This document shows positions 1-64,000 of a DNA stretch of 64,000 nucleotides, piece by piece. The position numbers and the translations under genes were made by a program. The DNA comes from Candidatus Gastranaerophilales bacterium (GTDB taxonomy: Bacteria > Cyanobacteriota > Vampirovibrionia > Gastranaerophilales > Gastranaerophilaceae), in NCBI GenBank assembly GCA_947624325.1, contig CANQJT010000001.1, positions 434,001 to 498,000 of the forward strand. Reading direction: 5' to 3'. The first letter of the stretch is position 1; every line of letters begins with the position of its first letter. Below the pieces are notes generated by a model. That model saw only the letters and a program-made list of their open reading frames with translations, was not told the origin of the DNA and made no database searches.

Positions 1-346
1 CAATTGTATTTGACTGCTCGTTTATTATACCTAAAGCTGTATATGTGCAGTTTAAACGGCTGACAAACATATTATGAAAAGCATTTAATGTATCTTTTAT
101 TTCACTATAATTCTTTATAATTTCATTGGTTTCTTTTATAAATGCAGCATAATCAATAATGCTCATCATTTTTTCAGAGTGTTTTGAAAATGACGAGTGT
201 GCCATTTTTGAAGAGTTCATCCCGCTTCCCAAGATATTAATTTTTGCAACTAATCCGGTTTTATCTATCGGATTTGTTGTATTTGGCTTTTGGGAAGAGA
301 GATTATTATTATATGAATTATCTGTTATTTCTTTATTTTTTTGCAT
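1..346 (-). CDS. partial protein with GAF-like start of a domain (C-terminus beyond window)
   Basis: Minus-strand frame open from ATG at 346 to the window edge, 115 residues visible and no stop. An SD-like AGGA lies just upstream of the ATG. The first 50 residues are polar, Asn/Ser/Lys-rich and probably disordered. From about residue 55 a helical stretch leads into residues 97-115 (SRLNCTYTALGIINEQSNT), which resemble the first helix and strand of a GAF sensory domain. If so this could be the input part of a signalling protein, but the output domain lies outside the window. It is downstream of lpxB on the same strand, 130 bases away, and may have its own promoter in the AT-rich gap. The GAF reading is tentative. 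Confidence 0.55.
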   Translation of the reverse strand, partial: MQKNKEITDNSYNNNLSSQKPNTTNPIDKTGLVAKINILGSGMNSSKMAHSSFSKHSEKMMSIIDYAAFIKETNEIIKNYSEIKDTLNAFHNMFVSRLNCTYTALGIINEQSNTI

Positions 347-476
347 GAACCAATCCTGAATACGATAATTATAAAGCTCAAAATTAAAAAAATTGCTTTT
401 TTGTAATAAAGATTTACAATTTTATCTTAACATTTTATGTTTATTTTGTAAAAAAAACCATATATTTAATGTAACT

Positions 477-1604
477 TTATATACTGTTTGCAATAATTTG
501 AGCAGTTTTTTGAAAAGCACATTCATATGATAAATTTTGCTTAACATTTTTCAATGAATTTATCATTTCAAATTTATATTTTTCGTTATTTAAAATTTTA
601 TCAATACAATCCGCAATTTTATTTTTATCAGCATCAGCCTGTAATAACTCGGGAACAATATCTTTATCCATAATAATATTAGGAAGGCACACCCTGTTAA
701 TACATCTTACAAGCCTGTAAATAAAGTATAAAATCCAAGGTCCCCGATAACTTATAATCATTGGAGTATTATATATTGCAGCTTCAAGAGCAACAGTACC
801 TGATGCCAAAATTAAAGCATCAGATACAGATAAAAGTTCATAATTTTTATTTTTTAAAACTTTAATATTTAAATCGGAATACTTTTCAATTATCGGCATA
901 ATTAATTCGTCTTTTATATTAGGCGCCTGTGCAAGTGCATATTGAACATCAGGATTTTTCTCTTTGATAATTCTGGCTGACTTTAAAAACAATTCCAGTA
1001 AATTTTTAATTTCAAATACTCTTGAGCCGGGAAATATTGAAACTAATTTTTTTGTATTATCTAAATTATTTTCATTATAAAATTGTGTTTTATCTTTTTT
1101 CTCGGGAATTTCAGCTAAAAGCGGATGACCGACAAATTCAACATCAACACCTATTTTTTCATACATTTCTTTTTCAAACGGAAATATTGTTAATACTTTA
1201 TTTATACATTTTTTTACCGTATTTAAACGCCATTTTCTTGATGCCCATATTTGAGGCGGAATATAATAAAATATTTTTATATTATATTTAGATAATAATT
1301 TTGAAAGATTAAGATTAAATCCGCCGTAATCAACCATTAAAACCATATCAGGTTTAAATTCGTCTTTTAAATATTTAGCAATTTTTCTGCCGAGCATTAA
1401 ATGATTATATATAATTTTAAAATTAAATCCGACAGCAGACATTTTAGAATGGTCGCAATATAATTTAGCACCTGCCTGCGCAAGATTTTGTCCGCCGACT
1501 GCCTCAATTTCAATATCGGGATTTATTTTTTTTAATTCCCTTACAACATCCGCAGCATGCCTGTCACCTGATAATTCACCTGTAATAATAAATAATTTTT
1601 TCAT
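477..1604 (-). CDS. lpxB: lipid-A-disaccharide synthase LpxB
   Basis: GT19 glycosyltransferase that joins UDP-2,3-diacylglucosamine and lipid X into the beta-1,6 lipid A disaccharide at the inner membrane face. At 375 residues it has normal family length. Family signatures seen are IITGELSGD (residues 6-14, the usual AGExSGD start), PPQIWASR (116-123), GHPLL (159-163), FPGSR (191-195) and ASGTVALEA (267-275) of the nucleotide-sugar-binding half. Its ATG overlaps the lpxI stop by four bases (ATGA), so the two are translationally coupled. With lpxI upstream, consecutive lipid A steps sit together. The call is secure. Confidence 0.96.
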   Translation of the reverse strand: MKKLFIITGELSGDRHAADVVRELKKINPDIEIEAVGGQNLAQAGAKLYCDHSKMSAVGFNFKIIYNHLMLGRKIAKYLKDEFKPDMVLMVDYGGFNLNLSKLLSKYNIKIFYYIPPQIWASRKWRLNTVKKCINKVLTIFPFEKEMYEKIGVDVEFVGHPLLAEIPEKKDKTQFYNENNLDNTKKLVSIFPGSRVFEIKNLLELFLKSARIIKEKNPDVQYALAQAPNIKDELIMPIIEKYSDLNIKVLKNKNYELLSVSDALILASGTVALEAAIYNTPMIISYRGPWILYFIYRLVRCINRVCLPNIIMDKDIVPELLQADADKNKIADCIDKILNNEKYKFEMINSLKNVKQNLSYECAFQKTAQIIANSI

Positions 1605-2416
1605 ACCGCCATTACAATAATATTATTTTTATCTGCAAATTCAATAGTTTTTTTATGGTCAACAAGAATAGTTTCGTTTGCTTCCACCGCAATAAGTTTT
1701 GCTTTATACTTTTTCATTGTTTTAAGAGTATTAAGTCCGAACGCAGGGATATCAAATCTTTTATCCTGATTAGGTTTTGCTACTTTTACTATAACAGAAT
1801 CTTTTTTTCCGAGTTTACAGCCTCTTTTAATACATTTATCGGTACCTTCAATAGCTTCTATTGCCATAATCATCCTGTCTTTAATTACAACGGATTGACC
1901 TATATCAAGCTGACCCATTTCTTTTGCAATTTTATAACCGTATTCAACATCATCAAGCATAGCGCTGTCGGGTTGAATTTTACCTAAGATGCCTCTTGGA
2001 ACCATTAAATTTTTAATAAATATTGTTTGATCAAGAACACTAACACCTATTTTATTAAGTTCATTCACTAAGAATAGCATTATAGCATCATCATTTAGTC
2101 TTTTAGCCTGCTTTAAGAATTCTATTGCAAGAGAATCAAACCTTGGTCTTTTAACTACAACACTTTTTGAAACTTTGCCGATAAAAGTTAACTGTTTAAT
2201 TCCTTCATTAATTAAAATATTTTTTATTTTTAATACTTCTCCGGGGGCGCAGTCATACACTTTAGAGCAATATTTTTTTAATTCCTTTTTATTATCAGAT
2301 GACAAAGATACCGCAATAACTTCAAATCCGTTTTCTTTTGCGTTTTTGGCTAAATGAACGGGTAATTGACCGTTTCCTGCTATTAAGCCTTGTTTTTTTT
2401 CTAATTCAATAGACAC
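1601..2416 (-). CDS. lpxI: UDP-2,3-diacylglucosamine pyrophosphatase LpxI
   Basis: DUF1009/LpxI family protein that hydrolyses UDP-2,3-diacylglucosamine to lipid X and UMP, replacing LpxH in many non-gammaproteobacteria. Seen: GLIAGNGQLPV (residues 10-20) typical of the N-terminal domain, RLNDDAIM (106-113), and a C-terminal catalytic domain with KRFDIPAFGLNTLKTM and VEANETILVD. Length of 271 residues is normal. The start is GTG at 2416, preceded by AAGGAAG at good spacing. The product feeds LpxB, whose gene overlaps the lpxI stop. It lies directly downstream of the TSCPD gene, 11 bases away, and is probably cotranscribed with it. Confidence 0.94.
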   Translation of the reverse strand: MSIELEKKQGLIAGNGQLPVHLAKNAKENGFEVIAVSLSSDNKKELKKYCSKVYDCAPGEVLKIKNILINEGIKQLTFIGKVSKSVVVKRPRFDSLAIEFLKQAKRLNDDAIMLFLVNELNKIGVSVLDQTIFIKNLMVPRGILGKIQPDSAMLDDVEYGYKIAKEMGQLDIGQSVVIKDRMIMAIEAIEGTDKCIKRGCKLGKKDSVIVKVAKPNQDKRFDIPAFGLNTLKTMKKYKAKLIAVEANETILVDHKKTIEFADKNNIIVMAV

Positions 2417-2427
2417 TTTTCTTCCTT

Positions 2428-2706
2428 TTAATTGGTTATTTCCTGTTTCATTTTTGATTTCAATTCAATTAGGCATTTACTTAGCTGGTCCGGACAGCTT
2501 GTAGGTTTTGAGCCGCACTTAATTCCTTGAAGTTTATTTATAACCTCATCAATTTCCATGCCTTTTACAAGGTTTTTTATTCCCTGCAAATTTCCCATGC
2601 AACCGCCGATAAATTCCACATCGTAAATTTTAGTTCCGTCAACTACTACATTTATTAAACCGCAGCATGTACCCTCTGTTCTGTATTGTATTGATTTTAG
2701 AGCCAT
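2428..2706 (-). CDS. TSCPD-domain protein (TIGR03905 type)
   Basis: Small 92-residue cysteine-rich protein of the stand-alone TSCPD family. That domain also occurs at the C-terminus of B12-dependent ribonucleotide reductases. Seen: CCGLI near residue 14, GGCMGNLQGI around residues 34-43, and the name-giving TSCPDQLSKC near residues 68-77. The conserved cysteines suggest metal or redox chemistry, but the function of the stand-alone form is not established. ATG at 2706 has AAAGGA upstream. It lies between pit and lpxI on the same strand with short gaps, which probably reflects operon packing rather than a shared pathway. Confidence 0.85.
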   Translation of the reverse strand: MALKSIQYRTEGTCCGLINVVVDGTKIYDVEFIGGCMGNLQGIKNLVKGMEIDEVINKLQGIKCGSKPTSCPDQLSKCLIELKSKMKQEITN

Positions 2707-2719
2707 TTTTAGTCCTTTT

Positions 2720-3730
2720 CTAGTGAGGTATATGTTTTAATATAGAATATATTAATAAAGACATTATAACGCAGCAAGGAATAGTTAGCACCCATGCCGT
2801 TACAATATTTTTAATAATATTAGTTCGCACCCCTTTTCCGTTAATAGCTGTTCCTACCCCCATTATAGAAGTGGAAACAACATGGGTGGTGCTTAAAGGT
2901 ATACCAAAAACTGATGCGGTAAGAATTATTGAAGCTGATGAAAAATCTGCGGCAGCACCGGATATTGGTTTTAGTTTAATAATTTTACTGCCCATTGTCT
3001 TTATTATTTTCCAGCCGCCTGTCATTGTACCGCAAGCCATTGTTATGGCGCATACAAGTTTTACATATAAAGGAATATTAAATTCCCCTTGGGGCATAAC
3101 TAAAACTCCGCCCGTGACAAGTGCCATTGTAATTACACCCATTGTTTTCTGAGCATCGTTTAAACCGTGGCTTAATGCCATTAACCCCGAGGCAAAGACC
3201 TGAACTCTTTTAAATCTTCTGTTTATAACATCCGGCTTAATTTTATAAAATAATCTTAAAAATGAACACATTACAATAAATCCGACTGTAAAGCCGACAA
3301 CAGGCGATGCAAACATCGGAACAATTATTTTTTCAAACAATATTAGAAAATTTATTGAATTTAATCCTGCATGAATAAATGCAGAACCTAATAATCCGCC
3401 AATTAAAGCATGCGAGGAACTGGAAGGAAGTCCGAACCACCATGTAATTAAATTCCATATTACGGCAGTTATTAAAGCACATAAAATAACTTGAAGAGTA
3501 ATTGTATCACTTGCGATTATTCCTGCACCAATTGTTTTTGCAACATTTACTCCAAGTAATGCACCTATACATTCCATTGTTGCTCCGTACAATACTGCCT
3601 GCCTCGGCGACAATACTTTTGTTGATACGACGGAGGCTATTGAGTTTGCGCAGTCATGAAATCCGTTTATATAATCAAATGCAAGTGCAACTACTATTAC
3701 TAAAACTAACAGAATTATAGTTAATGTCAT
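2720..3730 (-). CDS. pit: PiT-family inorganic phosphate transporter
   Basis: Low-affinity inorganic phosphate permease of the PiT/PHO4 family in the inner membrane. The 336 residues are almost all hydrophobic, with about ten membrane segments, which is the usual size for the short bacterial PiT form. The two inverted-repeat signatures are visible: FHDCANSIASVV near residue 24 and SHGLNDAQKTMGVI near residue 187. In the first, Cys replaces the usual Asn of the GxNDxANS motif. GAGGA precedes the ATG. It sits 13 bases downstream of the DUF47 gene, its usual regulatory partner in bacteria. Confidence 0.93.
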   Translation of the reverse strand: MTLTIILLVLVIVVALAFDYINGFHDCANSIASVVSTKVLSPRQAVLYGATMECIGALLGVNVAKTIGAGIIASDTITLQVILCALITAVIWNLITWWFGLPSSSSHALIGGLLGSAFIHAGLNSINFLILFEKIIVPMFASPVVGFTVGFIVMCSFLRLFYKIKPDVINRRFKRVQVFASGLMALSHGLNDAQKTMGVITMALVTGGVLVMPQGEFNIPLYVKLVCAITMACGTMTGGWKIIKTMGSKIIKLKPISGAAADFSSASIILTASVFGIPLSTTHVVSTSIMGVGTAINGKGVRTNIIKNIVTAWVLTIPCCVIMSLLIYSILKHIPH

Positions 3731-3743
3731 ATTAAATCCTCGG

Positions 3744-4388
3744 TTAACTCATTTTCAATACGACACTGACAACCGCATCAGAAACACTGTAACAAGAATC
3801 TAACGCATTTTCTAAATCTTTATGAATATCCCTTAATTTTATTACATTTAGAGCATCATATTTACCTGAAAATAAAGCTTCTGTAGCAGATATAAGGATT
3901 TCATCCCCACGGGTTTCAATTTCTTTCATTTTAAGATTTTTTGCCGTCATATCAGAAATTGTAGGTTTTCTGAAATTAGCAAAAATCTGCTCCAGCTCTT
4001 CTGTCGCATCAATTAATGTCTGCGCCTGATTTCTTAAATTTTCGGTTATATTTTCAAGCCTGTATATTTTTATATTTATACACGACTTTGTTATTTTTTT
4101 TGTAATTTTATTTAATAAAGAAGCAATATTTTGGATATCTTCTCTGTCTATGGGGGTTACAAAAGATGTATCTAATACTTCCAGAGTCTTTTTTATATTT
4201 TTACTGCTTGCATGCTTATATTCTCTGGCAAGTGAAACATGTTCATCCGTAATACCGGATTTTAATATTTCCTGAAATAATTCCGCTGATTTTTTGCACC
4301 ATGCCGTTCCTTCTTCAAACAGAGAATAAAAAACATCATTTGAGGGAGGTAAGATATATGACATTATTCCGCTCATTAATTTAGACAT
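3744..4388 (-). CDS. DUF47/PhoU-like protein, PiT partner
   Basis: 214-residue, all-helical protein of the DUF47 (TIGR00153) family, structurally related to PhoU. Such proteins are nearly always encoded beside PiT phosphate transporters and are thought to regulate them. Seen: the N-terminal SGIMSYILPPSNDVFYSLFEEGT, split here as SGIMSYILPPSND then VFYSLFEE, and the C-terminal ETRGDEILISATEALF and LRDIHKDLENALDSC segments typical of the family. AGGAGA lies upstream of the ATG at 4388. It is the first gene of the pit operon, and the hairpin at 4419-4442 separates it from the sigma gene. Confidence 0.9.
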   Translation of the reverse strand: MSKLMSGIMSYILPPSNDVFYSLFEEGTAWCKKSAELFQEILKSGITDEHVSLAREYKHASSKNIKKTLEVLDTSFVTPIDREDIQNIASLLNKITKKITKSCINIKIYRLENITENLRNQAQTLIDATEELEQIFANFRKPTISDMTAKNLKMKEIETRGDEILISATEALFSGKYDALNVIKLRDIHKDLENALDSCYSVSDAVVSVVLKMS

Positions 4389-4418
4389 ATTTATTTTTCT
4401 CCTATACTATTCAAAAAT

Positions 4419-4442
4419 AAAACAATGCCAAAGCATTGTTTT
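4419..4442 (-). terminator. hairpin terminator after the sigma-factor gene
   Basis: AAAACAATGC, a four-base loop (CAAA), then GCATTGTTTT form a perfect ten-base-pair stem. On the minus strand the right arm is followed by a T-rich run (TTTTATTTTTG). It overlaps the stop codon of the sigma-factor gene at 4441-4443 and separates that gene from the DUF47-pit operon. Confidence 0.6.
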
Positions 4443-5088
4443 AAACTAAATTCTGTTTAACTAACTCTTTCCTTATTTTATTTAATCCTGATTGAATTAT
4501 TCTTGAAATTCTTGAAGGTGAAAGATTAAATTCCTCGGAAATTTCTCTTAATTTTTTATCATTAAAGAATTTACATTCTATTAATTCTCTTTCTCTCGGC
4601 GGTAAGTTTTTAATTGCAGCCTTTATACTTTCGCTTAATTCAAAAAACAGTATTTTTTCTTCGGGATTTCTTTTAAAATCTCTTATTTGAGTAGGATTAT
4701 CACCTTCTGCCATTTCGTCAACGGAAAGAATTGTTTTATATACAGCTTCTCTAATATTAGATTGATTATCTTCATCATAAAATGATTCCTGCTGATTTTT
4801 CAGGACATACCACTTATAACGACGTCTTACTTCATTCCTGATAGCCCATTTTATAGCTGTTGATATATATGATTTATTATATTTATCGGGTTCTGAATTT
4901 GCACAAAGCTTATGTACAACCTGAGTCCCTATATTTACCAGTTCAGAAAAATCTATTAAATGTTTTGAAGACAGTTTTTTATACTCTACCTTTGCAAGAG
5001 TATCTATTAACCCCTGATAGTCTTTTATATTAAATCTGCTTATTGTCTTTTTATCTGAACTCATATCCCTAACAAATAAACTATACAT
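4441..5088 (-). CDS. sigma-70 family RNA polymerase sigma factor, FliA/SigF-like
   Basis: 215-residue group 3-type sigma factor. Region 2 is recognisable around residues 45-95 (DFSELVNIGTQVVHKLC, then SYISTAIKWAIRNEVRRRY). Region 4 is at about 160-212: LPPRERELIECKFFNDKKL, then a helix-turn-helix SEEFNLSPSRISRIIQSGL and KIRKEL. The SPSRISRI recognition helix resembles FliA/sigma-28 and sporulation-type sigmas. It could therefore drive the flagellar genes, although it is 45 kb away from that operon. No clear SD precedes ATG 5088; an alternative start is the ninth residue at 5064. The hairpin at 4419-4442 ends it. Exact class is uncertain. Confidence 0.8.
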   Translation of the reverse strand: MYSLFVRDMSSDKKTISRFNIKDYQGLIDTLAKVEYKKLSSKHLIDFSELVNIGTQVVHKLCANSEPDKYNKSYISTAIKWAIRNEVRRRYKWYVLKNQQESFYDEDNQSNIREAVYKTILSVDEMAEGDNPTQIRDFKRNPEEKILFFELSESIKAAIKNLPPRERELIECKFFNDKKLREISEEFNLSPSRISRIIQSGLNKIRKELVKQNLV

Positions 5089-5318
5089 TATTATTTTACA
5101 TTAAATAAAAAAATTTTGTACAAGCTAAATTGGATTTATAATATTAACTTTTGTAAATTTGTATTTTTTGCTTTATTTATTGAGATTTAGGAGGTAATTT
5201 TAATTTTTCTGTGTTTATAGCAAAATATAACTAGCAATTTTTTATTATCACAAACTTTAATGAATATGAAAACTAATGTTTATTTTAGTAATTAGGTAGT
5301 AACAATAAGGAGTTAACA

Positions 5319-6431
5319 ATGATACAAGCACCAACAACACAATATATACCGGCGCAAATGCCAATACAACCAGTATATTCACAGCCAGGTGCAAATAATC
5401 CATATCAGTACAGCCAAGCTCCAGGATATTTTTATAATTATCCAACAGCAAGCTATTATAATCAAACACCGCAAACAGGCAAATCACAATTTAACGGTGT
5501 AAATATTGAAATCATAAATCCGCAAGGTCAAGGATATGTTCCGGGAACTCCGATAAGCATGCCGGTACAACAACCTGTATACACTCAAGCTCCTGTATAC
5601 CAACCGTTAGTATATCCTCAACCTCAAGCAGTTCAACAAATACCCGTACCGGTACCTGTAGCTCCTCAAACACCGGAAATTCCGGCACCTATGCCGCAAC
5701 AAATTCCGGCAGCCGTTCCTGCTTCTCAGGTAGTACAACAAGTACCTCAAGCTCAAATACCTGCACCGGTACAACAAATGCCTGCTCCGGCACAACAAGT
5801 TCCTGCAGCAGCACCTGTAATTGAACAGCCTGTAACAACACAGCAATCATCTGTTTCCCCTGAATCTTTTGCAGGTAAATTAAAAACAACTAACTTAGAT
5901 GATCAAAAAGCAGCTCTTGAAGAACTTGCTACATATATTAAATCTGAAGGTAAAGAAGGAAATGAACTTTTAGACTCCGTTGTCTTTGATGCATTAGTAG
6001 ATATTATTAATAAAGATACATCAAATCTTCAAGGTCCTTCTGAAGAAGTTAAAGAATTAAGAAATAAAAATATTGAAGATTTAACTCCGGAAGAAAAAAC
6101 TTTAGCAGAAACCCCCTGCGAAATGGAAAAAGCTCAAATGAATAAACAATATGCTTTATACACAATTTCATTTATGCAGGAAAGATTAAATAACGAATTA
6201 AAACAAACTCTGCCTCTTCAAGACTTACCTTGTATTGAAACAGTAATTAATTCAATTAAATCAGATCCTGACCCTCAAATCAGATTAGCAGGTATTTCAT
6301 CTCTTGTTCACATAGCTAAACCGGAATACAAAGAATATCTTTCAACTATATTTGAATTAGCTCAAGCTGATGAAGATGAAAGAGTTAAAGAAGCAGCAGT
6401 AAAAGCTTCGGAAAATTTAAAATCTATCTAA
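5319..6431 (+). CDS. Pro/Gln-rich protein with C-terminal HEAT-like helical repeats
   Basis: 370 residues in two unlike halves. Residues 1-180 are low-complexity, rich in Pro, Gln, Ala, Val and Tyr (repeated QQVP, PAPV and VYQP units) and surely disordered. Residues 181-370 are helical, with HEAT/ARM-like pairs such as DPDPQIRLAGISSLVHIA and DEDERVKEAAVKASENL. There is no signal peptide or membrane segment. A good AAGGAG precedes the ATG, 230 bases of AT-rich sequence upstream can hold a promoter, and a strong terminator follows at 6451. It is monocistronic. HEAT repeats usually mediate protein contacts; the partner is unknown. Translated GC choice (CCG, CCT) is richer than in its neighbours because of the proline content. 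Confidence 0.85.
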   Translation: MIQAPTTQYIPAQMPIQPVYSQPGANNPYQYSQAPGYFYNYPTASYYNQTPQTGKSQFNGVNIEIINPQGQGYVPGTPISMPVQQPVYTQAPVYQPLVYPQPQAVQQIPVPVPVAPQTPEIPAPMPQQIPAAVPASQVVQQVPQAQIPAPVQQMPAPAQQVPAAAPVIEQPVTTQQSSVSPESFAGKLKTTNLDDQKAALEELATYIKSEGKEGNELLDSVVFDALVDIINKDTSNLQGPSEEVKELRNKNIEDLTPEEKTLAETPCEMEKAQMNKQYALYTISFMQERLNNELKQTLPLQDLPCIETVINSIKSDPDPQIRLAGISSLVHIAKPEYKEYLSTIFELAQADEDERVKEAAVKASENLKSI

Positions 6432-6450
6432 TATAATATAAACATTCTAT

Positions 6451-6477
6451 AAACTGCCTCAATGAGGCAGTTTTTTT
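6451..6477 (+). terminator. Rho-independent terminator after the HEAT-protein gene
   Basis: AAACTGCCTC, loop AAT, GAGGCAGTTT followed by a run of Ts: a ten-base-pair stem plus T-tract starting 19 bases after the stop codon. This is the clearest canonical terminator in the window. Confidence 0.9.
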
Positions 6478-6484
6478 ATTTAAT

Positions 6485-6660
6485 CTAGTGTCGCAACTAT
6501 ATGCTTGCTCCTCGCAACCGTATAGTTGCTCACCTTTTCAATATGCCACTCGCAAATTTTTACTCAGCTGACGCATACAGGCTCAAACATCCTTACTTCG
6601 TTGCGGTGTTTCGCTTTGTAACACCTTCGGCTTATCGTAAAAATTTACTCGGACAATTTA
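6485..6660. repeat. structured intergenic repeat, copy A
   Basis: A noncoding stretch less AT-rich than its surroundings with nested inverted repeats. GCAACTATA at 6493-6501 pairs with TATAGTTGC at 6521-6529. AAATTTTTAC near 6556 pairs with GTAAAAATTT near 6637. GGTGTT and AACACC form an inner hairpin around 6610-6630. Its right end (TAACACC, GGCTTAT, GTAAAA, TCGGACAA in that order) recurs at 24734-24780, so this looks like a dispersed repeat. The far end reaches the stop codon of the convergent gene at 6658. Confidence 0.45.
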
Positions 6661-8790
6661 TACTATTTTTTCTATACCTGCTATTCTTGGGTCTAATATT
6701 CTTCTTCCTACATTTTCAAATTCTATTTGACAGAAAAGAATTTTATTACTGTAATTTGCAAAACCCTCTATTACACCTTTACCATGTTTAGGATGGAATA
6801 CTTTATCACCAATCTTAAACGGAAGATTTTCAGGTGAAATGCTTTCGGGTAAATCTGTTTCATAAACAGGAATATCTTGTTTTTCCCTTGTATTTATATT
6901 CTCATTTATTTCGGGATTTTTTTCTTCTTTAGTTACTTCAATTTGTTCTTCACTATTTTCATTTTCATCTTCATTTTCAGTAATTTCAGAATTTACATCC
7001 GATGGTATTTTCTGCGCATTTTCCTCTTTATTTTCTTCTTCGGTCTCAATAATTTCATCTATATTAACAATAGGTTGTTCAAGATTTAAATCCGCATCGG
7101 AATTATAATCTATAATATCATCAATTGTTATAGCTTCTTCTTCATTTACATCATCTTTTTTATCAACAGCTTTTTCAATTTCTATTTTTTCCGTTATGTC
7201 ATTTATAACATCATCAAGATTTATTATTTCATCTTCATGTTTCTCTGAATTTGTATCTTCTTCAAGTTCGATATTTTCATCAGATATTATTTCAACATCC
7301 GATGAAACATCCTGCTGTATATCTTCATCATTTGCTGATTCATGATTATTTATTGTTTCAAGCTCATCAAGAAATTCCAAATCACTATCCAAAATATCGT
7401 CATTTACAGTATCTTCATCAATATTTTCAACATTTATATCCGGTATTTCATCCAAAATTTCAACAATTTCGGGTTCTTTTTCAACCGTTTCTTCAAATAA
7501 TTGATTTTCAGCAGTTTCAGAAATTACCTCATTATTATTTTCATTTTTTTCTTCATTGTAATTTAATTGGATATCAGAAATTGAATTATTTTTAGTATCC
7601 AATATTAACGGGATAAATAAAGTAGATTCTCCGTATAATATTACATCATCGTTATTTATTTTATTTAACAAGACAGAATAATATTCCTGACCGATATTAT
7701 AATTAGACGGTTTACATAAAAGTTCGTTTGCACACAGTGATTTTAAAATATTACTGTATTGGCTGTTGTATGAAGATGAAATTACAGGAACAACATTTTT
7801 ATTGTTATACAATTTTTCAATTAGTTTTTTTTCAATTTTTATATCATCTATAGAAAAGAAAAGATAACATTCATTCTTTATTAATTCTGAAACTGTTTTT
7901 ACAATAAATTCATACCAAAATTCCGACATTTCGCAGGCATCAATAATAATAGCTTTTTTATCCGTCATTAGTGAATCAAAAATATCGAATTGTTTTTTCA
8001 AATCTGCAAAAATAGCTTCCTGAGCATAATACCATAACTTATTTCTTAATAGCATCAAACCTGAAATCGGATTAGCTAAAAATTCATCATCTACCACTTT
8101 TTTAAATAAATTAAAAGGTATAAATTTATCATCCAAACTCTTTAAATATTCACGAAGTTCTAATATTATACTTTGTATTAAAGCCTTATCTTCAACGGGA
8201 CAATCTTGGATATCATATTTTAGTATAGTATCAAATGCATCCGTATTAAGAGGCAGTTTTAAATCTTCGGTAATTTTTATAACACTTCCGTTAACATCAT
8301 TATAATGTCTGTTAAAATCAATGATAACAACTTTTTTATTTAAATTATTTAATTCCGAAACAATCTTTTTTACTACTGATTTTGTTTTATCATTCCTGTC
8401 AGATTGAATGTATAATTTTTTATTTAATACAGAAAGCCCCATTCCTACAATGCACTTTGGATGATTTGATAAACAGCCGAAATTAATATTTTCATTATCT
8501 TCCTTTAATAACGAAATAATTTCTTCCGAATTAATAAAGAATAATTTTGAATTTTTGGAAGGGACATATCCGTTATAATAAGAGAGATTATCATTTTCAT
8601 CAATAAAGAGAGAAAGCTTTAAAATTGCTGTATTATTTTCGGAATTTTCATCTGTTTCAATATTTATAACCTGAGAAATTAATTTATGATTATTATCTTC
8701 AATCATAATAAAATCATACGGAAGCAGATTTTTTTCAGCAGGATTATAAGTTATTTTTGCCGTATCATTTTTTACCTCAATAATCTGCAT
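6658..8790 (-). CDS. HerA-like (degenerate) protein with acidic linker and C-terminal Tudor/CarD-like domain
   Basis: 710 residues in three parts. Residues 1-95 are beta-rich and resemble a HAS barrel. Residues 105-390 look like the alpha/beta core of HerA/FtsK-type ATPases, but where the P-loop is expected (127-138) the sequence is YIQSDRNDKTKS, without GxGKS. An IIDA strand near the Walker B position is kept. Residues 400-650 are extremely Glu/Asp/Asn-rich and disordered. Residues 657-710 (GDKVFHPKHGKGVIEGF, then FCQIEFENVGRRIL) resemble the Tudor/CarD-like RNA-polymerase-binding fold at the C-terminus of PcrA/UvrD. The last 54 residues are the safest part. A role in DNA or transcription is inferred, not shown. 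It is transcribed alone, convergent to the HEAT gene. Confidence 0.75.
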   Translation of the reverse strand: MQIIEVKNDTAKITYNPAEKNLLPYDFIMIEDNNHKLISQVINIETDENSENNTAILKLSLFIDENDNLSYYNGYVPSKNSKLFFINSEEIISLLKEDNENINFGCLSNHPKCIVGMGLSVLNKKLYIQSDRNDKTKSVVKKIVSELNNLNKKVVIIDFNRHYNDVNGSVIKITEDLKLPLNTDAFDTILKYDIQDCPVEDKALIQSIILELREYLKSLDDKFIPFNLFKKVVDDEFLANPISGLMLLRNKLWYYAQEAIFADLKKQFDIFDSLMTDKKAIIIDACEMSEFWYEFIVKTVSELIKNECYLFFSIDDIKIEKKLIEKLYNNKNVVPVISSSYNSQYSNILKSLCANELLCKPSNYNIGQEYYSVLLNKINNDDVILYGESTLFIPLILDTKNNSISDIQLNYNEEKNENNNEVISETAENQLFEETVEKEPEIVEILDEIPDINVENIDEDTVNDDILDSDLEFLDELETINNHESANDEDIQQDVSSDVEIISDENIELEEDTNSEKHEDEIINLDDVINDITEKIEIEKAVDKKDDVNEEEAITIDDIIDYNSDADLNLEQPIVNIDEIIETEEENKEENAQKIPSDVNSEITENEDENENSEEQIEVTKEEKNPEINENINTREKQDIPVYETDLPESISPENLPFKIGDKVFHPKHGKGVIEGFANYSNKILFCQIEFENVGRRILDPRIAGIEKIV

Positions 8791-8880
8791 CCTATACCTC
8801 TCAGTTGATTTAATTATACTACATTTAATATTTAATACAAATCATCCAAATTATAGATATTTTTGAAGTAGAATATTCTT

Positions 8881-9873
8881 ATGAATACTAAAAAGCCCGA
8901 ATATGTAAAACTTATTGAACACGTAAGAAACGACCTCATTCAGCAAGAACATTGCGGACTGATTATTTATATGAATAAAAACGGAATAATAAAAGAAATC
9001 GGGATAAATAAAAATTACAAATTTTATCATCGTTCTTGTATGAAGCCCCTGCAAATTTCTCCGATAATAGATTTGGGAATTGATATTAAATTAAATTTAA
9101 CACTTGAAGAAATTGCCGTATGCTGTGCATCTCATACAGGTGAATTAATTCATCAGGATAAAATTCTATCTGTATTGAAGAAAACAGGATTTAGCGAAAA
9201 AGATTTATTATGTCACGAAGAAGAACCTTTAAGCAAAAAAGAACAAATAAGGCTTATAAAAGAGAACTTAAGCCCCAAAAAGCTTCACAATAATTGTTCA
9301 GGTAAGCATTCGGCAATGCTTGCGATATGCAGAGAATTAAATTTTAACACTTCTAATTATAAGGATTTAAGCAATCCATTAAGTGATTTTGTAATTAAAA
9401 AAGTCTGCGAATTATGTGAAATAGAAAGAGAAGAAATAATAATAAGCAAAGACGGATGCGGACTGCCCGTAATTGCCACACCTTTATTTAATCTGGGACT
9501 TGGCTTTTTAAACTTATTTCTTAATAAAAAGTATGAAAAAATAAAAAATGCATTTTTAAACTATCCGTATCTTATCGGCGGAGAAAACAGATTAGACAGT
9601 GATATAATCACAAACAGTAATAATTTAATTGCTAAAGTTGGCGCAGCAGGACTTTGCGTTGTTGTAAATATTCTTAAGGAGGAAGCGATTATTGTTAAAA
9701 TAGCTGATTCCAATATGGAAGCCAGAGCTCATACCGTTATAAATGCACTTAAACAGCTTAATTGGATTACAACAGATAATCTTAAAAGTTTAAACCAAAA
9801 ATATCCTGCCGAAATCAAATCACAAGACGGTGAAATTCTCGGCAGGATAAAACCTTGTTTTTGCTTAGTTTAA
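8881..9873 (+). CDS. asparaginase-family protein (L-asparaginase II type, PF06089)
   Basis: 330-residue protein of the thermolabile asparaginase/AnsA-II-like family found in rhizobia and many anaerobes. The reaction inferred from the family is hydrolysis of L-asparagine to aspartate and ammonia. Seen: CCASHTGE (residues 81-88), NNCSGKH (137-143), KDGCGLPV and GGENRLDSD, the conserved family motifs. No signal peptide, so cytoplasmic. The start ATG lacks a strong SD. The stop codon overlaps, in the TTAA at 9870-9873, the stop of the convergent gene. It is divergent from the HerA-like gene, with 90 bases between. Substrate has not been proven for many members. Confidence 0.85.
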   Translation: MNTKKPEYVKLIEHVRNDLIQQEHCGLIIYMNKNGIIKEIGINKNYKFYHRSCMKPLQISPIIDLGIDIKLNLTLEEIAVCCASHTGELIHQDKILSVLKKTGFSEKDLLCHEEEPLSKKEQIRLIKENLSPKKLHNNCSGKHSAMLAICRELNFNTSNYKDLSNPLSDFVIKKVCELCEIEREEIIISKDGCGLPVIATPLFNLGLGFLNLFLNKKYEKIKNAFLNYPYLIGGENRLDSDIITNSNNLIAKVGAAGLCVVVNILKEEAIIVKIADSNMEARAHTVINALKQLNWITTDNLKSLNQKYPAEIKSQDGEILGRIKPCFCLV

Positions 9874-10562
9874 CCAAATGTTTTGAATGAATTTTCAATG
9901 TTTTTGGATATAACCTGTTTAACGGAATCTATTTCGGTTTCAATGGAATTTTCTTCCGTTTGAATTTGTTCAAGTCTTAATTCAAGAACCTTATCTTTTT
10001 TCTGAAGTTTCTGCATTGCTTCTTCATATTCAGCTTCTGCTGCGGCATCATCTTCAGTTTTATTTCTTTGCGTAACCTGACTTGACCCCTGCCAGCTTTT
10101 TAGTCTTGTCCAATCTGATTTTGCATCAGGTTTATTTTCCAAGAACCATTGTCCCGATATAATCATTTCTTGAATATAATCAGGATCATCACAACCTTCA
10201 TCATAAATAAAAGTTTCTTCCGTATCCTTTTTTTTCAAAGAATTTTTTAAATCTTCATCAGCATTTTTCGGCACAACGATATGACCGTCAGCATCTACTA
10301 TTCTCATTCCGACACCCTTAGTCATATCCGTATTTGTTATAACATCATAAGTAAGTCTTACCGCTTGCGGATTACCGTCTTTATCATAAATTTGAGCTTC
10401 CATTACGGTATTAGCCATTGCATCATTGTATTTTTCTGATGCTTCTTCTGTTTCTGATGCAAGCATTAATCTTTGATATGAAATTTGCTGACCTTCATAA
10501 ATCAGGTCACTCATTCTTGCTGTCAAACATAAATATCTTCCCTGTGATGCTGCTAAGCCCAT
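9870..10562 (-). CDS. MGLAASQ-type coiled-coil protein of unknown function
   Basis: About 230 residues. The start at 10562 gives the N-terminus MGLAASQGRYLCLTARMSD, a conserved opening I associate with an uncharacterised group in gut Gastranaerophilales and some other anaerobes. AAGGAG lies ten bases upstream. An in-frame ATG at 10607 would add 15 residues. After the first 60 helical residues there is a compact middle part (residues 60-150) and a C-terminal coiled coil rich in Glu, Lys and Gln. No signal peptide or membrane segment is visible. Function is unknown. It lies 55 bases downstream of the activase gene and may share its transcript. Confidence 0.7.
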   Translation of the reverse strand: MGLAASQGRYLCLTARMSDLIYEGQQISYQRLMLASETEEASEKYNDAMANTVMEAQIYDKDGNPQAVRLTYDVITNTDMTKGVGMRIVDADGHIVVPKNADEDLKNSLKKKDTEETFIYDEGCDDPDYIQEMIISGQWFLENKPDAKSDWTRLKSWQGSSQVTQRNKTEDDAAAEAEYEEAMQKLQKKDKVLELRLEQIQTEENSIETEIDSVKQVISKNIENSFKTFG

Positions 10563-10662
10563 TTTTTCATTGCTCCTTATATATTTTTGTATTAATAATG
10601 TCGACATTTTTTACAAAAATCTTAAGAAACATTAATAAAATTGTTACAATTATTTACAATAA

Positions 10663-11658
10663 TTATCCGATATCCCATCTTCCGCAGGTTCCGCCCCAGC
10701 GAGCTATAATTTTATCGGACTTATTATTTAATTCCCTGCAGGTTACTTCACCCTCAATAATAGTTATTATTTCACAATTATTTGAACATCCGCTGCATTG
10801 ATTTGTATACGAATTGAATTCCATATCACCGACACTAAATCCTTTAAATGTAGTCGGTTTTTGGTTAAATTGATGATTTTCCATTGCCAAAAGAGCAGCA
10901 CCAATTGCTCCCATTGTTTGATGATTTTCGGGAACAACAATTTGAGTATTTAAAGCTTCTTCAAAAGCTTTTACCATTCCGATATTAGTTGCTACACCCC
11001 CTTGAAATGTAACTATCGGAAGAATTTCTTTTCCCAAAGCAAGATTACTTAAATAATTTCTGACTAAAGCCTGACAAAGCCCGTATAATAAATCTTCAAC
11101 AGGATAGCCTAACTGCTGTTTATGTATTAAATCACTTTCCGCAAAAACACCGCACCTTCCGGCTATTCTTGCAGGTGATTTAGATTTTAATGCAATAGCC
11201 CCAAAATCCTGAATAGGGACATTTAACCTTGAAGCCTGCTGATCTAAAAAGCTCCCTGTGCCTGCTGCACATACGGTATTCATAGCAAAATCAGTAACAA
11301 TCCCGTCTCTTAAAATAATAATTTTACTGTCCTGTCCGCCTATTTCAAGTATTGTTTGAACTCCCGGCACATATGTACTTGCCGCAACGGCATGCGCTGT
11401 TATTTCATTTTTTATAACATCTGCTCCGACAAGCGCACCTGCCAAATTTCTGCCTGACCCCGTCGTCCCTGCACCTAAAATATTATATTCTTCTTTTGCC
11501 TGCGCCATTAAATTTCTGAGTGATGTCTGAACCGCACTAACAGGCTTACCTGATGTTCTTGTCATAAAACCGTCTATAAATTTACCGTTTTCATCCACTA
11601 TAGCCGCTTTCGTAGTAACAGAACCAACATCTATTCCCAAATATGAATTTAATGTCAT
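10663..11658 (-). CDS. acyl-CoA dehydratase activase (HgdC/BadF type ATPase)
   Basis: 331-residue ASKHA-fold ATPase of the BcrA/BadF/HgdC family, which uses ATP to drive one electron onto a 2-hydroxyacyl-CoA dehydratase or benzoyl-CoA-type reductase. Seen: GIDVGSVTTKAA (8-19, phosphate 1), GAGTTGSGR (62-70), EIGGQDSKII (105-114), and CAAGTGSF (130-137). Cys130 and the Cys in AGRCGVFAE (Cys169) match the two cysteines that hold the bridging 4Fe-4S cluster in HgdC. A Cys-rich tail (CSGCSNNC) follows. GAGAGGGG precedes the ATG. No dehydratase subunits are adjacent, so the partner is unknown. It marks an oxygen-sensitive metabolism. Confidence 0.9.
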   Translation of the reverse strand: MTLNSYLGIDVGSVTTKAAIVDENGKFIDGFMTRTSGKPVSAVQTSLRNLMAQAKEEYNILGAGTTGSGRNLAGALVGADVIKNEITAHAVAASTYVPGVQTILEIGGQDSKIIILRDGIVTDFAMNTVCAAGTGSFLDQQASRLNVPIQDFGAIALKSKSPARIAGRCGVFAESDLIHKQQLGYPVEDLLYGLCQALVRNYLSNLALGKEILPIVTFQGGVATNIGMVKAFEEALNTQIVVPENHQTMGAIGAALLAMENHQFNQKPTTFKGFSVGDMEFNSYTNQCSGCSNNCEIITIIEGEVTCRELNNKSDKIIARWGGTCGRWDIG

Positions 11659-11801
11659 TTAATATCCCCTCTCTTGTCATAAATATTTTACAAGAAAAAA
11701 ATTTTATTTTGTAAAATTATATAAATATACTATAGAAAAAGTAACAACTTTAAAGTATTTTAAACTTTATGCAGATGGGAATAAAGGTATTTTATGTTTA
11801 A

Positions 11802-13472
11802 ATGAACAATATTATTTCTTATTATACAAAATACAGAAAACATATTGATGAATATAACCGCTTTAATGAGCGGAATAAAAACATAAATAACAATAATTCT
11901 TTAACCCCTGAAGAAATAGAAACATTCAAACAAAAAGCAAAAGTAATTGCAGAGCCTCTTTTAGTTTTAGATAAATACGAACACGAAAAAGCAGAAGATG
12001 CCGAAACGGTTTTTCAAACTTATAATATTGAATTAATGTCCATTACGGGGCTAATAAGCTCATTACCTGTTGCCATTACAAAAATACCACGATTTTTAAA
12101 ATCCCAAAATAAACCATTCTTAAATAAAATCAGTTCTGTTATTGAAAAATACAGCAATGCAAAAGTAAAACTCGGGAAATTTTCTTTGGGTGTACCTCAA
12201 CTTACAACGGTATTATCCGCAATTTGTGCCGTAATATTTTTTGCGTCAGGAATAAAAAGCTCGCTTGAATCACAGCTTGGTCTTATCAGAAAAGCAAGTT
12301 TTGACGGAACAAAAAATTTAATCAATGATCCCAAATTATATGCAATTCATACTCCCGAGCAAGAAGCTCAAATTAATTCCATAATTCAATACGAAGAAAA
12401 ATCTAAATCTGCAGTAGATAAATTAACCGAAAAAGTAAATGTAAAATCCTCTCTTGATTCAGTAAAAGAATATAAGAAAAGTCATAAAGAATATCAAAAA
12501 GAACGAAATCAATATTTTAAGGATATAGAACCAAGTAAAGAAGCTTTAGACAATACCATGCAGAAAAAAGCAAATTTAGAAAAGCAGTTTTTTACTAACC
12601 TGTTAAAAAATGTTGAACATGATGTTCTTGAAGATTTGAGAAAAGTTGAAACAATTTCTAATATTTCATATTCGTCATTATTTACCGGCGGATTTTTAGA
12701 GTATCTTTTAACGGATAAACTTACTGAAGTTTTAAAAATACAGAACAAATTTCTGAGCATTATAGTAAAACTCGGTGTTCCGCTTATAACTTATTTAATA
12801 TTAAATAAAAATATCTCTAACCTTGAAAATAAGGTTATATGCGCAACAAAATATAAACATTTAAAAGCATTTATGGAGCATCCGGAAAATTATTCCAAAA
12901 AACACGAAAATAAAAAACAAACTCCGATTGAATTTATAAAAACCGTTTATAAAGATTTAAAAGAGTATGAAAAGTTTACTCAAACCGAAATGCCAAAAAT
13001 AAAAGCAAGAATGGATGCAAAGAAAGAAATAAATTTAACACCCGAACAATTAAAAGAAGCAAAACAACTTAAAGAAAATACAGCAAAAGTTATAAATAAG
13101 CATAGAGAAAAAGTATATGAACAATCTGTAGGGATTAAATCTTTTTCAGAAACAATTTTAGGACCTATAGATATTATAGCAACAGCATTAGGAGTGAAAC
13201 TGGGACATTTTCTCGGTAATAAACTGGCAAATAAAAAATTATTTAAAGTTATGACAGGTTTAGGGGCAATTATAACATTTATGCCTGCTGCATATATTGA
13301 AGCAAAACTTGTTAAACAGCAAAAATTATCGGAAAAAATTGCCGCTATGCTTGCAATTAAAGATATTCAAAACGAAAAATTATTCATTAATAATAAATCA
13401 CAAGCGGAAGATAAAAATCATTCTTTAGTTCCAAACATGTATTCTAAAACATTTGAAGAATTTATGTCATAA
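11802..13472 (+). CDS. large predicted membrane protein, unknown function
   Basis: 556 residues, not recognised. Charged helical stretches alternate with hydrophobic segments at about residues 78-98, 130-150, 310-335, 450-472 and 482-500. The Lys/Glu-rich stretches at 190-280 and 350-440 look like coiled coils. There is no N-terminal signal peptide. The start ATG 11802 has only a weak SD; the nearby ATG at 11794 is followed by a stop within three codons. Its last 11 bases overlap the convergent PLP-fold gene. The architecture suggests an inner-membrane scaffold-like protein, but nothing in it points to an activity. Confidence 0.75.
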   Translation: MNNIISYYTKYRKHIDEYNRFNERNKNINNNNSLTPEEIETFKQKAKVIAEPLLVLDKYEHEKAEDAETVFQTYNIELMSITGLISSLPVAITKIPRFLKSQNKPFLNKISSVIEKYSNAKVKLGKFSLGVPQLTTVLSAICAVIFFASGIKSSLESQLGLIRKASFDGTKNLINDPKLYAIHTPEQEAQINSIIQYEEKSKSAVDKLTEKVNVKSSLDSVKEYKKSHKEYQKERNQYFKDIEPSKEALDNTMQKKANLEKQFFTNLLKNVEHDVLEDLRKVETISNISYSSLFTGGFLEYLLTDKLTEVLKIQNKFLSIIVKLGVPLITYLILNKNISNLENKVICATKYKHLKAFMEHPENYSKKHENKKQTPIEFIKTVYKDLKEYEKFTQTEMPKIKARMDAKKEINLTPEQLKEAKQLKENTAKVINKHREKVYEQSVGIKSFSETILGPIDIIATALGVKLGHFLGNKLANKKLFKVMTGLGAIITFMPAAYIEAKLVKQQKLSEKIAAMLAIKDIQNEKLFINNKSQAEDKNHSLVPNMYSKTFEEFMS

Positions 13473-14268
13473 TGACAACCAATGAATTATAAAATATTTT
13501 TTCTTCATAATTATCAGGCATATTATTCCAGTACCTATATACATTTATACCTTTAGAATTTAATTCTTTGACAATATCATCAGCTTCTTTAGGGGATTTT
13601 AATAAATACGGATAGCCAAATGGCACAATATTATTGTTAAATTTTATTTTCAAACAGTTTGAATTACCGTATTTATTATGGAAAGTTTTAAAATTTTCCC
13701 GTCTTTTTTTCTTTTCTTCTTTTGTATCAACAGATAAAAACCCATCATATGTGCTTGTTGAAATTCTTTTAATTTCTTGGTCATCCAGTCTGTTTTCGTT
13801 TTTACAAAGTTCTTCATAAGAAAGTATATGAGGTTTATAAATATATTCATCTGAAGGAAATTCCATATCCAATGTTTTTGAGGTATAAAGAAAAGCTCCG
13901 TCCGCCAGCGAGGGGAAAAATTTTCTTAAAGAATTAAAGCAAGCAATTCCTTTTGGTTCCGAATAAAAAGAGTGAGCATTGTCAACTATAAGATTTTTAT
14001 ATTTTTGACTTAAATCGTTTACTATATCAGAGCATATTCCAAAATAATCAGGATAAAGAATATATGCATCTAAAGGGATTTTTGAAGCAGGTTTAAAGGT
14101 TTTATCTATATGATAATAAACTATTTTACACTTTTCTTTAAATACCGAACTTCGGACAATGGGACATAAATAATAAGGCAGATAAATTTCTTTAATATTA
14201 AAAGCCCTTATAACATATCTTAGACAATTTCTTGCGGAATTTAATTTTATAAGCTTATAATTATTCAT
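13462..14268 (-). CDS. PLP-dependent aminotransferase-fold protein (DegT-like)
   Basis: 268-residue protein resembling the large domain of DegT/DnrJ/EryC1-type PLP enzymes but shorter than the usual 350-400 residues. Seen: the opening SARNCLRYVIR and PYYLCPIV, the strand LIVDNAHSF (93-101, Asp97 would face the PLP ring nitrogen), and SLRKFFPSLADGAF (113-126), where Lys116 is at the Schiff-base position. Members of this type often act on nucleotide sugars or amino sugars for surface glycans; the substrate is unknown here. Its ATG lies inside the end of the upstream lipoprotein gene (8-base overlap), so translation is probably coupled. Weakly conserved C-terminal domain, so it may be a reduced form. 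Confidence 0.65.
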   Translation of the reverse strand: MNNYKLIKLNSARNCLRYVIRAFNIKEIYLPYYLCPIVRSSVFKEKCKIVYYHIDKTFKPASKIPLDAYILYPDYFGICSDIVNDLSQKYKNLIVDNAHSFYSEPKGIACFNSLRKFFPSLADGAFLYTSKTLDMEFPSDEYIYKPHILSYEELCKNENRLDDQEIKRISTSTYDGFLSVDTKEEKKKRRENFKTFHNKYGNSNCLKIKFNNNIVPFGYPYLLKSPKEADDIVKELNSKGINVYRYWNNMPDNYEEKIFYNSLVVIMT

Positions 14269-16111
14269 CTATGTATAACTCATATAAATTATGCAATGTT
14301 CCGCCCAATGGGGTAGGATATAAATTCTTTATCTTATTTCTTACCGCAGTTATCGTAAGCGGAGAATACAAATATATAAAAGGTTTTTCATCATAAATTA
14401 TCTGCTGATATTTGTCATATATAACTTTTCGTTTATTATAATCGAGTTCCAAAGCACCTTGTTCAATAATATCATCAATTTGTTTTTCCCAATCAAGAAG
14501 CTTATCTTCTTTATCATTAGGAAATCTCATATTAAAAAGATGTAAATGTCCCTTGGAATACCAGACATTTTTTCCGCTGTGCGGTTCCAGCGGATTCCCC
14601 GTTAATCCCATAAGCACCATATCCCAGTCGGATGTTGACATCATCTTGCTTACAAGTGAGTTAAATTCTATCGGTTTAAAATTAACTTTTATCCCGAGTT
14701 CTGATAAATCTTCTTTAATCATTACTCCGCAAGCTTCACGTTCAGTCTGTCCCGCATTTGTATACAAGTCAAATTCAACAATATTTCCGTCTTTATCATG
14801 AAGTATACCTTGGTTATCAGTATAAAATCCTGATTTTTTAAGCAATTCTTTTGAATATTCAATATTCTTTTCATGTCCTGAGGCAAGTTTTTCATTTAAA
14901 TATATGGAAGATAGTGATTCCGCAGTATATAAGGGCTGTGCCGCACCGTTTGCAACATTATTCACCATTGCATTTCTGTCTGTAGCATAATCAACGGCCG
15001 TTCTGAAATTTATATCATTAAACCATTTCTGTTTTACGGGATTAACATAATACTTTCCGTCTTTATTTTTTCTTGTATTTAAATTAAAAGCAATAAACAT
15101 GGTACTTGTGGCCGGCCCGAGGTTATACAGTTTAAAATTTGATTTTTTTTCTTTCATTTTAAATCTTGGCAAATCCTTTCCCCTGACATTTATAATGTCT
15201 AATTCCCCGGACTCAAACTTTAACATTTCATTATTTAAATCGCCAACTATCAAAATTACATATTTATCTATATACGGCAGTATATTATTATTCTCATCAA
15301 TTACATAATAATTAGGATTTCTTTTAAGAACTACCCTTTGAGCAGGAACATATTCTTCAAGCATAAAAGCTCCCGAAGATACAATATCTTTAGGATTAAC
15401 GGTTGTAGAAAGATAAGAATCAAAATACCTTAAACCTTTTTTTACAACCGGTGCAAAAATATGCTTTGGCGCTATTTGAGTTCCAACAAATCTTAAAAAC
15501 GGTGAAAACGGCTTTTTTATTTTAAATTCCGTTGTATACTTATCTATTTTTTTAACAACGGGATATTCCCCGTCTATTAAAACAGAATCTCGCAGTGAAG
15601 TATTTCCGTAACCTGCCAGAATAATATCATTCCAAGTAAAGACAACATCATCCGATGTAATTTCCCTTCCGTCCGTCCATTTTAATCCTTTTCTGAGGGT
15701 TATTGTATATGTCTTTTGATCATCGGATACTTTAAATTCTTTAGACATATTCGGAATAACCTGACCTGTAACCGGATCAGTGGTAAGCAATGAATCATAC
15801 ATTAAATCTGCTATTTCAGAAGAAGTTGCATCTTTTGATTCCCAAGGATTAAATGTTTTAGGGCCTTCTCCTATCGTAGAAACAACTATTTGTCCGCCGT
15901 ATTTACCAATTTCAGAACGGGACATTTTGTATTCAATTCCATTTAAAACTCTCGTATTAACAGGTTTGTATTCTCTTTTTTCAGAGCTTATTCCGGTTTT
16001 TTGTACATTATCATAATTTGTTTCCACTGTTCCTTTATCAATTCTGAAACAAGAAACAACCATTAGGGCAATTATAACTGTTATAAAAATTAATTTTCCG
16101 TATTTTTTCAT
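14261..16111 (-). CDS. peptide/nickel-type ABC transporter substrate-binding lipoprotein
   Basis: 616-residue solute-binding protein of family 5 (DppA/OppA type). The lipoprotein signal peptide is seen at residues 1-21, with a lipobox-like MVVSC and lipidation expected at Cys21. Family features include GEGPKTFNPWESKDATSSE, YTITLRKGLKWTDGREITSDD split around residue 150, and NPNYYV. It should bind oligopeptides or a similar ligand outside the inner membrane and deliver it to a permease. No permease or ATPase genes are nearby, and it is translationally coupled to a PLP-fold protein, which is unusual. Long 616-residue length matches OppA-like proteins with a large domain. Confidence 0.9.
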   Translation of the reverse strand: MKKYGKLIFITVIIALMVVSCFRIDKGTVETNYDNVQKTGISSEKREYKPVNTRVLNGIEYKMSRSEIGKYGGQIVVSTIGEGPKTFNPWESKDATSSEIADLMYDSLLTTDPVTGQVIPNMSKEFKVSDDQKTYTITLRKGLKWTDGREITSDDVVFTWNDIILAGYGNTSLRDSVLIDGEYPVVKKIDKYTTEFKIKKPFSPFLRFVGTQIAPKHIFAPVVKKGLRYFDSYLSTTVNPKDIVSSGAFMLEEYVPAQRVVLKRNPNYYVIDENNNILPYIDKYVILIVGDLNNEMLKFESGELDIINVRGKDLPRFKMKEKKSNFKLYNLGPATSTMFIAFNLNTRKNKDGKYYVNPVKQKWFNDINFRTAVDYATDRNAMVNNVANGAAQPLYTAESLSSIYLNEKLASGHEKNIEYSKELLKKSGFYTDNQGILHDKDGNIVEFDLYTNAGQTEREACGVMIKEDLSELGIKVNFKPIEFNSLVSKMMSTSDWDMVLMGLTGNPLEPHSGKNVWYSKGHLHLFNMRFPNDKEDKLLDWEKQIDDIIEQGALELDYNKRKVIYDKYQQIIYDEKPFIYLYSPLTITAVRNKIKNLYPTPLGGTLHNLYELYIDE

Positions 16112-16207
16112 ATTTTAAGATTACCATAGAATATTAAAAAAAAGTAATTACCTTCCATTATTATTTTTCTAATTAATGTTATAATTTTCCAATACGGAGT
16201 ATTTTTA

Positions 16208-17735
16208 ATGGAAAAGGAAAAAGATAACAATTTATTTTTAAATAAGATTTTTTATATAATAGTCGGTATTATTATTCTGTTAGGTATATATATAAGGACA
16301 TGGACTTATTTAAAAAATATACCATTTACCTCTGATGAGGCTCTTTTAGGAACAATTTTTTTCAAAACACCCGTTTTGAAATTTTTTAATGAGATTGATA
16401 CCATAGTTAAAATTCCGCCTTTATGGGGTATATTAGAAAAAATTATAACAAATATTTTTGGTCCTTCTTTTTTTACTTATAGACTAATTCCATATTTAAC
16501 ATCAATACTTTCTGTAATTGCATTTTTCTTTTTATTAAAAAATATATTTAAAAGTAAAGTAGCAATAATTATCGGCTTAATCTTGTTTATAATAAATGTT
16601 CCGCTGGTCTTTTTTACTGTTAATTTCAGACCATATGAATCAGATGTATTTATATGTATTTTATTACTTTTAAGTTATAAATATGTAAGTTTTAAAGAAA
16701 TTACCCCCCCCCCATTGCATTTTGTACACTTTAATAAGCATATTAACTATTTTGTTCTCATTTCCTTCAATATTTATAATCCCTGCAATAATTTTTGCTA
16801 AAAGTATTGAAGAAAAAAAGTTTAACAAAAAATCTCTGATTATTTTATCAGGAATTATTATCTGTTGTTTATACCTTTATTTTATTGATATGAAGACTTA
16901 TCAATTTATGAATAATTATTGGCAAACAGTAGAATACGGTTTTATAAATCCATCCTTCAACTCAATAAAAAGCATTATTATTCAAGCTATTATTTATACA
17001 TACACAGGTACTAATTTATTATGGATACAGTTAACTCTTTGCTGTTTGGGATTTATAAATTTCTTTAAACAAAAAAAACAATACAGATATTTAATTTTGT
17101 TTATTATACTTTTTTCATTAGTTGCCGGTACATTAAAGATATATCCCGTTGGAAGAAGACATATAATCTATCTTATTCCGATAATAATTATATATACAGT
17201 AGCAATTATTGATACTCAGTGGGAAATTATAAAAAACACTTTTTTAAAGAATTTAATTAATATGTTAATAGCCATATTAATAGTATTTACAATGGAAATA
17301 AAAATAACAAACATATTCCCTTTTAATCTTGATACATACTATTATGAAATGGATACTATAGATACAAGATATGAAATGGACCAAAATTTATATAAACTAA
17401 TTGATGAAAGTAAAGAAAATGATTTTTTCTTAATACCAAATGAAATAACAATAATGATGTATTTTTATAACGTTATGTACAATTTTAATAAATTTCTAAA
17501 TACAATAAGTTTTCCTTATGAAACAATTGATGTTCAAGAGGTAGAAGATTTCACTCTTGAAAAAATTCAGATTAAACCAAAGGATATAACTTTATATATT
17601 GTCTCTGTAAAAAAGTCAAATTCGATAATACCTGATGAAACATTTATAGAAGATATATTAAAAAAGCAAAATTATAAATACGAAAAACAAAGTGATGATT
17701 GTATGTATATATTTAAAGTCTACAATAAAACTTAA
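16208..17735 (+). pseudogene. phase-variable membrane glycosyltransferase (GT39/ArnT-like), OFF at a C10 tract
   Basis: Two frames make one gene. Frame one (16208-16801) gives the N-terminus with TM helices and the acidic TSDEALL loop (Asp43, Glu44) typical of GT-C enzymes. Frame two runs from the tract to 17735; the TTG at 16722 is merely its first possible start. The break is a run of ten Cs at 16704-16713. Removing one C joins them into 508 codons, and the joined sequence (KEITPPHCILYTLIS) aligns without gap to the intact 507-residue paralog at 61718-63241. Both share SFPSIFIIPAI. Such enzymes move sugars from polyprenyl carriers onto glycans or lipids at the inner membrane. ACGGAG precedes ATG 16208. 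Read as a switched-off phase-variable gene; assembly error is the alternative. Confidence 0.85.
16704..16713 (+). repeat. homopolymeric C10 tract (slipped-strand site)
   Basis: Ten consecutive Cs inside a glycosyltransferase gene in a very AT-rich background, where C runs above five are otherwise nearly absent. The tract has the length and place of a contingency-locus mononucleotide repeat. At ten it leaves the gene out of frame; nine or twelve would restore it. Confidence 0.9.
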
Positions 17736-19057
17736 TCACATTTAATTTCCCCATACAAACACCAGGTTTGTGCTTTTGTTATTTTCACATTAACAAAATC
17801 ACCAATGGAATGTTTATCGGATTCAAAATGAACAATTTTATTGTTATCTGCACGTGAATTTAATATAATCTTTCCGTCTTTTTCTGTTTTAGCCTCAACA
17901 AGGACATTTAAAACCTTTCCGATAAACTTTTCATTAGATTTTAAACATACCTGACGGTTTTTTTCATTAAGTCTTTCAAGTCTGTCATATTTTACGGGTT
18001 CGGGAATAAATTTATCCGTCATTTTACCTGCTTTAGTAAAAGCTCTTGGGGAGTATGCTGCAGTGTTTGAATAATCAAGTTCAAGTTCATCTATTGCTTT
18101 TAAAGTATCTTGAAATTCCTCTTCCGTTTCGCCGGGGAAACCTGCAATAAAGTCGCTTGTTATTGTAACATCAGGAAATCTTTTTCTGATTTTTGAAACA
18201 ATGTTATAATATTCCTCTTTTGTATATCTTCTGTTCATTTCTTTTAATATACGGGAATTACCCGATTGCATCGGGATATGAAAATATTTACATACTTTTT
18301 TGCATTCTTCCACGGCATCAATAAGGTCATCCGTAATATCAGAAGGATATGATGTAACAAACCGAATTCTAAAATCACCTTCAAGTTTATTTAAATCCCT
18401 TAATAAATTTGCAAGTGAAATATCGGGGTCATTAAAATCTTTGCCGTAGCTGTCTACATTTTGCCCAAGCAGTGTAATTTCCTTAAAACCTTCTTTTATA
18501 ATATTTTTAGCCTCTTGAATAATTTCATGCGGTTTTCTGCTTCGTTCTCTGCCTCTTGTAAAAGGTACTACGCAGTATGTACAAAAATTATTACAGCCTT
18601 CAATAATAGGAATCCAAGCATTTACCGAATTTTTTCTTATTATTTTAAAATCATTTTGGTTGCAAACTACGGGATTATTTGTTATGGCACATACCTTTTC
18701 ATCATTTTCAATTCTGTTTATAAGAGAAGGAAGTTCATAAATATTATGAGTTCCGAAAACTAAATCAACATAAGGTGCTCTTTTTCTTATATTATCTTTG
18801 TCTTGCTGAGCGACACATCCGCAAATACCTATCTTAATATGAGGTCTTGATTTTTTCATTTTTCCCCATACCCCTAATTGGCTGTATGCCTTATCTGCAG
18901 AAAGCTGTCTTATTGAACATGTGTTTATTATTAATAAATCTGCTTCTTTTTCATTTTCTGTTTCTATATAGCCGAATTGTGAAAGAATTCCTGAAATTCT
19001 TTCACTGTCAGATTTATTCATTTGGCATCCGAGTGTTTCTATATATAATTTTTTCAT
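17732..19057 (-). CDS. miaB: tRNA-2-methylthio-N6-dimethylallyladenosine synthase MiaB
   Basis: Radical SAM methylthiotransferase that converts i6A37 to ms2i6A37 in tRNAs reading UNN codons. 441 residues, normal length. Seen: the N-terminal UPF0004 domain with cluster cysteines Cys11 (LGCQMNKSD), Cys47 (NTCSIR) and Cys81 (GCVAQ). The radical SAM motif is CNNFCTYC at 155-162, with RGRERSR after it, and a C-terminal TRAM domain spans about 375-441. The start MKKLYIETLGC is the typical one. The stop overlaps that of the convergent glycosyltransferase by four bases. MiaB rather than MtaB/RimO is favoured by QMNKSDSE and TRGRERSR. Confidence 0.95.
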   Translation of the reverse strand: MKKLYIETLGCQMNKSDSERISGILSQFGYIETENEKEADLLIINTCSIRQLSADKAYSQLGVWGKMKKSRPHIKIGICGCVAQQDKDNIRKRAPYVDLVFGTHNIYELPSLINRIENDEKVCAITNNPVVCNQNDFKIIRKNSVNAWIPIIEGCNNFCTYCVVPFTRGRERSRKPHEIIQEAKNIIKEGFKEITLLGQNVDSYGKDFNDPDISLANLLRDLNKLEGDFRIRFVTSYPSDITDDLIDAVEECKKVCKYFHIPMQSGNSRILKEMNRRYTKEEYYNIVSKIRKRFPDVTITSDFIAGFPGETEEEFQDTLKAIDELELDYSNTAAYSPRAFTKAGKMTDKFIPEPVKYDRLERLNEKNRQVCLKSNEKFIGKVLNVLVEAKTEKDGKIILNSRADNNKIVHFESDKHSIGDFVNVKITKAQTWCLYGEIKCD

Positions 19058-19080
19058 ATCTTAATTATACTTAAAAAATT

Positions 19081-19956
19081 TTATAAAGCATTCTCGTTTG
19101 CAGGATTATATTTTAAAAGTTTTCTTCTTTTTAATTTTTCTATTAATTCAAAATTAAATATTTTAGAAGGGAAATTAGCCTTTTGCATAACCGTATCATT
19201 TACTAAATTTAATTCCATAAAATTAAGATGAGGAATTCCCCCAAAAACCTGAGGATGTGAAGAAATTAAAGCTAATTCCATGCTATCTGACAACTCTTCA
19301 TCTTTGCTTACTCTTCTTATTTTATCAATAAGGCTGAAATATTTTACATTTACATCGGGATGTATTCCGTACACCTCACTCATCATTCTTTTAAAAGCCC
19401 TTAAGGTTCTGCCTGAAGCTATATGATCTGTAAATAAATATGTTTTGCCCGAATTAGCAATATCCTCAGGAGTTAATTTTTGATTTTTTAAAAATTCTGC
19501 ATATTCTTTTGAATACTTAAATTTAAAGTCATCAGATACAACACCCATACCGGATATGGGCAGATATTTAGTTTCAACTCCGCAAAATTCCATAACACGA
19601 CCTATTGTAGAGGGAGATGTCCCTATTGAAACAAATACATAATTATCTTTACCATAGACATCATCAAAATAGTTTTTCAATGATAAACCGCAAGATAAAG
19701 CAACTGAAATATGGTCTTGTATATCCTTAACTATTCCTATTTTTCTAAGTTTAGCTTTTTCCTTATTACTCAAAAGCTTATAATCTGCTATCTTAAAATT
19801 TCTTTTTTCTTGAATTTCTTCTATTAAGTCTTTTTTTTCTGACCTTTCAAAAACATCAGAATTAAGCCCTTGAGAGAAAATTTTCTCGTTTAGAGACACC
19901 TTAGGTTTAGGTGATATTCTATTTATAAATTTTGATGTTATATTTCCTATTTTCAT
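19081..19956 (-). CDS. phosphoribosyltransferase-fold-like protein, unknown function
   Basis: 291 residues, not confidently recognised. Residues 172-187 (TYLFTDHIASGRTLRA) resemble the PRPP-binding loop of type I phosphoribosyltransferases (hydrophobic strand, acidic pair, TGxT), but the second acidic residue is replaced by His and Gly by Ser. An upstream segment, VFVSIGTSPSTIGRVMEF (108-125), fits the first strand and loop of such a fold. The N-terminal 60 residues are basic and polar. It could be a degenerate PRTase-like binding protein. There is no signal peptide or TM segment. The neighbours miaB and a membrane glycosyltransferase give no functional clue. Confidence 0.6.
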   Translation of the reverse strand: MKIGNITSKFINRISPKPKVSLNEKIFSQGLNSDVFERSEKKDLIEEIQEKRNFKIADYKLLSNKEKAKLRKIGIVKDIQDHISVALSCGLSLKNYFDDVYGKDNYVFVSIGTSPSTIGRVMEFCGVETKYLPISGMGVVSDDFKFKYSKEYAEFLKNQKLTPEDIANSGKTYLFTDHIASGRTLRAFKRMMSEVYGIHPDVNVKYFSLIDKIRRVSKDEELSDSMELALISSHPQVFGGIPHLNFMELNLVNDTVMQKANFPSKIFNFELIEKLKRRKLLKYNPANENAL

Positions 19957-19993
19957 ACAGGAATAAAAACATGTAAAATATTAATTTGCCGAT

Positions 19994-21682
19994 TTACTCA
20001 TATAATTTTACAAATTCACGATTTTTCCAATCAGGATAAAATTCATAGAATTGTTCAAGATATTCTTTTATTTGTTTTTTGGATAACGGTTTTATTTTTT
20101 TGTACAATGTTAATTTAGTTCCGTCTGAAAGCATATATTCTTTTACTTTTTTATAATTCTTTGCAATAGAAGTGTTTTTTTCAAACATTTCATTTGTTGT
20201 ATATAAAACTCTTGCAAGAGTCTTATCATCAAAAAACAAATTTAACGGGGTCATATTTATAATATAATCCGCATTTATTTCCAAAGCATTAAAATCAGAA
20301 TCAAAAATTGTTTCACAAACATAATTATTTTTTAAAAATTCACTTTTAGGATTAATTCCTCTTAACTGATAATATCCGAATGAATTATTTAATCCGTATT
20401 GAGCTGCTTTTATATTTTTATTGTTTTGATATTCATTTTCAAGGTATTCATATAAATCTTTAACTGTATGATAATCTGCACTTGTATCATCAAAGTAAAA
20501 ATTTCTTGAAAATAAAAATCCTGTTTGATTAATACGGGGAGTTTCAAAACAGACTATAAAGTTACAAATACTGTATACAATAACTAAAGACATAACAACA
20601 TTTCTGATAACATCGGGTTTAATTATATTTGAAATATTGTTTAAAGCCGAGCATATTAATATTACTAACATACAAGCGATAAAAAGATAATGATTAATCC
20701 ATAAAAGCTGGTTATGCATACCTGTAATATAAGCGGATAAATATAAAACCAAATTAATAAATGCAAATCTTACATATTTATTCTTAAGGTTAAAAATACT
20801 GCCTGCCGCTGCAAAAATCAAATATATTACACCTAAAATTTCTATAAATAAAATCTTAAACTGGTTGAATGCAACAGTATAAATATCTCTTTCATTACCT
20901 TCATTTACAAATATATTATGAACATAACCGTACTGAATTAAAAGAGCAAAAACTGTTATCAATATTGAAATAATTAAAATATTTTTTATTGTATAAATAT
21001 TTTTTAATAGAGTTTCTTTTAAATTAAAAGGTTTATTAAAGGATTGTATAATGTTTTCCAAAAAAATTGATGCCAAGAATACAACAACTACAACCGAATA
21101 CCATCTTCTAAACAAGAAGGATAAATACAGCAATCCTGCCATTATAAACAAATACTTTAAAGGAGTTTCTTTATTACATCCGAATTTATAGTATAAATAA
21201 AAAGCACCCAAAACAGGAACCATTCCGCATATATCAGGTATTCCCGATAAACTTGCCATCCATAAAGGAGGGAATAAAAATATTATTGAAAACATCATTA
21301 AGTAATAAATAACTTTATTACACTGAGGCTTTAATATGTAATTATTTAGGATTTTATACAGCAATATCATACATGGCAGCATGAATACTATGTTTACGGC
21401 AGTAATATATCCTGCTCTGCTTTCTTTAAAAATATAAAAGAAAGGTATTATAAATATATTCATTAAAGGATTTCTGTTTATATTATAGACTTCCCAGCAC
21501 ATATTATGCACAAAAGTATTAAAGTCCGATACAAGTAATTTGGCATAATCATAATAAAATAAATTGTATTCAATAAAATCACACCTGTATAGTATTGTTT
21601 CCTTTCCTATATGATAAAAAGTGAAAACAACAATAAATACAATAAATAATAAAAGTAAAATCCACTTAAAAATTTTGTTCAT
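19994..21682 (-). CDS. multi-membrane glycosyltransferase-like protein (GT39/PMT-type)
   Basis: 562 residues with about eleven hydrophobic helices through residue 400, then a soluble C-terminal domain of about 160 residues. This is the layout of GT-C lipid-linked sugar transferases. The first loop carries acidic and aromatic residues (CDFIEYNLFYYDYAK), and the NRNPLMNIFIIP stretch follows it. It differs from the two GT genes at 16208 and 61718 and has no homopolymeric C/G tract. Likely job: transferring a sugar from a polyprenyl carrier to LPS or another surface glycan. Sugar and acceptor are not predictable. Start ATG 21682 has a weak SD. Confidence 0.7.
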   Translation of the reverse strand: MNKIFKWILLLLFIVFIVVFTFYHIGKETILYRCDFIEYNLFYYDYAKLLVSDFNTFVHNMCWEVYNINRNPLMNIFIIPFFYIFKESRAGYITAVNIVFMLPCMILLYKILNNYILKPQCNKVIYYLMMFSIIFLFPPLWMASLSGIPDICGMVPVLGAFYLYYKFGCNKETPLKYLFIMAGLLYLSFLFRRWYSVVVVVFLASIFLENIIQSFNKPFNLKETLLKNIYTIKNILIISILITVFALLIQYGYVHNIFVNEGNERDIYTVAFNQFKILFIEILGVIYLIFAAAGSIFNLKNKYVRFAFINLVLYLSAYITGMHNQLLWINHYLFIACMLVILICSALNNISNIIKPDVIRNVVMSLVIVYSICNFIVCFETPRINQTGFLFSRNFYFDDTSADYHTVKDLYEYLENEYQNNKNIKAAQYGLNNSFGYYQLRGINPKSEFLKNNYVCETIFDSDFNALEINADYIINMTPLNLFFDDKTLARVLYTTNEMFEKNTSIAKNYKKVKEYMLSDGTKLTLYKKIKPLSKKQIKEYLEQFYEFYPDWKNREFVKLYE

Positions 21683-21776
21683 AATAATAATCTTATAACT
21701 TAAATTTTATAATGCAAAATTTGTTTAAAAGAAGTAATTATGATATAATCCGAAAAAAGAAAGGAAATTAAAAGAA

Positions 21777-22061
21777 ATGCCGACATTTGTAAAAGCAAGT
21801 CATCTGTTAGTAAAGACAGAAGAAGAAGCTTTAAAAATAAAAGAAGAAATAAATAACGGAAAAGATTTTGCTAAAGCAGCAAAAGAAGTTTCTTTATGTC
21901 CCTCTGGAGAAAACGGCGGTGACTTGGGATATTTCACAAGAGGTCAAATGGTTAAAGAATTCGAAGATGCCGCATTTTCAATGGAAGTAGGACAAGTATC
22001 CAATCCGATTAAAACACAATTCGGTTATCATTTAATATATTTAACAGATAAAAAAGACTAA
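21777..22061 (+). CDS. parvulin-type peptidyl-prolyl isomerase (PpiC-like)
   Basis: 94-residue single-domain parvulin that interconverts cis and trans peptidyl-proline bonds. Seen: KASHLLVKTEEEA (residues 5-17), FAKAAKEVSLCPSGENGGDLG, FTRGQMVKEFEDAAF and the C-terminal TQFGYHLIYL, the complete PpiC core. There is no signal peptide, so it is a cytoplasmic form like E. coli PpiC. AAAGGA lies upstream of the ATG. The stop overlaps the next gene's ATG by one base (TAATG), so it is cotranslated with the aminopeptidase P gene. Confidence 0.93.
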   Translation: MPTFVKASHLLVKTEEEALKIKEEINNGKDFAKAAKEVSLCPSGENGGDLGYFTRGQMVKEFEDAAFSMEVGQVSNPIKTQFGYHLIYLTDKKD

Positions 22062-23713
22062 TGAATACGGAATTAATTGAACATATAAAAGAATTTCTAA
22101 ACAAAAATGATTTAGACGGAATTATTATAAATTCCACTAATGAATTTTTATTGGAATATAATATGTTAAATCAAAATGCGAGATATTACCTTACAGGTTT
22201 TACCGGTTCAACGGGAGATGTCTTATTTACAAATGATAAAATATATTTGTTTACAGATACAAGATACCACGAACAAGCAGATAATGAAACGGATTCCGAT
22301 TATATAGAAGTTATAAAACAACCGTTAAACAAGTCTTTTTTAAATGCGCTGACAGAAATAATACCTCCGTATTTTAAACTTGGGATTAATTCAAAAAAAA
22401 CTTCCAAAAAATTTTATGACGAACTGCTGAAGTCCCTGCAAAGTAAGAATTCTTCAATAAAATTAACAGATAACGATATTGTACTAAATTTTGTACAACC
22501 AAATTCTATAGATAATTATAATGTTTTTAAAGTCAGCGATGAAATAACCGGACAAAGTGCCGATAAAAAATTTGAAATAATAAAAGAATATGCCGGCGAA
22601 AAATTTAATATTCTTGTAACTTGTTTAGAAGATATAGCCTACATAACAAATTGTCGTTCATTTGATTTTGACTATACTTCAATATTCCCTGCAAAAGCAA
22701 TAATAAATGAAAAAGGTGTAAGAATATATTCAGATTGCAGCCTGCCTTATATCGGAGAATTTTATACGGTTAAAAAGTTAAATGAATTTGAAAATGATTT
22801 AAAAGAAATAACCAATGAAACAATATTTATTGATGAAAATCAAATATCAGTATATGATTATAAACTTATTAATAATACAAATAAAATTTTGCCGAGCCGT
22901 CTTAATTTACTAAAAACGGTAAAAAACAATAATGAAATAAACCATTTAAAAGAATGTTTCAAAAAATCCGATGAAGCATTAAAAGTTTTATATGAAATGA
23001 TTAATTCGGATAAAATATACTCTGAATATGATTATTATGAAGCCTTAATTAAATCAATGAAAGAAAACGGGGCGAAATCTCTAAGCTTTAAACCAATAGT
23101 TGCATCAGGAGCAAACAGCTCCATAGTCCATTATACATCCCCTTCAAAAGAAAAAATGGTTACTGATGGTGATTTTTTATTGGTTGATTACGGCGGATAT
23201 TATGAAGGCGGATATGCGACAGATACAACAAGAACCTTTATAAAGGGCGAACCGTCAGATGAGCAGAAAAAGGCATACACCATAGTTCTTAAAGCATTTT
23301 TGAATGCATATTATAATAAGTATCCAAAAAAATCATCATATTTTAATATTGATAAAATAGCCAGAGACACGATTAATAAATCAGTTGCCGAAGATTACAA
23401 GTTTTCACATGGAACAGGGCACGGAGTAGGAATATCCGTACATGAAAATCCGCCAAGAGTTTCATGTTCAAGTGCAGGGAAAACTAAAATAATTGAAAAT
23501 ACGGTTTTTTCAATTGAACCGGGAGTTTATAAAGAAGGCTGGGGCGGAATAAGACTGGAAAATACGGTTTATGCAACATATGAAGAAGATAAAATAATTA
23601 TGAATTCATTTTCTCATTTCCCGTTTGAAATAAAACTTGTTGATTTATCACTAATGAATGACTACGAAAAATACTATTATATGAAATGGCAGGCTACTTC
23701 GTGTGTGCAATAA
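22061..23713 (+). CDS. Xaa-Pro aminopeptidase (M24B, three-domain APP type)
   Basis: 550-residue metallopeptidase that removes N-terminal residues before proline. It has two creatinase-like N-terminal domains (about 1-145 and 150-300) and a pita-bread M24 domain (310-520), the layout of the longer APP1-like enzymes rather than the 360-residue form. The five metal ligands are visible: two Asp in VDYGGYYEGGYATDTTRTF, His in HGTGHGVG, Glu486 in IEPGVY and Glu500 in RLENT. Cytoplasmic, no signal peptide. It overlaps the parvulin by one base and the methyltransferase by 28. A role in processing proline-containing peptides alongside the prolyl isomerase is plausible. Confidence 0.92.
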   Translation: MNTELIEHIKEFLNKNDLDGIIINSTNEFLLEYNMLNQNARYYLTGFTGSTGDVLFTNDKIYLFTDTRYHEQADNETDSDYIEVIKQPLNKSFLNALTEIIPPYFKLGINSKKTSKKFYDELLKSLQSKNSSIKLTDNDIVLNFVQPNSIDNYNVFKVSDEITGQSADKKFEIIKEYAGEKFNILVTCLEDIAYITNCRSFDFDYTSIFPAKAIINEKGVRIYSDCSLPYIGEFYTVKKLNEFENDLKEITNETIFIDENQISVYDYKLINNTNKILPSRLNLLKTVKNNNEINHLKECFKKSDEALKVLYEMINSDKIYSEYDYYEALIKSMKENGAKSLSFKPIVASGANSSIVHYTSPSKEKMVTDGDFLLVDYGGYYEGGYATDTTRTFIKGEPSDEQKKAYTIVLKAFLNAYYNKYPKKSSYFNIDKIARDTINKSVAEDYKFSHGTGHGVGISVHENPPRVSCSSAGKTKIIENTVFSIEPGVYKEGWGGIRLENTVYATYEEDKIIMNSFSHFPFEIKLVDLSLMNDYEKYYYMKWQATSCVQ

Positions 23714-24453
23714 ATACAATTTCCAATAATAAAATAAAGGAAATAACAAAGCTTCACCTAAAAAAATACAGAGATGAAACGGGTTTGTTTATTGCCGAAG
23801 GGCTTAAAGCTGTTGAAGAACTCATTAATGAAAAAATTGAAATAATAAATATATATGCACTTAAAGATACGAATGTTTTAAAAATTAATTATCCCGTAAC
23901 GATAATTGACGAGGATATTATAAAAAAAATTTCAACAACAAATTCACCGTGCGAAATCCTGGCGGTTGCGAAACAAAAAAAATATTCGGCGGAAATACTG
24001 AAAACCAAAAATAAATTAATACTGCTTGATTCAATATCAGACCCCGGAAATTTAGGTACTATTATAAGAAGTTCCGCTGCTTTTGGAGTTGAAGGCATAA
24101 TTTTATTCGGCAATTCGACGGAATTATATTCACCCAAGGTAATTCGTTCTTCCGCAGGCAATTTTTTTAAAGTTCCCGTTGCTGAAATAAAAGATTTAAA
24201 TATCATAAAACAATCATTTAAAGACTATACCATGATAGGCACAAGTCTTTCCAAAAAAAATGATATTACTTTTGATGAATGCAGAGAGCTTAAAAAATAT
24301 ATTTTAATGTTCGGTTCCGAAGCAAAAGGACTTTCACGGGAATTATCAAACTTTGCAGATAAAAATATTAAATTAAATATGAAAAATAATGTAGAATCTT
24401 TAAACCTTGCAATATGTGCATCAATAGTGATATACGAAATATTTAATAAATAA
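23686..24453 (+). CDS. TrmH/SpoU-family RNA 2'-O-methyltransferase
   Basis: 255-residue SPOUT enzyme expected to methylate a ribose 2'-OH in rRNA or tRNA with SAM. Seen: an N-terminal substrate-binding part (KYRDETGLFIAEGLKAVEEL, residues about 25-44), motif 1 DPGNLGTIIRSS, motif 2 FGSEAKGLS, and motif 3 SLNLAICASIVIYE, which form the knotted SAM site. The order fits the RlmB/TsnR-like group; the target nucleotide is not predictable. ATG 23686 lies inside the preceding gene; GTG at 23701 is another possible start. The short overlap suggests coupling with the aminopeptidase. Confidence 0.9.
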   Translation: MAGYFVCAINTISNNKIKEITKLHLKKYRDETGLFIAEGLKAVEELINEKIEIINIYALKDTNVLKINYPVTIIDEDIIKKISTTNSPCEILAVAKQKKYSAEILKTKNKLILLDSISDPGNLGTIIRSSAAFGVEGIILFGNSTELYSPKVIRSSAGNFFKVPVAEIKDLNIIKQSFKDYTMIGTSLSKKNDITFDECRELKKYILMFGSEAKGLSRELSNFADKNIKLNMKNNVESLNLAICASIVIYEIFNK

Positions 24454-24570
24454 TTTTTTTATTTAAGTATATACTTTTTGTAATATTTCTTAAAGAAAAT
24501 AAAAAAATCACTAAAGTTTTTTTTTAATTTGCCGATAAGTATATTTGTTAGCGATATTGGAGAGTAATTT

Positions 24571-24696
24571 ATGGATTACACATTAAATGAAGAACCTATT
24601 GATGTAGAAATTAAAAAACTTCTCGACAACATTGAAAACATCAAATCATGTGTTGATTTATACGATGTTTTTGTAGAAGAAACATTAAAGAACTAA
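24571..24696 (+). CDS. small 41-residue protein, hypothetical
   Basis: Short ORF with ATG at 24571, GGAG eight bases upstream and TAA at 24694-24696. The product is acidic and helical (MDYTLNEEPIDVEIKKLLD then NIENIKSCVDLYDVFVEETL). The regular SD spacing and codon use like that of neighbouring genes support it as real, but no family is recognised. It lies alone between the methyltransferase and the structured repeat at 24697-24780. Confidence 0.45.
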   Translation: MDYTLNEEPIDVEIKKLLDNIENIKSCVDLYDVFVEETLKN

Positions 24697-24780
24697 CTCT
24701 CGAAGGGTTAAGTAAAACTTTAGTAATTTTACTAACACCAATTCGTGGCTTATAGTAAAATTTTGTTCGGACAAAATTAG
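24697..24780. repeat. structured intergenic repeat, copy B
   Basis: Two adjacent hairpins: AGTAAAA (24711-24717) with TTTTACT (24727-24733), and AATTTTGT (24759-24766), loop TCGG, ACAAAATT (24771-24778). The right part shares TAACACC, GGCTTAT, GTAAAA and TCGGACAA, in order, with the element at 6485-6660. It sits 65 bases upstream of argS and lacks a following T-run, so a terminator is not the obvious reading. Confidence 0.4.
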
Positions 24781-24845
24781 GAATATGGTATTTAGCATTT
24801 TTTTGCTATATTAAATAATGTTAATTACATTATGGAAGCAAAATT

Positions 24846-26615
24846 ATGTTAAAAGAGTATTTTTTAGAAAAAGTAGTTAACTCCGTAAAAGAGTTGACAG
24901 AAAAAGGGTTACTTGGCTCAATGAGTATTAATGATGAATATTCATTGCAAACGGATATTCCTAAAAATACTCAATTCGGAGATTTCGCCGTAAACGTCTC
25001 ATCCCTTGCGAGGTTAGCAAAACTGCCTCCTGCAAAAATAGCAGAAATAATTTCAGCGAATATAACTGCTGATAATTTTGATATAAATACGACATCAGGT
25101 TTTATTAATTTTAAACTGCACACTAATATGCTCAATTTTATCTTGAGTGAAATACTTAAGATAAAAGAAGATTATGCAAAAAATGATTTCGGAAAAGGCG
25201 AAAAAGTAATACTTGAATATGTAAGTGCAAACCCGACAGGTCCTTTTCATATCGGGCATGGCAGGTGGGCTGCGATGGGCAGTGCATTAGCTAATGTTAT
25301 GAAATATTCCGGTTACGATGTATATCAGGAATTTTACATTAATGATGCCGGAAGCCAAATTACAAAACTCGGAAAATCTTTATATATAAGGATTTTAAAA
25401 GAACTTGGAATAAATATTGATTTTCCGACAAGTGAAGAAGAAGCCAAAAATTATTATACGGGAGAATATTTAATTCCCGTTGCAAAAGAGTTTATTAAAG
25501 AAGAACCTGACAAAGCAGAAGAAATTAAAAATTCATATAACGGAGATTTTGAAGAAAATCACTTAAAATATCTGTCAAAATACGCAAGATTAAAGATGCT
25601 TTCAATGCAAAAAAATCTTTTGGAAAATTTTAATACGCATTTTGATAATTATTTCAGTGAATTAACTTTGCATGAATCGGGCAAAGTAAAAGAATGCATA
25701 GAAAAACTTAACAAACTTGGTGTTTTATACGAAAAAGACGGAGCCTTATGGTTTGCTTCATCAAAATACGGAGATGATCAGGATAGAGTAATAACAAAAT
25801 CCGACGGAGCATACACATATCTTACGGCAGATATAGCATACCATTACAACAAGCTACAAAGAGGCTTTGACAGGCTAATAAATATCTGGGGAGCAGACCA
25901 TCACGGTTATATTCCGAGAATGCGCGCAAGCATTGAAGTTCTAGGTTATAATCCCGATTCTCTTGAAGTATTACTGGGTCAATTAGTAAATCTTGTTATG
26001 AACGGCGAACAGGTCAGGATGGGTAAAAGAACTAAAATGATTACTCTTGACGATCTAATAGAAGAAGTAGGTGTCGATGCCACAAGATTTTGGATGATAA
26101 TGAGAAGTATTGATACAACATTAGATTTTGATATAGAACTGGCAAAATCCAAAACTGACGAAAACCCGGTATTTTATGTACAATACGCACATGCCAGAGC
26201 CTGCTCGATATTAAGACATGCTCTGCAGGAAAAATTCGATGTTATGGAAAAAGAAATACAGCCTTCACAAGTGAAATCATTAGAAGATATATTTAATAAC
26301 TTAAAACAGGAAGATTTTGAAGTTATATGGAAAGTTGATGATGAAAAATCGACCGAAACAACAAAAAAATTAATATTAAAACTTGAGGAATATAAATCGG
26401 TTGTAATAAATTCGGCTAAATACAGAAGCCCATATTTATTAACAAAATACCTGCAGGAATTAGCATCTAATTTCCACCAGTTTTATACATTTTCAAAAGT
26501 ATTGGTTGAAGATGAAAAATTAATGCACGCAAGATTAGCAATTGTAAAATCCGTAATAATTATATTAAAATCCGCAATGAGTATAATTGCAGTTACGGCT
26601 CCCGAAAAAATGTAA
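24846..26615 (+). CDS. argS: arginyl-tRNA synthetase
   Basis: Class Ia synthetase charging tRNA-Arg. 589 residues, standard for bacteria. Seen: the N-terminal additional domain (1-110), SANPTGPFHIGHGR (127-140) with HIGH at 135-138, YINDAGSQI following it, WGADHHGY, and the KMSKS-equivalent VRMGKRTKMITLDDL. The helical anticodon-binding domain ends with the typical H-x-R-L and VTAPEKM close. The C-terminus at Met is normal for the family. The AT-rich 150-base gap upstream holds the repeat element and presumably the promoter. Confidence 0.97.
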   Translation: MLKEYFLEKVVNSVKELTEKGLLGSMSINDEYSLQTDIPKNTQFGDFAVNVSSLARLAKLPPAKIAEIISANITADNFDINTTSGFINFKLHTNMLNFILSEILKIKEDYAKNDFGKGEKVILEYVSANPTGPFHIGHGRWAAMGSALANVMKYSGYDVYQEFYINDAGSQITKLGKSLYIRILKELGINIDFPTSEEEAKNYYTGEYLIPVAKEFIKEEPDKAEEIKNSYNGDFEENHLKYLSKYARLKMLSMQKNLLENFNTHFDNYFSELTLHESGKVKECIEKLNKLGVLYEKDGALWFASSKYGDDQDRVITKSDGAYTYLTADIAYHYNKLQRGFDRLINIWGADHHGYIPRMRASIEVLGYNPDSLEVLLGQLVNLVMNGEQVRMGKRTKMITLDDLIEEVGVDATRFWMIMRSIDTTLDFDIELAKSKTDENPVFYVQYAHARACSILRHALQEKFDVMEKEIQPSQVKSLEDIFNNLKQEDFEVIWKVDDEKSTETTKKLILKLEEYKSVVINSAKYRSPYLLTKYLQELASNFHQFYTFSKVLVEDEKLMHARLAIVKSVIIILKSAMSIIAVTAPEKM

Positions 26616-26718
26616 TAAATAGACATAAACAGCTGTATAATTTTAAAGTTTAAAATATTTGATGTATAATAAAAGAAAAATTAAGGCAATTCAAGCAGAT
26701 TAGCGGAGGAAGTCTTTT

Positions 26719-27594
26719 ATGACAGTAAAGGATTGGTTTGAGCAAAGAAAAGAAATGCAGATTGCAAGACGAGCTCAAGATACCCAAATTGATGACAGTA
26801 TCGGCAAATTATGGATAAAGTGTTTTAATTGTAATTCCCAGCTTTTAAGAAAAGAAGTTGAAGAAAATTTGGAAGTATGTCCAAAATGCGGCTATCACTT
26901 TAGAATAAATGCCAGAACAAGAATAAATCAGCTTTTTGATGAAGGAACATTTGAAGAATTATTCGGAAATATAACAACCGCAGACCCGTTAGAGTTTTCG
27001 GATACTGAAACATATAAAAAAAGAATAACCCTTGCAAAAGCAAAAACAAATATGAATGAAGCAGTAATATCCGGCATCGGGAAAATAGAAGGTAATACGG
27101 TTGCAGCTGCCGTTATGGATTTTGAATTTATGGGCGGTTCAATGGGCAGTGTAGTAGGAGAAAAAGTTACACTTGCCATGGAAGAAGCACTAAAAAGAAA
27201 AATCCCAATGATTGCAGTAACGGCATCAGGCGGTGCAAGAATGCAGGAAAGCATATTAAGTCTCATGCAAATGGCTAAGACCAGTTGTGCGGTTGCAAAA
27301 TTAAATGAAGCAGGACTATTATATATTACAGTCCTGACTGAACCTACATTCGGCGGAGTAACTGCAAGTTTTGCGACATTGGGCGATATAATTATTGCAG
27401 AGCAGGATGCAAGAATAGGTTTTGCAGGAAGAAGGGTAATAGAACAAACAATAAGACAAAGCCTTCCGGCGGATTTTCAAACCGCTAATTATTTGATGAA
27501 ATACGGTCAAATAGATATGATTTCATCAAGAGCAGAATTAAAATCTACAATTGCAAAATTAATTAATCTTCATAAGACCGAAAATAAAAAATAA
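26719..27594 (+). CDS. accD: acetyl-CoA carboxylase carboxyltransferase subunit beta
   Basis: Beta subunit of the carboxyltransferase that moves CO2 from carboxybiotin to acetyl-CoA, the first step of fatty acid synthesis. 291 residues. Seen: the N-terminal zinc ribbon with Cys35, Cys38, Cys54 and Cys57, then the crotonase-fold core with GFMGGSMGSVVGEK, split here as FMGGSMGSVVG, TASGGARMQESI, and GFAGRRVIEQTI. AGCGGAGGA precedes ATG 26719. Starts a run accD-accA-prmA-kdsB-CDF-CDF on the plus strand, coupling lipid and LPS precursor genes. Confidence 0.96.
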   Translation: MTVKDWFEQRKEMQIARRAQDTQIDDSIGKLWIKCFNCNSQLLRKEVEENLEVCPKCGYHFRINARTRINQLFDEGTFEELFGNITTADPLEFSDTETYKKRITLAKAKTNMNEAVISGIGKIEGNTVAAAVMDFEFMGGSMGSVVGEKVTLAMEEALKRKIPMIAVTASGGARMQESILSLMQMAKTSCAVAKLNEAGLLYITVLTEPTFGGVTASFATLGDIIIAEQDARIGFAGRRVIEQTIRQSLPADFQTANYLMKYGQIDMISSRAELKSTIAKLINLHKTENKK

Positions 27595-27625
27595 TCGGCG
27601 AAGGATTAAGAATCAGGAGAAGTAA

Positions 27626-28576
27626 ATGACAATTTTAGAATTTGAAAAACCATTATACGAAATAGAAGAAAAAATAAAAGAATTAAAAGAAATAAGTGAG
27701 TCATCAGGTATGGATGTAACAGAACAAATAAATACATTTGAACAGCAGGCAATGGAATACAAAAAAGAATTGTATGCCAATTTAACTCCGTCGCAGAGAA
27801 TACAAATTGCAAGACATGCAGACAGACCAACCTTTCTTGACTATGTTAAATTAATAACAACAGATTTTACAGAACTCCACGGCGACCGTGAAGGCACGGA
27901 CGATAGAGCCATAATAGGCGGAATTGCGAAAATAAATAATCAAAGTGTTGTTATAATCGGCACGCAAAAAGGCAAAACGACAAAAGAAAATCTTATATAC
28001 AATTTCGGAATGCCTCAGCCTCAAGGCTACAGAAAAGCATTAAGACTGTTTTATCACGCAAATAAATTTCATATGCCGATTATTACATTAATAGATACCC
28101 CGGGGGCATATCCGGGAATGAAAGCGGAAGAAACTGCGCAAGGTACAGCTATTGCCGTTAACTTAAGAGAAATGGCAAAAATGGAAGTTCCCATTATTGC
28201 AGTTATAACAGGTGAAGGCTGTTCGGGCGGTGCATTGGGACTTGCCGTTGCAGATAGAGTATATATGCTTGAACACTCATACTATACCGTTATTTCCCCC
28301 GAAGGCTGTGCTTCTATTTTATGGAGAGATGCTTCAAAAGCGGATGTTGCGGCAGAAGCTTTAAAAATAACAAGCGAAGACCTGCTTAAACTTGAAATAA
28401 TAGATGATATTATAAAAGAACCTTTAGGCGGTGCTCACTGCGACTATGAAACGGCAGGAAATAATCTTAAAGAAACTATAGTTAAAGCAATGGATGAACT
28501 TAAAAAACTTCCTGCCGATAAATTAAAAGAAGAAAGATATAACAAGTTCAGAAGAATGGGTGTATTTTGTCAGTAA
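27626..28576 (+). CDS. accA: acetyl-CoA carboxylase carboxyltransferase subunit alpha
   Basis: Alpha subunit that pairs with AccD in an alpha2beta2 carboxyltransferase. 316 residues. Seen: an N-terminal helical part (EFEKPLYEIEEKIKEL), LHGDREGTDDRAIIGG, QPQGYRKALRL, DTPGAYPGMKAEE and EGCSGGALGLAVADRV, the biotin/CoA-site signatures. AGGAGA precedes the ATG, 31 bases after accD, so the two subunits are made from one transcript. The last ten bases overlap the start of prmA. Confidence 0.97.
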   Translation: MTILEFEKPLYEIEEKIKELKEISESSGMDVTEQINTFEQQAMEYKKELYANLTPSQRIQIARHADRPTFLDYVKLITTDFTELHGDREGTDDRAIIGGIAKINNQSVVIIGTQKGKTTKENLIYNFGMPQPQGYRKALRLFYHANKFHMPIITLIDTPGAYPGMKAEETAQGTAIAVNLREMAKMEVPIIAVITGEGCSGGALGLAVADRVYMLEHSYYTVISPEGCASILWRDASKADVAAEALKITSEDLLKLEIIDDIIKEPLGGAHCDYETAGNNLKETIVKAMDELKKLPADKLKEERYNKFRRMGVFCQ

Positions 28577-29490
28577 TTGATAAAACATATTGGGAAGTAT
28601 GTATTGAGATTAATCCTATATGCGCTGATATAGTCTGCGATATTGTTCAGACTAATTTTGACTGCGAAGGTATTGTTACAGCTGAAGAAACATATAAAAA
28701 TCTTGAACTTGTAAATACCACGGAAAATACTTTAAAAGCTTATATAGTAGCTGATGAACTTAATTATGAAGATGTTAAAAATTTTTTCCACATAAAAAGA
28801 CAAGACATTATAGAAAAAAAAATATTTAACTGCGACATAGGAAGCTGGAATGTTCAAATAAAAAAGCAGGAAATTGTTGATTGGTCAAAAAAATGGAAAG
28901 AACATTGGAAACCATCTAAAATATCTGAGAAAATTGTTATCTGCCCTTCGTGGGAAAAATATACAAAAAAGGATGATGAAGTAATAGTTAATATTGACCC
29001 CGGAAATGCTTTCGGGACTGGTGCTCACGCAACAACACAATTATGCGTTAAAGCTTATGAAAAATATATGAATAAAGCGGATAATGTTGCGGATATCGGC
29101 TGCGGTTCCGGAATTTTAGGAATTTGCGCAAAAAAACTCGGGGCTGAAAATGTTGATGCGGTTGATACTGATGAAACCGCCGTAGAAACAGCTAAAATAA
29201 ATGCAAAAATTAACAATGAATCATCAATTAACTTTCAAACGGCATCATCAGAGGTTTTGCAATCAGATAAATATGATTTTGTTTTTGCAAATATTCTGCA
29301 TAATGTACTCGCTGAAATCATGCCCGATTTAAAAAGAATAATGAAAAAAGGTGCAAAGATAGTCTTAAGCGGAATACTTGAAGGCAAAGAAGATGTTGTA
29401 TTAAAGGCAATTGAAAATAATAAATTAAAAATACTTGAAGAAATGCACCAAAAAGAGTGGCTGGCATATGTTGTTCTTAAGGAGGATTAA
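28567..29490 (+). CDS. prmA: ribosomal protein L11 methyltransferase
   Basis: SAM-dependent methyltransferase that trimethylates ribosomal protein L11. 307 residues. Seen: an N-terminal ferredoxin-like domain (WEVCIEINP), DWSKKWKEHWKP near residue 110, DPGNAFGTGAHATTQLC around 142-158, the SAM loop ADIGCGSGILG, and FANILHNVL. The start is TTG at 28567, overlapping the accA stop by ten bases; no later in-frame start preserves the first strand, so the TTG is kept. kdsB follows at once, with its SD within the prmA end. Confidence 0.93.
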   Translation: MSVIDKTYWEVCIEINPICADIVCDIVQTNFDCEGIVTAEETYKNLELVNTTENTLKAYIVADELNYEDVKNFFHIKRQDIIEKKIFNCDIGSWNVQIKKQEIVDWSKKWKEHWKPSKISEKIVICPSWEKYTKKDDEVIVNIDPGNAFGTGAHATTQLCVKAYEKYMNKADNVADIGCGSGILGICAKKLGAENVDAVDTDETAVETAKINAKINNESSINFQTASSEVLQSDKYDFVFANILHNVLAEIMPDLKRIMKKGAKIVLSGILEGKEDVVLKAIENNKLKILEEMHQKEWLAYVVLKED

Positions 29491-30222
29491 ATGACACAAA
29501 CAGCAATAATCATACCTGCACGATATAATTCAAAAAGGCTTCAGGGAAAGCCTCTTATAAAAGTTTGTGATAAACCAATAATACAATGGGTATGGGAAAG
29601 AGCAATACAGGTAAAATCCGCTGACAGAGTAATAATAGCAACAGATAATCAGCAAATATATGATTGTGCAAAAAGCTTTGGGGCTGAAGTTGAAATGACT
29701 TCGGAAAACCATAAATGCGGAAGTGACAGGATTGTTGAAGTTGCTGAAAAATACCCCGAAATTTCATATATTATTAATCTTCAAGGTGATGAGCCAATGA
29801 TTAATACAGACTGCGTTGAAGAAGTAATCCGCCTTATAAAAGAAGATAAAAAGGCAGATATATCAACATTGCTGGCGGAAATAAACGAAGATGATGATTT
29901 GGATGACCCGAATATGGTTAAATGCGTAAAAGATATAAACGGATACGCAATGTATTTTTCGAGGTCAAAAATCCCGTATGAAAGAAATATAGGAATAGCT
30001 AAGTTTTATAAACATATCGGAATATACGGATATAAAAGGAAATCACTTTTTAAAATGACAAAATTTCCTCAGCCTGAAATTGAGCAGGCTGAAAGCTTGG
30101 AACAACTAAGAGCTTTATATAACGGTATGAAAATTAAAACAGCCGTTGTAAAATATAATTCAATAGGAATTGATACAATAGAAGATTTAAATTCTTTTAA
30201 AAAATTGGTTGAAATAAAATAA
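29491..30222 (+). CDS. kdsB: CMP-KDO synthetase (3-deoxy-manno-octulosonate cytidylyltransferase)
   Basis: Activates KDO with CTP to CMP-KDO for the inner core of LPS. 243 residues. Seen: IIPARYNSKRLQGKPL (7-22), the nucleotide-binding start, then INLQGDEPMI, YFSRSKIPYERN, HIGIYGYKR and IEQAESLEQLRAL, all KdsB landmarks. AAGGAGG lies upstream of the ATG. With kdsC and kdsD at 40745-42240 this gives three of the KDO steps in the window; kdsA is not seen. Confidence 0.95.
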   Translation: MTQTAIIIPARYNSKRLQGKPLIKVCDKPIIQWVWERAIQVKSADRVIIATDNQQIYDCAKSFGAEVEMTSENHKCGSDRIVEVAEKYPEISYIINLQGDEPMINTDCVEEVIRLIKEDKKADISTLLAEINEDDDLDDPNMVKCVKDINGYAMYFSRSKIPYERNIGIAKFYKHIGIYGYKRKSLFKMTKFPQPEIEQAESLEQLRALYNGMKIKTAVVKYNSIGIDTIEDLNSFKKLVEIK

Positions 30223-30223
30223 A

Positions 30224-30883
30224 ATGGAAGAAGAAGTTAATAAACAGCACGAAAACAGAATGTTAATAGTCATAATATTTACCATTTTTGCGATGGCAAG
30301 TGAAATATTTTTCGGCTATATAACAAAATCAATGTCACTTCTGGCTGAAGGATATCATATGAGTGTGCATGTTTTAACTTTAGGTTTAACATACATAGCA
30401 TATGTAATAGCAAGAAAATTTAAGGATTCTGATTTATTTACTAACGGAACACATAAAATAGGAGTTTTAGCAGGCTATACAAGTGCATTATTTTTAGGGA
30501 TTACGGCACTGGGAATTATATATGAATCCGCTTCAAGATTTTTTAACCCTGAAGAAATTAAATTTACGGAAGCTATCTATGCATCAATCTTTGCTTTGAT
30601 AATAAATTATATTTGCATAGCGGTAATGGAAGGGAAATTAAATCTTCATCACCATCACTGTGAAAACAGCAAAGATTATAACTATAAAGCTGCATATTAT
30701 CATATACTTTCAGATATTTTAATTTCAATATTAACCATAATAGCATTACTGCTGGGCAAATACTTTAACTGCATACATCTTGATGCGTTAACAGGTATTC
30801 TTGGTGCTTTAATGATTTTAATATGGGCTTCTAAACTATTGAAAAATACGGTTAAAATATTGATAGACATAAAAGCGGAATAA
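30224..30883 (+). CDS. cation diffusion facilitator, DmeF-like, copy 1
   Basis: 219-residue CDF metal exporter with six membrane helices, without the long C-terminal cytoplasmic domain. Seen: SLLAEGYHMSVHVL in helix 2 (Glu42, His45, His49), a His cluster LHHHHC between helices 4 and 5, and YHILSD in helix 5 (His160, Asp164), the metal site. The usual helix 2 metal ligand Asp is His here, as in DmeF-type proteins. The ATG starts one base after kdsB. It is a tandem duplicate of the next gene and differs in Glu42, where the second copy and most relatives have Asp. Metal is not predictable; Zn, Co or Ni are known for relatives. Confidence 0.88.
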   Translation: MEEEVNKQHENRMLIVIIFTIFAMASEIFFGYITKSMSLLAEGYHMSVHVLTLGLTYIAYVIARKFKDSDLFTNGTHKIGVLAGYTSALFLGITALGIIYESASRFFNPEEIKFTEAIYASIFALIINYICIAVMEGKLNLHHHHCENSKDYNYKAAYYHILSDILISILTIIALLLGKYFNCIHLDALTGILGALMILIWASKLLKNTVKILIDIKAE

Positions 30884-30885
30884 AA

Positions 30886-31578
30886 ATGCACAAACATCAA
30901 ATATCAAGTGAAAATGAGAAAAAAACTTTAATTGTTATAATTCTAACTGTTATAACAATGATTGCGGAAGTAACATACGGATATATTACAAATTCCATGG
31001 CACTTCTGGCAGACGGATACCATATGGGAACACATGCACTTGCGCTCGGACTTACATACATTGCCTATATTTTAACCAGAAAATTTGCCGATTCCGAAAT
31101 ATTTAAAAGCGGAACCGATAAAATAGGAACTTTAGCCGCTTATACAAGTTCCATATTTTTAGGCATCACTGGTATTTGGATTATATTTGAAGCAATACTT
31201 CGGTTGATAAATCCCGTAAAAATTGAATTTAATGAAGCTATTACTGTTGCAATTATAGGATTTATAATTAACGGAATTTGTATATCCATAATGCAAAGAA
31301 AAGATTGTCACGATAACGGGCATGAACATCACAGTTGTCAGGGTTGTGAACATAATAAAGATAATTCGTGCAAAGATTATAACTTTAAAGCTGCATACTA
31401 TCACATTTTAGCCGATGCATTAACTTCAATTCTGGCTATTACGGCACTATTAGCAGGCAAGTATTTTAATATAATATACTTAGACTCGCTTTCAGGAATT
31501 TTAGGCGGAATTTTAATATTAAAATGGGCATCAGGGCTATTATATAATACCGTAAAAATTTTAATTGATATGAAATAA
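30886..31578 (+). CDS. cation diffusion facilitator, DmeF-like, copy 2
   Basis: 230-residue paralog of the upstream CDF gene, two bases after it. Helix 2 carries ALLADGYHMGTHAL (Asp43, His46, His50) and helix 5 YHILADALTSI, both like DmeF. The loop between helices 4 and 5 has a metal-rich His/Cys cluster (DCHDNGHEHHSCQGCEH), longer than in copy 1. The N-terminus MHKHQ also has His. CDF proteins work as dimers, so the two could form a heterodimer. Stop abuts the convergent gene's stop (TAATTA). Confidence 0.9.
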   Translation: MHKHQISSENEKKTLIVIILTVITMIAEVTYGYITNSMALLADGYHMGTHALALGLTYIAYILTRKFADSEIFKSGTDKIGTLAAYTSSIFLGITGIWIIFEAILRLINPVKIEFNEAITVAIIGFIINGICISIMQRKDCHDNGHEHHSCQGCEHNKDNSCKDYNFKAAYYHILADALTSILAITALLAGKYFNIIYLDSLSGILGGILILKWASGLLYNTVKILIDMK

Positions 31579-31836
31579 TTACATATACTGTTCTTCTTGA
31601 AGAGCAACAGCGCATATTTCAGAAGATAAAATACAAACCTTTTTAACGGGACCCAATGTCGATTTTTCAATTAATCTGGTACTTTGAGAGCCTGACTTTA
31701 TCAATTGACAAAGTTCTTCATATAAAGCAGAAGGATTTTCAACATATAATACCAATGGGGCGGTAGTCCCTTTTAAAAATACAAGAACAGAAGTTCTTTT
31801 TTTCATTTGATTTCCTTGAGTATACGGTTGAGGCAT
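31579..31836 (-). CDS. small hypothetical protein
   Basis: 85 residues, not recognised. After a polar start (MPQPYTQGNQMKKR) it reads as a compact alpha/beta domain: TSVLVFLKGTTAPLVLYV, a helix with PSALYEELCQLIKS, then STRLIEKSTLGPVKKVCIL and SEICAVALQEE. AGGAG precedes the ATG at 31836. Its size and strand pattern suggest a small folded domain, possibly ligand or RNA binding, with no direct evidence. Stops abut with the CDF gene. Confidence 0.65.
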   Translation of the reverse strand: MPQPYTQGNQMKKRTSVLVFLKGTTAPLVLYVENPSALYEELCQLIKSGSQSTRLIEKSTLGPVKKVCILSSEICAVALQEEQYM

Positions 31837-31893
31837 AATAACTCCTATTTATTAATTAAATATTAATAAAATTAGGGGAATAGGTCAATATTT

Positions 31894-32121
31894 TTATATA
31901 TTTAAGCAAGATTCAACTTTATCGTATTTAGCTTTAACAAGTTTTATAAGTCGTTTCATCACTATAGTCAAATTAGCAATATCTACCTGACTGATATTAT
32001 ATTCATCATTAATTGCGCATTCCATAACATTTGCAAGAGATTCAAGTAATGTTAAATCAATACCAATAACGTGTAATTCTTCTTCAAGTCGGGGTTCTAT
32101 CGTGTTCTTTTTTTCTTTCAT
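31894..32121 (-). CDS. small helical hypothetical protein
   Basis: 75 residues, predicted helical (LTLLESLANVMECAINDEY and ANLTIVMKRLIKLVKAKYD), not recognised. ATG at 32121 has a GGATGAAG-type SD. It sits 57 bases upstream of the 85-residue gene on the same strand and is divergent from dapB. The two small genes could form a unit. No function is proposed. Confidence 0.6.
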   Translation of the reverse strand: MKEKKNTIEPRLEEELHVIGIDLTLLESLANVMECAINDEYNISQVDIANLTIVMKRLIKLVKAKYDKVESCLNI

Positions 32122-32303
32122 ACTTCATCCATTTTAAATTATAATTGCAAGAAACTAACATATTTTCTTTTTTATTATACTAACATATTTTCCGATTTGC
32201 AATAACCATTCTTAATTTTTTTTAAAATTTAATTATAAAATAATAATTTAAAGGGTTTTTAAAGTATTATGACAATATAACAGAAAACACAGAGGAATAA
32301 AAA

Positions 32304-33098
32304 ATGATAAAAATCGGAGTAATCGGCGCACTTGGCAAAATGGGGAAAGAAGTTGTAAATGCTGTATTAAATGACAAAGAGACAGAACTTGTAAGTGCAG
32401 TTGATGTATTTTCTCAAGGCTCTGACATAGGGGAAATTGTAACAGGGAAAAAATGTAATGTATTAATTGAAACAGATTTGGAAAAAGAATTAAAAACAAA
32501 AAATATTGATATTGTAATTGATTTCACACAGCCAAAAACAATATATGAACACGTAAAACTGTATATTACATATCACGTAAAATCAGTTATAGGAACAACA
32601 GGCTTAAAAGAAGAACAAATAAAAGAACTTAAAGATTTATCAGAAAAAAATAATACGGGATGTCTAATTGCACCCAACTTTTCAACGGGAGCCGTATTAT
32701 TGATGATGTTCGCAAAACAAGCAGCAAAATACTTTAATAATGCGGAAATAATAGAACTTCATCATAATCAAAAGAAAGATGCGCCTTCCGGCACGGCAGT
32801 TAAAACTGCACAATTGATGGCAGAAGTAAATAATAATTTTACACTGGGTAACTGCGAAGAAACCGAATTAATTAAAGGGTCAAGGGGCGGAACGGCAAAC
32901 GGAAATATTCATATACATTCAGTAAGGATGCCCGGATACATAGCCTCGCAGGAAGTAATATTCGGCTCATCAGGTCAAATATTTAAAATCAAGCACGATA
33001 CAATGGACAGAAGCTGTTATATGGCAGGAGTCCTGCTTGCCGTTAAACATTTATACCAAAATAATGATTTTGTTTACGGACTTGATAACATACTTTAA
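32304..33098 (+). CDS. dapB: 4-hydroxy-tetrahydrodipicolinate reductase
   Basis: NAD(P)H-dependent reductase in lysine and diaminopimelate synthesis, needed for peptidoglycan. 264 residues. Seen: GVIGALGKMGKEV (5-17) Rossmann loop, IDFTQPKTIYEHVK, GTTGLKEEQIKEL, and the active-site ELHHNQKKDAPSGTAVKTA. The catalytic HH pair and KDAPSGTA are complete. AGAGGA precedes the ATG. It is followed by the YajQ-family gene after 32 bases. Confidence 0.96.
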   Translation: MIKIGVIGALGKMGKEVVNAVLNDKETELVSAVDVFSQGSDIGEIVTGKKCNVLIETDLEKELKTKNIDIVIDFTQPKTIYEHVKLYITYHVKSVIGTTGLKEEQIKELKDLSEKNNTGCLIAPNFSTGAVLLMMFAKQAAKYFNNAEIIELHHNQKKDAPSGTAVKTAQLMAEVNNNFTLGNCEETELIKGSRGGTANGNIHIHSVRMPGYIASQEVIFGSSGQIFKIKHDTMDRSCYMAGVLLAVKHLYQNNDFVYGLDNIL

Positions 33099-33130
33099 GA
33101 AAATGTATAATAAATAAAAAGGAGTTTATT

Positions 33131-33631
33131 ATGGCTAAAGATTGCAGTTTTGACATTGTTTCGGAATTTGATAAACAGGAACTTGTTAATGCCGTTGACC
33201 AAGTTAAAAGAGAAATTAATTCAAGATTTGACTTAAAAGGCTCTAATTCTGATGTAGTATTGGATACAGATAAATCAATTACTATTACTACGAATGATGA
33301 AATGAAATTAAAAAATATATTGGATATCCTGCAAACAAAAATGATAAAGAGAAACCTCAGCATAAAAATTCTTGATGCACAAGCAATAGAAAATGCTTTG
33401 GGCGGTAATGTAAGACAGGTGTTTAATCTAAAAAAAGGCTTAACTCAAGAACTTGCAAAAAAAATTGTTGCTGATATAAAAAATACAAAACTTAAAGTTC
33501 AAGCCTCAATACAAGGCGAACAAATTAGAGTTTCGGGCAAAGATAAAGATGACCTTCAAGCAGTTATAAAAACCTTAAGAGCAAATGAAGATAATTACAA
33601 TATTCCATTACAATTTCAAAATTACAGATAA
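33131..33631 (+). CDS. YajQ-family nucleotide-binding protein
   Basis: 166-residue UPF0234/YajQ protein, two RNP-like domains that bind nucleotides; relatives bind cyclic di-GMP or tRNA. Seen: the start DCSFDIVSEFDKQELVNAVD, split as CSFDIVSEFDKQ, then REINSRFDLKGS and the C-terminal IRVSGKDKDDLQAVI. Length and landmarks are typical. AAGGAG precedes the ATG. The exact ligand here is unknown. Confidence 0.93.
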   Translation: MAKDCSFDIVSEFDKQELVNAVDQVKREINSRFDLKGSNSDVVLDTDKSITITTNDEMKLKNILDILQTKMIKRNLSIKILDAQAIENALGGNVRQVFNLKKGLTQELAKKIVADIKNTKLKVQASIQGEQIRVSGKDKDDLQAVIKTLRANEDNYNIPLQFQNYR

Positions 33632-33682
33632 TGAACTTAAATAATTTTATTTCGTTTTCAGTATTAAAGGATTTAAAATAAA

Positions 33683-34171
33683 TTGAAAAAGTATATTTTT
33701 TTTATTTGTTTAATTGTAATAAATTCAATAATTACAACTAGCCTTGCAAAAGATATAGGCTACGTTAAAACAATTGAAATGGGTGTAGGCAGCGATGGGA
33801 ATAATACTTCTGAAACAACATACACACCTATTACAATTGATGATGAACCCCAAAACACAAACACTCAATCAAACAATAACAGTTATATATATATGAATCC
33901 ATACTATGGAGGTTTATATTACGGAACACATTTAAACGGGATTTATCCGTATTACAACAGCTATAACGGATACGGAATAACGACCTTTACGGTTCCGGGA
34001 ATGTTTAGAAATCCTCCTCCGCCGCCTCCGAATAAGCCGGGACATCATCCGCATAAAAAACCAATTCCTGACGGAGGGAATAACAGACCGCCTTCACCAC
34101 CGCAAAATCCCATTCCGCCGGTACAAAATAATAATTTTCCGCATAACCACATCCCAAATATACACAACTAA
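33683..34171 (+). CDS. secreted Pro/Asn/Tyr-rich protein
   Basis: 162 residues starting at TTG 33683 (AAAGG upstream). Residues 1-22 form a signal peptide (MKKYIFFICLIVINS then IITTSLA). The mature part is low complexity: Asn/Thr-rich, then Gly/Tyr-rich (YYGGLYYGTHLNG), then Pro-rich with PPPPPPNKPG and His/Pro-rich tail. It is likely exported to periplasm or surface, perhaps spanning the wall. No catalytic motif. The bidirectional terminator at 34173 begins immediately after the stop. Confidence 0.75.
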   Translation: MKKYIFFICLIVINSIITTSLAKDIGYVKTIEMGVGSDGNNTSETTYTPITIDDEPQNTNTQSNNNSYIYMNPYYGGLYYGTHLNGIYPYYNSYNGYGITTFTVPGMFRNPPPPPPNKPGHHPHKKPIPDGGNNRPPSPPQNPIPPVQNNNFPHNHIPNIHN

Positions 34172-34172
34172 A

Positions 34173-34200
34173 AAAAGAGAACTTTTACAAGTTCTCTTTT
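34173..34200. terminator. bidirectional terminator between the secreted-protein gene and rpsG
   Basis: AAAAGAGAACTT, loop TTAC, AAGTTCTCTTTT: a perfect 12-base-pair stem. T-runs follow on both strands, seven Ts on the minus strand and five on the plus, so it can stop both converging transcripts. Confidence 0.85.
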
Positions 34201-34221
34201 TATAATATTAATTTTTTTAGA

Positions 34222-34692
34222 TTAATATCTGTAATGAGCAAATGCTTTGTTTGCTTCAGCCATTTTATGAGTATCTTCACGTTTTTTGCAGGCAGCACCT
34301 GTTCCGTTTGAAGCATCCATTAACTCATTTGTAAGTTTTTCAACCATGGATTTTCCGCTTCTTTTCTTAGCAGCATCAATAATCCAAGTTGAACCTAATA
34401 CCATGCCTCTATCTGCCTTAACTTCAAGAGGAACTTGATATGTAGAACCGCCAATTCTTCTTGCTTTAACTTCCAATAAAGGAGTTGCATTTGTTAAAGC
34501 CTTTTTAAATATTTCTAACGGCTCATCTTTAGATTTAGTTTTTAAATTTTCTAATGTAGAATAAAATATTTTTTCCGCAACTGACTTTTTACCGCGTCTC
34601 ATTAATCTGTTAATAAAGCTTGCGATATCTGTGCTATTATAAACAGCATCGGGAGCGGGTATTCTTCTGACCGGTTTACTGCGTCTTGACAT
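34222..34692 (-). CDS. rpsG: 30S ribosomal protein S7
   Basis: 156-residue S7, which nucleates assembly of the 3' domain of 16S rRNA. Seen: the start SRRSKPVRRIPAPDAVYNST, then LINRLMRRGKKS-like INRLMRRGKKSVAEKIFY, and the conserved ARRIGGSTYQVPLEV and NGTGAACKKREDTHKMAEAN. AAAGGTG precedes the ATG. It is 15 bases downstream of rpsL. The usual next genes fusA and tuf do not follow; a terminator does. Confidence 0.98.
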   Translation of the reverse strand: MSRRSKPVRRIPAPDAVYNSTDIASFINRLMRRGKKSVAEKIFYSTLENLKTKSKDEPLEIFKKALTNATPLLEVKARRIGGSTYQVPLEVKADRGMVLGSTWIIDAAKKRSGKSMVEKLTNELMDASNGTGAACKKREDTHKMAEANKAFAHYRY

Positions 34693-34707
34693 TATAAATC
34701 ACCTTTC

Positions 34708-35085
34708 TTATTTCTTTTTAGCTCTCTTAGCGCCGTATTTAGATCTTGATTTAGCTCTGTTTGCGACACCTGCTGTATCTAATGTACCTCTAACAATATG
34801 GTATCTTACACCGGGTAAATCCTTAACCCTGCCGCCTCTGATTAATACAACAGAGTGTTCCTGCAGGTTATGTCCGATACCGGGAATATATGAAGTAACT
34901 TCAAATCCGTTTGTTAATCTTACCCTTGCTACTTTTCTCAAAGCAGAATTTGGTTTTTTAGGGGTTGTTGTATAAACCCTTGTACAAACACCTCTTCTTT
35001 GAGGGCAATTTGTTAACGCCGGTGATTTAGTCTTATCAGTTGTTCTTTTACGTTCTTTACGTACTAACTGTGCTATTGTTGGCAT
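34708..35085 (-). CDS. rpsL: 30S ribosomal protein S12
   Basis: 125-residue S12 of the decoding centre. Seen: [32 protein letters not shown], and [17 protein letters not shown]. The lysines in [10 protein letters not shown] and GRVKDLPG, sites where streptomycin-resistance changes arise, are unaltered. AAGGAG precedes the ATG. First gene of the rpsL-rpsG unit, with a promoter proposed at 35207-35235 and an unusually G-rich leader between. Confidence 0.98.
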
Positions 35086-35111
35086 ATTATCTCCTTGTTT
35101 AATTTCTTTTA

Positions 35112-35137
35112 GCCTCCGCCTCCTGCCGCCTCCTCGC
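35112..35137 (-). promoter_or_regulatory. G-rich leader element before rpsL
   Basis: On the minus strand the rpsL leader reads as repeated GGAGGCGG-like units with seven GG or longer runs in 26 bases, in a genome rich in A and T. It lies 26 bases before the rpsL ATG and just before the SD. It could form a two-tier G-quadruplex or offer several false SD sites. Neighbouring GAGCCACGGGCTGAAGCC can form small hairpins. A regulatory role is inferred. Confidence 0.35.
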
Positions 35138-35206
35138 CGTCATTTGGCTTCAGCCCGTGGCTCATTCAGCACAAATAAACCACTCGCTTTCTATCATATA
35201 TAATTA

Positions 35207-35235
35207 TTGATACTACAAGCATAATTCATTGTCAA
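35207..35235 (-). promoter_or_regulatory. sigma-70-type promoter for rpsL-rpsG
   Basis: Minus strand TTGACA (35235-35230), 17-base spacer, TATCAA (35212-35207). The -35 box is a perfect match to consensus, and the -10 box agrees at four of six positions. It predicts a leader of about 115 bases to the rpsL ATG. Confidence 0.55.
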
Positions 35236-35274
35236 CAAAAACACCGATTAAATTAATTATGTAAAATCAAAAGT

Positions 35275-35304
35275 AAAGAGCAGACAATTACTTATCTGCT
35301 CTTT
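35275..35304 (-). terminator. hairpin terminator after the 323-residue membrane-protein gene
   Basis: AAAGAGCAGA and TCTGCTCTTT form a ten-base-pair stem with a ten-base loop. On the minus strand a T-rich run (ACTTTTGATTTT) follows. It lies 22 bases after the stop at 35326 and upstream of the rpsL promoter, insulating the two. Confidence 0.6.
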
Positions 35305-35325
35305 ATCTGCTTTAATCTTTAAAGT

Positions 35326-36297
35326 TTAAACTTTAACTTTCTTTAATATGTATTCTTTTATTTCATCTGTCCATATATCTTCATCAGCAATGTTTCCGAT
35401 AAATTCTCGTATATCATTAGCCTTTTGATTATAACCGGCACTACCTCCAAAAGCGGATCCGCAAGATTTATTTAAATCATAAATATGACCTGTTATTTTA
35501 TCTTTAACACTATTACAATACGGGTTAAATTGACCGGGATGAACTGCTTTCACTGATTTGCCGTTTTTAGCATATTTTATAATTGAACTTACTTCACCAC
35601 CATATGATTTTTGTTTGACAACAGTTGCTATTTTTCCGTTATTATCCAAAAATTCATGTGTAATCGGGGTTGTTCCCACTGGGGCTCCCTTCGGATTAAA
35701 ATTAAATTTTTGTATAATTCTTCTGCACTTTTTTCCTGTTTTTTCATCAAATAATGTAATTATTCTTTCATTTTTTTTCGTAAAAACTTCAATAGCTCTT
35801 GTTTTACCGTTCTTGAACCGATAACTTACAACACTTTTACCGTCCGGTCTGAAAATTGTTTCAGATTTTTTAAATACTTTACCTGCCTCATCTTTTACAA
35901 ATGTAAGTAATTTTTCCTGACCAGTTTTTTCTGTTATTTTTGAATATTGAATTGCACCATTGTCATATTTTAAAAGTATCTTTTTTCCGTTTTTTAAAGT
36001 ATCTGTTATTTCGCCCGTAAAGTTTTTTCCATTTTTTGCTAATTTAGCTACACCTTTATCAAATTTAATGTCCTTTAATCTTTTAACTGTTGGAGATAAG
36101 TTAATTTTACCTGTTTTAACGGCAACAACAAGCCCAAGTCCTGCAGCAGCTGCAATTCCAAGACCTGTTAGAGCAAGAGCCATTTTTTTCTTTCCGTCTT
36201 TTACCTGCTCGGGGGCTTTCTTTTCAGTTTTTTCAGCAGGTTTTGAATATTCACTATATAATTCATTTCCTGCTGCAACATTTTTTACATACGTCAT
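35326..36297 (-). CDS. single-pass membrane protein, hypothetical
   Basis: 323 residues. A polar N-terminus of about 36 residues precedes one hydrophobic Ala/Gly/Leu-rich helix (ALALTGLGIAAAAGLGLVVAV, about 39-59, split). The remaining 260 residues form repeated beta-strand units (KNGKKILLKYDNG, FKNGKTRAIEVFTKKN, DEKTGKKCRRI) that look like Rhs/MORN-like strand repeats. The C-terminus is helical (FIGNIADEDIWTDEIKEYIL). No family recognised. AAGGAG precedes the ATG. The gene is divergent from the XRE regulator with the palindrome between them, so it is a candidate target of that regulator. Confidence 0.65.
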   Translation of the reverse strand: MTYVKNVAAGNELYSEYSKPAEKTEKKAPEQVKDGKKKMALALTGLGIAAAAGLGLVVAVKTGKINLSPTVKRLKDIKFDKGVAKLAKNGKNFTGEITDTLKNGKKILLKYDNGAIQYSKITEKTGQEKLLTFVKDEAGKVFKKSETIFRPDGKSVVSYRFKNGKTRAIEVFTKKNERIITLFDEKTGKKCRRIIQKFNFNPKGAPVGTTPITHEFLDNNGKIATVVKQKSYGGEVSSIIKYAKNGKSVKAVHPGQFNPYCNSVKDKITGHIYDLNKSCGSAFGGSAGYNQKANDIREFIGNIADEDIWTDEIKEYILKKVKV

Positions 36298-36419
36298 AAT
36301 TTTCTCCTTTTCATGAATTTATATTTTTATAATTTAGTTAAAACTTATAATTTTTTTTAATTTACAATTTTCAAGCATTTTGTTACATTTCTTATAATTA
36401 TTTAGCCTTATTATTATCT

Positions 36420-36440
36420 ATTTAGTTTATTAAACTAAAT
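36420..36440. promoter_or_regulatory. 21-bp perfect palindrome, candidate XRE operator
   Basis: Ten bases (ATTTAGTTTA), a central T, then the exact reverse complement TAAACTAAAT. It lies 24 bases upstream of the XRE regulator ATG, and a TATAAT box is found at 36393-36398 just before it. The position, in the intergenic gap between divergent genes, fits an autoregulatory operator. Confidence 0.5.
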
Positions 36441-36464
36441 GACTATATATTATAAATTATTAAA

Positions 36465-36785
36465 ATGGACTATCAAAAACTTATTAATTCAAACATAAAA
36501 AAATTAAGGCAAACTAATAACTTAACACAAGAAGAATTTGCAGAAAAAACAGGTTTAAGCCTGCAGGGTTTATCAAATATTGAAAGAAACCGCTATCAGC
36601 CTAATGCAAAAACCGTTGATAATATCTGTAAAGCATTTAAAATTACACCCGTTGAACTGCTTATGATTAACGAGAATAATGACAATGAAGAAATTATTAA
36701 AAATATTTCACTTCTTCTTAAGCATTGCACAAAAACGAAATTGAAAAAAATTTATAACATCATTTCAATACTGTTGAAATTATAA
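36465..36785 (+). CDS. XRE-family helix-turn-helix regulator
   Basis: 106 residues. Residues 9-63 are a Cro/CI-type HTH (IKKLRQTNNLTQEEFAEKTG, then LSLQGLSNIERNRYQPNAKT with the recognition helix). The C-terminal 35 residues are helical (NISLLLKHCTKTKLKKIYNI) and may dimerise. There is no phage or toxin-antitoxin partner next to it. No SD is visible before ATG 36465. The perfect 21-bp palindrome just upstream is the likely operator. Stop abuts that of the convergent gene (TAATTA). Confidence 0.9.
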   Translation: MDYQKLINSNIKKLRQTNNLTQEEFAEKTGLSLQGLSNIERNRYQPNAKTVDNICKAFKITPVELLMINENNDNEEIIKNISLLLKHCTKTKLKKIYNIISILLKL

Positions 36786-37148
36786 TTATTTGTTTTTCAA
36801 AGCATTATCAAGTGCAATTTCAAGCGAAGCGATTTTTCTCTGCAATGCTTCTCTCTCATCAGAATCTATTTCATTCTGCTGAGAGAGTTTTTCATTTTTT
36901 CTTGCATAAAATTCTAATTGGTCTTTATATCTCGCACCTAAAACAAATGAATATAAAATTCCTGAAATTAATCCTAAAAGATACCCTAATAATAAAACGA
37001 AAAACGTACTTAATACTATATATCCGCTTCCGTCTGCAGTTACATTAAACCCTGCAGTTGTTTTTGTAAGAAAATTTACTATCAAAAAATATAAAACACA
37101 ACAAAAAACAATCAATTCTACAGCTGACAAAATTATTTTACTTTTCAT
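36786..37148 (-). CDS. LapA-like membrane protein with C-terminal coiled coil
   Basis: 120 residues with two TM helices (about 6-26 and 43-68) and a cytoplasmic coiled coil (78-118, ARKNEKLSQQNEIDSDEREAL and LQRKIASLEIAL). That layout matches LapA/DUF1049 proteins, which act with LapB in LPS assembly control, but sequence identity is not strong. AAGGAG precedes the ATG, which overlaps the RluD-like stop by one base. Hypothetical membrane protein remains possible. Confidence 0.6.
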   Translation of the reverse strand: MKSKIILSAVELIVFCCVLYFLIVNFLTKTTAGFNVTADGSGYIVLSTFFVLLLGYLLGLISGILYSFVLGARYKDQLEFYARKNEKLSQQNEIDSDEREALQRKIASLEIALDNALKNK

Positions 37149-38071
37149 TAATAATTACTCCTTAAATATTTTAAAACTTTTTCAATATCATTATCCGGTT
37201 TTATTTCAAGTTCAATTATATCATCATTTTTTAATGCCGTAAAATTAAGTTTATAAGCCTGAAGCACCTGCTCTTGAGTTTTAACTTTTAATTTCTTGCC
37301 GCCATAGAGAGTATCATTAACTATAGGATGTCCGATATGAGCCATGTGTACTCTTATTTGATGAGTTCTTCCTGTTTCAAGCTCAAGTTCAACAAATGAA
37401 TACCCCTTAAAATTTTCAATAACTTTATAATGAGTAACAGAAGGTTTTCCGCCTTCAACTACTGCCATTTTTTCAGGTTTATTTGGATTTCTTGATATGG
37501 GTGCATCAATAGTTCCTTCATTTTTATCTAAATTACCCCCGATAACGGCAAGATAGTTTCTTTTTGCTGTCTTATTTTTTATTTGCTCAGTTAAAAATTC
37601 ATGCGCTTTATTATTTTTTGCTATCATCAAAAGCCCCGAAGTATTTCTATCCAGCCGATGAACTATCCCCGGGCGCATTATTCCGTTTATATCAGAAAGT
37701 CCTTCATAACCGTACTTATACAAAAGTGCATTAACGAGTGTTCCTGTTATTTCCTTTGTTGTCGGGTGAGTTAACATATTCTTTGGTTTATTTACGACAA
37801 GAATATCATTATCCTCCCAAACAATATCAAGTCCTATATTTTCGGGTTCAATTATTAAATTAAAGTCTTCACTGAGTTCAACGCTAATTTCGTCATCATT
37901 ATTTACAATTAAAGAAGATTTTGCGTTTTTTCCGTTTACAAAAACCTGATTTTTTTTAATTAAGTTTTGAACTTGAGACCTGGATGAAAAAATATCCTGC
38001 TCGGATAAAAAAATGTCCAGCCTTAAAGGATTAACTAAAGATTGGACATTAAAAATAAATTTTTTTATCAT
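37148..38071 (-). CDS. RluD-family 23S rRNA pseudouridine synthase
   Basis: Pseudouridine synthase, about 307 residues from the ATG at 38071 (six bases past the lspA stop). An upstream in-frame ATG at 38128 would overlap lspA by 52 bases and adds an unlikely tail. Seen: an S4 domain (LRLDIFLSEQD, then SRSQVQNLIKKNQVFVNGK), NKPKNMLTHP, the catalytic HRLDRNTSGLL with Asp, and the C-terminal LETGRTHQIRVHMAHIGHPI. Targets of relatives are uridines 1911, 1915 and 1917 of helix 69; which one this enzyme modifies is not determined. Cotranscribed with lspA. Confidence 0.93.
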   Translation of the reverse strand: MIKKFIFNVQSLVNPLRLDIFLSEQDIFSSRSQVQNLIKKNQVFVNGKNAKSSLIVNNDDEISVELSEDFNLIIEPENIGLDIVWEDNDILVVNKPKNMLTHPTTKEITGTLVNALLYKYGYEGLSDINGIMRPGIVHRLDRNTSGLLMIAKNNKAHEFLTEQIKNKTAKRNYLAVIGGNLDKNEGTIDAPISRNPNKPEKMAVVEGGKPSVTHYKVIENFKGYSFVELELETGRTHQIRVHMAHIGHPIVNDTLYGGKKLKVKTQEQVLQAYKLNFTALKNDDIIELEIKPDNDIEKVLKYLRSNY

Positions 38072-38076
38072 TATAT

Positions 38077-38577
38077 TTATGCCTGGTTTCTTGAAAAGAG
38101 TGCAATAATTATACCTAAAGCACCGCAAACAATTAAGATATCAGCTGTATTAAACACAGGAAGGTTCGGTGCAAAATTACAGTTAATATAATCAATTACA
38201 TAACCGTTAGAAACTCTGTCAAGCAAATTCATTAAAATACCTGAAGTCAACAAAGCCATTGAAGATACTGCATTATGACTCAATTTTGCAGATCTTGTAA
38301 ATACCACAAATAAAATAACGGCAAGTACAATAATTGATAACATAATTATTACTTGAGGCTGGTTTGCGAAAAGATTAAAAGCCGCACCAGTATTATGAAC
38401 TTCATATAAAGTTAAAGTTCCGTTTCCAACTTGATTTGTAGGTGAAATCGACAGTGCATATAAAACAAGTTTGTTAATACCAAAAATAACAAGAGCAAAT
38501 ACAATTGACAGAATAAAATATTTGAATACATTACCGCTGTCAAATACTTTGCTATGATTGTTTCTGTTTGACATCAT
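38077..38577 (-). CDS. lspA: lipoprotein signal peptidase (signal peptidase II)
   Basis: Aspartyl protease of the inner membrane that cleaves prolipoprotein signal peptides. Start at 38577 (ATG ATG TCA) chosen because AAGGAG lies four bases upstream; the ATG at 38592 overlaps the previous gene by 41 bases. About 166 residues with four TM helices. Seen: VHNTGAAFNLFANQP, and the two catalytic Asp motifs GILMNLLDRVSNGYVIDYI (split) and FNTADILI. Substrates in the window include the lipoprotein at 14261. Confidence 0.95.
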   Translation of the reverse strand: MMSNRNNHSKVFDSGNVFKYFILSIVFALVIFGINKLVLYALSISPTNQVGNGTLTLYEVHNTGAAFNLFANQPQVIIMLSIIVLAVILFVVFTRSAKLSHNAVSSMALLTSGILMNLLDRVSNGYVIDYINCNFAPNLPVFNTADILIVCGALGIIIALFSRNQA

Positions 38578-39604
38578 TAGTCTCCTTTTCATTTATTGTT
38601 TCAATTTTAATCGGCATTATATTAACTCTGGACATAATAACAGCCATACCTGTCATTTTAATTACAACAGACGGCGGATCAAGATGCGCCCTTGTAATAC
38701 CAAGTGAAATTGTTGCATATTCATTATATCCGTTTTTATTGGCTTTAAGAATTCTTGATAATTCTTCGGATTTTAAAGCTCTTAATACATCATTATTTTG
38801 CTCCTGAGGATACTTAATCTGCTCATTAGTTATAGAGCCGACAATAAATAAACCGTCAGGGGAAACCGATTCCAATTCAATACCGTCTTCCTCTTCTACA
38901 GGTATTTTAGCAAGTCCTGTCTTTGTTTTAACAGATACTTCATATTCACTTCCTGCGGAAACACATTCAGGTGAACTTACTTCCGCTTCCATATTTTTTG
39001 CTTCCCCATATTTTATGGAAACATTTTCACTTCTTACATCAGTTGCCAATAATTTCCATTCGCCGTTTTCTTTTCTGAGATAATTTATATAATACATCTC
39101 AGATTCAATTGTACCGGTACCTTCAAATTTATCTATTGATCTTTTTGTTTCACCTGTAGCTGTTTCATATATACTTACAGAAGCATTATCACCGTTTATT
39201 TTTATTTCTTTAATATTTGTATTATATTTAACTTCTTTATATAAGTCAGATGCTTCTTTCATCAATTCAAATATTGAATTTTTATTAAATCCGTCATTAT
39301 TTACATAGGCATCCGAATAAAGTTCTTTAAGCTTTTCTATTTTATTTGATTCCGAATATTTATTATATTTCTTTATAAAATTTTCCACTTGCGATTGAGG
39401 AGTTCGTTTAAATTTATTTTTTAAACTGAATTTTTTAATAATACTTTCTTCACTGTTATTTGTATTATCATCTTCAACTGAAACATTTAATTTATCGGCA
39501 TCCGTATTAACGGGAGGAATTGCATAGGCACTCATTTGCAATGACAAAAAAAGAACTGCGGATACCGCCATATTAACTATCAGTTTTTTATTATTTAAAT
39601 TCAT
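38552..39604 (-). CDS. periplasmic protein with NTF2-like domain, hypothetical
   Basis: 350 residues. Residues 1-28 form a signal peptide (NKKLIVNMAVSAVLFLS then LQMSAYA, cleavage likely before IPP). Residues 75-185 look like an NTF2/SnoaL-type cone (ENFIKKYNKYSESNKIEKL, ELYSDAYVNNDGFNKNSIF, ENGEWKLLATDV), often a small-molecule or protein binding fold. The C-terminal half is beta-rich and may form a second domain. It overlaps the next gene upstream by four bases (ATGA) and ends within the lspA leader region. No catalytic residues proposed. Confidence 0.75.
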   Translation of the reverse strand: MNLNNKKLIVNMAVSAVLFLSLQMSAYAIPPVNTDADKLNVSVEDDNTNNSEESIIKKFSLKNKFKRTPQSQVENFIKKYNKYSESNKIEKLKELYSDAYVNNDGFNKNSIFELMKEASDLYKEVKYNTNIKEIKINGDNASVSIYETATGETKRSIDKFEGTGTIESEMYYINYLRKENGEWKLLATDVRSENVSIKYGEAKNMEAEVSSPECVSAGSEYEVSVKTKTGLAKIPVEEEDGIELESVSPDGLFIVGSITNEQIKYPQEQNNDVLRALKSEELSRILKANKNGYNEYATISLGITRAHLDPPSVVIKMTGMAVIMSRVNIMPIKIETINEKETNDVKQKQS

Positions 39605-39909
39605 AAATTATTACTTTCTTTCCGATTTGAGTACATTAAACAAAAAACGAAGTCTGTGCCTACCAATAACAAGTTTATAACATAAAGCCATAAAACGAAA
39701 TCCACAGAATTAAGTATTTTATTTATAATACCAAAAATATAACCGATTATAATAAGTATTAAAAAAAGTCTGCTTTTACCTTTTACTGCTTTAGTTCTGT
39801 ATGTTTTTAAAACGGCAAACGGCCAGCTTGCACCAAAGCATATTAGCATTCCTGCTTCATACAAACTCATTGATTTTATTTGAAAACTTTGAATAAGAAT
39901 ATCTAACAT
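39601..39909 (-). CDS. PQ-loop/SemiSWEET-like membrane protein
   Basis: 102 residues with three TM helices, the size of bacterial SemiSWEETs. The first helix carries the PQ-loop-like signature ICFGASWPFAVLKTYRTKAVKG, split as ICFGASWPFAVLK and TYRTKAVKGKS, where the Trp-Pro replaces Pro-Gln. Relatives carry sugars or are of unknown function. First gene of a minus-strand run that continues through the NTF2-like protein, lspA and the RluD-like enzyme. Confidence 0.7.
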   Translation of the reverse strand: MLDILIQSFQIKSMSLYEAGMLICFGASWPFAVLKTYRTKAVKGKSRLFLILIIIGYIFGIINKILNSVDFVLWLYVINLLLVGTDFVFCLMYSNRKESNNL

Positions 39910-39983
39910 CTATCAAAACCTTTAACCTATCATTTATTGTAACACAAAATATATTTTTGGTAGAATTAAAGAGGAGGGCAAAT

Positions 39984-40748
39984 ATGCTTTTAGTAATTGA
40001 TATAGGAAATACCAATATTACAATCGGAGTCTTTCATAACGACGACATTATTCACGTATGGCGGCTATCAACTAATCTGTCAAGGACAGAAGATGAATAC
40101 GGGATATTTATAAAAAATCTTCTTCGAGAAACTCATTTGGATCAGGAAATTAAATTTGCAGTAATTTCAAGTGTTGTTGTTCAATTAACCGAAAAAATAG
40201 AAACGGCACTAAAAAAATATATGAATATAAATCCGTTTATTATTTCGCACAAAATAAAAACAAACATAACATTAAAAACGGAAAATCCATCTCAAATAGG
40301 AGCAGACAGAATAGCGAACGGGTGTGCCGTCTCTAAATTATATTCAGTTCCTGCAATTGTTGTTGATTTCGGAACGGCAACATCTTTTGATATTGTAAAT
40401 GAAAACAACGAATTTATAGGCGGAATTATAACGGCAGGAATGAAAATACAAGCTGAAGCACTTAGCAATAAAACATCTAAACTTCCTAAATTAAGCATAG
40501 AAGCACCTGCAAAAGTTATAGGAGGAAACACTATCGATGCAATGCTTTCAGGTATAGTAATCGGGCATGCTGCAATGATAGACGGACTAATAAAAAAATG
40601 CGAAGAAGAACTCGGTAAAAAAGCTTCCGTTATAGCGACAGGAGGCTATTCCGCAGTAATAAGCAAATATTTAAACAGAAAGTTTGACTGTATTAATCCG
40701 GATTTAACACTTATCGGGGCAAAAATTTTATTTGATTTAAACAGCTAA
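39984..40748 (+). CDS. coaX: type III pantothenate kinase
   Basis: Phosphorylates pantothenate in CoA synthesis, type III (CoaX) enzyme of the ASKHA fold. 254 residues from ATG 39984, chosen because GAGGAGG is six bases upstream and VIDIGNTN then begins near residue 4; an upstream ATG at 39957 adds an unconserved tail. Seen: VIDIGNTNITIGVF, GADRIANG, VDFGTATSFDIV and GGIITAGMKI. Its stop overlaps the kdsC stop by four bases (CTAA). CoaX enzymes need a monovalent cation. Confidence 0.94.
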   Translation: MLLVIDIGNTNITIGVFHNDDIIHVWRLSTNLSRTEDEYGIFIKNLLRETHLDQEIKFAVISSVVVQLTEKIETALKKYMNINPFIISHKIKTNITLKTENPSQIGADRIANGCAVSKLYSVPAIVVDFGTATSFDIVNENNEFIGGIITAGMKIQAEALSNKTSKLPKLSIEAPAKVIGGNTIDAMLSGIVIGHAAMIDGLIKKCEEELGKKASVIATGGYSAVISKYLNRKFDCINPDLTLIGAKILFDLNS

Positions 40749-41245
40749 TTTTGTGATTTATAAATTAAATCAGTAAGCTCTCTTACTGCGCCTCTGCCTC
40801 CGTTTTTTGATGAAACAAAATGACAAACCTTCTTTACTTCATCAACCGCATCATTAGGACAGCAAGCAAGTCCGACTTTTTCCAAAACACATAAATCGGG
40901 CAAATCATCCCCCATATATGCAACTTGAGAAAAATCAAGATTATAATCTTTTAATAATTGTTCCATTGCAAGGATTTTATTTTTTTGTCCCATAAATAAT
41001 CTTGTCATACCGAGAACTTCAAAACGATGCTTAACTGTTCCGTTATCACGAGCAGTTATTACAGCTGTAATAATGCCTGCTTTCGTAATCATAACTATAC
41101 CTTGACCGTCTTTAGCATTAAATGTTTTATACTCAACACCGTTTTCATCAAATGTTAAACTGCCATCAGTCATTACTCCGTCAATATCAAAAGCAGCAAG
41201 TTTTATTTTTGAAGCTTTTTTAATTAACTCATCATTATTAATCAT
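40745..41245 (-). CDS. kdsC: KDO-8-phosphate phosphatase
   Basis: Small HAD-family phosphatase (166 residues, no cap) that releases KDO from KDO 8-phosphate. Seen: AFDIDGVMTDGSL with nucleophile and acid-base Asp near residue 19, ITARD, and YMGDDLPDLCVL for Mg. HAD length and the C-terminal GRGAVRELTDLI tail are typical of KdsC. ATG overlaps the kdsD stop by four bases, so both are coupled. Serves the LPS pathway with kdsB and lpxB-lpxI. Confidence 0.94.
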   Translation of the reverse strand: MINNDELIKKASKIKLAAFDIDGVMTDGSLTFDENGVEYKTFNAKDGQGIVMITKAGIITAVITARDNGTVKHRFEVLGMTRLFMGQKNKILAMEQLLKDYNLDFSQVAYMGDDLPDLCVLEKVGLACCPNDAVDEVKKVCHFVSSKNGGRGAVRELTDLIYKSQN

Positions 41246-42240
41246 GCAATACCTGCCTTTAATAAATCATGAATATGTATTAAACCGATAGGACAATTAT
41301 TTTCATCACAAACTGCAAGAGAAGTTATTGAATATTTTTCCATAAATGCGAGTGCTTTTGTCGCCATATCACCGCCGGATATTGTTTTCGGATTTTTTGT
41401 CATAACCTGATTATTCTTTAAAATAGAAACATCAGGATATCTTAATAAAATTCTTCTTATATCACCATCAGTTATAAGACCTGTCAGTTTATTTTCATTA
41501 TTAACAATTAAAGCACACCCGAGTTTTTTCTTGGAAATTAAATCAACCGTTTCTATAAAAGTATCTTCTTCTTTTGCGATAGGTAAAAGATTTACATCCT
41601 TCAACATTAAATCTTTAACCATATATAAAACACCCTTGCCTAACGCACCTGAAGGATGATATAAAAGGAAATCTTCCGTTGAAAATCCTCTTTGTTTTAA
41701 AAGACATATTGCAATAGCATCCCCCATTGCAAGAGTTGCAGTTGTACTTGCTGTAGGTGCTTTACCCAAAGGACATGCTTCTTTTTCAACAGATATATCA
41801 AAATAGATATCTGCACATTTACCTAATGTTGAATTTTTATTTCCTGCCAAAACAATTAAAGGGACTTCAAATCTTTTTATTAAAGGAAGTAAATTAAGCA
41901 GTTCCAAAGTTTCACCGCTGTTAGATATGGCAATAACAACATCTTCTCTTGTTATAATTCCCGAATCACCGTGTGTACTTTCCGCCGGATGAAGAAAATA
42001 TGAAGGAGTTCCTGTTGATGAAAGCGTTGCCGCAATTTTCCTTCCGATTAAACCGGATTTACCCATCCCCGTAACAATTACACGACCTTTTGTATTTATT
42101 ATTGTTGAGACAGCCTCTTCAAGGTTTTCATTCAATCTGTCTTTCAGTCTCAGTATTGAATCTGATTCTATTTGAAAAACTTCTTTCGCTAATTCCTTTA
42201 ATGTAGATTTTTGTATAATTTCCAATTTTGCACCTTCCAT
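41242..42240 (-). CDS. kdsD: arabinose-5-phosphate isomerase (KDO pathway)
   Basis: Converts ribulose 5-phosphate to arabinose 5-phosphate, the start of KDO synthesis. 332 residues. Residues about 45-175 are a SIS domain (VIVTGMGKSGLIGRKIAATL, then SSTGTPSYFLHPAESTHGDSG split, and ISNSGETLELL). Two CBS domains follow at about 210-330. FLLYHPSGALGK is a KdsD landmark. Starts the two-gene unit with kdsC. Confidence 0.95.
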   Translation of the reverse strand: MEGAKLEIIQKSTLKELAKEVFQIESDSILRLKDRLNENLEEAVSTIINTKGRVIVTGMGKSGLIGRKIAATLSSTGTPSYFLHPAESTHGDSGIITREDVVIAISNSGETLELLNLLPLIKRFEVPLIVLAGNKNSTLGKCADIYFDISVEKEACPLGKAPTASTTATLAMGDAIAICLLKQRGFSTEDFLLYHPSGALGKGVLYMVKDLMLKDVNLLPIAKEEDTFIETVDLISKKKLGCALIVNNENKLTGLITDGDIRRILLRYPDVSILKNNQVMTKNPKTISGGDMATKALAFMEKYSITSLAVCDENNCPIGLIHIHDLLKAGIA

Positions 42241-42294
42241 ATTTCACTGTTTTAATTATACAATAATAAAGTATATAGGACAAAACTGTTTCAA

Positions 42295-44070
42295 ATGCAA
42301 AAAAACTTATTTAAAAGTAATTTTTTATTAAAAACAAATATACAATTTACAATATTACTTATAATACTTAATATTGCAGATTTTTATATTTCACAAGGGA
42401 ATAAAGACAAATTTACAATATTTTCATTCTTTATTAACTGTTCATTATTTTTTCTTTACAGAATAAAGCTTTCTGATTTAATAGGCAAATATTGGCTTAA
42501 TATAAAAAAAGAAATTTTATATATAAATTATCCTTTGTTAATTTCAGGATTTTTTATTCTGCTTTTTATTATATTACTTGCCAATATTGTAATTCTTGCA
42601 ATTATTAATAAAGACGCATTAAATTCCGCTTTTATATTGACATTATTTGTCAGCACACTGACAATGATTACACCTTCAATATTATTTTTAATATATATTT
42701 TTATTATCAATCCCGCCTTGATACTTCCTTCATACGAAAAAAATAAAAAAAAATCAGATATATTAATAATCTGCCTGTTTATTATATTTTTATCGGGTTC
42801 AATAATAAAATTTTCATCCGATGCAATTAACTCAATAACAGTTAACAAAAGGGAAAAATTTAAAGCAATAAAACTTCCGATTTCATATTCCTCAAAATAT
42901 TTAAAATACAAAGATTTAACCCAACAAAGAGTAAATATATTATCGCAAGATAAAATAGAAATTCCGCTGTACTACACGGCAGAAAGCTTTAAGTATAATA
43001 CATATGAAGAAGCAGATTTCTTTTGTAAATCAATAAATGCAAGAATTCCGAACCATATTGAAATTTACAATATAATATTCAACAGGTTTGACACCTTTGG
43101 CGAACAATATTATTGGACAAATAACTATGCGGGAAAATACAATTTAGTTTTGCATTTTAAAAATATGACATATGAAATTATTATGAAGCCAAAAAATATT
43201 ACTCCTGTTTTATACTGCATTTCTAATGATACTGTTAATTCAAACAGATTAATTGATAAAAAATATTTTTACAAAATTAAACCTGTAAAAGAAGAAAATA
43301 AAAAGGAATTCAAATTTCCGCCGGATATAAAAGAGATAAAGACCTCTATAGGCAGCACCCTTGAACTTACCCCTCAATTATTTACAAGAATGCCGATGGA
43401 AATAAGACATGTTAATTTTAGTGTAAGACATGTAAGTGAAGATATATTTAATTCATTAATTGCGGAAGGATATAATTACAACAGGCAAGCAAAACCAAAC
43501 CCTTATTATGAGTCATCGGAAACAGAAATTGAACAAAAAGTAAATTATAATGAAGACAATAAACAAATAAACTTATGTTATTTCCCGTTTACAGACTACA
43601 CCGGCATATCAAAACAAAATCAAATAGAGATTTGGAAACAAAGTTTCTGCTCACCTTCATTTGAAGTTATTAATCAAACACCCCTGTTAAAAGCAGGTTA
43701 TCAAAGAACATCATACTGTATGGCTGCAGGAGGAAGGATTACAAATATACCTGAACTTACCGCTATTCTCAAAACTTATCAAATTAATAATACAACAGCA
43801 AAATATTGGACAAATATAGACATAACCGATAATCAAGGTGAGAAACACCCGATTGCGGTACAATACCAAGGTTCGGGATTTATAATTCCGATAATTTCAA
43901 ATAAAGATGAACAAGCTTTTACATTTTGTATTAAAAAATCATCAAAGCCTTCTAAAATCATTGCTAACTACCAATCAAGATTTTATAATGAAAACGGCAG
44001 TTATTATGCTCAGAAAATCTGCCCTTCATGTGTATATTATGAAATGCCTGATACCGTTCTTTTGCAATAG
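42295..44070 (+). CDS. membrane protein with duplicated C-terminal extracytoplasmic module
   Basis: 591 residues. The first 170 hold five TM helices. The rest is predicted to be outside the inner membrane and contains two related modules. Module A is at about 216-300 (ADFFCKSINARIPNHIEIYN, YYWTN, ending PVLYCISND). Module B is at about 465-555 (SYCMAAGGRITNIPELTAIL, KYWTNIDI, ending FTFCIKKSS). Both run Cys, an R-I-(P/T)-N-x-x-E helix, a Y-W-T-N strand, and a final Cys, which could pair as disulfides. They resemble FGE-sulfatase/DUF1566-like lectin folds. No family is recognised for the whole protein. Divergent from kdsD. Confidence 0.7.
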   Translation: MQKNLFKSNFLLKTNIQFTILLIILNIADFYISQGNKDKFTIFSFFINCSLFFLYRIKLSDLIGKYWLNIKKEILYINYPLLISGFFILLFIILLANIVILAIINKDALNSAFILTLFVSTLTMITPSILFLIYIFIINPALILPSYEKNKKKSDILIICLFIIFLSGSIIKFSSDAINSITVNKREKFKAIKLPISYSSKYLKYKDLTQQRVNILSQDKIEIPLYYTAESFKYNTYEEADFFCKSINARIPNHIEIYNIIFNRFDTFGEQYYWTNNYAGKYNLVLHFKNMTYEIIMKPKNITPVLYCISNDTVNSNRLIDKKYFYKIKPVKEENKKEFKFPPDIKEIKTSIGSTLELTPQLFTRMPMEIRHVNFSVRHVSEDIFNSLIAEGYNYNRQAKPNPYYESSETEIEQKVNYNEDNKQINLCYFPFTDYTGISKQNQIEIWKQSFCSPSFEVINQTPLLKAGYQRTSYCMAAGGRITNIPELTAILKTYQINNTTAKYWTNIDITDNQGEKHPIAVQYQGSGFIIPIISNKDEQAFTFCIKKSSKPSKIIANYQSRFYNENGSYYAQKICPSCVYYEMPDTVLLQ

Positions 44071-44102
44071 TATGATACAATAATTAAAATGGGAGAAATA
44101 TT

Positions 44103-45833
44103 ATGACATATGAATTTAATTTATCCGTTGATGAACTTGAAAAAAGAACACATAAAGATTATTTAATAAGAAAACCATTATTAAAAGAAGATGCAGAAGA
44201 ATATCAGTCTTTAGCAGAAGGGGATAAAGAAGCACTAAAACATCTGTGCAAAGCAGCAAATTACGCAAATACAATTTACATGAAACAAGATAACGAATTA
44301 AATCTTCCTTTTCTTGATTTTATAAATGAAGAAATTAAAAAAGGCAGTAAACAAGCTGAATTAACCAAAATATTATTTACTGCACAATTGGGAATAATAG
44401 GTATAGACTCGGAATCTAATCCCGTAATACTTTTAAAAGGGGCAAAAGAATCAGACGGAAAAGCTTTTTATCCGAATGATTTAACAAAAGAAGAACTTCA
44501 CAATATATTAAAAGATATGCTTAAAAACGGTGAAAAAGAAGAAGTTGAAAAGATACTAAATCAAAGAACGATTGTAAAAAGAAACGGTAATAAACTAAAA
44601 GCGATTGACTATACCGAAGAATTTAAAGAAGAATTTAACAAAATAGCGGATGAGTTGGAAGCAGCCGCTAAAACATCAACCAATAATGATTTTAATGAAT
44701 ACTTAATATTGCAAGCTAAAGCACTAAGAGAAAATGACCCTATGCTTGATGCAAAAGCGGATAAAAAATGGGCATCATTGCAGGATACTCCTTTAGAATT
44801 TACCATTTCAAGAGAGCAATATGCTGATTTACTTACAGGTAGTGTTATTGAAGATGAAGAACTTAAAAAGCTTCTTGAAGCTAATAACATTACCGCAATT
44901 TCAAAAGATTCAATCGGGATAAGAGTCGGAATTGTAAATAAAAAAGGCACGGAAGATTTATTAAAAGTTAAGCATTACCTTCCTTTAATGGCAGAAAACA
45001 TGCCTTTAAAAGAACAATATGAGCAAAATATATCATCGGAAGAAGACAATCTTCAAACAATGGTAGATGTTGATATTGTTTCATTAAGAGGGGATGAAGG
45101 TTCATATCGTGGCGGAATAACAATTGCACAAAACCTTCCTAATAATGATAAACTCTCTCTTACCATTGGAGGCGGAAGAAGAAATGTATACCACAGACAA
45201 ATAAGAACAAGCAATTCACCTGAAGCAATAGAGCGAAGGAAAAAAAGATTAAATGCTACATTAAATCCCGAACTTCATAAATATTACAACCCTGAAGCCG
45301 ATCATTGGTTTACGATAGGACATGAAAATGTTCACTCCTTAGGACCAAAATCAGGCACGGAAGCACTTGGAAAATATAAAAATATAATAGAAGAAAATAA
45401 AGCCGACATGGGCTCACTTGCATTACTGGACTGTTTAACTAATGCCGGTGTTTATACGGAAGAAGAAAAAAAACAAATACTGGTTACATTCGGGGCAAAT
45501 TGTTTTTTAAAAGCGAAGCCCGAGCTTTCTCAAGCACATAGGGTAAGAACCGTTATGCAAGCTTATTTTTTTATTAAAGAAGGTGCAATATCAGTAAATA
45601 ATGAAGGCTTGATAGACATAAATATTGACAAAATGGTTAAAACTGCTAATAAAATGCTCACTGAAATTATCGAAGTTCAATTATCACAAGATTTTAATAA
45701 AGGCGAAGAATTTATTAACAAATATTTTAACTGGACTGATGATATTAATAAAGTATCACTAAAATTAAAAGAAATTGATAAAGCATTAAACGGAATGATA
45801 GAAACACCTTTATCAGATATTTTATGTAAATAA
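44103..45833 (+). CDS. M49-like (dipeptidyl peptidase III-related) zinc metallopeptidase
   Basis: 576 residues. The zinc site is seen at residues 405-435: GHENVHSLGPKSG (His407 and His411 as ligands, Glu408 as base), then an 18-residue gap to IIEENKAD (Glu430 or 431 as third ligand). This HExxH ... EExxAD arrangement is that of bacterial DPP III-like proteins. True DPP III has HExxGH. The N-terminal 400 residues would form the substrate lobe. No signal peptide, so cytoplasmic. GGGAG precedes the ATG. Substrate not known; peptide removal of two residues is known only for classical M49 enzymes. Confidence 0.75.
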   Translation: MTYEFNLSVDELEKRTHKDYLIRKPLLKEDAEEYQSLAEGDKEALKHLCKAANYANTIYMKQDNELNLPFLDFINEEIKKGSKQAELTKILFTAQLGIIGIDSESNPVILLKGAKESDGKAFYPNDLTKEELHNILKDMLKNGEKEEVEKILNQRTIVKRNGNKLKAIDYTEEFKEEFNKIADELEAAAKTSTNNDFNEYLILQAKALRENDPMLDAKADKKWASLQDTPLEFTISREQYADLLTGSVIEDEELKKLLEANNITAISKDSIGIRVGIVNKKGTEDLLKVKHYLPLMAENMPLKEQYEQNISSEEDNLQTMVDVDIVSLRGDEGSYRGGITIAQNLPNNDKLSLTIGGGRRNVYHRQIRTSNSPEAIERRKKRLNATLNPELHKYYNPEADHWFTIGHENVHSLGPKSGTEALGKYKNIIEENKADMGSLALLDCLTNAGVYTEEEKKQILVTFGANCFLKAKPELSQAHRVRTVMQAYFFIKEGAISVNNEGLIDINIDKMVKTANKMLTEIIEVQLSQDFNKGEEFINKYFNWTDDINKVSLKLKEIDKALNGMIETPLSDILCK

Positions 45834-45922
45834 AATAAAACATTACCTTAAAGAGTAGTTGAAAATACACTTAATCTGTGATAGTATTTTGGCATGGAAT
45901 ATTATGTGTAAAGGGGCTTTTC

Positions 45923-46153
45923 ATGAAAATTCAAGCAATAAATTCTATTCAAAGCTGTCAACCGATAAAACAAGTCGGATTTGCAAAAAAAGCAAAAAAG
46001 CCTGTCATTATTGAAAACCCTGCAAACGGTAAAGATTCCTTCACCTCCAATCAAACTACAACCGAACAAAAATATGATTTAGCTTGCCGTATAGCTGCAT
46101 ATTATAAAACACAATATGAAAATCTATTATTAAACGGCTATTGTGAAGCTTAA
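45923..46153 (+). CDS. small lineage-specific protein, unknown function
   Basis: 76 residues from ATG 45923, which has AAAGGGG at proper distance; an upstream in-frame start at 45878 adds an unlikely hydrophobic tail. N-terminus MKIQAINSIQSCQPIKQVGF then AKKAKK is similar to a short leader (FGxK-type) I associate with many gut Gastranaerophilales proteins. The C-terminal part is helical (YDLACRIAAYYKTQYENLLL). Function unknown. It lies between the M49-like and dprA genes on the same strand. Confidence 0.6.
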   Translation: MKIQAINSIQSCQPIKQVGFAKKAKKPVIIENPANGKDSFTSNQTTTEQKYDLACRIAAYYKTQYENLLLNGYCEA

Positions 46154-46202
46154 TTTTCTTTAACAAATGGACTATTAATTTTTTATATGTTATTTATTTT
46201 TT

Positions 46203-47303
46203 ATGAATAATAAAAAATATTGGTGTGCATTTTCAAGACTGACAAAGGCCGGTACTGCTTTTGTTAATACTCTTTATGCGCATTTTAAATCCATAGAACT
46301 TGCTTGGCATGCCGAGGAATATGATTTATGGAAAATAGAAGGACTAAGAAAAACATCTATTGAAAATTTTCTTGAAGAAAGGAAAAAAATTAATCCTGAT
46401 GAATGTATTGAATATATAGAAAAACGAGGAATTCAGTTCATTTGTCCGGAAGATAATAATTATCCGTATCTTCTAAAAAACATTTTTAATCCGCCTGCAG
46501 GACTTTTTGTATTAGGTGATTTAAACTCTTGTAATTTAGAAAGAACTCTTGCTGTTGTAGGTTCAAGAAAAGCAAGTGAAAATTCTAAAGCAGCATTGAG
46601 AAAAATTCTATCAGGTTTACATGATACGGATATCTGCATAGTTTCAGGAATGGCAGAAGGTATTGATACCGTTGCACATAGAACTGCCGTTGATAATAAT
46701 ATAAAAACAATAGCCGTACTGGGCGGAGGTTTTGACAGAATTTATCCGAAATCAAATGTAAAATTATTTAATCAAATAAAAGAAGGTGCAGGTGCGGTAA
46801 TTACTGAATATTGGTGCAGTGAAGATGCCCTAAGCTGGCATTTCCCGTTAAGAAACAGAATTGTATCAGGATTATCAAAAGGAGTTTTAGTAGCTGAAGC
46901 TGCAATAAAATCAGGTGCAATGATAACAGCTAAACTTGCACTTGAGCAGGGGAAAGAATTAATGTGCATGCCCGGATTAATATCAAACCCGAATACGGAG
47001 GGTGTATATAAGCTCATTAAAACAGGAGCCGCTGTTATAACAAATACAGAAGATATCTTAGATGCGCTAAACTGGCAAATTACCAAACAAAAAAGAGAGC
47101 AGGAGCCTGCTAAATCCAGTAACCAATATACACCTGAAGAACAACTTGTAATAGAATGCATAAAAAAAGATATGTTGACAATGGATGAGCTTATTTTAAA
47201 AACTAACTTGAATATAAATGATTTAATGGTAATATTAACAAAGTTAGAATTAAACGGAACGATTTCCGCACAGGATGGCGGAAAATACATCTCAATGGTA
47301 TAA
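46203..47303 (+). CDS. dprA: DNA processing protein DprA (Smf)
   Basis: RecA loader in natural transformation, binds single-stranded DNA. 366 residues. Seen: an N-terminal helix-hairpin-like part (1-70), the Rossmann-like DprA domain with VVGSRKAS, SGMAEGIDTVAHRTA, VLGGGFDRIYPKSN and FPLRNRIVSGLS, and a C-terminal winged helix (SNQYTPEEQLVIECI). The gene directly precedes topA, an arrangement common in bacteria. SD is weak. No other competence genes are in the window. Confidence 0.94.
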   Translation: MNNKKYWCAFSRLTKAGTAFVNTLYAHFKSIELAWHAEEYDLWKIEGLRKTSIENFLEERKKINPDECIEYIEKRGIQFICPEDNNYPYLLKNIFNPPAGLFVLGDLNSCNLERTLAVVGSRKASENSKAALRKILSGLHDTDICIVSGMAEGIDTVAHRTAVDNNIKTIAVLGGGFDRIYPKSNVKLFNQIKEGAGAVITEYWCSEDALSWHFPLRNRIVSGLSKGVLVAEAAIKSGAMITAKLALEQGKELMCMPGLISNPNTEGVYKLIKTGAAVITNTEDILDALNWQITKQKREQEPAKSSNQYTPEEQLVIECIKKDMLTMDELILKTNLNINDLMVILTKLELNGTISAQDGGKYISMV

Positions 47304-47310
47304 AGAAAAT

Positions 47311-49545
47311 ATGGCAAAGAAAAAAGAAAACATTTTGGTAATAGTTGAGTCGCCTGCGAAGTCAAAAACAATAAAAAAAATACTTGGCAGTTCATATGAA
47401 ATAGAAGCAAGTTACGGACATATTAGAGATTTTCCGCCGAAAGTACTGGGTTTTGACGTCCAAAATGATTTTACTCCGACTTTTGAAATTATTCCCGAAA
47501 AAAAAGCCGTAGTAAAAAAGTTAAATGATTTAGCTCAAAAATCAGATAAAGTATATCTAGCATCCGACCCTGACCGTGAAGGAGAAGCCATAGCTTGGCA
47601 TGTCAGGCAGGTTATTGATGTACCCGATGATAAAGTTTATCGTATAGAGTTTAACGAAATAACACCAAAAGCTGTAACCTATGCGGTAGAAAACCCCAGA
47701 CAAATTGATATGAAAAGGGTTAAGGCTCAGCAGACAAGACAAATATTGGACAGGCTAGTAGGCTACAAAATAAGCCCGGTTTTATGGGATAAAATGAGAA
47801 ATTACCATTTAAGTGCTGGAAGAGTTCAAAGTGTTGCACTTAAAATGATATGCGAAAGAGAAGATGAAATAAATGCTTTTACTCCTGTTGAATACTGGAC
47901 TATTTCCGCAGATTTATTAAAGGATAAATCCAAGTTTACGGCAGAACTTGCAAAATATAAAAATGCAAAAGCAGATATTAAAAATGAAGAAGAAGCATTA
48001 AAAATAGTTAAATATTTAAATGAAAAAGACAGAACATTTAATGTTTCCAAAATAACGAACCGAAATACTACAAGAAAGCCTACAGCCCCGTTTATAACCT
48101 CAACTCTTCAAAGAGAAGCAAGTAATAAACTCGGTTACGGTGTATCAAAGACAATGCAGATTGCACAAAAGCTGTATGAAGGTATAGATATAGGTGCTGA
48201 CGGCCCTGTCGGATTAATTACATATATGAGAACAGATTCTGTCAGAATATCCGATGATGCGCAGGCTTCCGCTAAAGATTTTATTATTGAAAATTACGGG
48301 GAAAAATATTATCCTAAAACTCCGAATAATTACGTCAAAAAATCAAAAAACGTACAAGATGCCCATGAAGCAATCAGACCTTCGTATATAGAAAGAACTC
48401 CAGAAAGCATTAAACAATACCTTACAAGTGAACAATATAATCTATATAAATTAATATGGAGCAAATTCATTGCTTCTCAAATGGAAAATGCTGCCGTAAA
48501 AAACACAACTGTTGATATAGAAGCAGGTGATTGCTTATTTAAAGCAGGGGTAAGTAAAATAACATTTGACGGATATTTAAAAATTTATAATGAAGATGAT
48601 GAAACTGAAATATCATCAAAAATCCCTGATTTAAAAGAAGGGGACAAATTAAAATTAAAAGAAATAATGCCCAAACAACATTTTACAAGTCCTCCGCCAA
48701 GATATACGGAAGCCTCGCTTGTAAAAGCTTTAGAAGAACACGGCATTGGCAGACCTTCAACTTATGCACCGATTATATCAAAAATTCAGCAGAAAAATTA
48801 TGTTGAAAAAATTGAAAAGGCACTCGCTCCGACAACTTTAGGCATGACATTGTGCAAACAATTAAATGAATATTTCAAAGACATAATGAACTATGAATTT
48901 ACCGCAAGAATGGAAACAAAACTTGATGACATTGCAGAAGATAAACTCAAATGGAATGACGTTATAAAAGATTTTTATATACCATTTATTCATACCGTAA
49001 CGGAAGCAAAAACAAATATGCAAAAAGTTACAATAGAATCTGATACGATTTGTCCTGCTTGCGGAAGCAAAATGGTTGTAAGAACCAGCAGATACGGTTC
49101 ACAATTTCTGGGTTGTTCAAAGTATCCCGAATGCAGAACAATGCTTCCTTTAAGCAAGGATGGACAAGTTTTACCGCAAAATCAAGAAACCGATGAAAAA
49201 TGTGAAAAATGTAATTCACCAATGGTTCAAAAAACAGGACCATACGGACAATACTTAGAATGCACAAACTCTGAATGCAAGCACAGAAAACGAATAATAA
49301 AATCAACAGGGGTAAAATGTCCTAAATGCGGAAAAGGTGAAATTATTTTCAAAAAATCAAAATACGGAAAAGTATTTTTCGGATGCAGCGAATACCCGAA
49401 TTGTGATTTCGTTTCCTGGAATGAACCGGTTGATGAAAGATGCCCCGAATGCGGTAATATACTTGTAAAAAAAGTTACAAAAAAAGAAAAGAAACTCGTA
49501 TGCTCTAACAAAAAATGTTCCTTTTCTAAAGAGATGGAAGAATAA
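47311..49545 (+). CDS. topA: DNA topoisomerase I
   Basis: Type IA topoisomerase, relaxes negative supercoils. Start 47311 (MAKKKENILVIVESPAKSK) is taken because it lies eight bases after the dprA stop; ATG 47275 overlaps dprA. About 744 residues. Seen: Toprim VIVESPAKSKTIKKILG and ASDPDREGEAIAWH, the active-site Tyr in TYMRTDSVRIS, and DAHEAIRP. The C-terminus has four Cys4 zinc ribbons, from CPACGSKM to CPECGNIL, the last rather divergent. A complete enzyme. Confidence 0.97.
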   Translation: MAKKKENILVIVESPAKSKTIKKILGSSYEIEASYGHIRDFPPKVLGFDVQNDFTPTFEIIPEKKAVVKKLNDLAQKSDKVYLASDPDREGEAIAWHVRQVIDVPDDKVYRIEFNEITPKAVTYAVENPRQIDMKRVKAQQTRQILDRLVGYKISPVLWDKMRNYHLSAGRVQSVALKMICEREDEINAFTPVEYWTISADLLKDKSKFTAELAKYKNAKADIKNEEEALKIVKYLNEKDRTFNVSKITNRNTTRKPTAPFITSTLQREASNKLGYGVSKTMQIAQKLYEGIDIGADGPVGLITYMRTDSVRISDDAQASAKDFIIENYGEKYYPKTPNNYVKKSKNVQDAHEAIRPSYIERTPESIKQYLTSEQYNLYKLIWSKFIASQMENAAVKNTTVDIEAGDCLFKAGVSKITFDGYLKIYNEDDETEISSKIPDLKEGDKLKLKEIMPKQHFTSPPPRYTEASLVKALEEHGIGRPSTYAPIISKIQQKNYVEKIEKALAPTTLGMTLCKQLNEYFKDIMNYEFTARMETKLDDIAEDKLKWNDVIKDFYIPFIHTVTEAKTNMQKVTIESDTICPACGSKMVVRTSRYGSQFLGCSKYPECRTMLPLSKDGQVLPQNQETDEKCEKCNSPMVQKTGPYGQYLECTNSECKHRKRIIKSTGVKCPKCGKGEIIFKKSKYGKVFFGCSEYPNCDFVSWNEPVDERCPECGNILVKKVTKKEKKLVCSNKKCSFSKEMEE

Positions 49546-49548
49546 ATT

Positions 49549-50400
49549 ATGTATAAATTTGGTTTAATCGGATACCCTTTATCACATTCAATGTCAAAAG
49601 TAATTCATGAAGCCGCTTTTAAATCCATTGGAGAAGAAGGTTCTTATGAAATACTTGAAACTCCGCCTGAGGATTTAGTTCCGAGAATAAAATATTTAAA
49701 ATCAAATAATTATCAAGGATTTAATGTAACAATCCCGTTAAAAGTGCCTGTAACATTATTTCTTTCCGAAGTTGATAATGTTGCCAATATTGCCAAAAGC
49801 TCAAATACAATAAAAATTCTGCCTGACGGAACTTTAATAGGATACAATACGGATGTATACGGATTTGTAGAAGCAATACCAAAAGAATTCAGAGGGCAAT
49901 TACAAGGTTCAACAACAGCTGTACTAGGAAACGGCGGAGCCGCAAGAGCTATTGGGGTCGGTCTTTCTATATTAAAAGTTAAAAGAATTGATTTCTTTGT
50001 AAGAAATATAATTAATGCAACATCTATGACGGAAGCTTTAAAAAAGAACTTTCCCACAGTTGAAATAAATTGCTATCAAATAGAAAGCCTTAAAGATTTA
50101 TCAAAATATTCAATGCTTGTAAATACAACTCCTATAGGAATGAGAGGGAAAGCAATGGGTTTATCGCCCGTTGAAGAAGATGTTGTTTCAACAATGAATA
50201 AACAAGGGATTATATATGATATAGTATATAATCCGCTTAAAACAGAATTAATAAAATATGCAAAGAAATATAAAATTAATACAATACAAGGACTTGATAT
50301 GCTTATTTATCAAGGGGCAAAAGCATTTGAAATATGGACGGGCAAAAAACCCGATGTATTAAAAATGAAAATAGCTGCACTGGAAGAAATGGCAGATTAA
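49549..50400 (+). CDS. aroE: shikimate dehydrogenase
   Basis: NADP-dependent reduction of 3-dehydroshikimate to shikimate, aromatic amino acid pathway. 283 residues. Seen: GLIGYPLSHSMSKVIHEAAF, the substrate-binding NVTIPLKVPV, the Rossmann loop GNGGAARAIGVGL, NTTPIGM, YDIVYNPLKTELI and GLDMLIYQGAKAFEIWTG. All are typical. It starts three bases after topA and ends in a four-base stop overlap (TTAA) with fliI on the other strand. Confidence 0.96.
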   Translation: MYKFGLIGYPLSHSMSKVIHEAAFKSIGEEGSYEILETPPEDLVPRIKYLKSNNYQGFNVTIPLKVPVTLFLSEVDNVANIAKSSNTIKILPDGTLIGYNTDVYGFVEAIPKEFRGQLQGSTTAVLGNGGAARAIGVGLSILKVKRIDFFVRNIINATSMTEALKKNFPTVEINCYQIESLKDLSKYSMLVNTTPIGMRGKAMGLSPVEEDVVSTMNKQGIIYDIVYNPLKTELIKYAKKYKINTIQGLDMLIYQGAKAFEIWTGKKPDVLKMKIAALEEMAD

Positions 50401-51746
50401 ATATCAACATCTTTCATCATTGAAATTAAAGTTGAAATTGTATTTTCCATAGTAACACTATCAGATGTCCGCTGTTGAAGAAATGCATTAATTTGAGGCA
50501 TAAGTTCAATAGCTATATCAAGTTTATGATTTGAACCTGCATTATACATACCTACATCAATCAGGTCTTTATTTTCACGGTACAAAGACATTAACTGACG
50601 CATTTTATAAGCTGCTTGTTTATGCTCTTCAGTTACAATTTCAGTAAATAAACGGCTTATACTGCCTAAAACATCAATAGCAGGATAATGATTCATTTCC
50701 GCAATTTTTCGTGATAAAAATATATGCCCGTCAACAATACCTCTTACGGTATCAACAACAGGGTCATTAATATCATCACCTTCCATAAGAACGGTATATA
50801 AAGCTGTAATAGAACCTCTGGGACTGTTACCGCTTCGTTCAAGGACTCTTTGAAGCCAAGAGAATATTGAAGGCGGATAACCTTTGATTGTAGGAGGTTC
50901 ACCAATAGACAGTCCTACTTCTCTTCCTGCCATTGCGCATCTTGTTACTGTATCTGTCATTAAGAAAACTTTTTTCCCTTTATCTCTAAAATACTCGCAT
51001 ACTGCAGTAGCGGATAAAAGACACTTTTGCCTGATTAACGGCGGCTGGTCACCTGTAGAGCATACGATTACGGACTTTCGCATACCTTCTTCGCCAAGTG
51101 AATTTTCAATAAATTCCTTAACTTCTCTGCCACGTTCACCAATCAGCGCAACTACATTGACATCTGCATCTGAATTTCTTGCAATCATACCGAGCATAGT
51201 ACTTTTACCTACACCCGAACCTGCGAACAGCCCCATTCTTTGACCTGCTCCGAGTGTCAGCATTGAATCTATAGCTCTTACACCCGTAGAAAACATTTGG
51301 GTTATAATAGGTCTATCGAATGCGCCGGGAGGAGGATTATCAATATTTGTCCATTCCGCACCTCTCGTATCCATAGGCTTTCCGTCAATAGGTTCACCCA
51401 AAGGGCTTATTAACCTGCCCAAAAGAAAATCACCTACCGGAATACTTATTGCTTTCCCTGTTGTCGTAACTAAACTTCCTTGACCAATTCCTGCTCCGTC
51501 ATATAATAACAGCAGCTGTGCATTTTCACCTTTAAAAGCAACAACCTCAGCAGGTTTCTTTTCACCTTGATAGTTCTCAATAAAGCATAAATCACCTATT
51601 TTCAGCCCGGGCAATTTAACTTCTACAGTTAACCCTAAAAGCTTAGATACACTGCCTTTATATGAATACAATTTTGTTGAATTAATTATTTCAAAGGCTT
51701 GTTTTTTAACAAATTCTATTGATTTTTCAGTTGATTGTTCAAGCAT
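50397..51746 (-). CDS. fliI: flagellum-specific ATPase FliI
   Basis: F1-beta-like ATPase of the flagellar type III export apparatus. Start 51746, four bases after the flhA stop, is chosen; an ATG at 51779 overlaps flhA. About 449 residues. Seen: Walker A GLFAGSGVGKSTMLGMIA, VALIGERGREVKEF, Walker B KVFLMTDTVTRCAMAGREV, GYPPSIFSWLQRVLERSGN split, and the C-terminal DVGMYNAGSNHKLDIAI. It works with FliH (encoded two genes up) to load substrates to FlhA. Last gene of the flagellar operon seen here. FliI over SctN by context. Confidence 0.94.
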   Translation of the reverse strand: MLEQSTEKSIEFVKKQAFEIINSTKLYSYKGSVSKLLGLTVEVKLPGLKIGDLCFIENYQGEKKPAEVVAFKGENAQLLLLYDGAGIGQGSLVTTTGKAISIPVGDFLLGRLISPLGEPIDGKPMDTRGAEWTNIDNPPPGAFDRPIITQMFSTGVRAIDSMLTLGAGQRMGLFAGSGVGKSTMLGMIARNSDADVNVVALIGERGREVKEFIENSLGEEGMRKSVIVCSTGDQPPLIRQKCLLSATAVCEYFRDKGKKVFLMTDTVTRCAMAGREVGLSIGEPPTIKGYPPSIFSWLQRVLERSGNSPRGSITALYTVLMEGDDINDPVVDTVRGIVDGHIFLSRKIAEMNHYPAIDVLGSISRLFTEIVTEEHKQAAYKMRQLMSLYRENKDLIDVGMYNAGSNHKLDIAIELMPQINAFLQQRTSDSVTMENTISTLISMMKDVDI

Positions 51747-51750
51747 AATC

Positions 51751-53853
51751 CTACTCAAAATTATAATTTGCCGCTTCACCTATTGTATCAACGGCTTCTA
51801 CTCTAATATCCGTTATAAGTTCAGAATATGAAATAACAACTATTGTCGGAATATGTCTTTCCAAAAGCTGGTATAAAGGCAGTCTTATTCTTGGAGAACA
51901 TAAAATAACAGGTTGTACATTTATACTCTGGTGTGCTCTTATTAAGGTTGAAGCGGCTGATTCAATAAGCTCCTGAACTTGCATTGGATTTAAAAGGAAC
52001 ATTGTTCCGAGCTCTGTTCTCTGGCAGCTGTCATCAAGGGTTTTTTCCCATTCGGGAGATAATGTAAGAGCATACATTACTTTATCCTGATTACAATTAG
52101 CAAGACAAATTTGTCTGCCGAGTGCCGCTCTTAATCTTTCCGATAAAATATCCGGTTCTTTTGAAAATCTTGCATAATCGCATAATCTTTCAAAAATATA
52201 AATAATATCTTTTATTGAAACTTTTTCTCTGATTAAGTTTACAAAAATCTTTCTTAAATCGCTTGTAGAAATAATTGTAGGTACAAGGTCATTAACAAGA
52301 GTCGGGTCTTGGCTTTTAACAAGCTCCATAAGCTTTAATACATCGGTCTTTGTCATAATTTCATCAACATATTTTCTTACGCAATCCTGAAGATGGGTAA
52401 TAATAACATCAACCGAATCAACAGCCACAACCTGTTTTTGTTTCTTCAAAAATTCGGTATCCATCCAATAAGCTTGGGTTTGGAAAGTAGGATCAATACC
52501 TATTATTGCATCTTTAGGCACTTCCATGCCTGATGCATCCCACTGATCAGCAATAACCATACTTTTTTTAGGATAGACAGTACCCGTTGCAACAGTATTA
52601 CCACGAACAGAAATCATATACTCATTTGCACCGATAGCGGAAGAATCCATAATTCTAATATTAGGAATAATATAACCGAGTTCATCAGTTACTCTTTGTC
52701 TCAAAGCAGCAATTTTAGGAAGCAAAAGCCCATCTTGTTCAGGGTCGGCAATTTCCAATAAACCCGTACCGACTTGAAGATTTAAAACATCGACACCTAA
52801 TCTTTCATACATTCTGTTAGGGTTAGTCAAATCGCTCATACTTTTCTTCACGGCATCAAGCTGCCCGAGTTGAGCCTGTACATCTTTATTAACTGACACA
52901 ATAAGAAATGCAATCAATATTACTGCCGCATATATAGTGAATGTATACCAAGGAAGTCCGGTAATAAAGCTGGTTAATGCAATTAATACAAGGAAGACCA
53001 CCGTAAATATTAAGCTTGAAGGTTTACTCAAAATTTGACCGGCCAAATCACCGCCTAATGAACCACCTGAAGCTGTAGATCTGGTCATTACGATACCTGC
53101 TGCAATTGCCATTAACAACGAAGGCAATTGAGCGGCAAGACCGTCACCAACTGTTAATACCGTATATTTTTGAACGGCTTCACCGGGTTGAAGTCCCTGC
53201 ATTAAAATACCGATGCACAATCCGCCGACAATATTAATTATAACGATGATAATACCTGCCATAGTATCACCTTTAACGAACTTCATAGCACCATCCATTG
53301 AACCGTATAAATTTGATTCTCGCTGTAAATCTTCTCTACGTTTTACAGCCTCATCAGGTGATATAAGCCCCGCATTAAAGTCTGCGTCAATAGTCATTTG
53401 CTTACCTGGCATAGCATCTAATGCAAACCTTGCAGCAACTTCGGCGATACGTTCCGAACCTTTTGTTATTACCATAAACTGAACAACAGTTATGATGATA
53501 AATATTACAAATCCGACGATTAAGTTACCTCCGGTTACGAAATTACCGAAAGCATCGATAACTTCACCTGCTTCACCTTTCGCCAATATCAATCTTGTTG
53601 ATGCAATTGACAAAACAAGCCTGAACATTGTACCTATTAATATAATAGAAGGAAATGCAGCCAGTTCTAAAGGTCTTTGTATATACAAAGAAATCATTAA
53701 AAGCAGAATGCCAAGTGTAATATTAAAACTTATGGCGAAATTAACTACTACCGGAGGAAGCTCGCATATTAACAGCACAATCAGCAGTATTACAAATATT
53801 GCCAATCCTATTTCACTGAATATTGAAGGTTTTAACCCTTGCGGCTGAGCCAT
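51751..53853 (-). CDS. flhA: flagellar export gate protein FlhA
   Basis: Core membrane component of the flagellar protein export gate. 700 residues, normal length. The N-terminal half has eight TM helices and the highly conserved FHIPEP loop: VAARFALDAMPGKQM, DFNAGLISPDEAVKRRED and SNLYGSMDGAMKFVKGD. The C-terminal half is the cytoplasmic nonameric ring. FlhB and FliP/Q/R are not in the window. AGGAGG lies upstream of the ATG with a long spacer. Confidence 0.96.
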   Translation of the reverse strand: MAQPQGLKPSIFSEIGLAIFVILLIVLLICELPPVVVNFAISFNITLGILLLMISLYIQRPLELAAFPSIILIGTMFRLVLSIASTRLILAKGEAGEVIDAFGNFVTGGNLIVGFVIFIIITVVQFMVITKGSERIAEVAARFALDAMPGKQMTIDADFNAGLISPDEAVKRREDLQRESNLYGSMDGAMKFVKGDTMAGIIIVIINIVGGLCIGILMQGLQPGEAVQKYTVLTVGDGLAAQLPSLLMAIAAGIVMTRSTASGGSLGGDLAGQILSKPSSLIFTVVFLVLIALTSFITGLPWYTFTIYAAVILIAFLIVSVNKDVQAQLGQLDAVKKSMSDLTNPNRMYERLGVDVLNLQVGTGLLEIADPEQDGLLLPKIAALRQRVTDELGYIIPNIRIMDSSAIGANEYMISVRGNTVATGTVYPKKSMVIADQWDASGMEVPKDAIIGIDPTFQTQAYWMDTEFLKKQKQVVAVDSVDVIITHLQDCVRKYVDEIMTKTDVLKLMELVKSQDPTLVNDLVPTIISTSDLRKIFVNLIREKVSIKDIIYIFERLCDYARFSKEPDILSERLRAALGRQICLANCNQDKVMYALTLSPEWEKTLDDSCQRTELGTMFLLNPMQVQELIESAASTLIRAHQSINVQPVILCSPRIRLPLYQLLERHIPTIVVISYSELITDIRVEAVDTIGEAANYNFE

Positions 53854-53858
53854 TTATG

Positions 53859-54635
53859 TTAGTTTTCCTCCTTATCGTTCAGAGCTTTTTTTACAATTTC
53901 CAATTGTGTTTCAATTGATGCATCTATTATTCCGTTAGAAGTTTCAATTATTACTCCGCCGTCTTTTATTGTATTATCGGGAATAACAATTACAGTTGTT
54001 TCATAATAGTCTGATGAAATTATTTCGGGAAGTTTATCTTTTACAATTTCAACATCTTTGGGCATAACTTTTAATGTAATTCTATTTTCGGTTTTATTAA
54101 CTTCTTCCAACGCATTTTTTATAATTTCTATAGTTGCAGATGAATCAGTTTGTGTTTCTTTTTTAATTATTTTTTGAGCAATTTCAACGGCAATATCTAA
54201 AATACATTCAGAAACTTTATTAAATACCTCTGTTTTATAGCCGTAGAATTCAGAAAGTTTAGCTTTTAATTCATTAATTGCATCTTCTGCCTGATTAATT
54301 CCGTCTTTATATCCTTCTTGTCTTGCAGCTTCTTTAATTGCTGCAGCTTCTTCCTGTGCTCTTGATATAATATTTCTGTCCTGAGTTCTTCTGTATCCTC
54401 TTCTTCTTGAACCTTCCCTTCTTTCTTGCCTTTGTTCAAATTTAATATTATCTAATGTTAAATCAAAGTCACTGTTATCATTTTTTTCAAGTTCTTGTTG
54501 ATTATTTATATTTTCTTCTTCAACAGATAATTCTGAAGCATTTTCGGAATTTACTTCCGTAACTGCATTATCTTCAGTTTCATTTATAATTTCACTTATT
54601 TTTTTTATATCTGTATATTTTTTCTTAATTATCAT
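53859..54635 (-). CDS. fliH: flagellar assembly protein FliH
   Basis: Regulator of FliI and part of the export stalk. 258 residues. Residues 1-70 are highly acidic and disordered, 72-97 basic (RRREGSRRRGYRRTQ-like RREGSRRRGYRRT), then a coiled coil (EEAAAIKEAARQEGYKDGIN) and a C-terminal FliH/V-ATPase E domain (CILDIAVEIAQKIIKKE, then LKVMPKDVEIVKDKLP). Long basic/acidic N-terminus is unusual. Overlaps the FliG-like gene by 11 bases. Position between fliG-like and flhA supports the call. Confidence 0.87.
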   Translation of the reverse strand: MIIKKKYTDIKKISEIINETEDNAVTEVNSENASELSVEEENINNQQELEKNDNSDFDLTLDNIKFEQRQERREGSRRRGYRRTQDRNIISRAQEEAAAIKEAARQEGYKDGINQAEDAINELKAKLSEFYGYKTEVFNKVSECILDIAVEIAQKIIKKETQTDSSATIEIIKNALEEVNKTENRITLKVMPKDVEIVKDKLPEIISSDYYETTVIVIPDNTIKDGGVIIETSNGIIDASIETQLEIVKKALNDKEEN

Positions 54636-55617
54636 TTATTTTTTCTTCTATGGATGTAACCAGTGACTGTAAGACGTACGGTGAAAATGTTTCTGCAGCA
54701 GGAAATGAATTATCCAAAATAAAATCTCTTACGGATTCTCTTTCATTACAAGCCGCTTTACTTAATACTTCAATAGGTACTAATTTTTTATATTTGTAGT
54801 GTTTTTGCAGTATTCGACCTACATTTATTGTATCTGAAGGAGGAATAATTTTTTTTATTTCTTCCAATGCCTTAATTATTACATTGTGATCAATTTTATC
54901 TTCAAGATTGCTCATTTTCATATAATTTTGTACGTGAACAATATCATTTTTATCTAATACAGAAAGAATTTGCGCTACCTTATCTTCGGGCAGTCGTTTT
55001 AATATTATTGCAAGTGATGCCAATTTTAATACTTTTTTGTCATTTACTTGAGAACTGTCGTTGTTTTGCTGAACTTGATTTAAAGCAGCTTCTTCTTGAT
55101 TTTTTTGAACCATATCATTCAAATTAGAAGTATTTACTGCTTTTTCATAATCTTGCGGTGATAAAATACCTTGTTTTACGAGTTTTTGCAGTTCATCATT
55201 GTATATTTTTTTAACTTTCTCTTCAATTAAACTAATTAAAGCATCTTGAGGCATTTTTTTAATAATGGCAAGTTTTGCGGTATTAAAAATATTTGCCGCA
55301 ATAGCTTGAAGAATAGGCTCTCTGTTTTTTACGGGAATTGAAGATTTAATTAAATCAATTAATTTATGAAAAGTCCATTCGCCTATAAATTGAGTTACAA
55401 GGCATGCCTGTTCCGCATTAAATTTTATTTGAGGGTCATTACTTAAAGCTTCACCTGACATATAACAAAATTTTCTTACGGTTTCTACTATAGTTTTTTT
55501 ATCAACATCAGTTAAACCTTCCGGTACGGCATTTGTACCCTTTTGTTTCAGTATTTCCATTGCTTGATTTGCTAAATCAACGGCAAATGCTTTATAATCG
55601 AACCCTGCTATAGGCAT
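54625..55617 (-). CDS. FliG-like motor protein, divergent
   Basis: 330 residues in the position of fliG, between fliF and fliH. The segment 198-258 (LKLASLAIILKRLPEDKVAQ, then VLDKNDIVHVQNYMKMSNLE) resembles the N-terminal FliG domain that binds FliF (LL-x-LP-x-x-x-A-x-x-L-x). The rest is helical and not clearly FliG: residues 1-165 have an unmatched helical domain, and 280-330 lack the charged FEDLxxLDDRxIQ torque helix. It may be a highly divergent FliG or a different MS-ring adaptor. AAGGA precedes the ATG. Confidence 0.65.
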   Translation of the reverse strand: MPIAGFDYKAFAVDLANQAMEILKQKGTNAVPEGLTDVDKKTIVETVRKFCYMSGEALSNDPQIKFNAEQACLVTQFIGEWTFHKLIDLIKSSIPVKNREPILQAIAANIFNTAKLAIIKKMPQDALISLIEEKVKKIYNDELQKLVKQGILSPQDYEKAVNTSNLNDMVQKNQEEAALNQVQQNNDSSQVNDKKVLKLASLAIILKRLPEDKVAQILSVLDKNDIVHVQNYMKMSNLEDKIDHNVIIKALEEIKKIIPPSDTINVGRILQKHYKYKKLVPIEVLSKAACNERESVRDFILDNSFPAAETFSPYVLQSLVTSIEEKINDN

Positions 55618-55632
55618 ATTATCCTTACCCCA

Positions 55633-57291
55633 TTATGATTTTTCTATCCAGCTTTTTAATTCCTTTAAGGTTTTATCGCTGTCTGCTTGAGCCATATCTG
55701 TCGAAACATCATCAATTACTTCAGACAAGGAAGTTTCTGTTTCGGATTTTTTTTCAATTTGAAGCTGTTTCTGTTGTTCCAAAAGCTCCTGAGTTAAAAT
55801 TGACTGTTTCTCAATCAATTCTGCAGCTTTTAAATTAACATCAACTATTTGTTTTTCTTGCTGCTCCGTTCTTATTTTTAAATTATTTAGTTCTTCCAAT
55901 TGTTCACTTGCGGAATCTTTTAATTTTTTATGTACAAACACAAACCCTACTATCAACCCTGCAACTATTAAAACAAGCGCAAGCCACCAAGGATTGCCTG
56001 ATGCATCGGGAGTCGGAAGATTAACGGGTCTGTCTGATGCAAGATACGGGTCAATAGTTTCCGCATATGCTATAGATACATCATCAGCCGATACTTTTGG
56101 CGATGCAGCAGAAGCAACTTGTGCTTTAAGTTCATCTTCGGTCATATTTGGGGGCATTGCATCAGCATTCATTGTAACAGCTATTGATATCTTTTCAATA
56201 ATTCCTGTTTTATAATATTTTGAAGTATGTGTTTTGCCAACACCGTAACTTGTTTCTGTTGCTGTTCTTTCATAATTTTTATTTTGGGTGGAAGTTGATG
56301 CGGAATTTTGAAGTCCGTTAGGCAAATATATACTTACTGCATCAGAACCTTTACTTGAATCTTGAGAATTGTCACCAAGACCTTCTTTAAATACTTGTTC
56401 CGTCAATGCCGTTTTATCAGCAGGATCATATTTAATGCTTGTTTCTTCAACAGGAACCTGATTTAAAAATGTACTTACTGTTACTACATAATTTCCTTTG
56501 CCTAATAACATATCCAGCTGAGCTGCAACTTTATTCTGCATATATGCATCATTTTCCTGTAATCTTGATATTTGATCATCCAAAGATTTTACAAGACTGC
56601 TGTACACATTTCCGTTAGAATCCGTTATTGATATATTTTCTGCGGTTAAATCAGCAACACTGCCTATTAACAAGCTTTTTATTGCTTTTATTACCGATGC
56701 ATCCAGCCTTACACCGCTTGCAACAGTAAGCATAACAGTTGCATTTATCGGTTTTTTATCAGCCTTAAACATTGAATTTTCAGGAATGGTAATAAGTACA
56801 GATGCGTTATCAATATTAGGCATTTGTCTTATCAACCTTGAAAGTTCACCGTTGACCGCCCTTGCAAGTTTTATTCTTTTGTCTTCTCTTGTTGAGGTAA
56901 AATCGCTTTTATCAAAAATTTCAAGTCCTACATTTTGATCAATTAGACCGCTCTTAACAACAGCCAACAAAGCGGAATCTCTGTCTGTATTTGTATATTT
57001 ACCTGCTTCTAAAAATACCGTTACTTTTGAACCGTCTATACTTCTTTTTGCATGTATACCGTTTCTTGCAAGCAGAGTTTGAATTTCAATAGCTTTACCC
57101 TGATTATCGGTTGTTACAATATCAAATTGTTCTTTCTGCATTTTTTCAACCGCTTGCGACGATTGTTTACCTTTACCGCCGGAGGCGGATACTGCCATAA
57201 TCAAAATAATTATAAAAATCAACAAAACTCCTCCGCCAACTACGGAGTATAACAAAGTTTTATTTTTTAATAATTCTTTTAACTTATCCAT
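55633..57291 (-). CDS. fliF: flagellar MS-ring protein FliF
   Basis: Inner-membrane MS ring of the flagellar basal body. 552 residues. Seen: TM1 at about 14-34 (LYSVVGGGVLLIFIIILIMA), ring domains RBM1-3 (AVNGELSRLIRQMPNIDNAS, then VLITIP), a beta-collar region at 270-350, TM2 at about 435-457 (PWWLALVLIVAGLIVGFVF) and a charged cytoplasmic tail with a coiled coil. ATG 57291 has AGGGA. The C-terminal tail should dock the FliG-type protein encoded next; it is long and Glu-rich here. Confidence 0.93.
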   Translation of the reverse strand: MDKLKELLKNKTLLYSVVGGGVLLIFIIILIMAVSASGGKGKQSSQAVEKMQKEQFDIVTTDNQGKAIEIQTLLARNGIHAKRSIDGSKVTVFLEAGKYTNTDRDSALLAVVKSGLIDQNVGLEIFDKSDFTSTREDKRIKLARAVNGELSRLIRQMPNIDNASVLITIPENSMFKADKKPINATVMLTVASGVRLDASVIKAIKSLLIGSVADLTAENISITDSNGNVYSSLVKSLDDQISRLQENDAYMQNKVAAQLDMLLGKGNYVVTVSTFLNQVPVEETSIKYDPADKTALTEQVFKEGLGDNSQDSSKGSDAVSIYLPNGLQNSASTSTQNKNYERTATETSYGVGKTHTSKYYKTGIIEKISIAVTMNADAMPPNMTEDELKAQVASAASPKVSADDVSIAYAETIDPYLASDRPVNLPTPDASGNPWWLALVLIVAGLIVGFVFVHKKLKDSASEQLEELNNLKIRTEQQEKQIVDVNLKAAELIEKQSILTQELLEQQKQLQIEKKSETETSLSEVIDDVSTDMAQADSDKTLKELKSWIEKS

Positions 57292-57364
57292 AAATCCCTA
57301 ATCTTATACTTACTATCAATTGATATTATACTATTTTTTTTTATAACAGGTAACTTCTTAACAC

Positions 57365-57706
57365 TTATATAGAAATGTTCATTACGGCTGTATAAGCACT
57401 TACAACTTTTGATGTAACCTGAGTTGCAAGAGTCAAGCCTAAATCAGCTTTTGCTATTGCCGTTGTTACATCATGGATATCTACTTCACTGTCACCCATC
57501 ATTTGCCTGTTTAATAATTGATCAGGTTTATCTATCTCATTGTTAATTTTACTGACAAGTCCTGAAAGAACTGTTTTAAAATCGCTTCCCTGTGAATCAT
57601 TAAGCGAACTTACACCAAATCCTTTTTGGGAAAAGTCATCAATCTGCATAGAGGAATTGATATTTGAAAATATATTTACATTCGGAACCAATCTGTTTTC
57701 TATCAT
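57365..57706 (-). CDS. fliE: flagellar hook-basal body protein FliE
   Basis: Junction protein between the MS ring and the rod. 113 residues. Seen: a disordered N-terminus, DSQGSDFKTVLSGLVSKINN, and the conserved C-terminal half MMGDSEVDIHDVTTAIAKAD with LGLTLATQVTSKVVSAYTAV, the FliE signature. GAAAGGG precedes the ATG. It sits upstream of fliF as in many operons. Confidence 0.93.
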   Translation of the reverse strand: MIENRLVPNVNIFSNINSSMQIDDFSQKGFGVSSLNDSQGSDFKTVLSGLVSKINNEIDKPDQLLNRQMMGDSEVDIHDVTTAIAKADLGLTLATQVTSKVVSAYTAVMNISI

Positions 57707-57718
57707 ATATATCCCTTT

Positions 57719-58429
57719 CTATAGGTAATTTGCAAGAATATTTTTTACGTAATTTTGAGTTTCTCTAAAAGGAGGCACTCCTTCATACTTATCAACATTT
57801 CCCGGCCCCGCATTATATGCAGCCAGAGCGAGAACAACATTTCCGTTATATTTCTGCATCATGCTTTTAAGATATCTTACACCGCCGTCAACATTTTGAA
57901 CCGGATTAAAAGGATCACTAACACCTAAGGACTTTGCCGTAGAGGGCATTAATTGCATTAATCCGAGAGCGCCTGCTGATGATTTAGCATTGGGGTTATA
58001 CCCGGACTCCTGCTTAATGACCGCATTTACAAGTTTTTCATCCATTCCGTGTTTTTTGGCAATTTTTGATATCATATCTTTGATTTGTGACTTATCCGCC
58101 TTTATTGGAATATAAGGAAGAGAGATTTCGTCTGAATCATCATATAAGTCAGAATCGAAATCTAATGCACTTAAATTTACCGCATTGACATTTTTTTGAG
58201 TTAATTCACCGAATTTAATTTTATTATCATTATTGTTAACATTAAATCTTGTGTGAACATTTAATGAAGATTTCATAACATCTTCAAATGTATTTAGTTC
58301 AAGAGGCTGATTAGGTTCTTGAATTTTAGATGTTCTTGTTTGAACATAATTGTCAATTTGTCTTGCTCTTTGAATTGCTTGAGCCTGACCTGAAGAATTT
58401 AAAAGATTTTGAATCATCCCTGTAAACAC
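57719..58429 (-). CDS. SLT-family lytic transglycosylase (flagellar)
   Basis: 236 residues. N-terminal 1-110 is unstructured and polar; residues 118-236 are an SLT/lysozyme domain. Catalytic Glu141 in IKQESGYNP, GALGLMQLMPSTAKSLGV, NVDGGVRYLKSMM and ALAAYNAGPGNVDKY complete the family signature. No signal peptide is evident, so export through the flagellar apparatus itself is plausible, as for FlgJ-type hydrolases that open peptidoglycan for the rod. The start is GTG 58429, with ATG 58417 as another. It is placed between flgC and fliE, which points to a flagellar role. Confidence 0.88.
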   Translation of the reverse strand: MFTGMIQNLLNSSGQAQAIQRARQIDNYVQTRTSKIQEPNQPLELNTFEDVMKSSLNVHTRFNVNNNDNKIKFGELTQKNVNAVNLSALDFDSDLYDDSDEISLPYIPIKADKSQIKDMISKIAKKHGMDEKLVNAVIKQESGYNPNAKSSAGALGLMQLMPSTAKSLGVSDPFNPVQNVDGGVRYLKSMMQKYNGNVVLALAAYNAGPGNVDKYEGVPPFRETQNYVKNILANYL

Positions 58430-58448
58430 TTATCCGCATCCCCTATTA

Positions 58449-58892
58449 TTATGTACCAATCGATGCAGCCCTGTCCGCCATCGATTTTGTCATTGTAATG
58501 ATTGCCAAACTGGCTTCATATGCTCTTTGAGCCATTATAGCATCCGTTATTTCAACTAACGGGTCTACATTTGATGCTCTTATATATCCGTTTTTATCTG
58601 CATCCGGATGACCGGGTTTATATAGTTTTTCTCCTAATGTCGGATCTTCAACAACACCCGATAATGCAACACTGCCTGATGCATATGGCATAGTACCTGC
58701 ACCAAAGACAGACTCTTTCATCTGGTTCATTACACTCAGAAATGAAGTTCTGTCTGTAGATACCACCATTGGTATTTTTCTTACATAATTAGGTGTATCA
58801 ATATTAGCAATATTTTTTGAATTAATATCTAATCTTGCACCGTGTACTTTTAGGCCGTCACAGCCTACATTCATTGCGCTGAATATTCCCAT
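58449..58892 (-). CDS. flgC: flagellar basal-body rod protein FlgC
   Basis: Proximal rod subunit. 147 residues, standard size. Seen: the N-terminal rod motif ARLDINSKNIANIDTPNYVRK (split: ARLDINSKNIANIDTPN), the FlgC-type NVDPLVEITDAIMAQRAYEA and a C-terminal helix. ATG overlaps the flgB stop by one base. It follows flgB in the usual order. Confidence 0.95.
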   Translation of the reverse strand: MGIFSAMNVGCDGLKVHGARLDINSKNIANIDTPNYVRKIPMVVSTDRTSFLSVMNQMKESVFGAGTMPYASGSVALSGVVEDPTLGEKLYKPGHPDADKNGYIRASNVDPLVEITDAIMAQRAYEASLAIITMTKSMADRAASIGT

Positions 58893-59242
58893 TAGCCGTT
58901 ACCCATATTTATTACAGTTCTCATTTCAGTTATCAAAGAGGTCATCCTCCTTGTTGCTATTGTATATAATATAGAGTTTTTCTGAATTTCAGATAACTCT
59001 TCCGCAGGATTTATTTTTTGTTCGGTTGTTTCAATCGTTACGGGAGAAGGTCCCATTTTTGCCGCAAGCTTTGTTTCCAACGGGCTTGATATTCCGCCCA
59101 AATACTGAGAAAATGATATATCTTTTCTTCTGTAATTCGGAGTATGCATGTTTGCAACATTTGAAGAAAGAGCTTTATGTCTTTCAGCAATTAAATCTAA
59201 TGCATGTAATGTTGAAGATATTGAATTTTCAGGATTTATCAT
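58892..59242 (-). CDS. flgB: flagellar basal-body rod protein FlgB
   Basis: Proximal rod subunit. 116 residues. Seen: LIAERHKALSSNVANMHTPN and YRRKDISFSQYLGG near the N-terminus, and the C-terminal ILYTIATRRMTSLITEMRTVI. GAAGGTG precedes the ATG. Typical flgB-flgC pairing. Fifteen bases after the flgG-like gene. Confidence 0.94.
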   Translation of the reverse strand: MINPENSISSTLHALDLIAERHKALSSNVANMHTPNYRRKDISFSQYLGGISSPLETKLAAKMGPSPVTIETTEQKINPAEELSEIQKNSILYTIATRRMTSLITEMRTVINMGNG

Positions 59243-59256
59243 TTACTCACCTTCTT

Positions 59257-59970
59257 TTATTGATTCAACTGTAATGATCTTGAATACATTTCATTTACTG
59301 TTTGCATAATTTTGAAACTTGCAAGCATAGAAGCATTTAATCTCATCATTAAACTTACATCATTAATCATGTCTACGTTTGTAATTTCTAAATTTCTTTG
59401 TTTAAAATTATTATGATTTTTGATTAAAACAGGTTCACCTGATTCTGCAGTTAAATAAAATTTATTTCCGTCGCCTTTTTTTAAGCCTTCGGGATTTTTA
59501 AAGTTAACAAGAGGAATTGTACCTACACATTCTCTTTTTGTACCATCCGTTGAAAATATTTCAACTCTGCCGTCCGCTTTAACTTCAAAATTTTCATAAT
59601 TTACGGGTAATTGTATGCCGTCACCGACCAAATGACCGTCATTGGTAATTAAATAACCGTCTTTATCTAATTTCAAAGAACCGTCACGGGTATATGAAAC
59701 ATCACCTGTCGGAGATGTAACAGGAATAAATCCTAAGCCGTTTATTGCTATATCAAAATCTCTGGAGGTGGTTTGTATTGCACCTTGAGAAAAATCAGTT
59801 CTTGCAACACCCGTTAAATAACCGTTTTCATCAAGAACCTGTTCAAACCTGACAGCTTTATATCCGCTTGTATTATAGTTTGCGATGTTTGTAGATATAT
59901 AACTCATCGCATCAAACTGTTGTTCTGCGTTAATTACACCTTTATTGATTATACCTTGAATTGTTGTCAT
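59257..59970 (-). CDS. flagellar rod protein, FlgG-like
   Basis: 237-residue member of the FlgE/F/G family. Seen: the N-terminal AMSYISTNIANYNTSGYKAV (residues 21-40) with the ANxNTxGYK motif, QGAIQTTSRDFDIAINGLGF, YTRDGSLKLDKDGYLITNDG, and the C-terminal NVDMINDVSLMMRLNASMLA with a helix to the end. Length and DFDIAINGLGFF-type match favour a distal rod protein (FlgG), but FlgF is not excluded. The next gene upstream is a second member of the family. Confidence 0.87.
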   Translation of the reverse strand: MTTIQGIINKGVINAEQQFDAMSYISTNIANYNTSGYKAVRFEQVLDENGYLTGVARTDFSQGAIQTTSRDFDIAINGLGFIPVTSPTGDVSYTRDGSLKLDKDGYLITNDGHLVGDGIQLPVNYENFEVKADGRVEIFSTDGTKRECVGTIPLVNFKNPEGLKKGDGNKFYLTAESGEPVLIKNHNNFKQRNLEITNVDMINDVSLMMRLNASMLASFKIMQTVNEMYSRSLQLNQ

Positions 59971-59981
59971 TAATTACCTTT

Positions 59982-60671
59982 CTAACTTCCGAGTGCTGAA
60001 ATTGTTCTTTGTAAAAGTGAATTTTGCATCTGATACAACTGCCTGTTTGCCTCAAATGTTTTAGGATATAACATAGCTTCCATAAATTCGGTTTCCAATG
60101 AAACATTTGAATACTCGTTATATTTTTGTCTTACATTAGGTGCTATAACAGCAACGCCATCTTGAGTAACAACAGACAAGGTGCCTGCCGTCTCAAATTT
60201 TCTTGTTTTATTATTCAAAACCCTTACAACACCATTTAAATCAATTGTTATATCATCCAATTTATCGGGAACAAAAGGCAGAACCAAAGGAGTCCCCATA
60301 TTTGTAAGCACCTTCGCTCCATCCATTGTAAGAATTCCGCCATTTTTATCCATCATAAATCTACCGTCTCTGGTAAGTTTTATACCTTCATCTGATTGAA
60401 CCTGAAAATACCCCTTTTCTGCCAGAGCAACATCCAAAGGATTTTCACTGTAGAATAATCTTCCTACCGTATCATCAATGGTTGTGGACAATGCATCATC
60501 GCCAATATATTCGGCAAAAGAAGATACAACCGGAATTTTTCTTTGATAACCGACTTTATCAAAGCCTGTGATATTCTCGTTTGCAATACCCATAAGCATC
60601 ATCTGCATTCTCATGGCTCTGATGTTCTGAACAATTCCCGGTTCCGTAAAATGTACACTGCCGTTTATCAT
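59982..60671 (-). CDS. flagellar rod protein, FlgF-like
   Basis: 229-residue FlgE/F/G family member, first gene of the flagellar operon. Seen: MLMGIANENITGFDKVGYQR (motif with ANENITGFDKVG), PLDVALAEKGYFQVQSDEGI, KLTRDGRFMMDKNGGILTMDG split, and C-terminal EFMEAMLYPKTFEANRQLYQ. The motif departs from ANxNTxGYK (ITGFDKVG), as in FlgF-like proteins. AAAGGG precedes the ATG. Assigning FlgF versus FlgG is tentative. Confidence 0.83.
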   Translation of the reverse strand: MINGSVHFTEPGIVQNIRAMRMQMMLMGIANENITGFDKVGYQRKIPVVSSFAEYIGDDALSTTIDDTVGRLFYSENPLDVALAEKGYFQVQSDEGIKLTRDGRFMMDKNGGILTMDGAKVLTNMGTPLVLPFVPDKLDDITIDLNGVVRVLNNKTRKFETAGTLSVVTQDGVAVIAPNVRQKYNEYSNVSLETEFMEAMLYPKTFEANRQLYQMQNSLLQRTISALGS

Positions 60672-60692
60672 ACAACTTTCCCTTTTTTACTC

Positions 60693-60720
60693 AATATAAT
60701 GATATAATATTAAAAGTCAA
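60693..60720 (-). promoter_or_regulatory. candidate sigma-70 promoter of the flagellar operon
   Basis: Minus strand TTGACT (60720-60715), 16-base spacer, TATATT (60698-60693), ending 22 bases before the flgF-like start. It gives a short leader with the AAAGGG SD. No convincing sigma-28 (TAAA with GCCGATAA) motif is seen in the same gap. Confidence 0.4.
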
Positions 60721-60844
60721 AAGTACCCGTATTTATGGTGGAAATATGCGGTTTTATTTAAAGATATATCCTCTATTTATATGATTTTTAAGATACAGAT
60801 ATTTTTATATGTTATGATGTTAAAGTATGTAACGAGTTTAGGGT

Positions 60845-61714
60845 ATGAATTTAAAAAAGATATTTTCTGTCATAATAATTTTATTTTTATTTAGTTTAAA
60901 AGCAGAAGCAATAAAAATAGGTCTAAAAACAGATGCAAAAGAAATTAAAATTGCATCTTCCGTACCTGCTCAGATTTATGACGGATTTAAAGATAAATTA
61001 TTATATGAAATTACTCCGATGAAGGTATATGAGTTTAACAGAAAAGGAAATCAATTATCTATTGTAATAAACAAAAAAGATGTAGGATTAGGAACAAATC
61101 AAGTTATAATACGAACAAAAAAAACCGGTTATCTGTGTTCCAAAAGAGCCTGGTATCGGGGTGATTTTATTATAAACAATATGGGTTCAGGCTTAACATT
61201 AATAAACAACGTACCATTAGAAGACTATTTGAAAGGTGTAGTTCCTTCAGAAATGCCTTCTAAGTGGAATGAAGAAGCATTAAAAGCTCAGGCAATTGCA
61301 GCAAGAAGTTATGCTGTTGCAACAAGAAACGCAGGTAAACATGCATCTAAAGGGTTTGACCTTGTTGATACTACAGCAGATCAAGTATATGGCGGAGCCA
61401 GTGCCGAAAAACCTTCCACTACAAAAGCCGTAAAAGATACTAAAGGAATTGTTCTTGTTCAGGATAAAAAAGTTTTACCGACATACTACCACGCAAGTTC
61501 AGGCGGACAAACAAAAGTTTGGAACTCCGGCAGTTCGTTTCTTCAATCTGTTCCTTCTTTTGACACAGACACTAAGAAAAACGGACACGGAGTGGGTATG
61601 AGCCAGCACGGTGCAAATAATTTAGCGGCACAAGGTTTAAATGCATATCAAATACTTAATTATTTTTATAAAGATTTTAAATTTGCAAAACTCTCTGATA
61701 ATTGGGACATTTAA
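60845..61714 (+). CDS. SpoIID/LytB-family protein, compact form
   Basis: 289 residues with a signal peptide (1-22). SpoIID-type proteins are lytic transglycosylases that act on peptidoglycan stripped of stem peptides. Seen: LEDYLKGVVPSEMPSKWNEE (125-144, Glu136 as candidate acid), ALKAQAIAARSYAVA, TTADQVYGG, YYHASSGGQT (214-223), NGHGVGMSQHGANNLAAQG (247-265). The stretch normally separating the last two motifs, about 80-100 residues, is almost absent here (QSVPSFDTDTKK). It is divergent from the flagellar operon and convergent with the glycosyltransferase. Confidence 0.9.
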   Translation: MNLKKIFSVIIILFLFSLKAEAIKIGLKTDAKEIKIASSVPAQIYDGFKDKLLYEITPMKVYEFNRKGNQLSIVINKKDVGLGTNQVIIRTKKTGYLCSKRAWYRGDFIINNMGSGLTLINNVPLEDYLKGVVPSEMPSKWNEEALKAQAIAARSYAVATRNAGKHASKGFDLVDTTADQVYGGASAEKPSTTKAVKDTKGIVLVQDKKVLPTYYHASSGGQTKVWNSGSSFLQSVPSFDTDTKKNGHGVGMSQHGANNLAAQGLNAYQILNYFYKDFKFAKLSDNWDI

Positions 61715-61717
61715 TTA

Positions 61718-63241
61718 TTAATTATATACTTTATACAAATATGTCCCCATATAATTATTATTATATATTTTTTGGTAATTTTTTTTATTTTTTATCAGAT
61801 ATTCCTCAATAAAATTTGCTTTTGGTGATTCTATAAAATGTTTTCTATATTGCCCCATTATCCAAGTGTTTGTATTTTCTCTACAGTTTTCTAAATATTT
61901 TATCGTTACTTCTTTGCTGTCATCATCAAAATTATATATTTTGTATTTATATTTTTTATCTATTCCAAATATTTTTGAATAAACCTTAATATAGGCTTGA
62001 AACCCAAAATGAGTTAGTATTTCATCATTTTCTTGATTATAATTTTCTATAAGATATTTTAGTTCTTTTTTAATTTCTTTTCTATCTTCTAAAGTATTAA
62101 AATATGATATCATATCAATTATTTGGTTTTCTGATTTATTTATATAAGGTATTTGGTATAAGTTCATACTATAAACCATAATAACAATTAATAATATATT
62201 CAAATAATATTTTAATTTGTTATTTAAAAAATAGTTTATATCAAAATTTTTAACCATAATGCATATAGTAATAGGATATAAAAATAATAAAAATCTGGGG
62301 TGTAGCGGATAAAGTTTCATAAGAGAACTAAAAATCACTAATAGTATTATCAACAAATATATTATACTTTCTCTTTTTTTCTTTATGATAAATACGGTTA
62401 TACCCGTCAATATAAGCAGTATTCTTGTAATTAGCACTGTTAATGTAATATTATCTGAATATATCTCTTTATAGTTGGCAAACAATTCAGGTATCTGATT
62501 AAATTGAAGTAAAAAATTTTCACTGGTACTCCAATAATCAACCAGAAAAGCATAATTATTAATATCAGAATAATACAAATATAATCCGGCAATCCCCCCC
62601 CCCATTCCTATCCAAATACAATTATAATTTATATGCCTTTCTTCAAACATTTTTGCAAAAACAATTGCAGGAATTATAAATATTGAAGGAAATGAAAGTA
62701 ATACAAATAACATTGAAATAATACCATACAATATTGCCTTGGAAGCTGATATTTTAAATAATTCAATTTTTTTATAAAGAAGAAGTAAAACAATACAAAG
62801 CAGAACATCCAATGAATATGGTTTACATTCTGCGCTGTAATATATTAAATAAGAACTTATTGAAAAAATTAAGAAACCCGTAATAATCCCTATTTGGTTT
62901 TTAATATTAGTTTTTAGAAAAATAAAAAATAAGGGTAACGAAATTAATCCTGCTATAAAAGAAATAAAACGAAGACTTAAAAGATTAAATCCTGCTATTT
63001 TTGTTATTAAAAATACTAAGCAACAAAACAGAGGAGGCGCTTTTTGATAATAATCCAATGGTAAAAACAGCTCCGGTAATTCTCTATTTACAAAAGATGA
63101 ACATAAAAGCATTTCATCCCAAAATAAAGGAATTTGAGCAGAATATAACTTAATTCTGCAATATATACCATATACTAATATAATCAACAAAATTATATAA
63201 AATATTAACTTAGGTATTAAAATTGTTTTTTTCATTTTCAA
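61718..63241 (-). CDS. phase-variable membrane glycosyltransferase (GT39/ArnT-like), ON
   Basis: 507 residues, 10-12 TM helices and a soluble C-terminal 110 residues: a GT-C fold enzyme. PLFWDEML (38-45, Asp42 and Glu43) is the acidic first loop of ArnT/PMT-like enzymes. SFPSIFIIPAIVFAK lies in the middle. The gene is intact although it runs through a G10 tract (plus-strand C10 at 62594-62603) that encodes part of GMGGGIAG near residue 212. Paralog of 16208-17735, which is out of frame. A change of one G would truncate this protein in its middle. Likely target is LPS or another surface glycan; sugar unknown. Confidence 0.87.
   Translation of the reverse strand: MKMKKTILIPKLIFYIILLIILVYGIYCRIKLYSAQIPLFWDEMLLCSSFVNRELPELFLPLDYYQKAPPLFCCLVFLITKIAGFNLLSLRFISFIAGLISLPLFFIFLKTNIKNQIGIITGFLIFSISSYLIYYSAECKPYSLDVLLCIVLLLLYKKIELFKISASKAILYGIISMLFVLLSFPSIFIIPAIVFAKMFEERHINYNCIWIGMGGGIAGLYLYYSDINNYAFLVDYWSTSENFLLQFNQIPELFANYKEIYSDNITLTVLITRILLILTGITVFIIKKKRESIIYLLIILLVIFSSLMKLYPLHPRFLLFLYPITICIMVKNFDINYFLNNKLKYYLNILLIVIMVYSMNLYQIPYINKSENQIIDMISYFNTLEDRKEIKKELKYLIENYNQENDEILTHFGFQAYIKVYSKIFGIDKKYKYKIYNFDDDSKEVTIKYLENCRENTNTWIMGQYRKHFIESPKANFIEEYLIKNKKNYQKIYNNNYMGTYLYKVYN
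62594..62603 (-). repeat. homopolymeric G10 tract (slipped-strand site)
   Basis: Ten Cs on the plus strand, ten Gs in the coding strand, inside the glycosyltransferase gene. In this sequence it is in frame. Its location in the protein (about residue 212) differs from the tract in the paralog (about residue 166), so the two tracts arose or were kept independently. Confidence 0.9.
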
Positions 63242-63373
63242 ATTATAAATATTTAAATTTAAAATATCAATAATTTATTTTTTATTACATTTTGTAAAGT
63301 TTTAATATATTTATTTAAAGAATATTAAAAGTTATGCCGATAAAATTAATGTTCAGGATATAGGAGAAATATT

Positions 63374-64000
63374 ATGGCATACATAGACAGAAACTACAAT
63401 TTCTTAAAATCAACAAGATATAAAAGATTTGAATTTATAAGACGCCAAATTATTAATAATACTAAAAATGCAATTAATAAAAGTATAGAATCAGCTAATG
63501 ATATTAGATTTATTAGTGTTTCTACTCCTGAAGAAAAACAACAAACAGTAAATACCGAAGCAAATACAGAAAACAATACAAATACTGCTAATGACGGGGT
63601 ATTAAGTTCAAATGATATTATAGAAAGTTACAACAGAGGGAATGTAACAAAATCAGACACTATTTCAACAATAGGTAATGAAACACCGTCACAAGCATCT
63701 GTTTCTTCTGAACCGGAAATTTCCCCTGCTGAAAATTATCAAAATAAACTTGAAGAATTACTAAATATATTTAAGGGTGAAAATGATACTTTAAAAGCTC
63801 AAAAAGCAAATGTTGACAATCTATATTCAATATTATATTCAAGCCTTCAAGACATTAATAGTTCTGATGCAGAAAAACTTAATGATTTTATAAAGAATAT
63901 AAATGACCAAGAAGAAATTTTAGATTCCCTTAAACAGACTCAATATTGCAAAACTGAACCGGGTTTAAGAGAATCTGCAAGCAAAGAAGAACAATTTCAA
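63374..64000 (+). CDS. partial hypothetical protein (C-terminus beyond window)
   Basis: Open frame from ATG 63374 to the window end, 209 codons, with AGGAG seven bases upstream. The N-terminus MAYIDRNYNFLKSTRYKRFE and a basic helix are followed by an Asn/Thr/Ser/Glu-rich, likely disordered stretch (residues 55-125) and then helical, coiled-coil-like sequence (YQNKLEELLNIFKGEN, VDNLYSILYSSLQDIN). No signal peptide or TM. Function unknown and the protein is incomplete. Confidence 0.7.
   Translation, partial: MAYIDRNYNFLKSTRYKRFEFIRRQIINNTKNAINKSIESANDIRFISVSTPEEKQQTVNTEANTENNTNTANDGVLSSNDIIESYNRGNVTKSDTISTIGNETPSQASVSSEPEISPAENYQNKLEELLNIFKGENDTLKAQKANVDNLYSILYSSLQDINSSDAEKLNDFIKNINDQEEILDSLKQTQYCKTEPGLRESASKEEQFQ

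Follow-up and report, generated by a model that had tools for sequence, protein, structure and literature searches.

The minus strand of the window (the whole 64,000-nucleotide stretch of DNA that was analysed) carries at positions 61718–63241 an uninterrupted gene coding for a 507-aa glycosyltransferase-like protein with a predicted GT-C fold. Within this gene lies a ten-base homopolymer at 62594–62603, which reads exactly CCCCCCCCCC (C10) on the plus strand and G10 on the coding strand, where it falls in codons 213–216 (ATG GGG GGG GGG), within a predicted membrane helix (residues 208–225). A sequence-only reading of this DNA had described a ten-base, in-frame run within an intact glycosyltransferase paralogue, and this description is borne out. 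The gene is in frame as assembled (ON), and this was the only allele seen. With 9 or 11 G's, its product is predicted to end after 266 or 225 codons, respectively, instead of 507. The assembly that holds the window comprises 1.98 Mb in 20 contigs and is 98.9% complete. It belongs to the Gastranaerophilales, an order of non-photosynthetic relatives of the cyanobacteria, and its TopA is 96% identical to those of the Candidatus Gastranaerophilales MAGs Lapin-004 bin44 and Lapin-032 bin58.

The window contains two C10 runs (62594–62603 and 16704–16713), and its next longest run of G or C is 5 nucleotides. A run model built on the window predicts 0.05 runs of at least 9 per window, against the 2 seen, and the six G8 matches in the window were reached in none of 100 shuffles. 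In the genes of the window GGG is used for 11% of glycines, which makes three consecutive GGG codons unlikely (~0.001). We considered whether the tract might instead encode a conserved glycine segment, and this was ruled out by an alignment with 27 family members, none of which carries GGG at this place; the relatives' residues there read FSGIALAG, FIGIALAG or LSGVLFS. The glycines at the tract are thus not a conserved feature of the protein, and the phase-variation reading survives the comparison of the GMGGGIAG segment with relatives that had been proposed as a check on it. No signal of RNA structure was detected at the 62594 tract (z −0.5).

The 507-aa protein scores 20.7 bits against Pfam PMT_2 (PF13231), below the gathering cut-off of 26.1, and membership of that family was dropped. 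An AlphaFold2 model built with 28 family members (pLDDT 87.8, pTM 0.90) gave leading structural matches that were all GT-C enzymes (STT3/PglB (OST), PMT, ArnT, ALG and Aft), with Z of 17–21 over 340–450 residues for OST, PMT and ArnT. VIA-align and Foldseek both supported the GT-C fold and singled out no one subfamily. Asp42 is invariant in the 28 family sequences and lies near what would be, by predicted membrane placement, the first extracytoplasmic loop. The protein thus resembles STT3/PglB, PMT and ArnT in fold and in having an acidic residue by the first extracytoplasmic loop, but shares only 7–13% identity with them. On the strength of the model, we assign it a GT-C (polyprenyl-phosphate-sugar) fold. 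Outside the cytoplasmic membrane, the enzyme would probably take a sugar from a polyprenyl-phosphate carrier and attach it to a surface glycan or glycoprotein. Genes of the lipid A and Kdo pathways are also present in the window (LpxB, LpxI, a cytidylyltransferase and SIS-CBS), which suggests an LPS-bearing envelope.

On one side, the glycosyltransferase gene is flanked by a SpoIID-like gene (60845–61714, plus strand) and on the other by a long ORF. In a sister species (locus L200) the next gene follows the SpoIID-like gene directly, with no glycosyltransferase between them. In Lapin-032 bin58 the SpoIID-like gene and the long ORF adjoin, and in Lapin-004 bin44 the glycosyltransferase is also missing from the stretch compared. 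The gene was thus either gained here or lost in the Lapin relatives. No orthologue was found at the same site in the nearest species, and a scan of the named genomes found no direct orthologue, the best match within the genus being 40%. The tract at 62594 can therefore not be followed across species.

The second C10 run of the window (16704–16713, plus strand, which is here the coding strand) lies in a GT-C paralogue at 16208–17735. The run splits this paralogue into an N-terminal part of 197 aa (16208–16801) and an otherwise intact C-terminal part of 337 aa (16722–17735), both on the plus strand, which are 33% (E 2e-16) and 30% (E 3e-10) identical, respectively, to the 61718–63241 product. 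Removal of one base at the tract yields 508 codons, the family length, compared to 197 as assembled. That one paralogue is ON and the other OFF, as had been noted from the sequence, is therefore confirmed, the latter losing its frame at the tract and nowhere else. On contig C4, two tandem paralogues carry C10 and C9 tracts at the place in the gene that corresponds to the 16704 tract, and two further GT-C paralogues have ordinary sequence there. In all, tracts occur in 6 of about 16 GT-C paralogues of the genome, at several different positions. The proposal that two paralogues with separate switches give four combinations holds insofar as both tracts are real, but it understates the system, which extends to these six paralogues and to 58 tracts genome-wide, promoter-spacer tracts included.

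An alternative explanation is that the tract is static, a poly-G run produced by chance or mutational bias that happens to lie in frame, and that the paralogue is an ordinary pseudogene. This is unlikely, because the OFF gene is broken at the tract alone and is otherwise of full length, and because the six tract-bearing GT-C paralogues compare with ~0.7 expected if the 58 tracts were placed at random over the genome.

The GT-C family genes of relatives also contain, inside or at the edge of the gene, an in-frame repeat of ~110–190 bp in either orientation (L186:873–1064, L185:9–119 and L121:1948–2058), a fragment of which lies in the window at 6518–6559. This repeat is reminiscent of the in-frame palindromic elements of Rickettsia.

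Across the genome we counted 58 distinct G/C runs of at least 9 nucleotides (33 of length 9, 20 of length 10 and 5 of length 11), where the run model built on the window predicts ~1.5 per genome. This excess of about 40-fold, which falls largely in surface-gene classes, further argues against a static tract. The tracts are clustered: 37 of the 58 have another tract within 5 kb, compared to a random mean of 14. In 29 cases a tract is flanked on either side by 60 or more open codons; the two sides share a frame at 19 of these tracts and are out of frame at the other 10. Tract genes include those for epimerases, a GDP-mannose dehydratase-like protein, polysaccharide pyruvyltransferase, GT92, GT2 and the GT-C paralogues, and also those for an acyltransferase, FkbM-type and other methyltransferases, hexapeptide transferases, nucleotidyl- and phosphotransferases, radical-SAM enzymes and pilin-like proteins. 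In the pilin-like (N_methyl) genes, a poly-C tract lies about five codons after the ATG (L055:3747–4451, L056:2059–2670 and L058:1378–2124). By way of a qualitative comparison, the only glycosyltransferase among 30 ordinary window genes scanned was LpxB, a housekeeping enzyme. The tract genes are thus largely glycan-modifying and pilin-like, and the 58 runs together have the appearance of an extensive series of switches that randomly turn surface sugars and surface proteins on or off.

Nine tracts of the genome sit in the arrangement TTGNNN...G9-11...TAAAAGTGGTATAAT or in closely similar ones. Of 41 genomes from the genus, 14 contain the core motif, G7-TAAAANTGGTATAAT; the reversed control gave no matches. 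Altogether, 34 distinct promoter sites carry a tract 8–11 nucleotides long, and most of the variation lies in the spacing between a −35-like box and an extended −10. The assignment of the −35 box is putative, and from the sequence pattern we infer that spacer length would affect expression. Genes behind this repeated promoter include those for Kelch-repeat proteins. The promoter is followed by a conserved leader (ACTTTGTTTACaaatt..GGTgtttttATG) that is common to different downstream genes (L040, L043, L052, L053 and, in relatives, L137–L166); promoter and leader together look like a copied expression cassette. On contig C6, two promoter tracts 2.2 kb apart (L053:5563 and 7798) are identical in tract and 150-bp flanks, and each lies upstream of a 409-aa Kelch-like gene. 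This pair is either a recent tandem duplication or an assembly duplicate.

Tract lengths were compared in 13 homologous, non-identical tract pairs (flank identity of at least 80%) drawn from the genome under study and from two sister species. A single-base difference was seen in four pairs, a difference of three in-frame bases in one and a substitution at the tract edge in two; the remaining six have tracts of the same length. In a tandem duplicate at L038, whose flanks are 95% identical, copy 1 (C9) stays open across the tract, while copy 2 (C10) runs into a stop shortly past the prolines. One-base differences were also seen at L040/L203, L205/L239 and L227/L254. These data show that tract length changes over evolution at tracts other than the one at 62594; the rate of switching within a population is a separate matter. 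The six pairs of equal length would fit a static tract, and the finding that only 4 of the 13 pairs differ by a single base counts against a contingency locus.

Altogether, we consider it very likely that the G10 run belongs to the simple-sequence contingency (phase-variation) tracts. During replication, slipped-strand mispairing would add or drop a G; ten G's would keep the 507-codon glycosyltransferase ON and 9 or 11 would turn it OFF, so that a population would carry reversible mixtures of ON and OFF cells. Most of the 58 tracts would act in the same way, through the reading frame within an ORF, whereas at least nine would act by altering how far apart the −35-like box and the extended −10 of the repeated promoter lie. 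Both slippage in the living population and a surface phenotype are what we infer from these patterns.

Slippage might instead take place chiefly while the G-run is transcribed or translated, in which case a fixed DNA length would give a mixture of products and DNA switching would be minor. Polymerase slippage is possible at long homopolymers, with a precedent in the poly-A tracts of Buchnera (PMC2831843), but this mechanism leaves unexplained both the promoter-spacer tracts and the differences in DNA length between duplicates, and we regard it as improbable. Sequencing or assembly artefacts, whether two-colour poly-G or homopolymer error, have also to be weighed, and a one-base length error could swap the ON and OFF labels. 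Some MAGs of relatives do carry very long poly-G at contig ends (for example G013:C108:1–32), which is likely a two-colour sequencing artefact. The tracts described here are 9–11 nucleotides long, lie for the most part well inside contigs and include G as well as C runs, and genomes assembled independently of each other share homologous tracts. All of this makes an artefact very improbable as their source.

We counted distinct tracts per genome from forward and reversed-control matches, checked against the tract list of this genome. In 170 genomes of the family the number of tracts ranges from 0 to 176 (median 13), with at least 20 in 68 genomes and at least 50 in 38, although some counts include poly-G at contig ends, which inflates raw G9 numbers. 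In 22 genomes from other families of the order, the number is at most 6. Within the genus, several sister species have 0 tracts and others more than 100. Runs of G9+ occur in photosynthetic cyanobacteria as well; given the larger genomes of these organisms, the counts are not comparable as they stand.

Loss of mismatch repair was considered as a cause of the tracts and rejected. By gene presence, MutS1 and MutL both occur in this genome, scoring over the curated cut-off, as do MutS1 in 39 and MutL in 37 of the 41 genomes of the genus. Since both are found in nearly all genomes of the genus, a lack of mismatch repair does not account for the tracts. A MutL over the cut-off was not found in G032, G016, G002 and G027, with no clear relation to tract number: genomes with no mutL hit include both tract-rich (G032) and tract-poor (G016, G002) ones. 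Because MutS1 and MutL are present, the slippage rate is expected to be lower than in Campylobacter, a point that weighs against the contingency reading.

In Campylobacter jejuni, which has no working mismatch repair, 18–39 genes are phase-variable, and G/C tracts occur both within genes and in intergenic stretches (PMC8355987). The present system is similar in that G/C tracts of an AT-rich gut bacterium lie mostly in ORFs, with a minority intergenic, and are clustered; the Campylobacter genes are glycan, flagellar and capsule genes (PMC8355987). It differs in tract number (58 here and up to 176 in the family), in the repeated promoter-spacer class and in mismatch repair, both mutS1 and mutL genes having been found. 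In Neisseria meningitidis, which has mutS, a poly-G tract between the −35 and −10 of porA changes the level of expression, and a poly-G tract in the ORF of the glucosyltransferase gene lgtG switches a surface sugar (PMC3639595). Both arrangements, a promoter spacer and a glycosyltransferase ORF with mutS kept, recur here. In contrast to Neisseria, the promoter occurs at 9 places in this one genome, where its −10 is extended (TGG-TATAAT), a conserved leader follows, and the genes behind it code for Kelch-type and other proteins, in an unrelated lineage. In a survey of 99 prokaryotic genomes, poly-G and poly-C tracts were generally under-represented, with exceptions (PMC2831843).

Among the papers searched, none joined Gastranaerophilales with phase variation, an absence that is no proof of novelty; for Melainabacteria and phase variation, the search returned one flagellin paper, in which the two terms are unrelated. 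The reading that fits the tracts best is that of simple-sequence contingency loci, an established type of system, here in a lineage for which no description of them was found. Taken as a whole, the family might have a poly-G phase-variation repertoire that ranks among the largest known (up to ~176 tracts of at least 9 in ~2 Mb), with MutS/MutL kept, translational switches combined with a dispersed, copied promoter cassette, and gain and loss between sister species; we put this forward tentatively, as a possibility somewhat short of even.

The Gastranaerophilales are uncultured gut residents, and almost nothing is known of how they interact with host or phage. With a phase-variable surface repertoire of this size, strains would be expected to differ in their glycans and pilin-like proteins. 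A genus in which sister species have either 0 or more than 100 tracts, nearly all with mismatch-repair genes, offers a natural comparison for what drives gain and loss of such repertoires. For annotation, many 'pseudogenes' of these MAGs may be OFF alleles. Elsewhere in the window, a block of flagellar genes at 50397–60671 codes for FlhA, FliF, a rod or hook protein of the FlgE/F/G type and an export ATPase.
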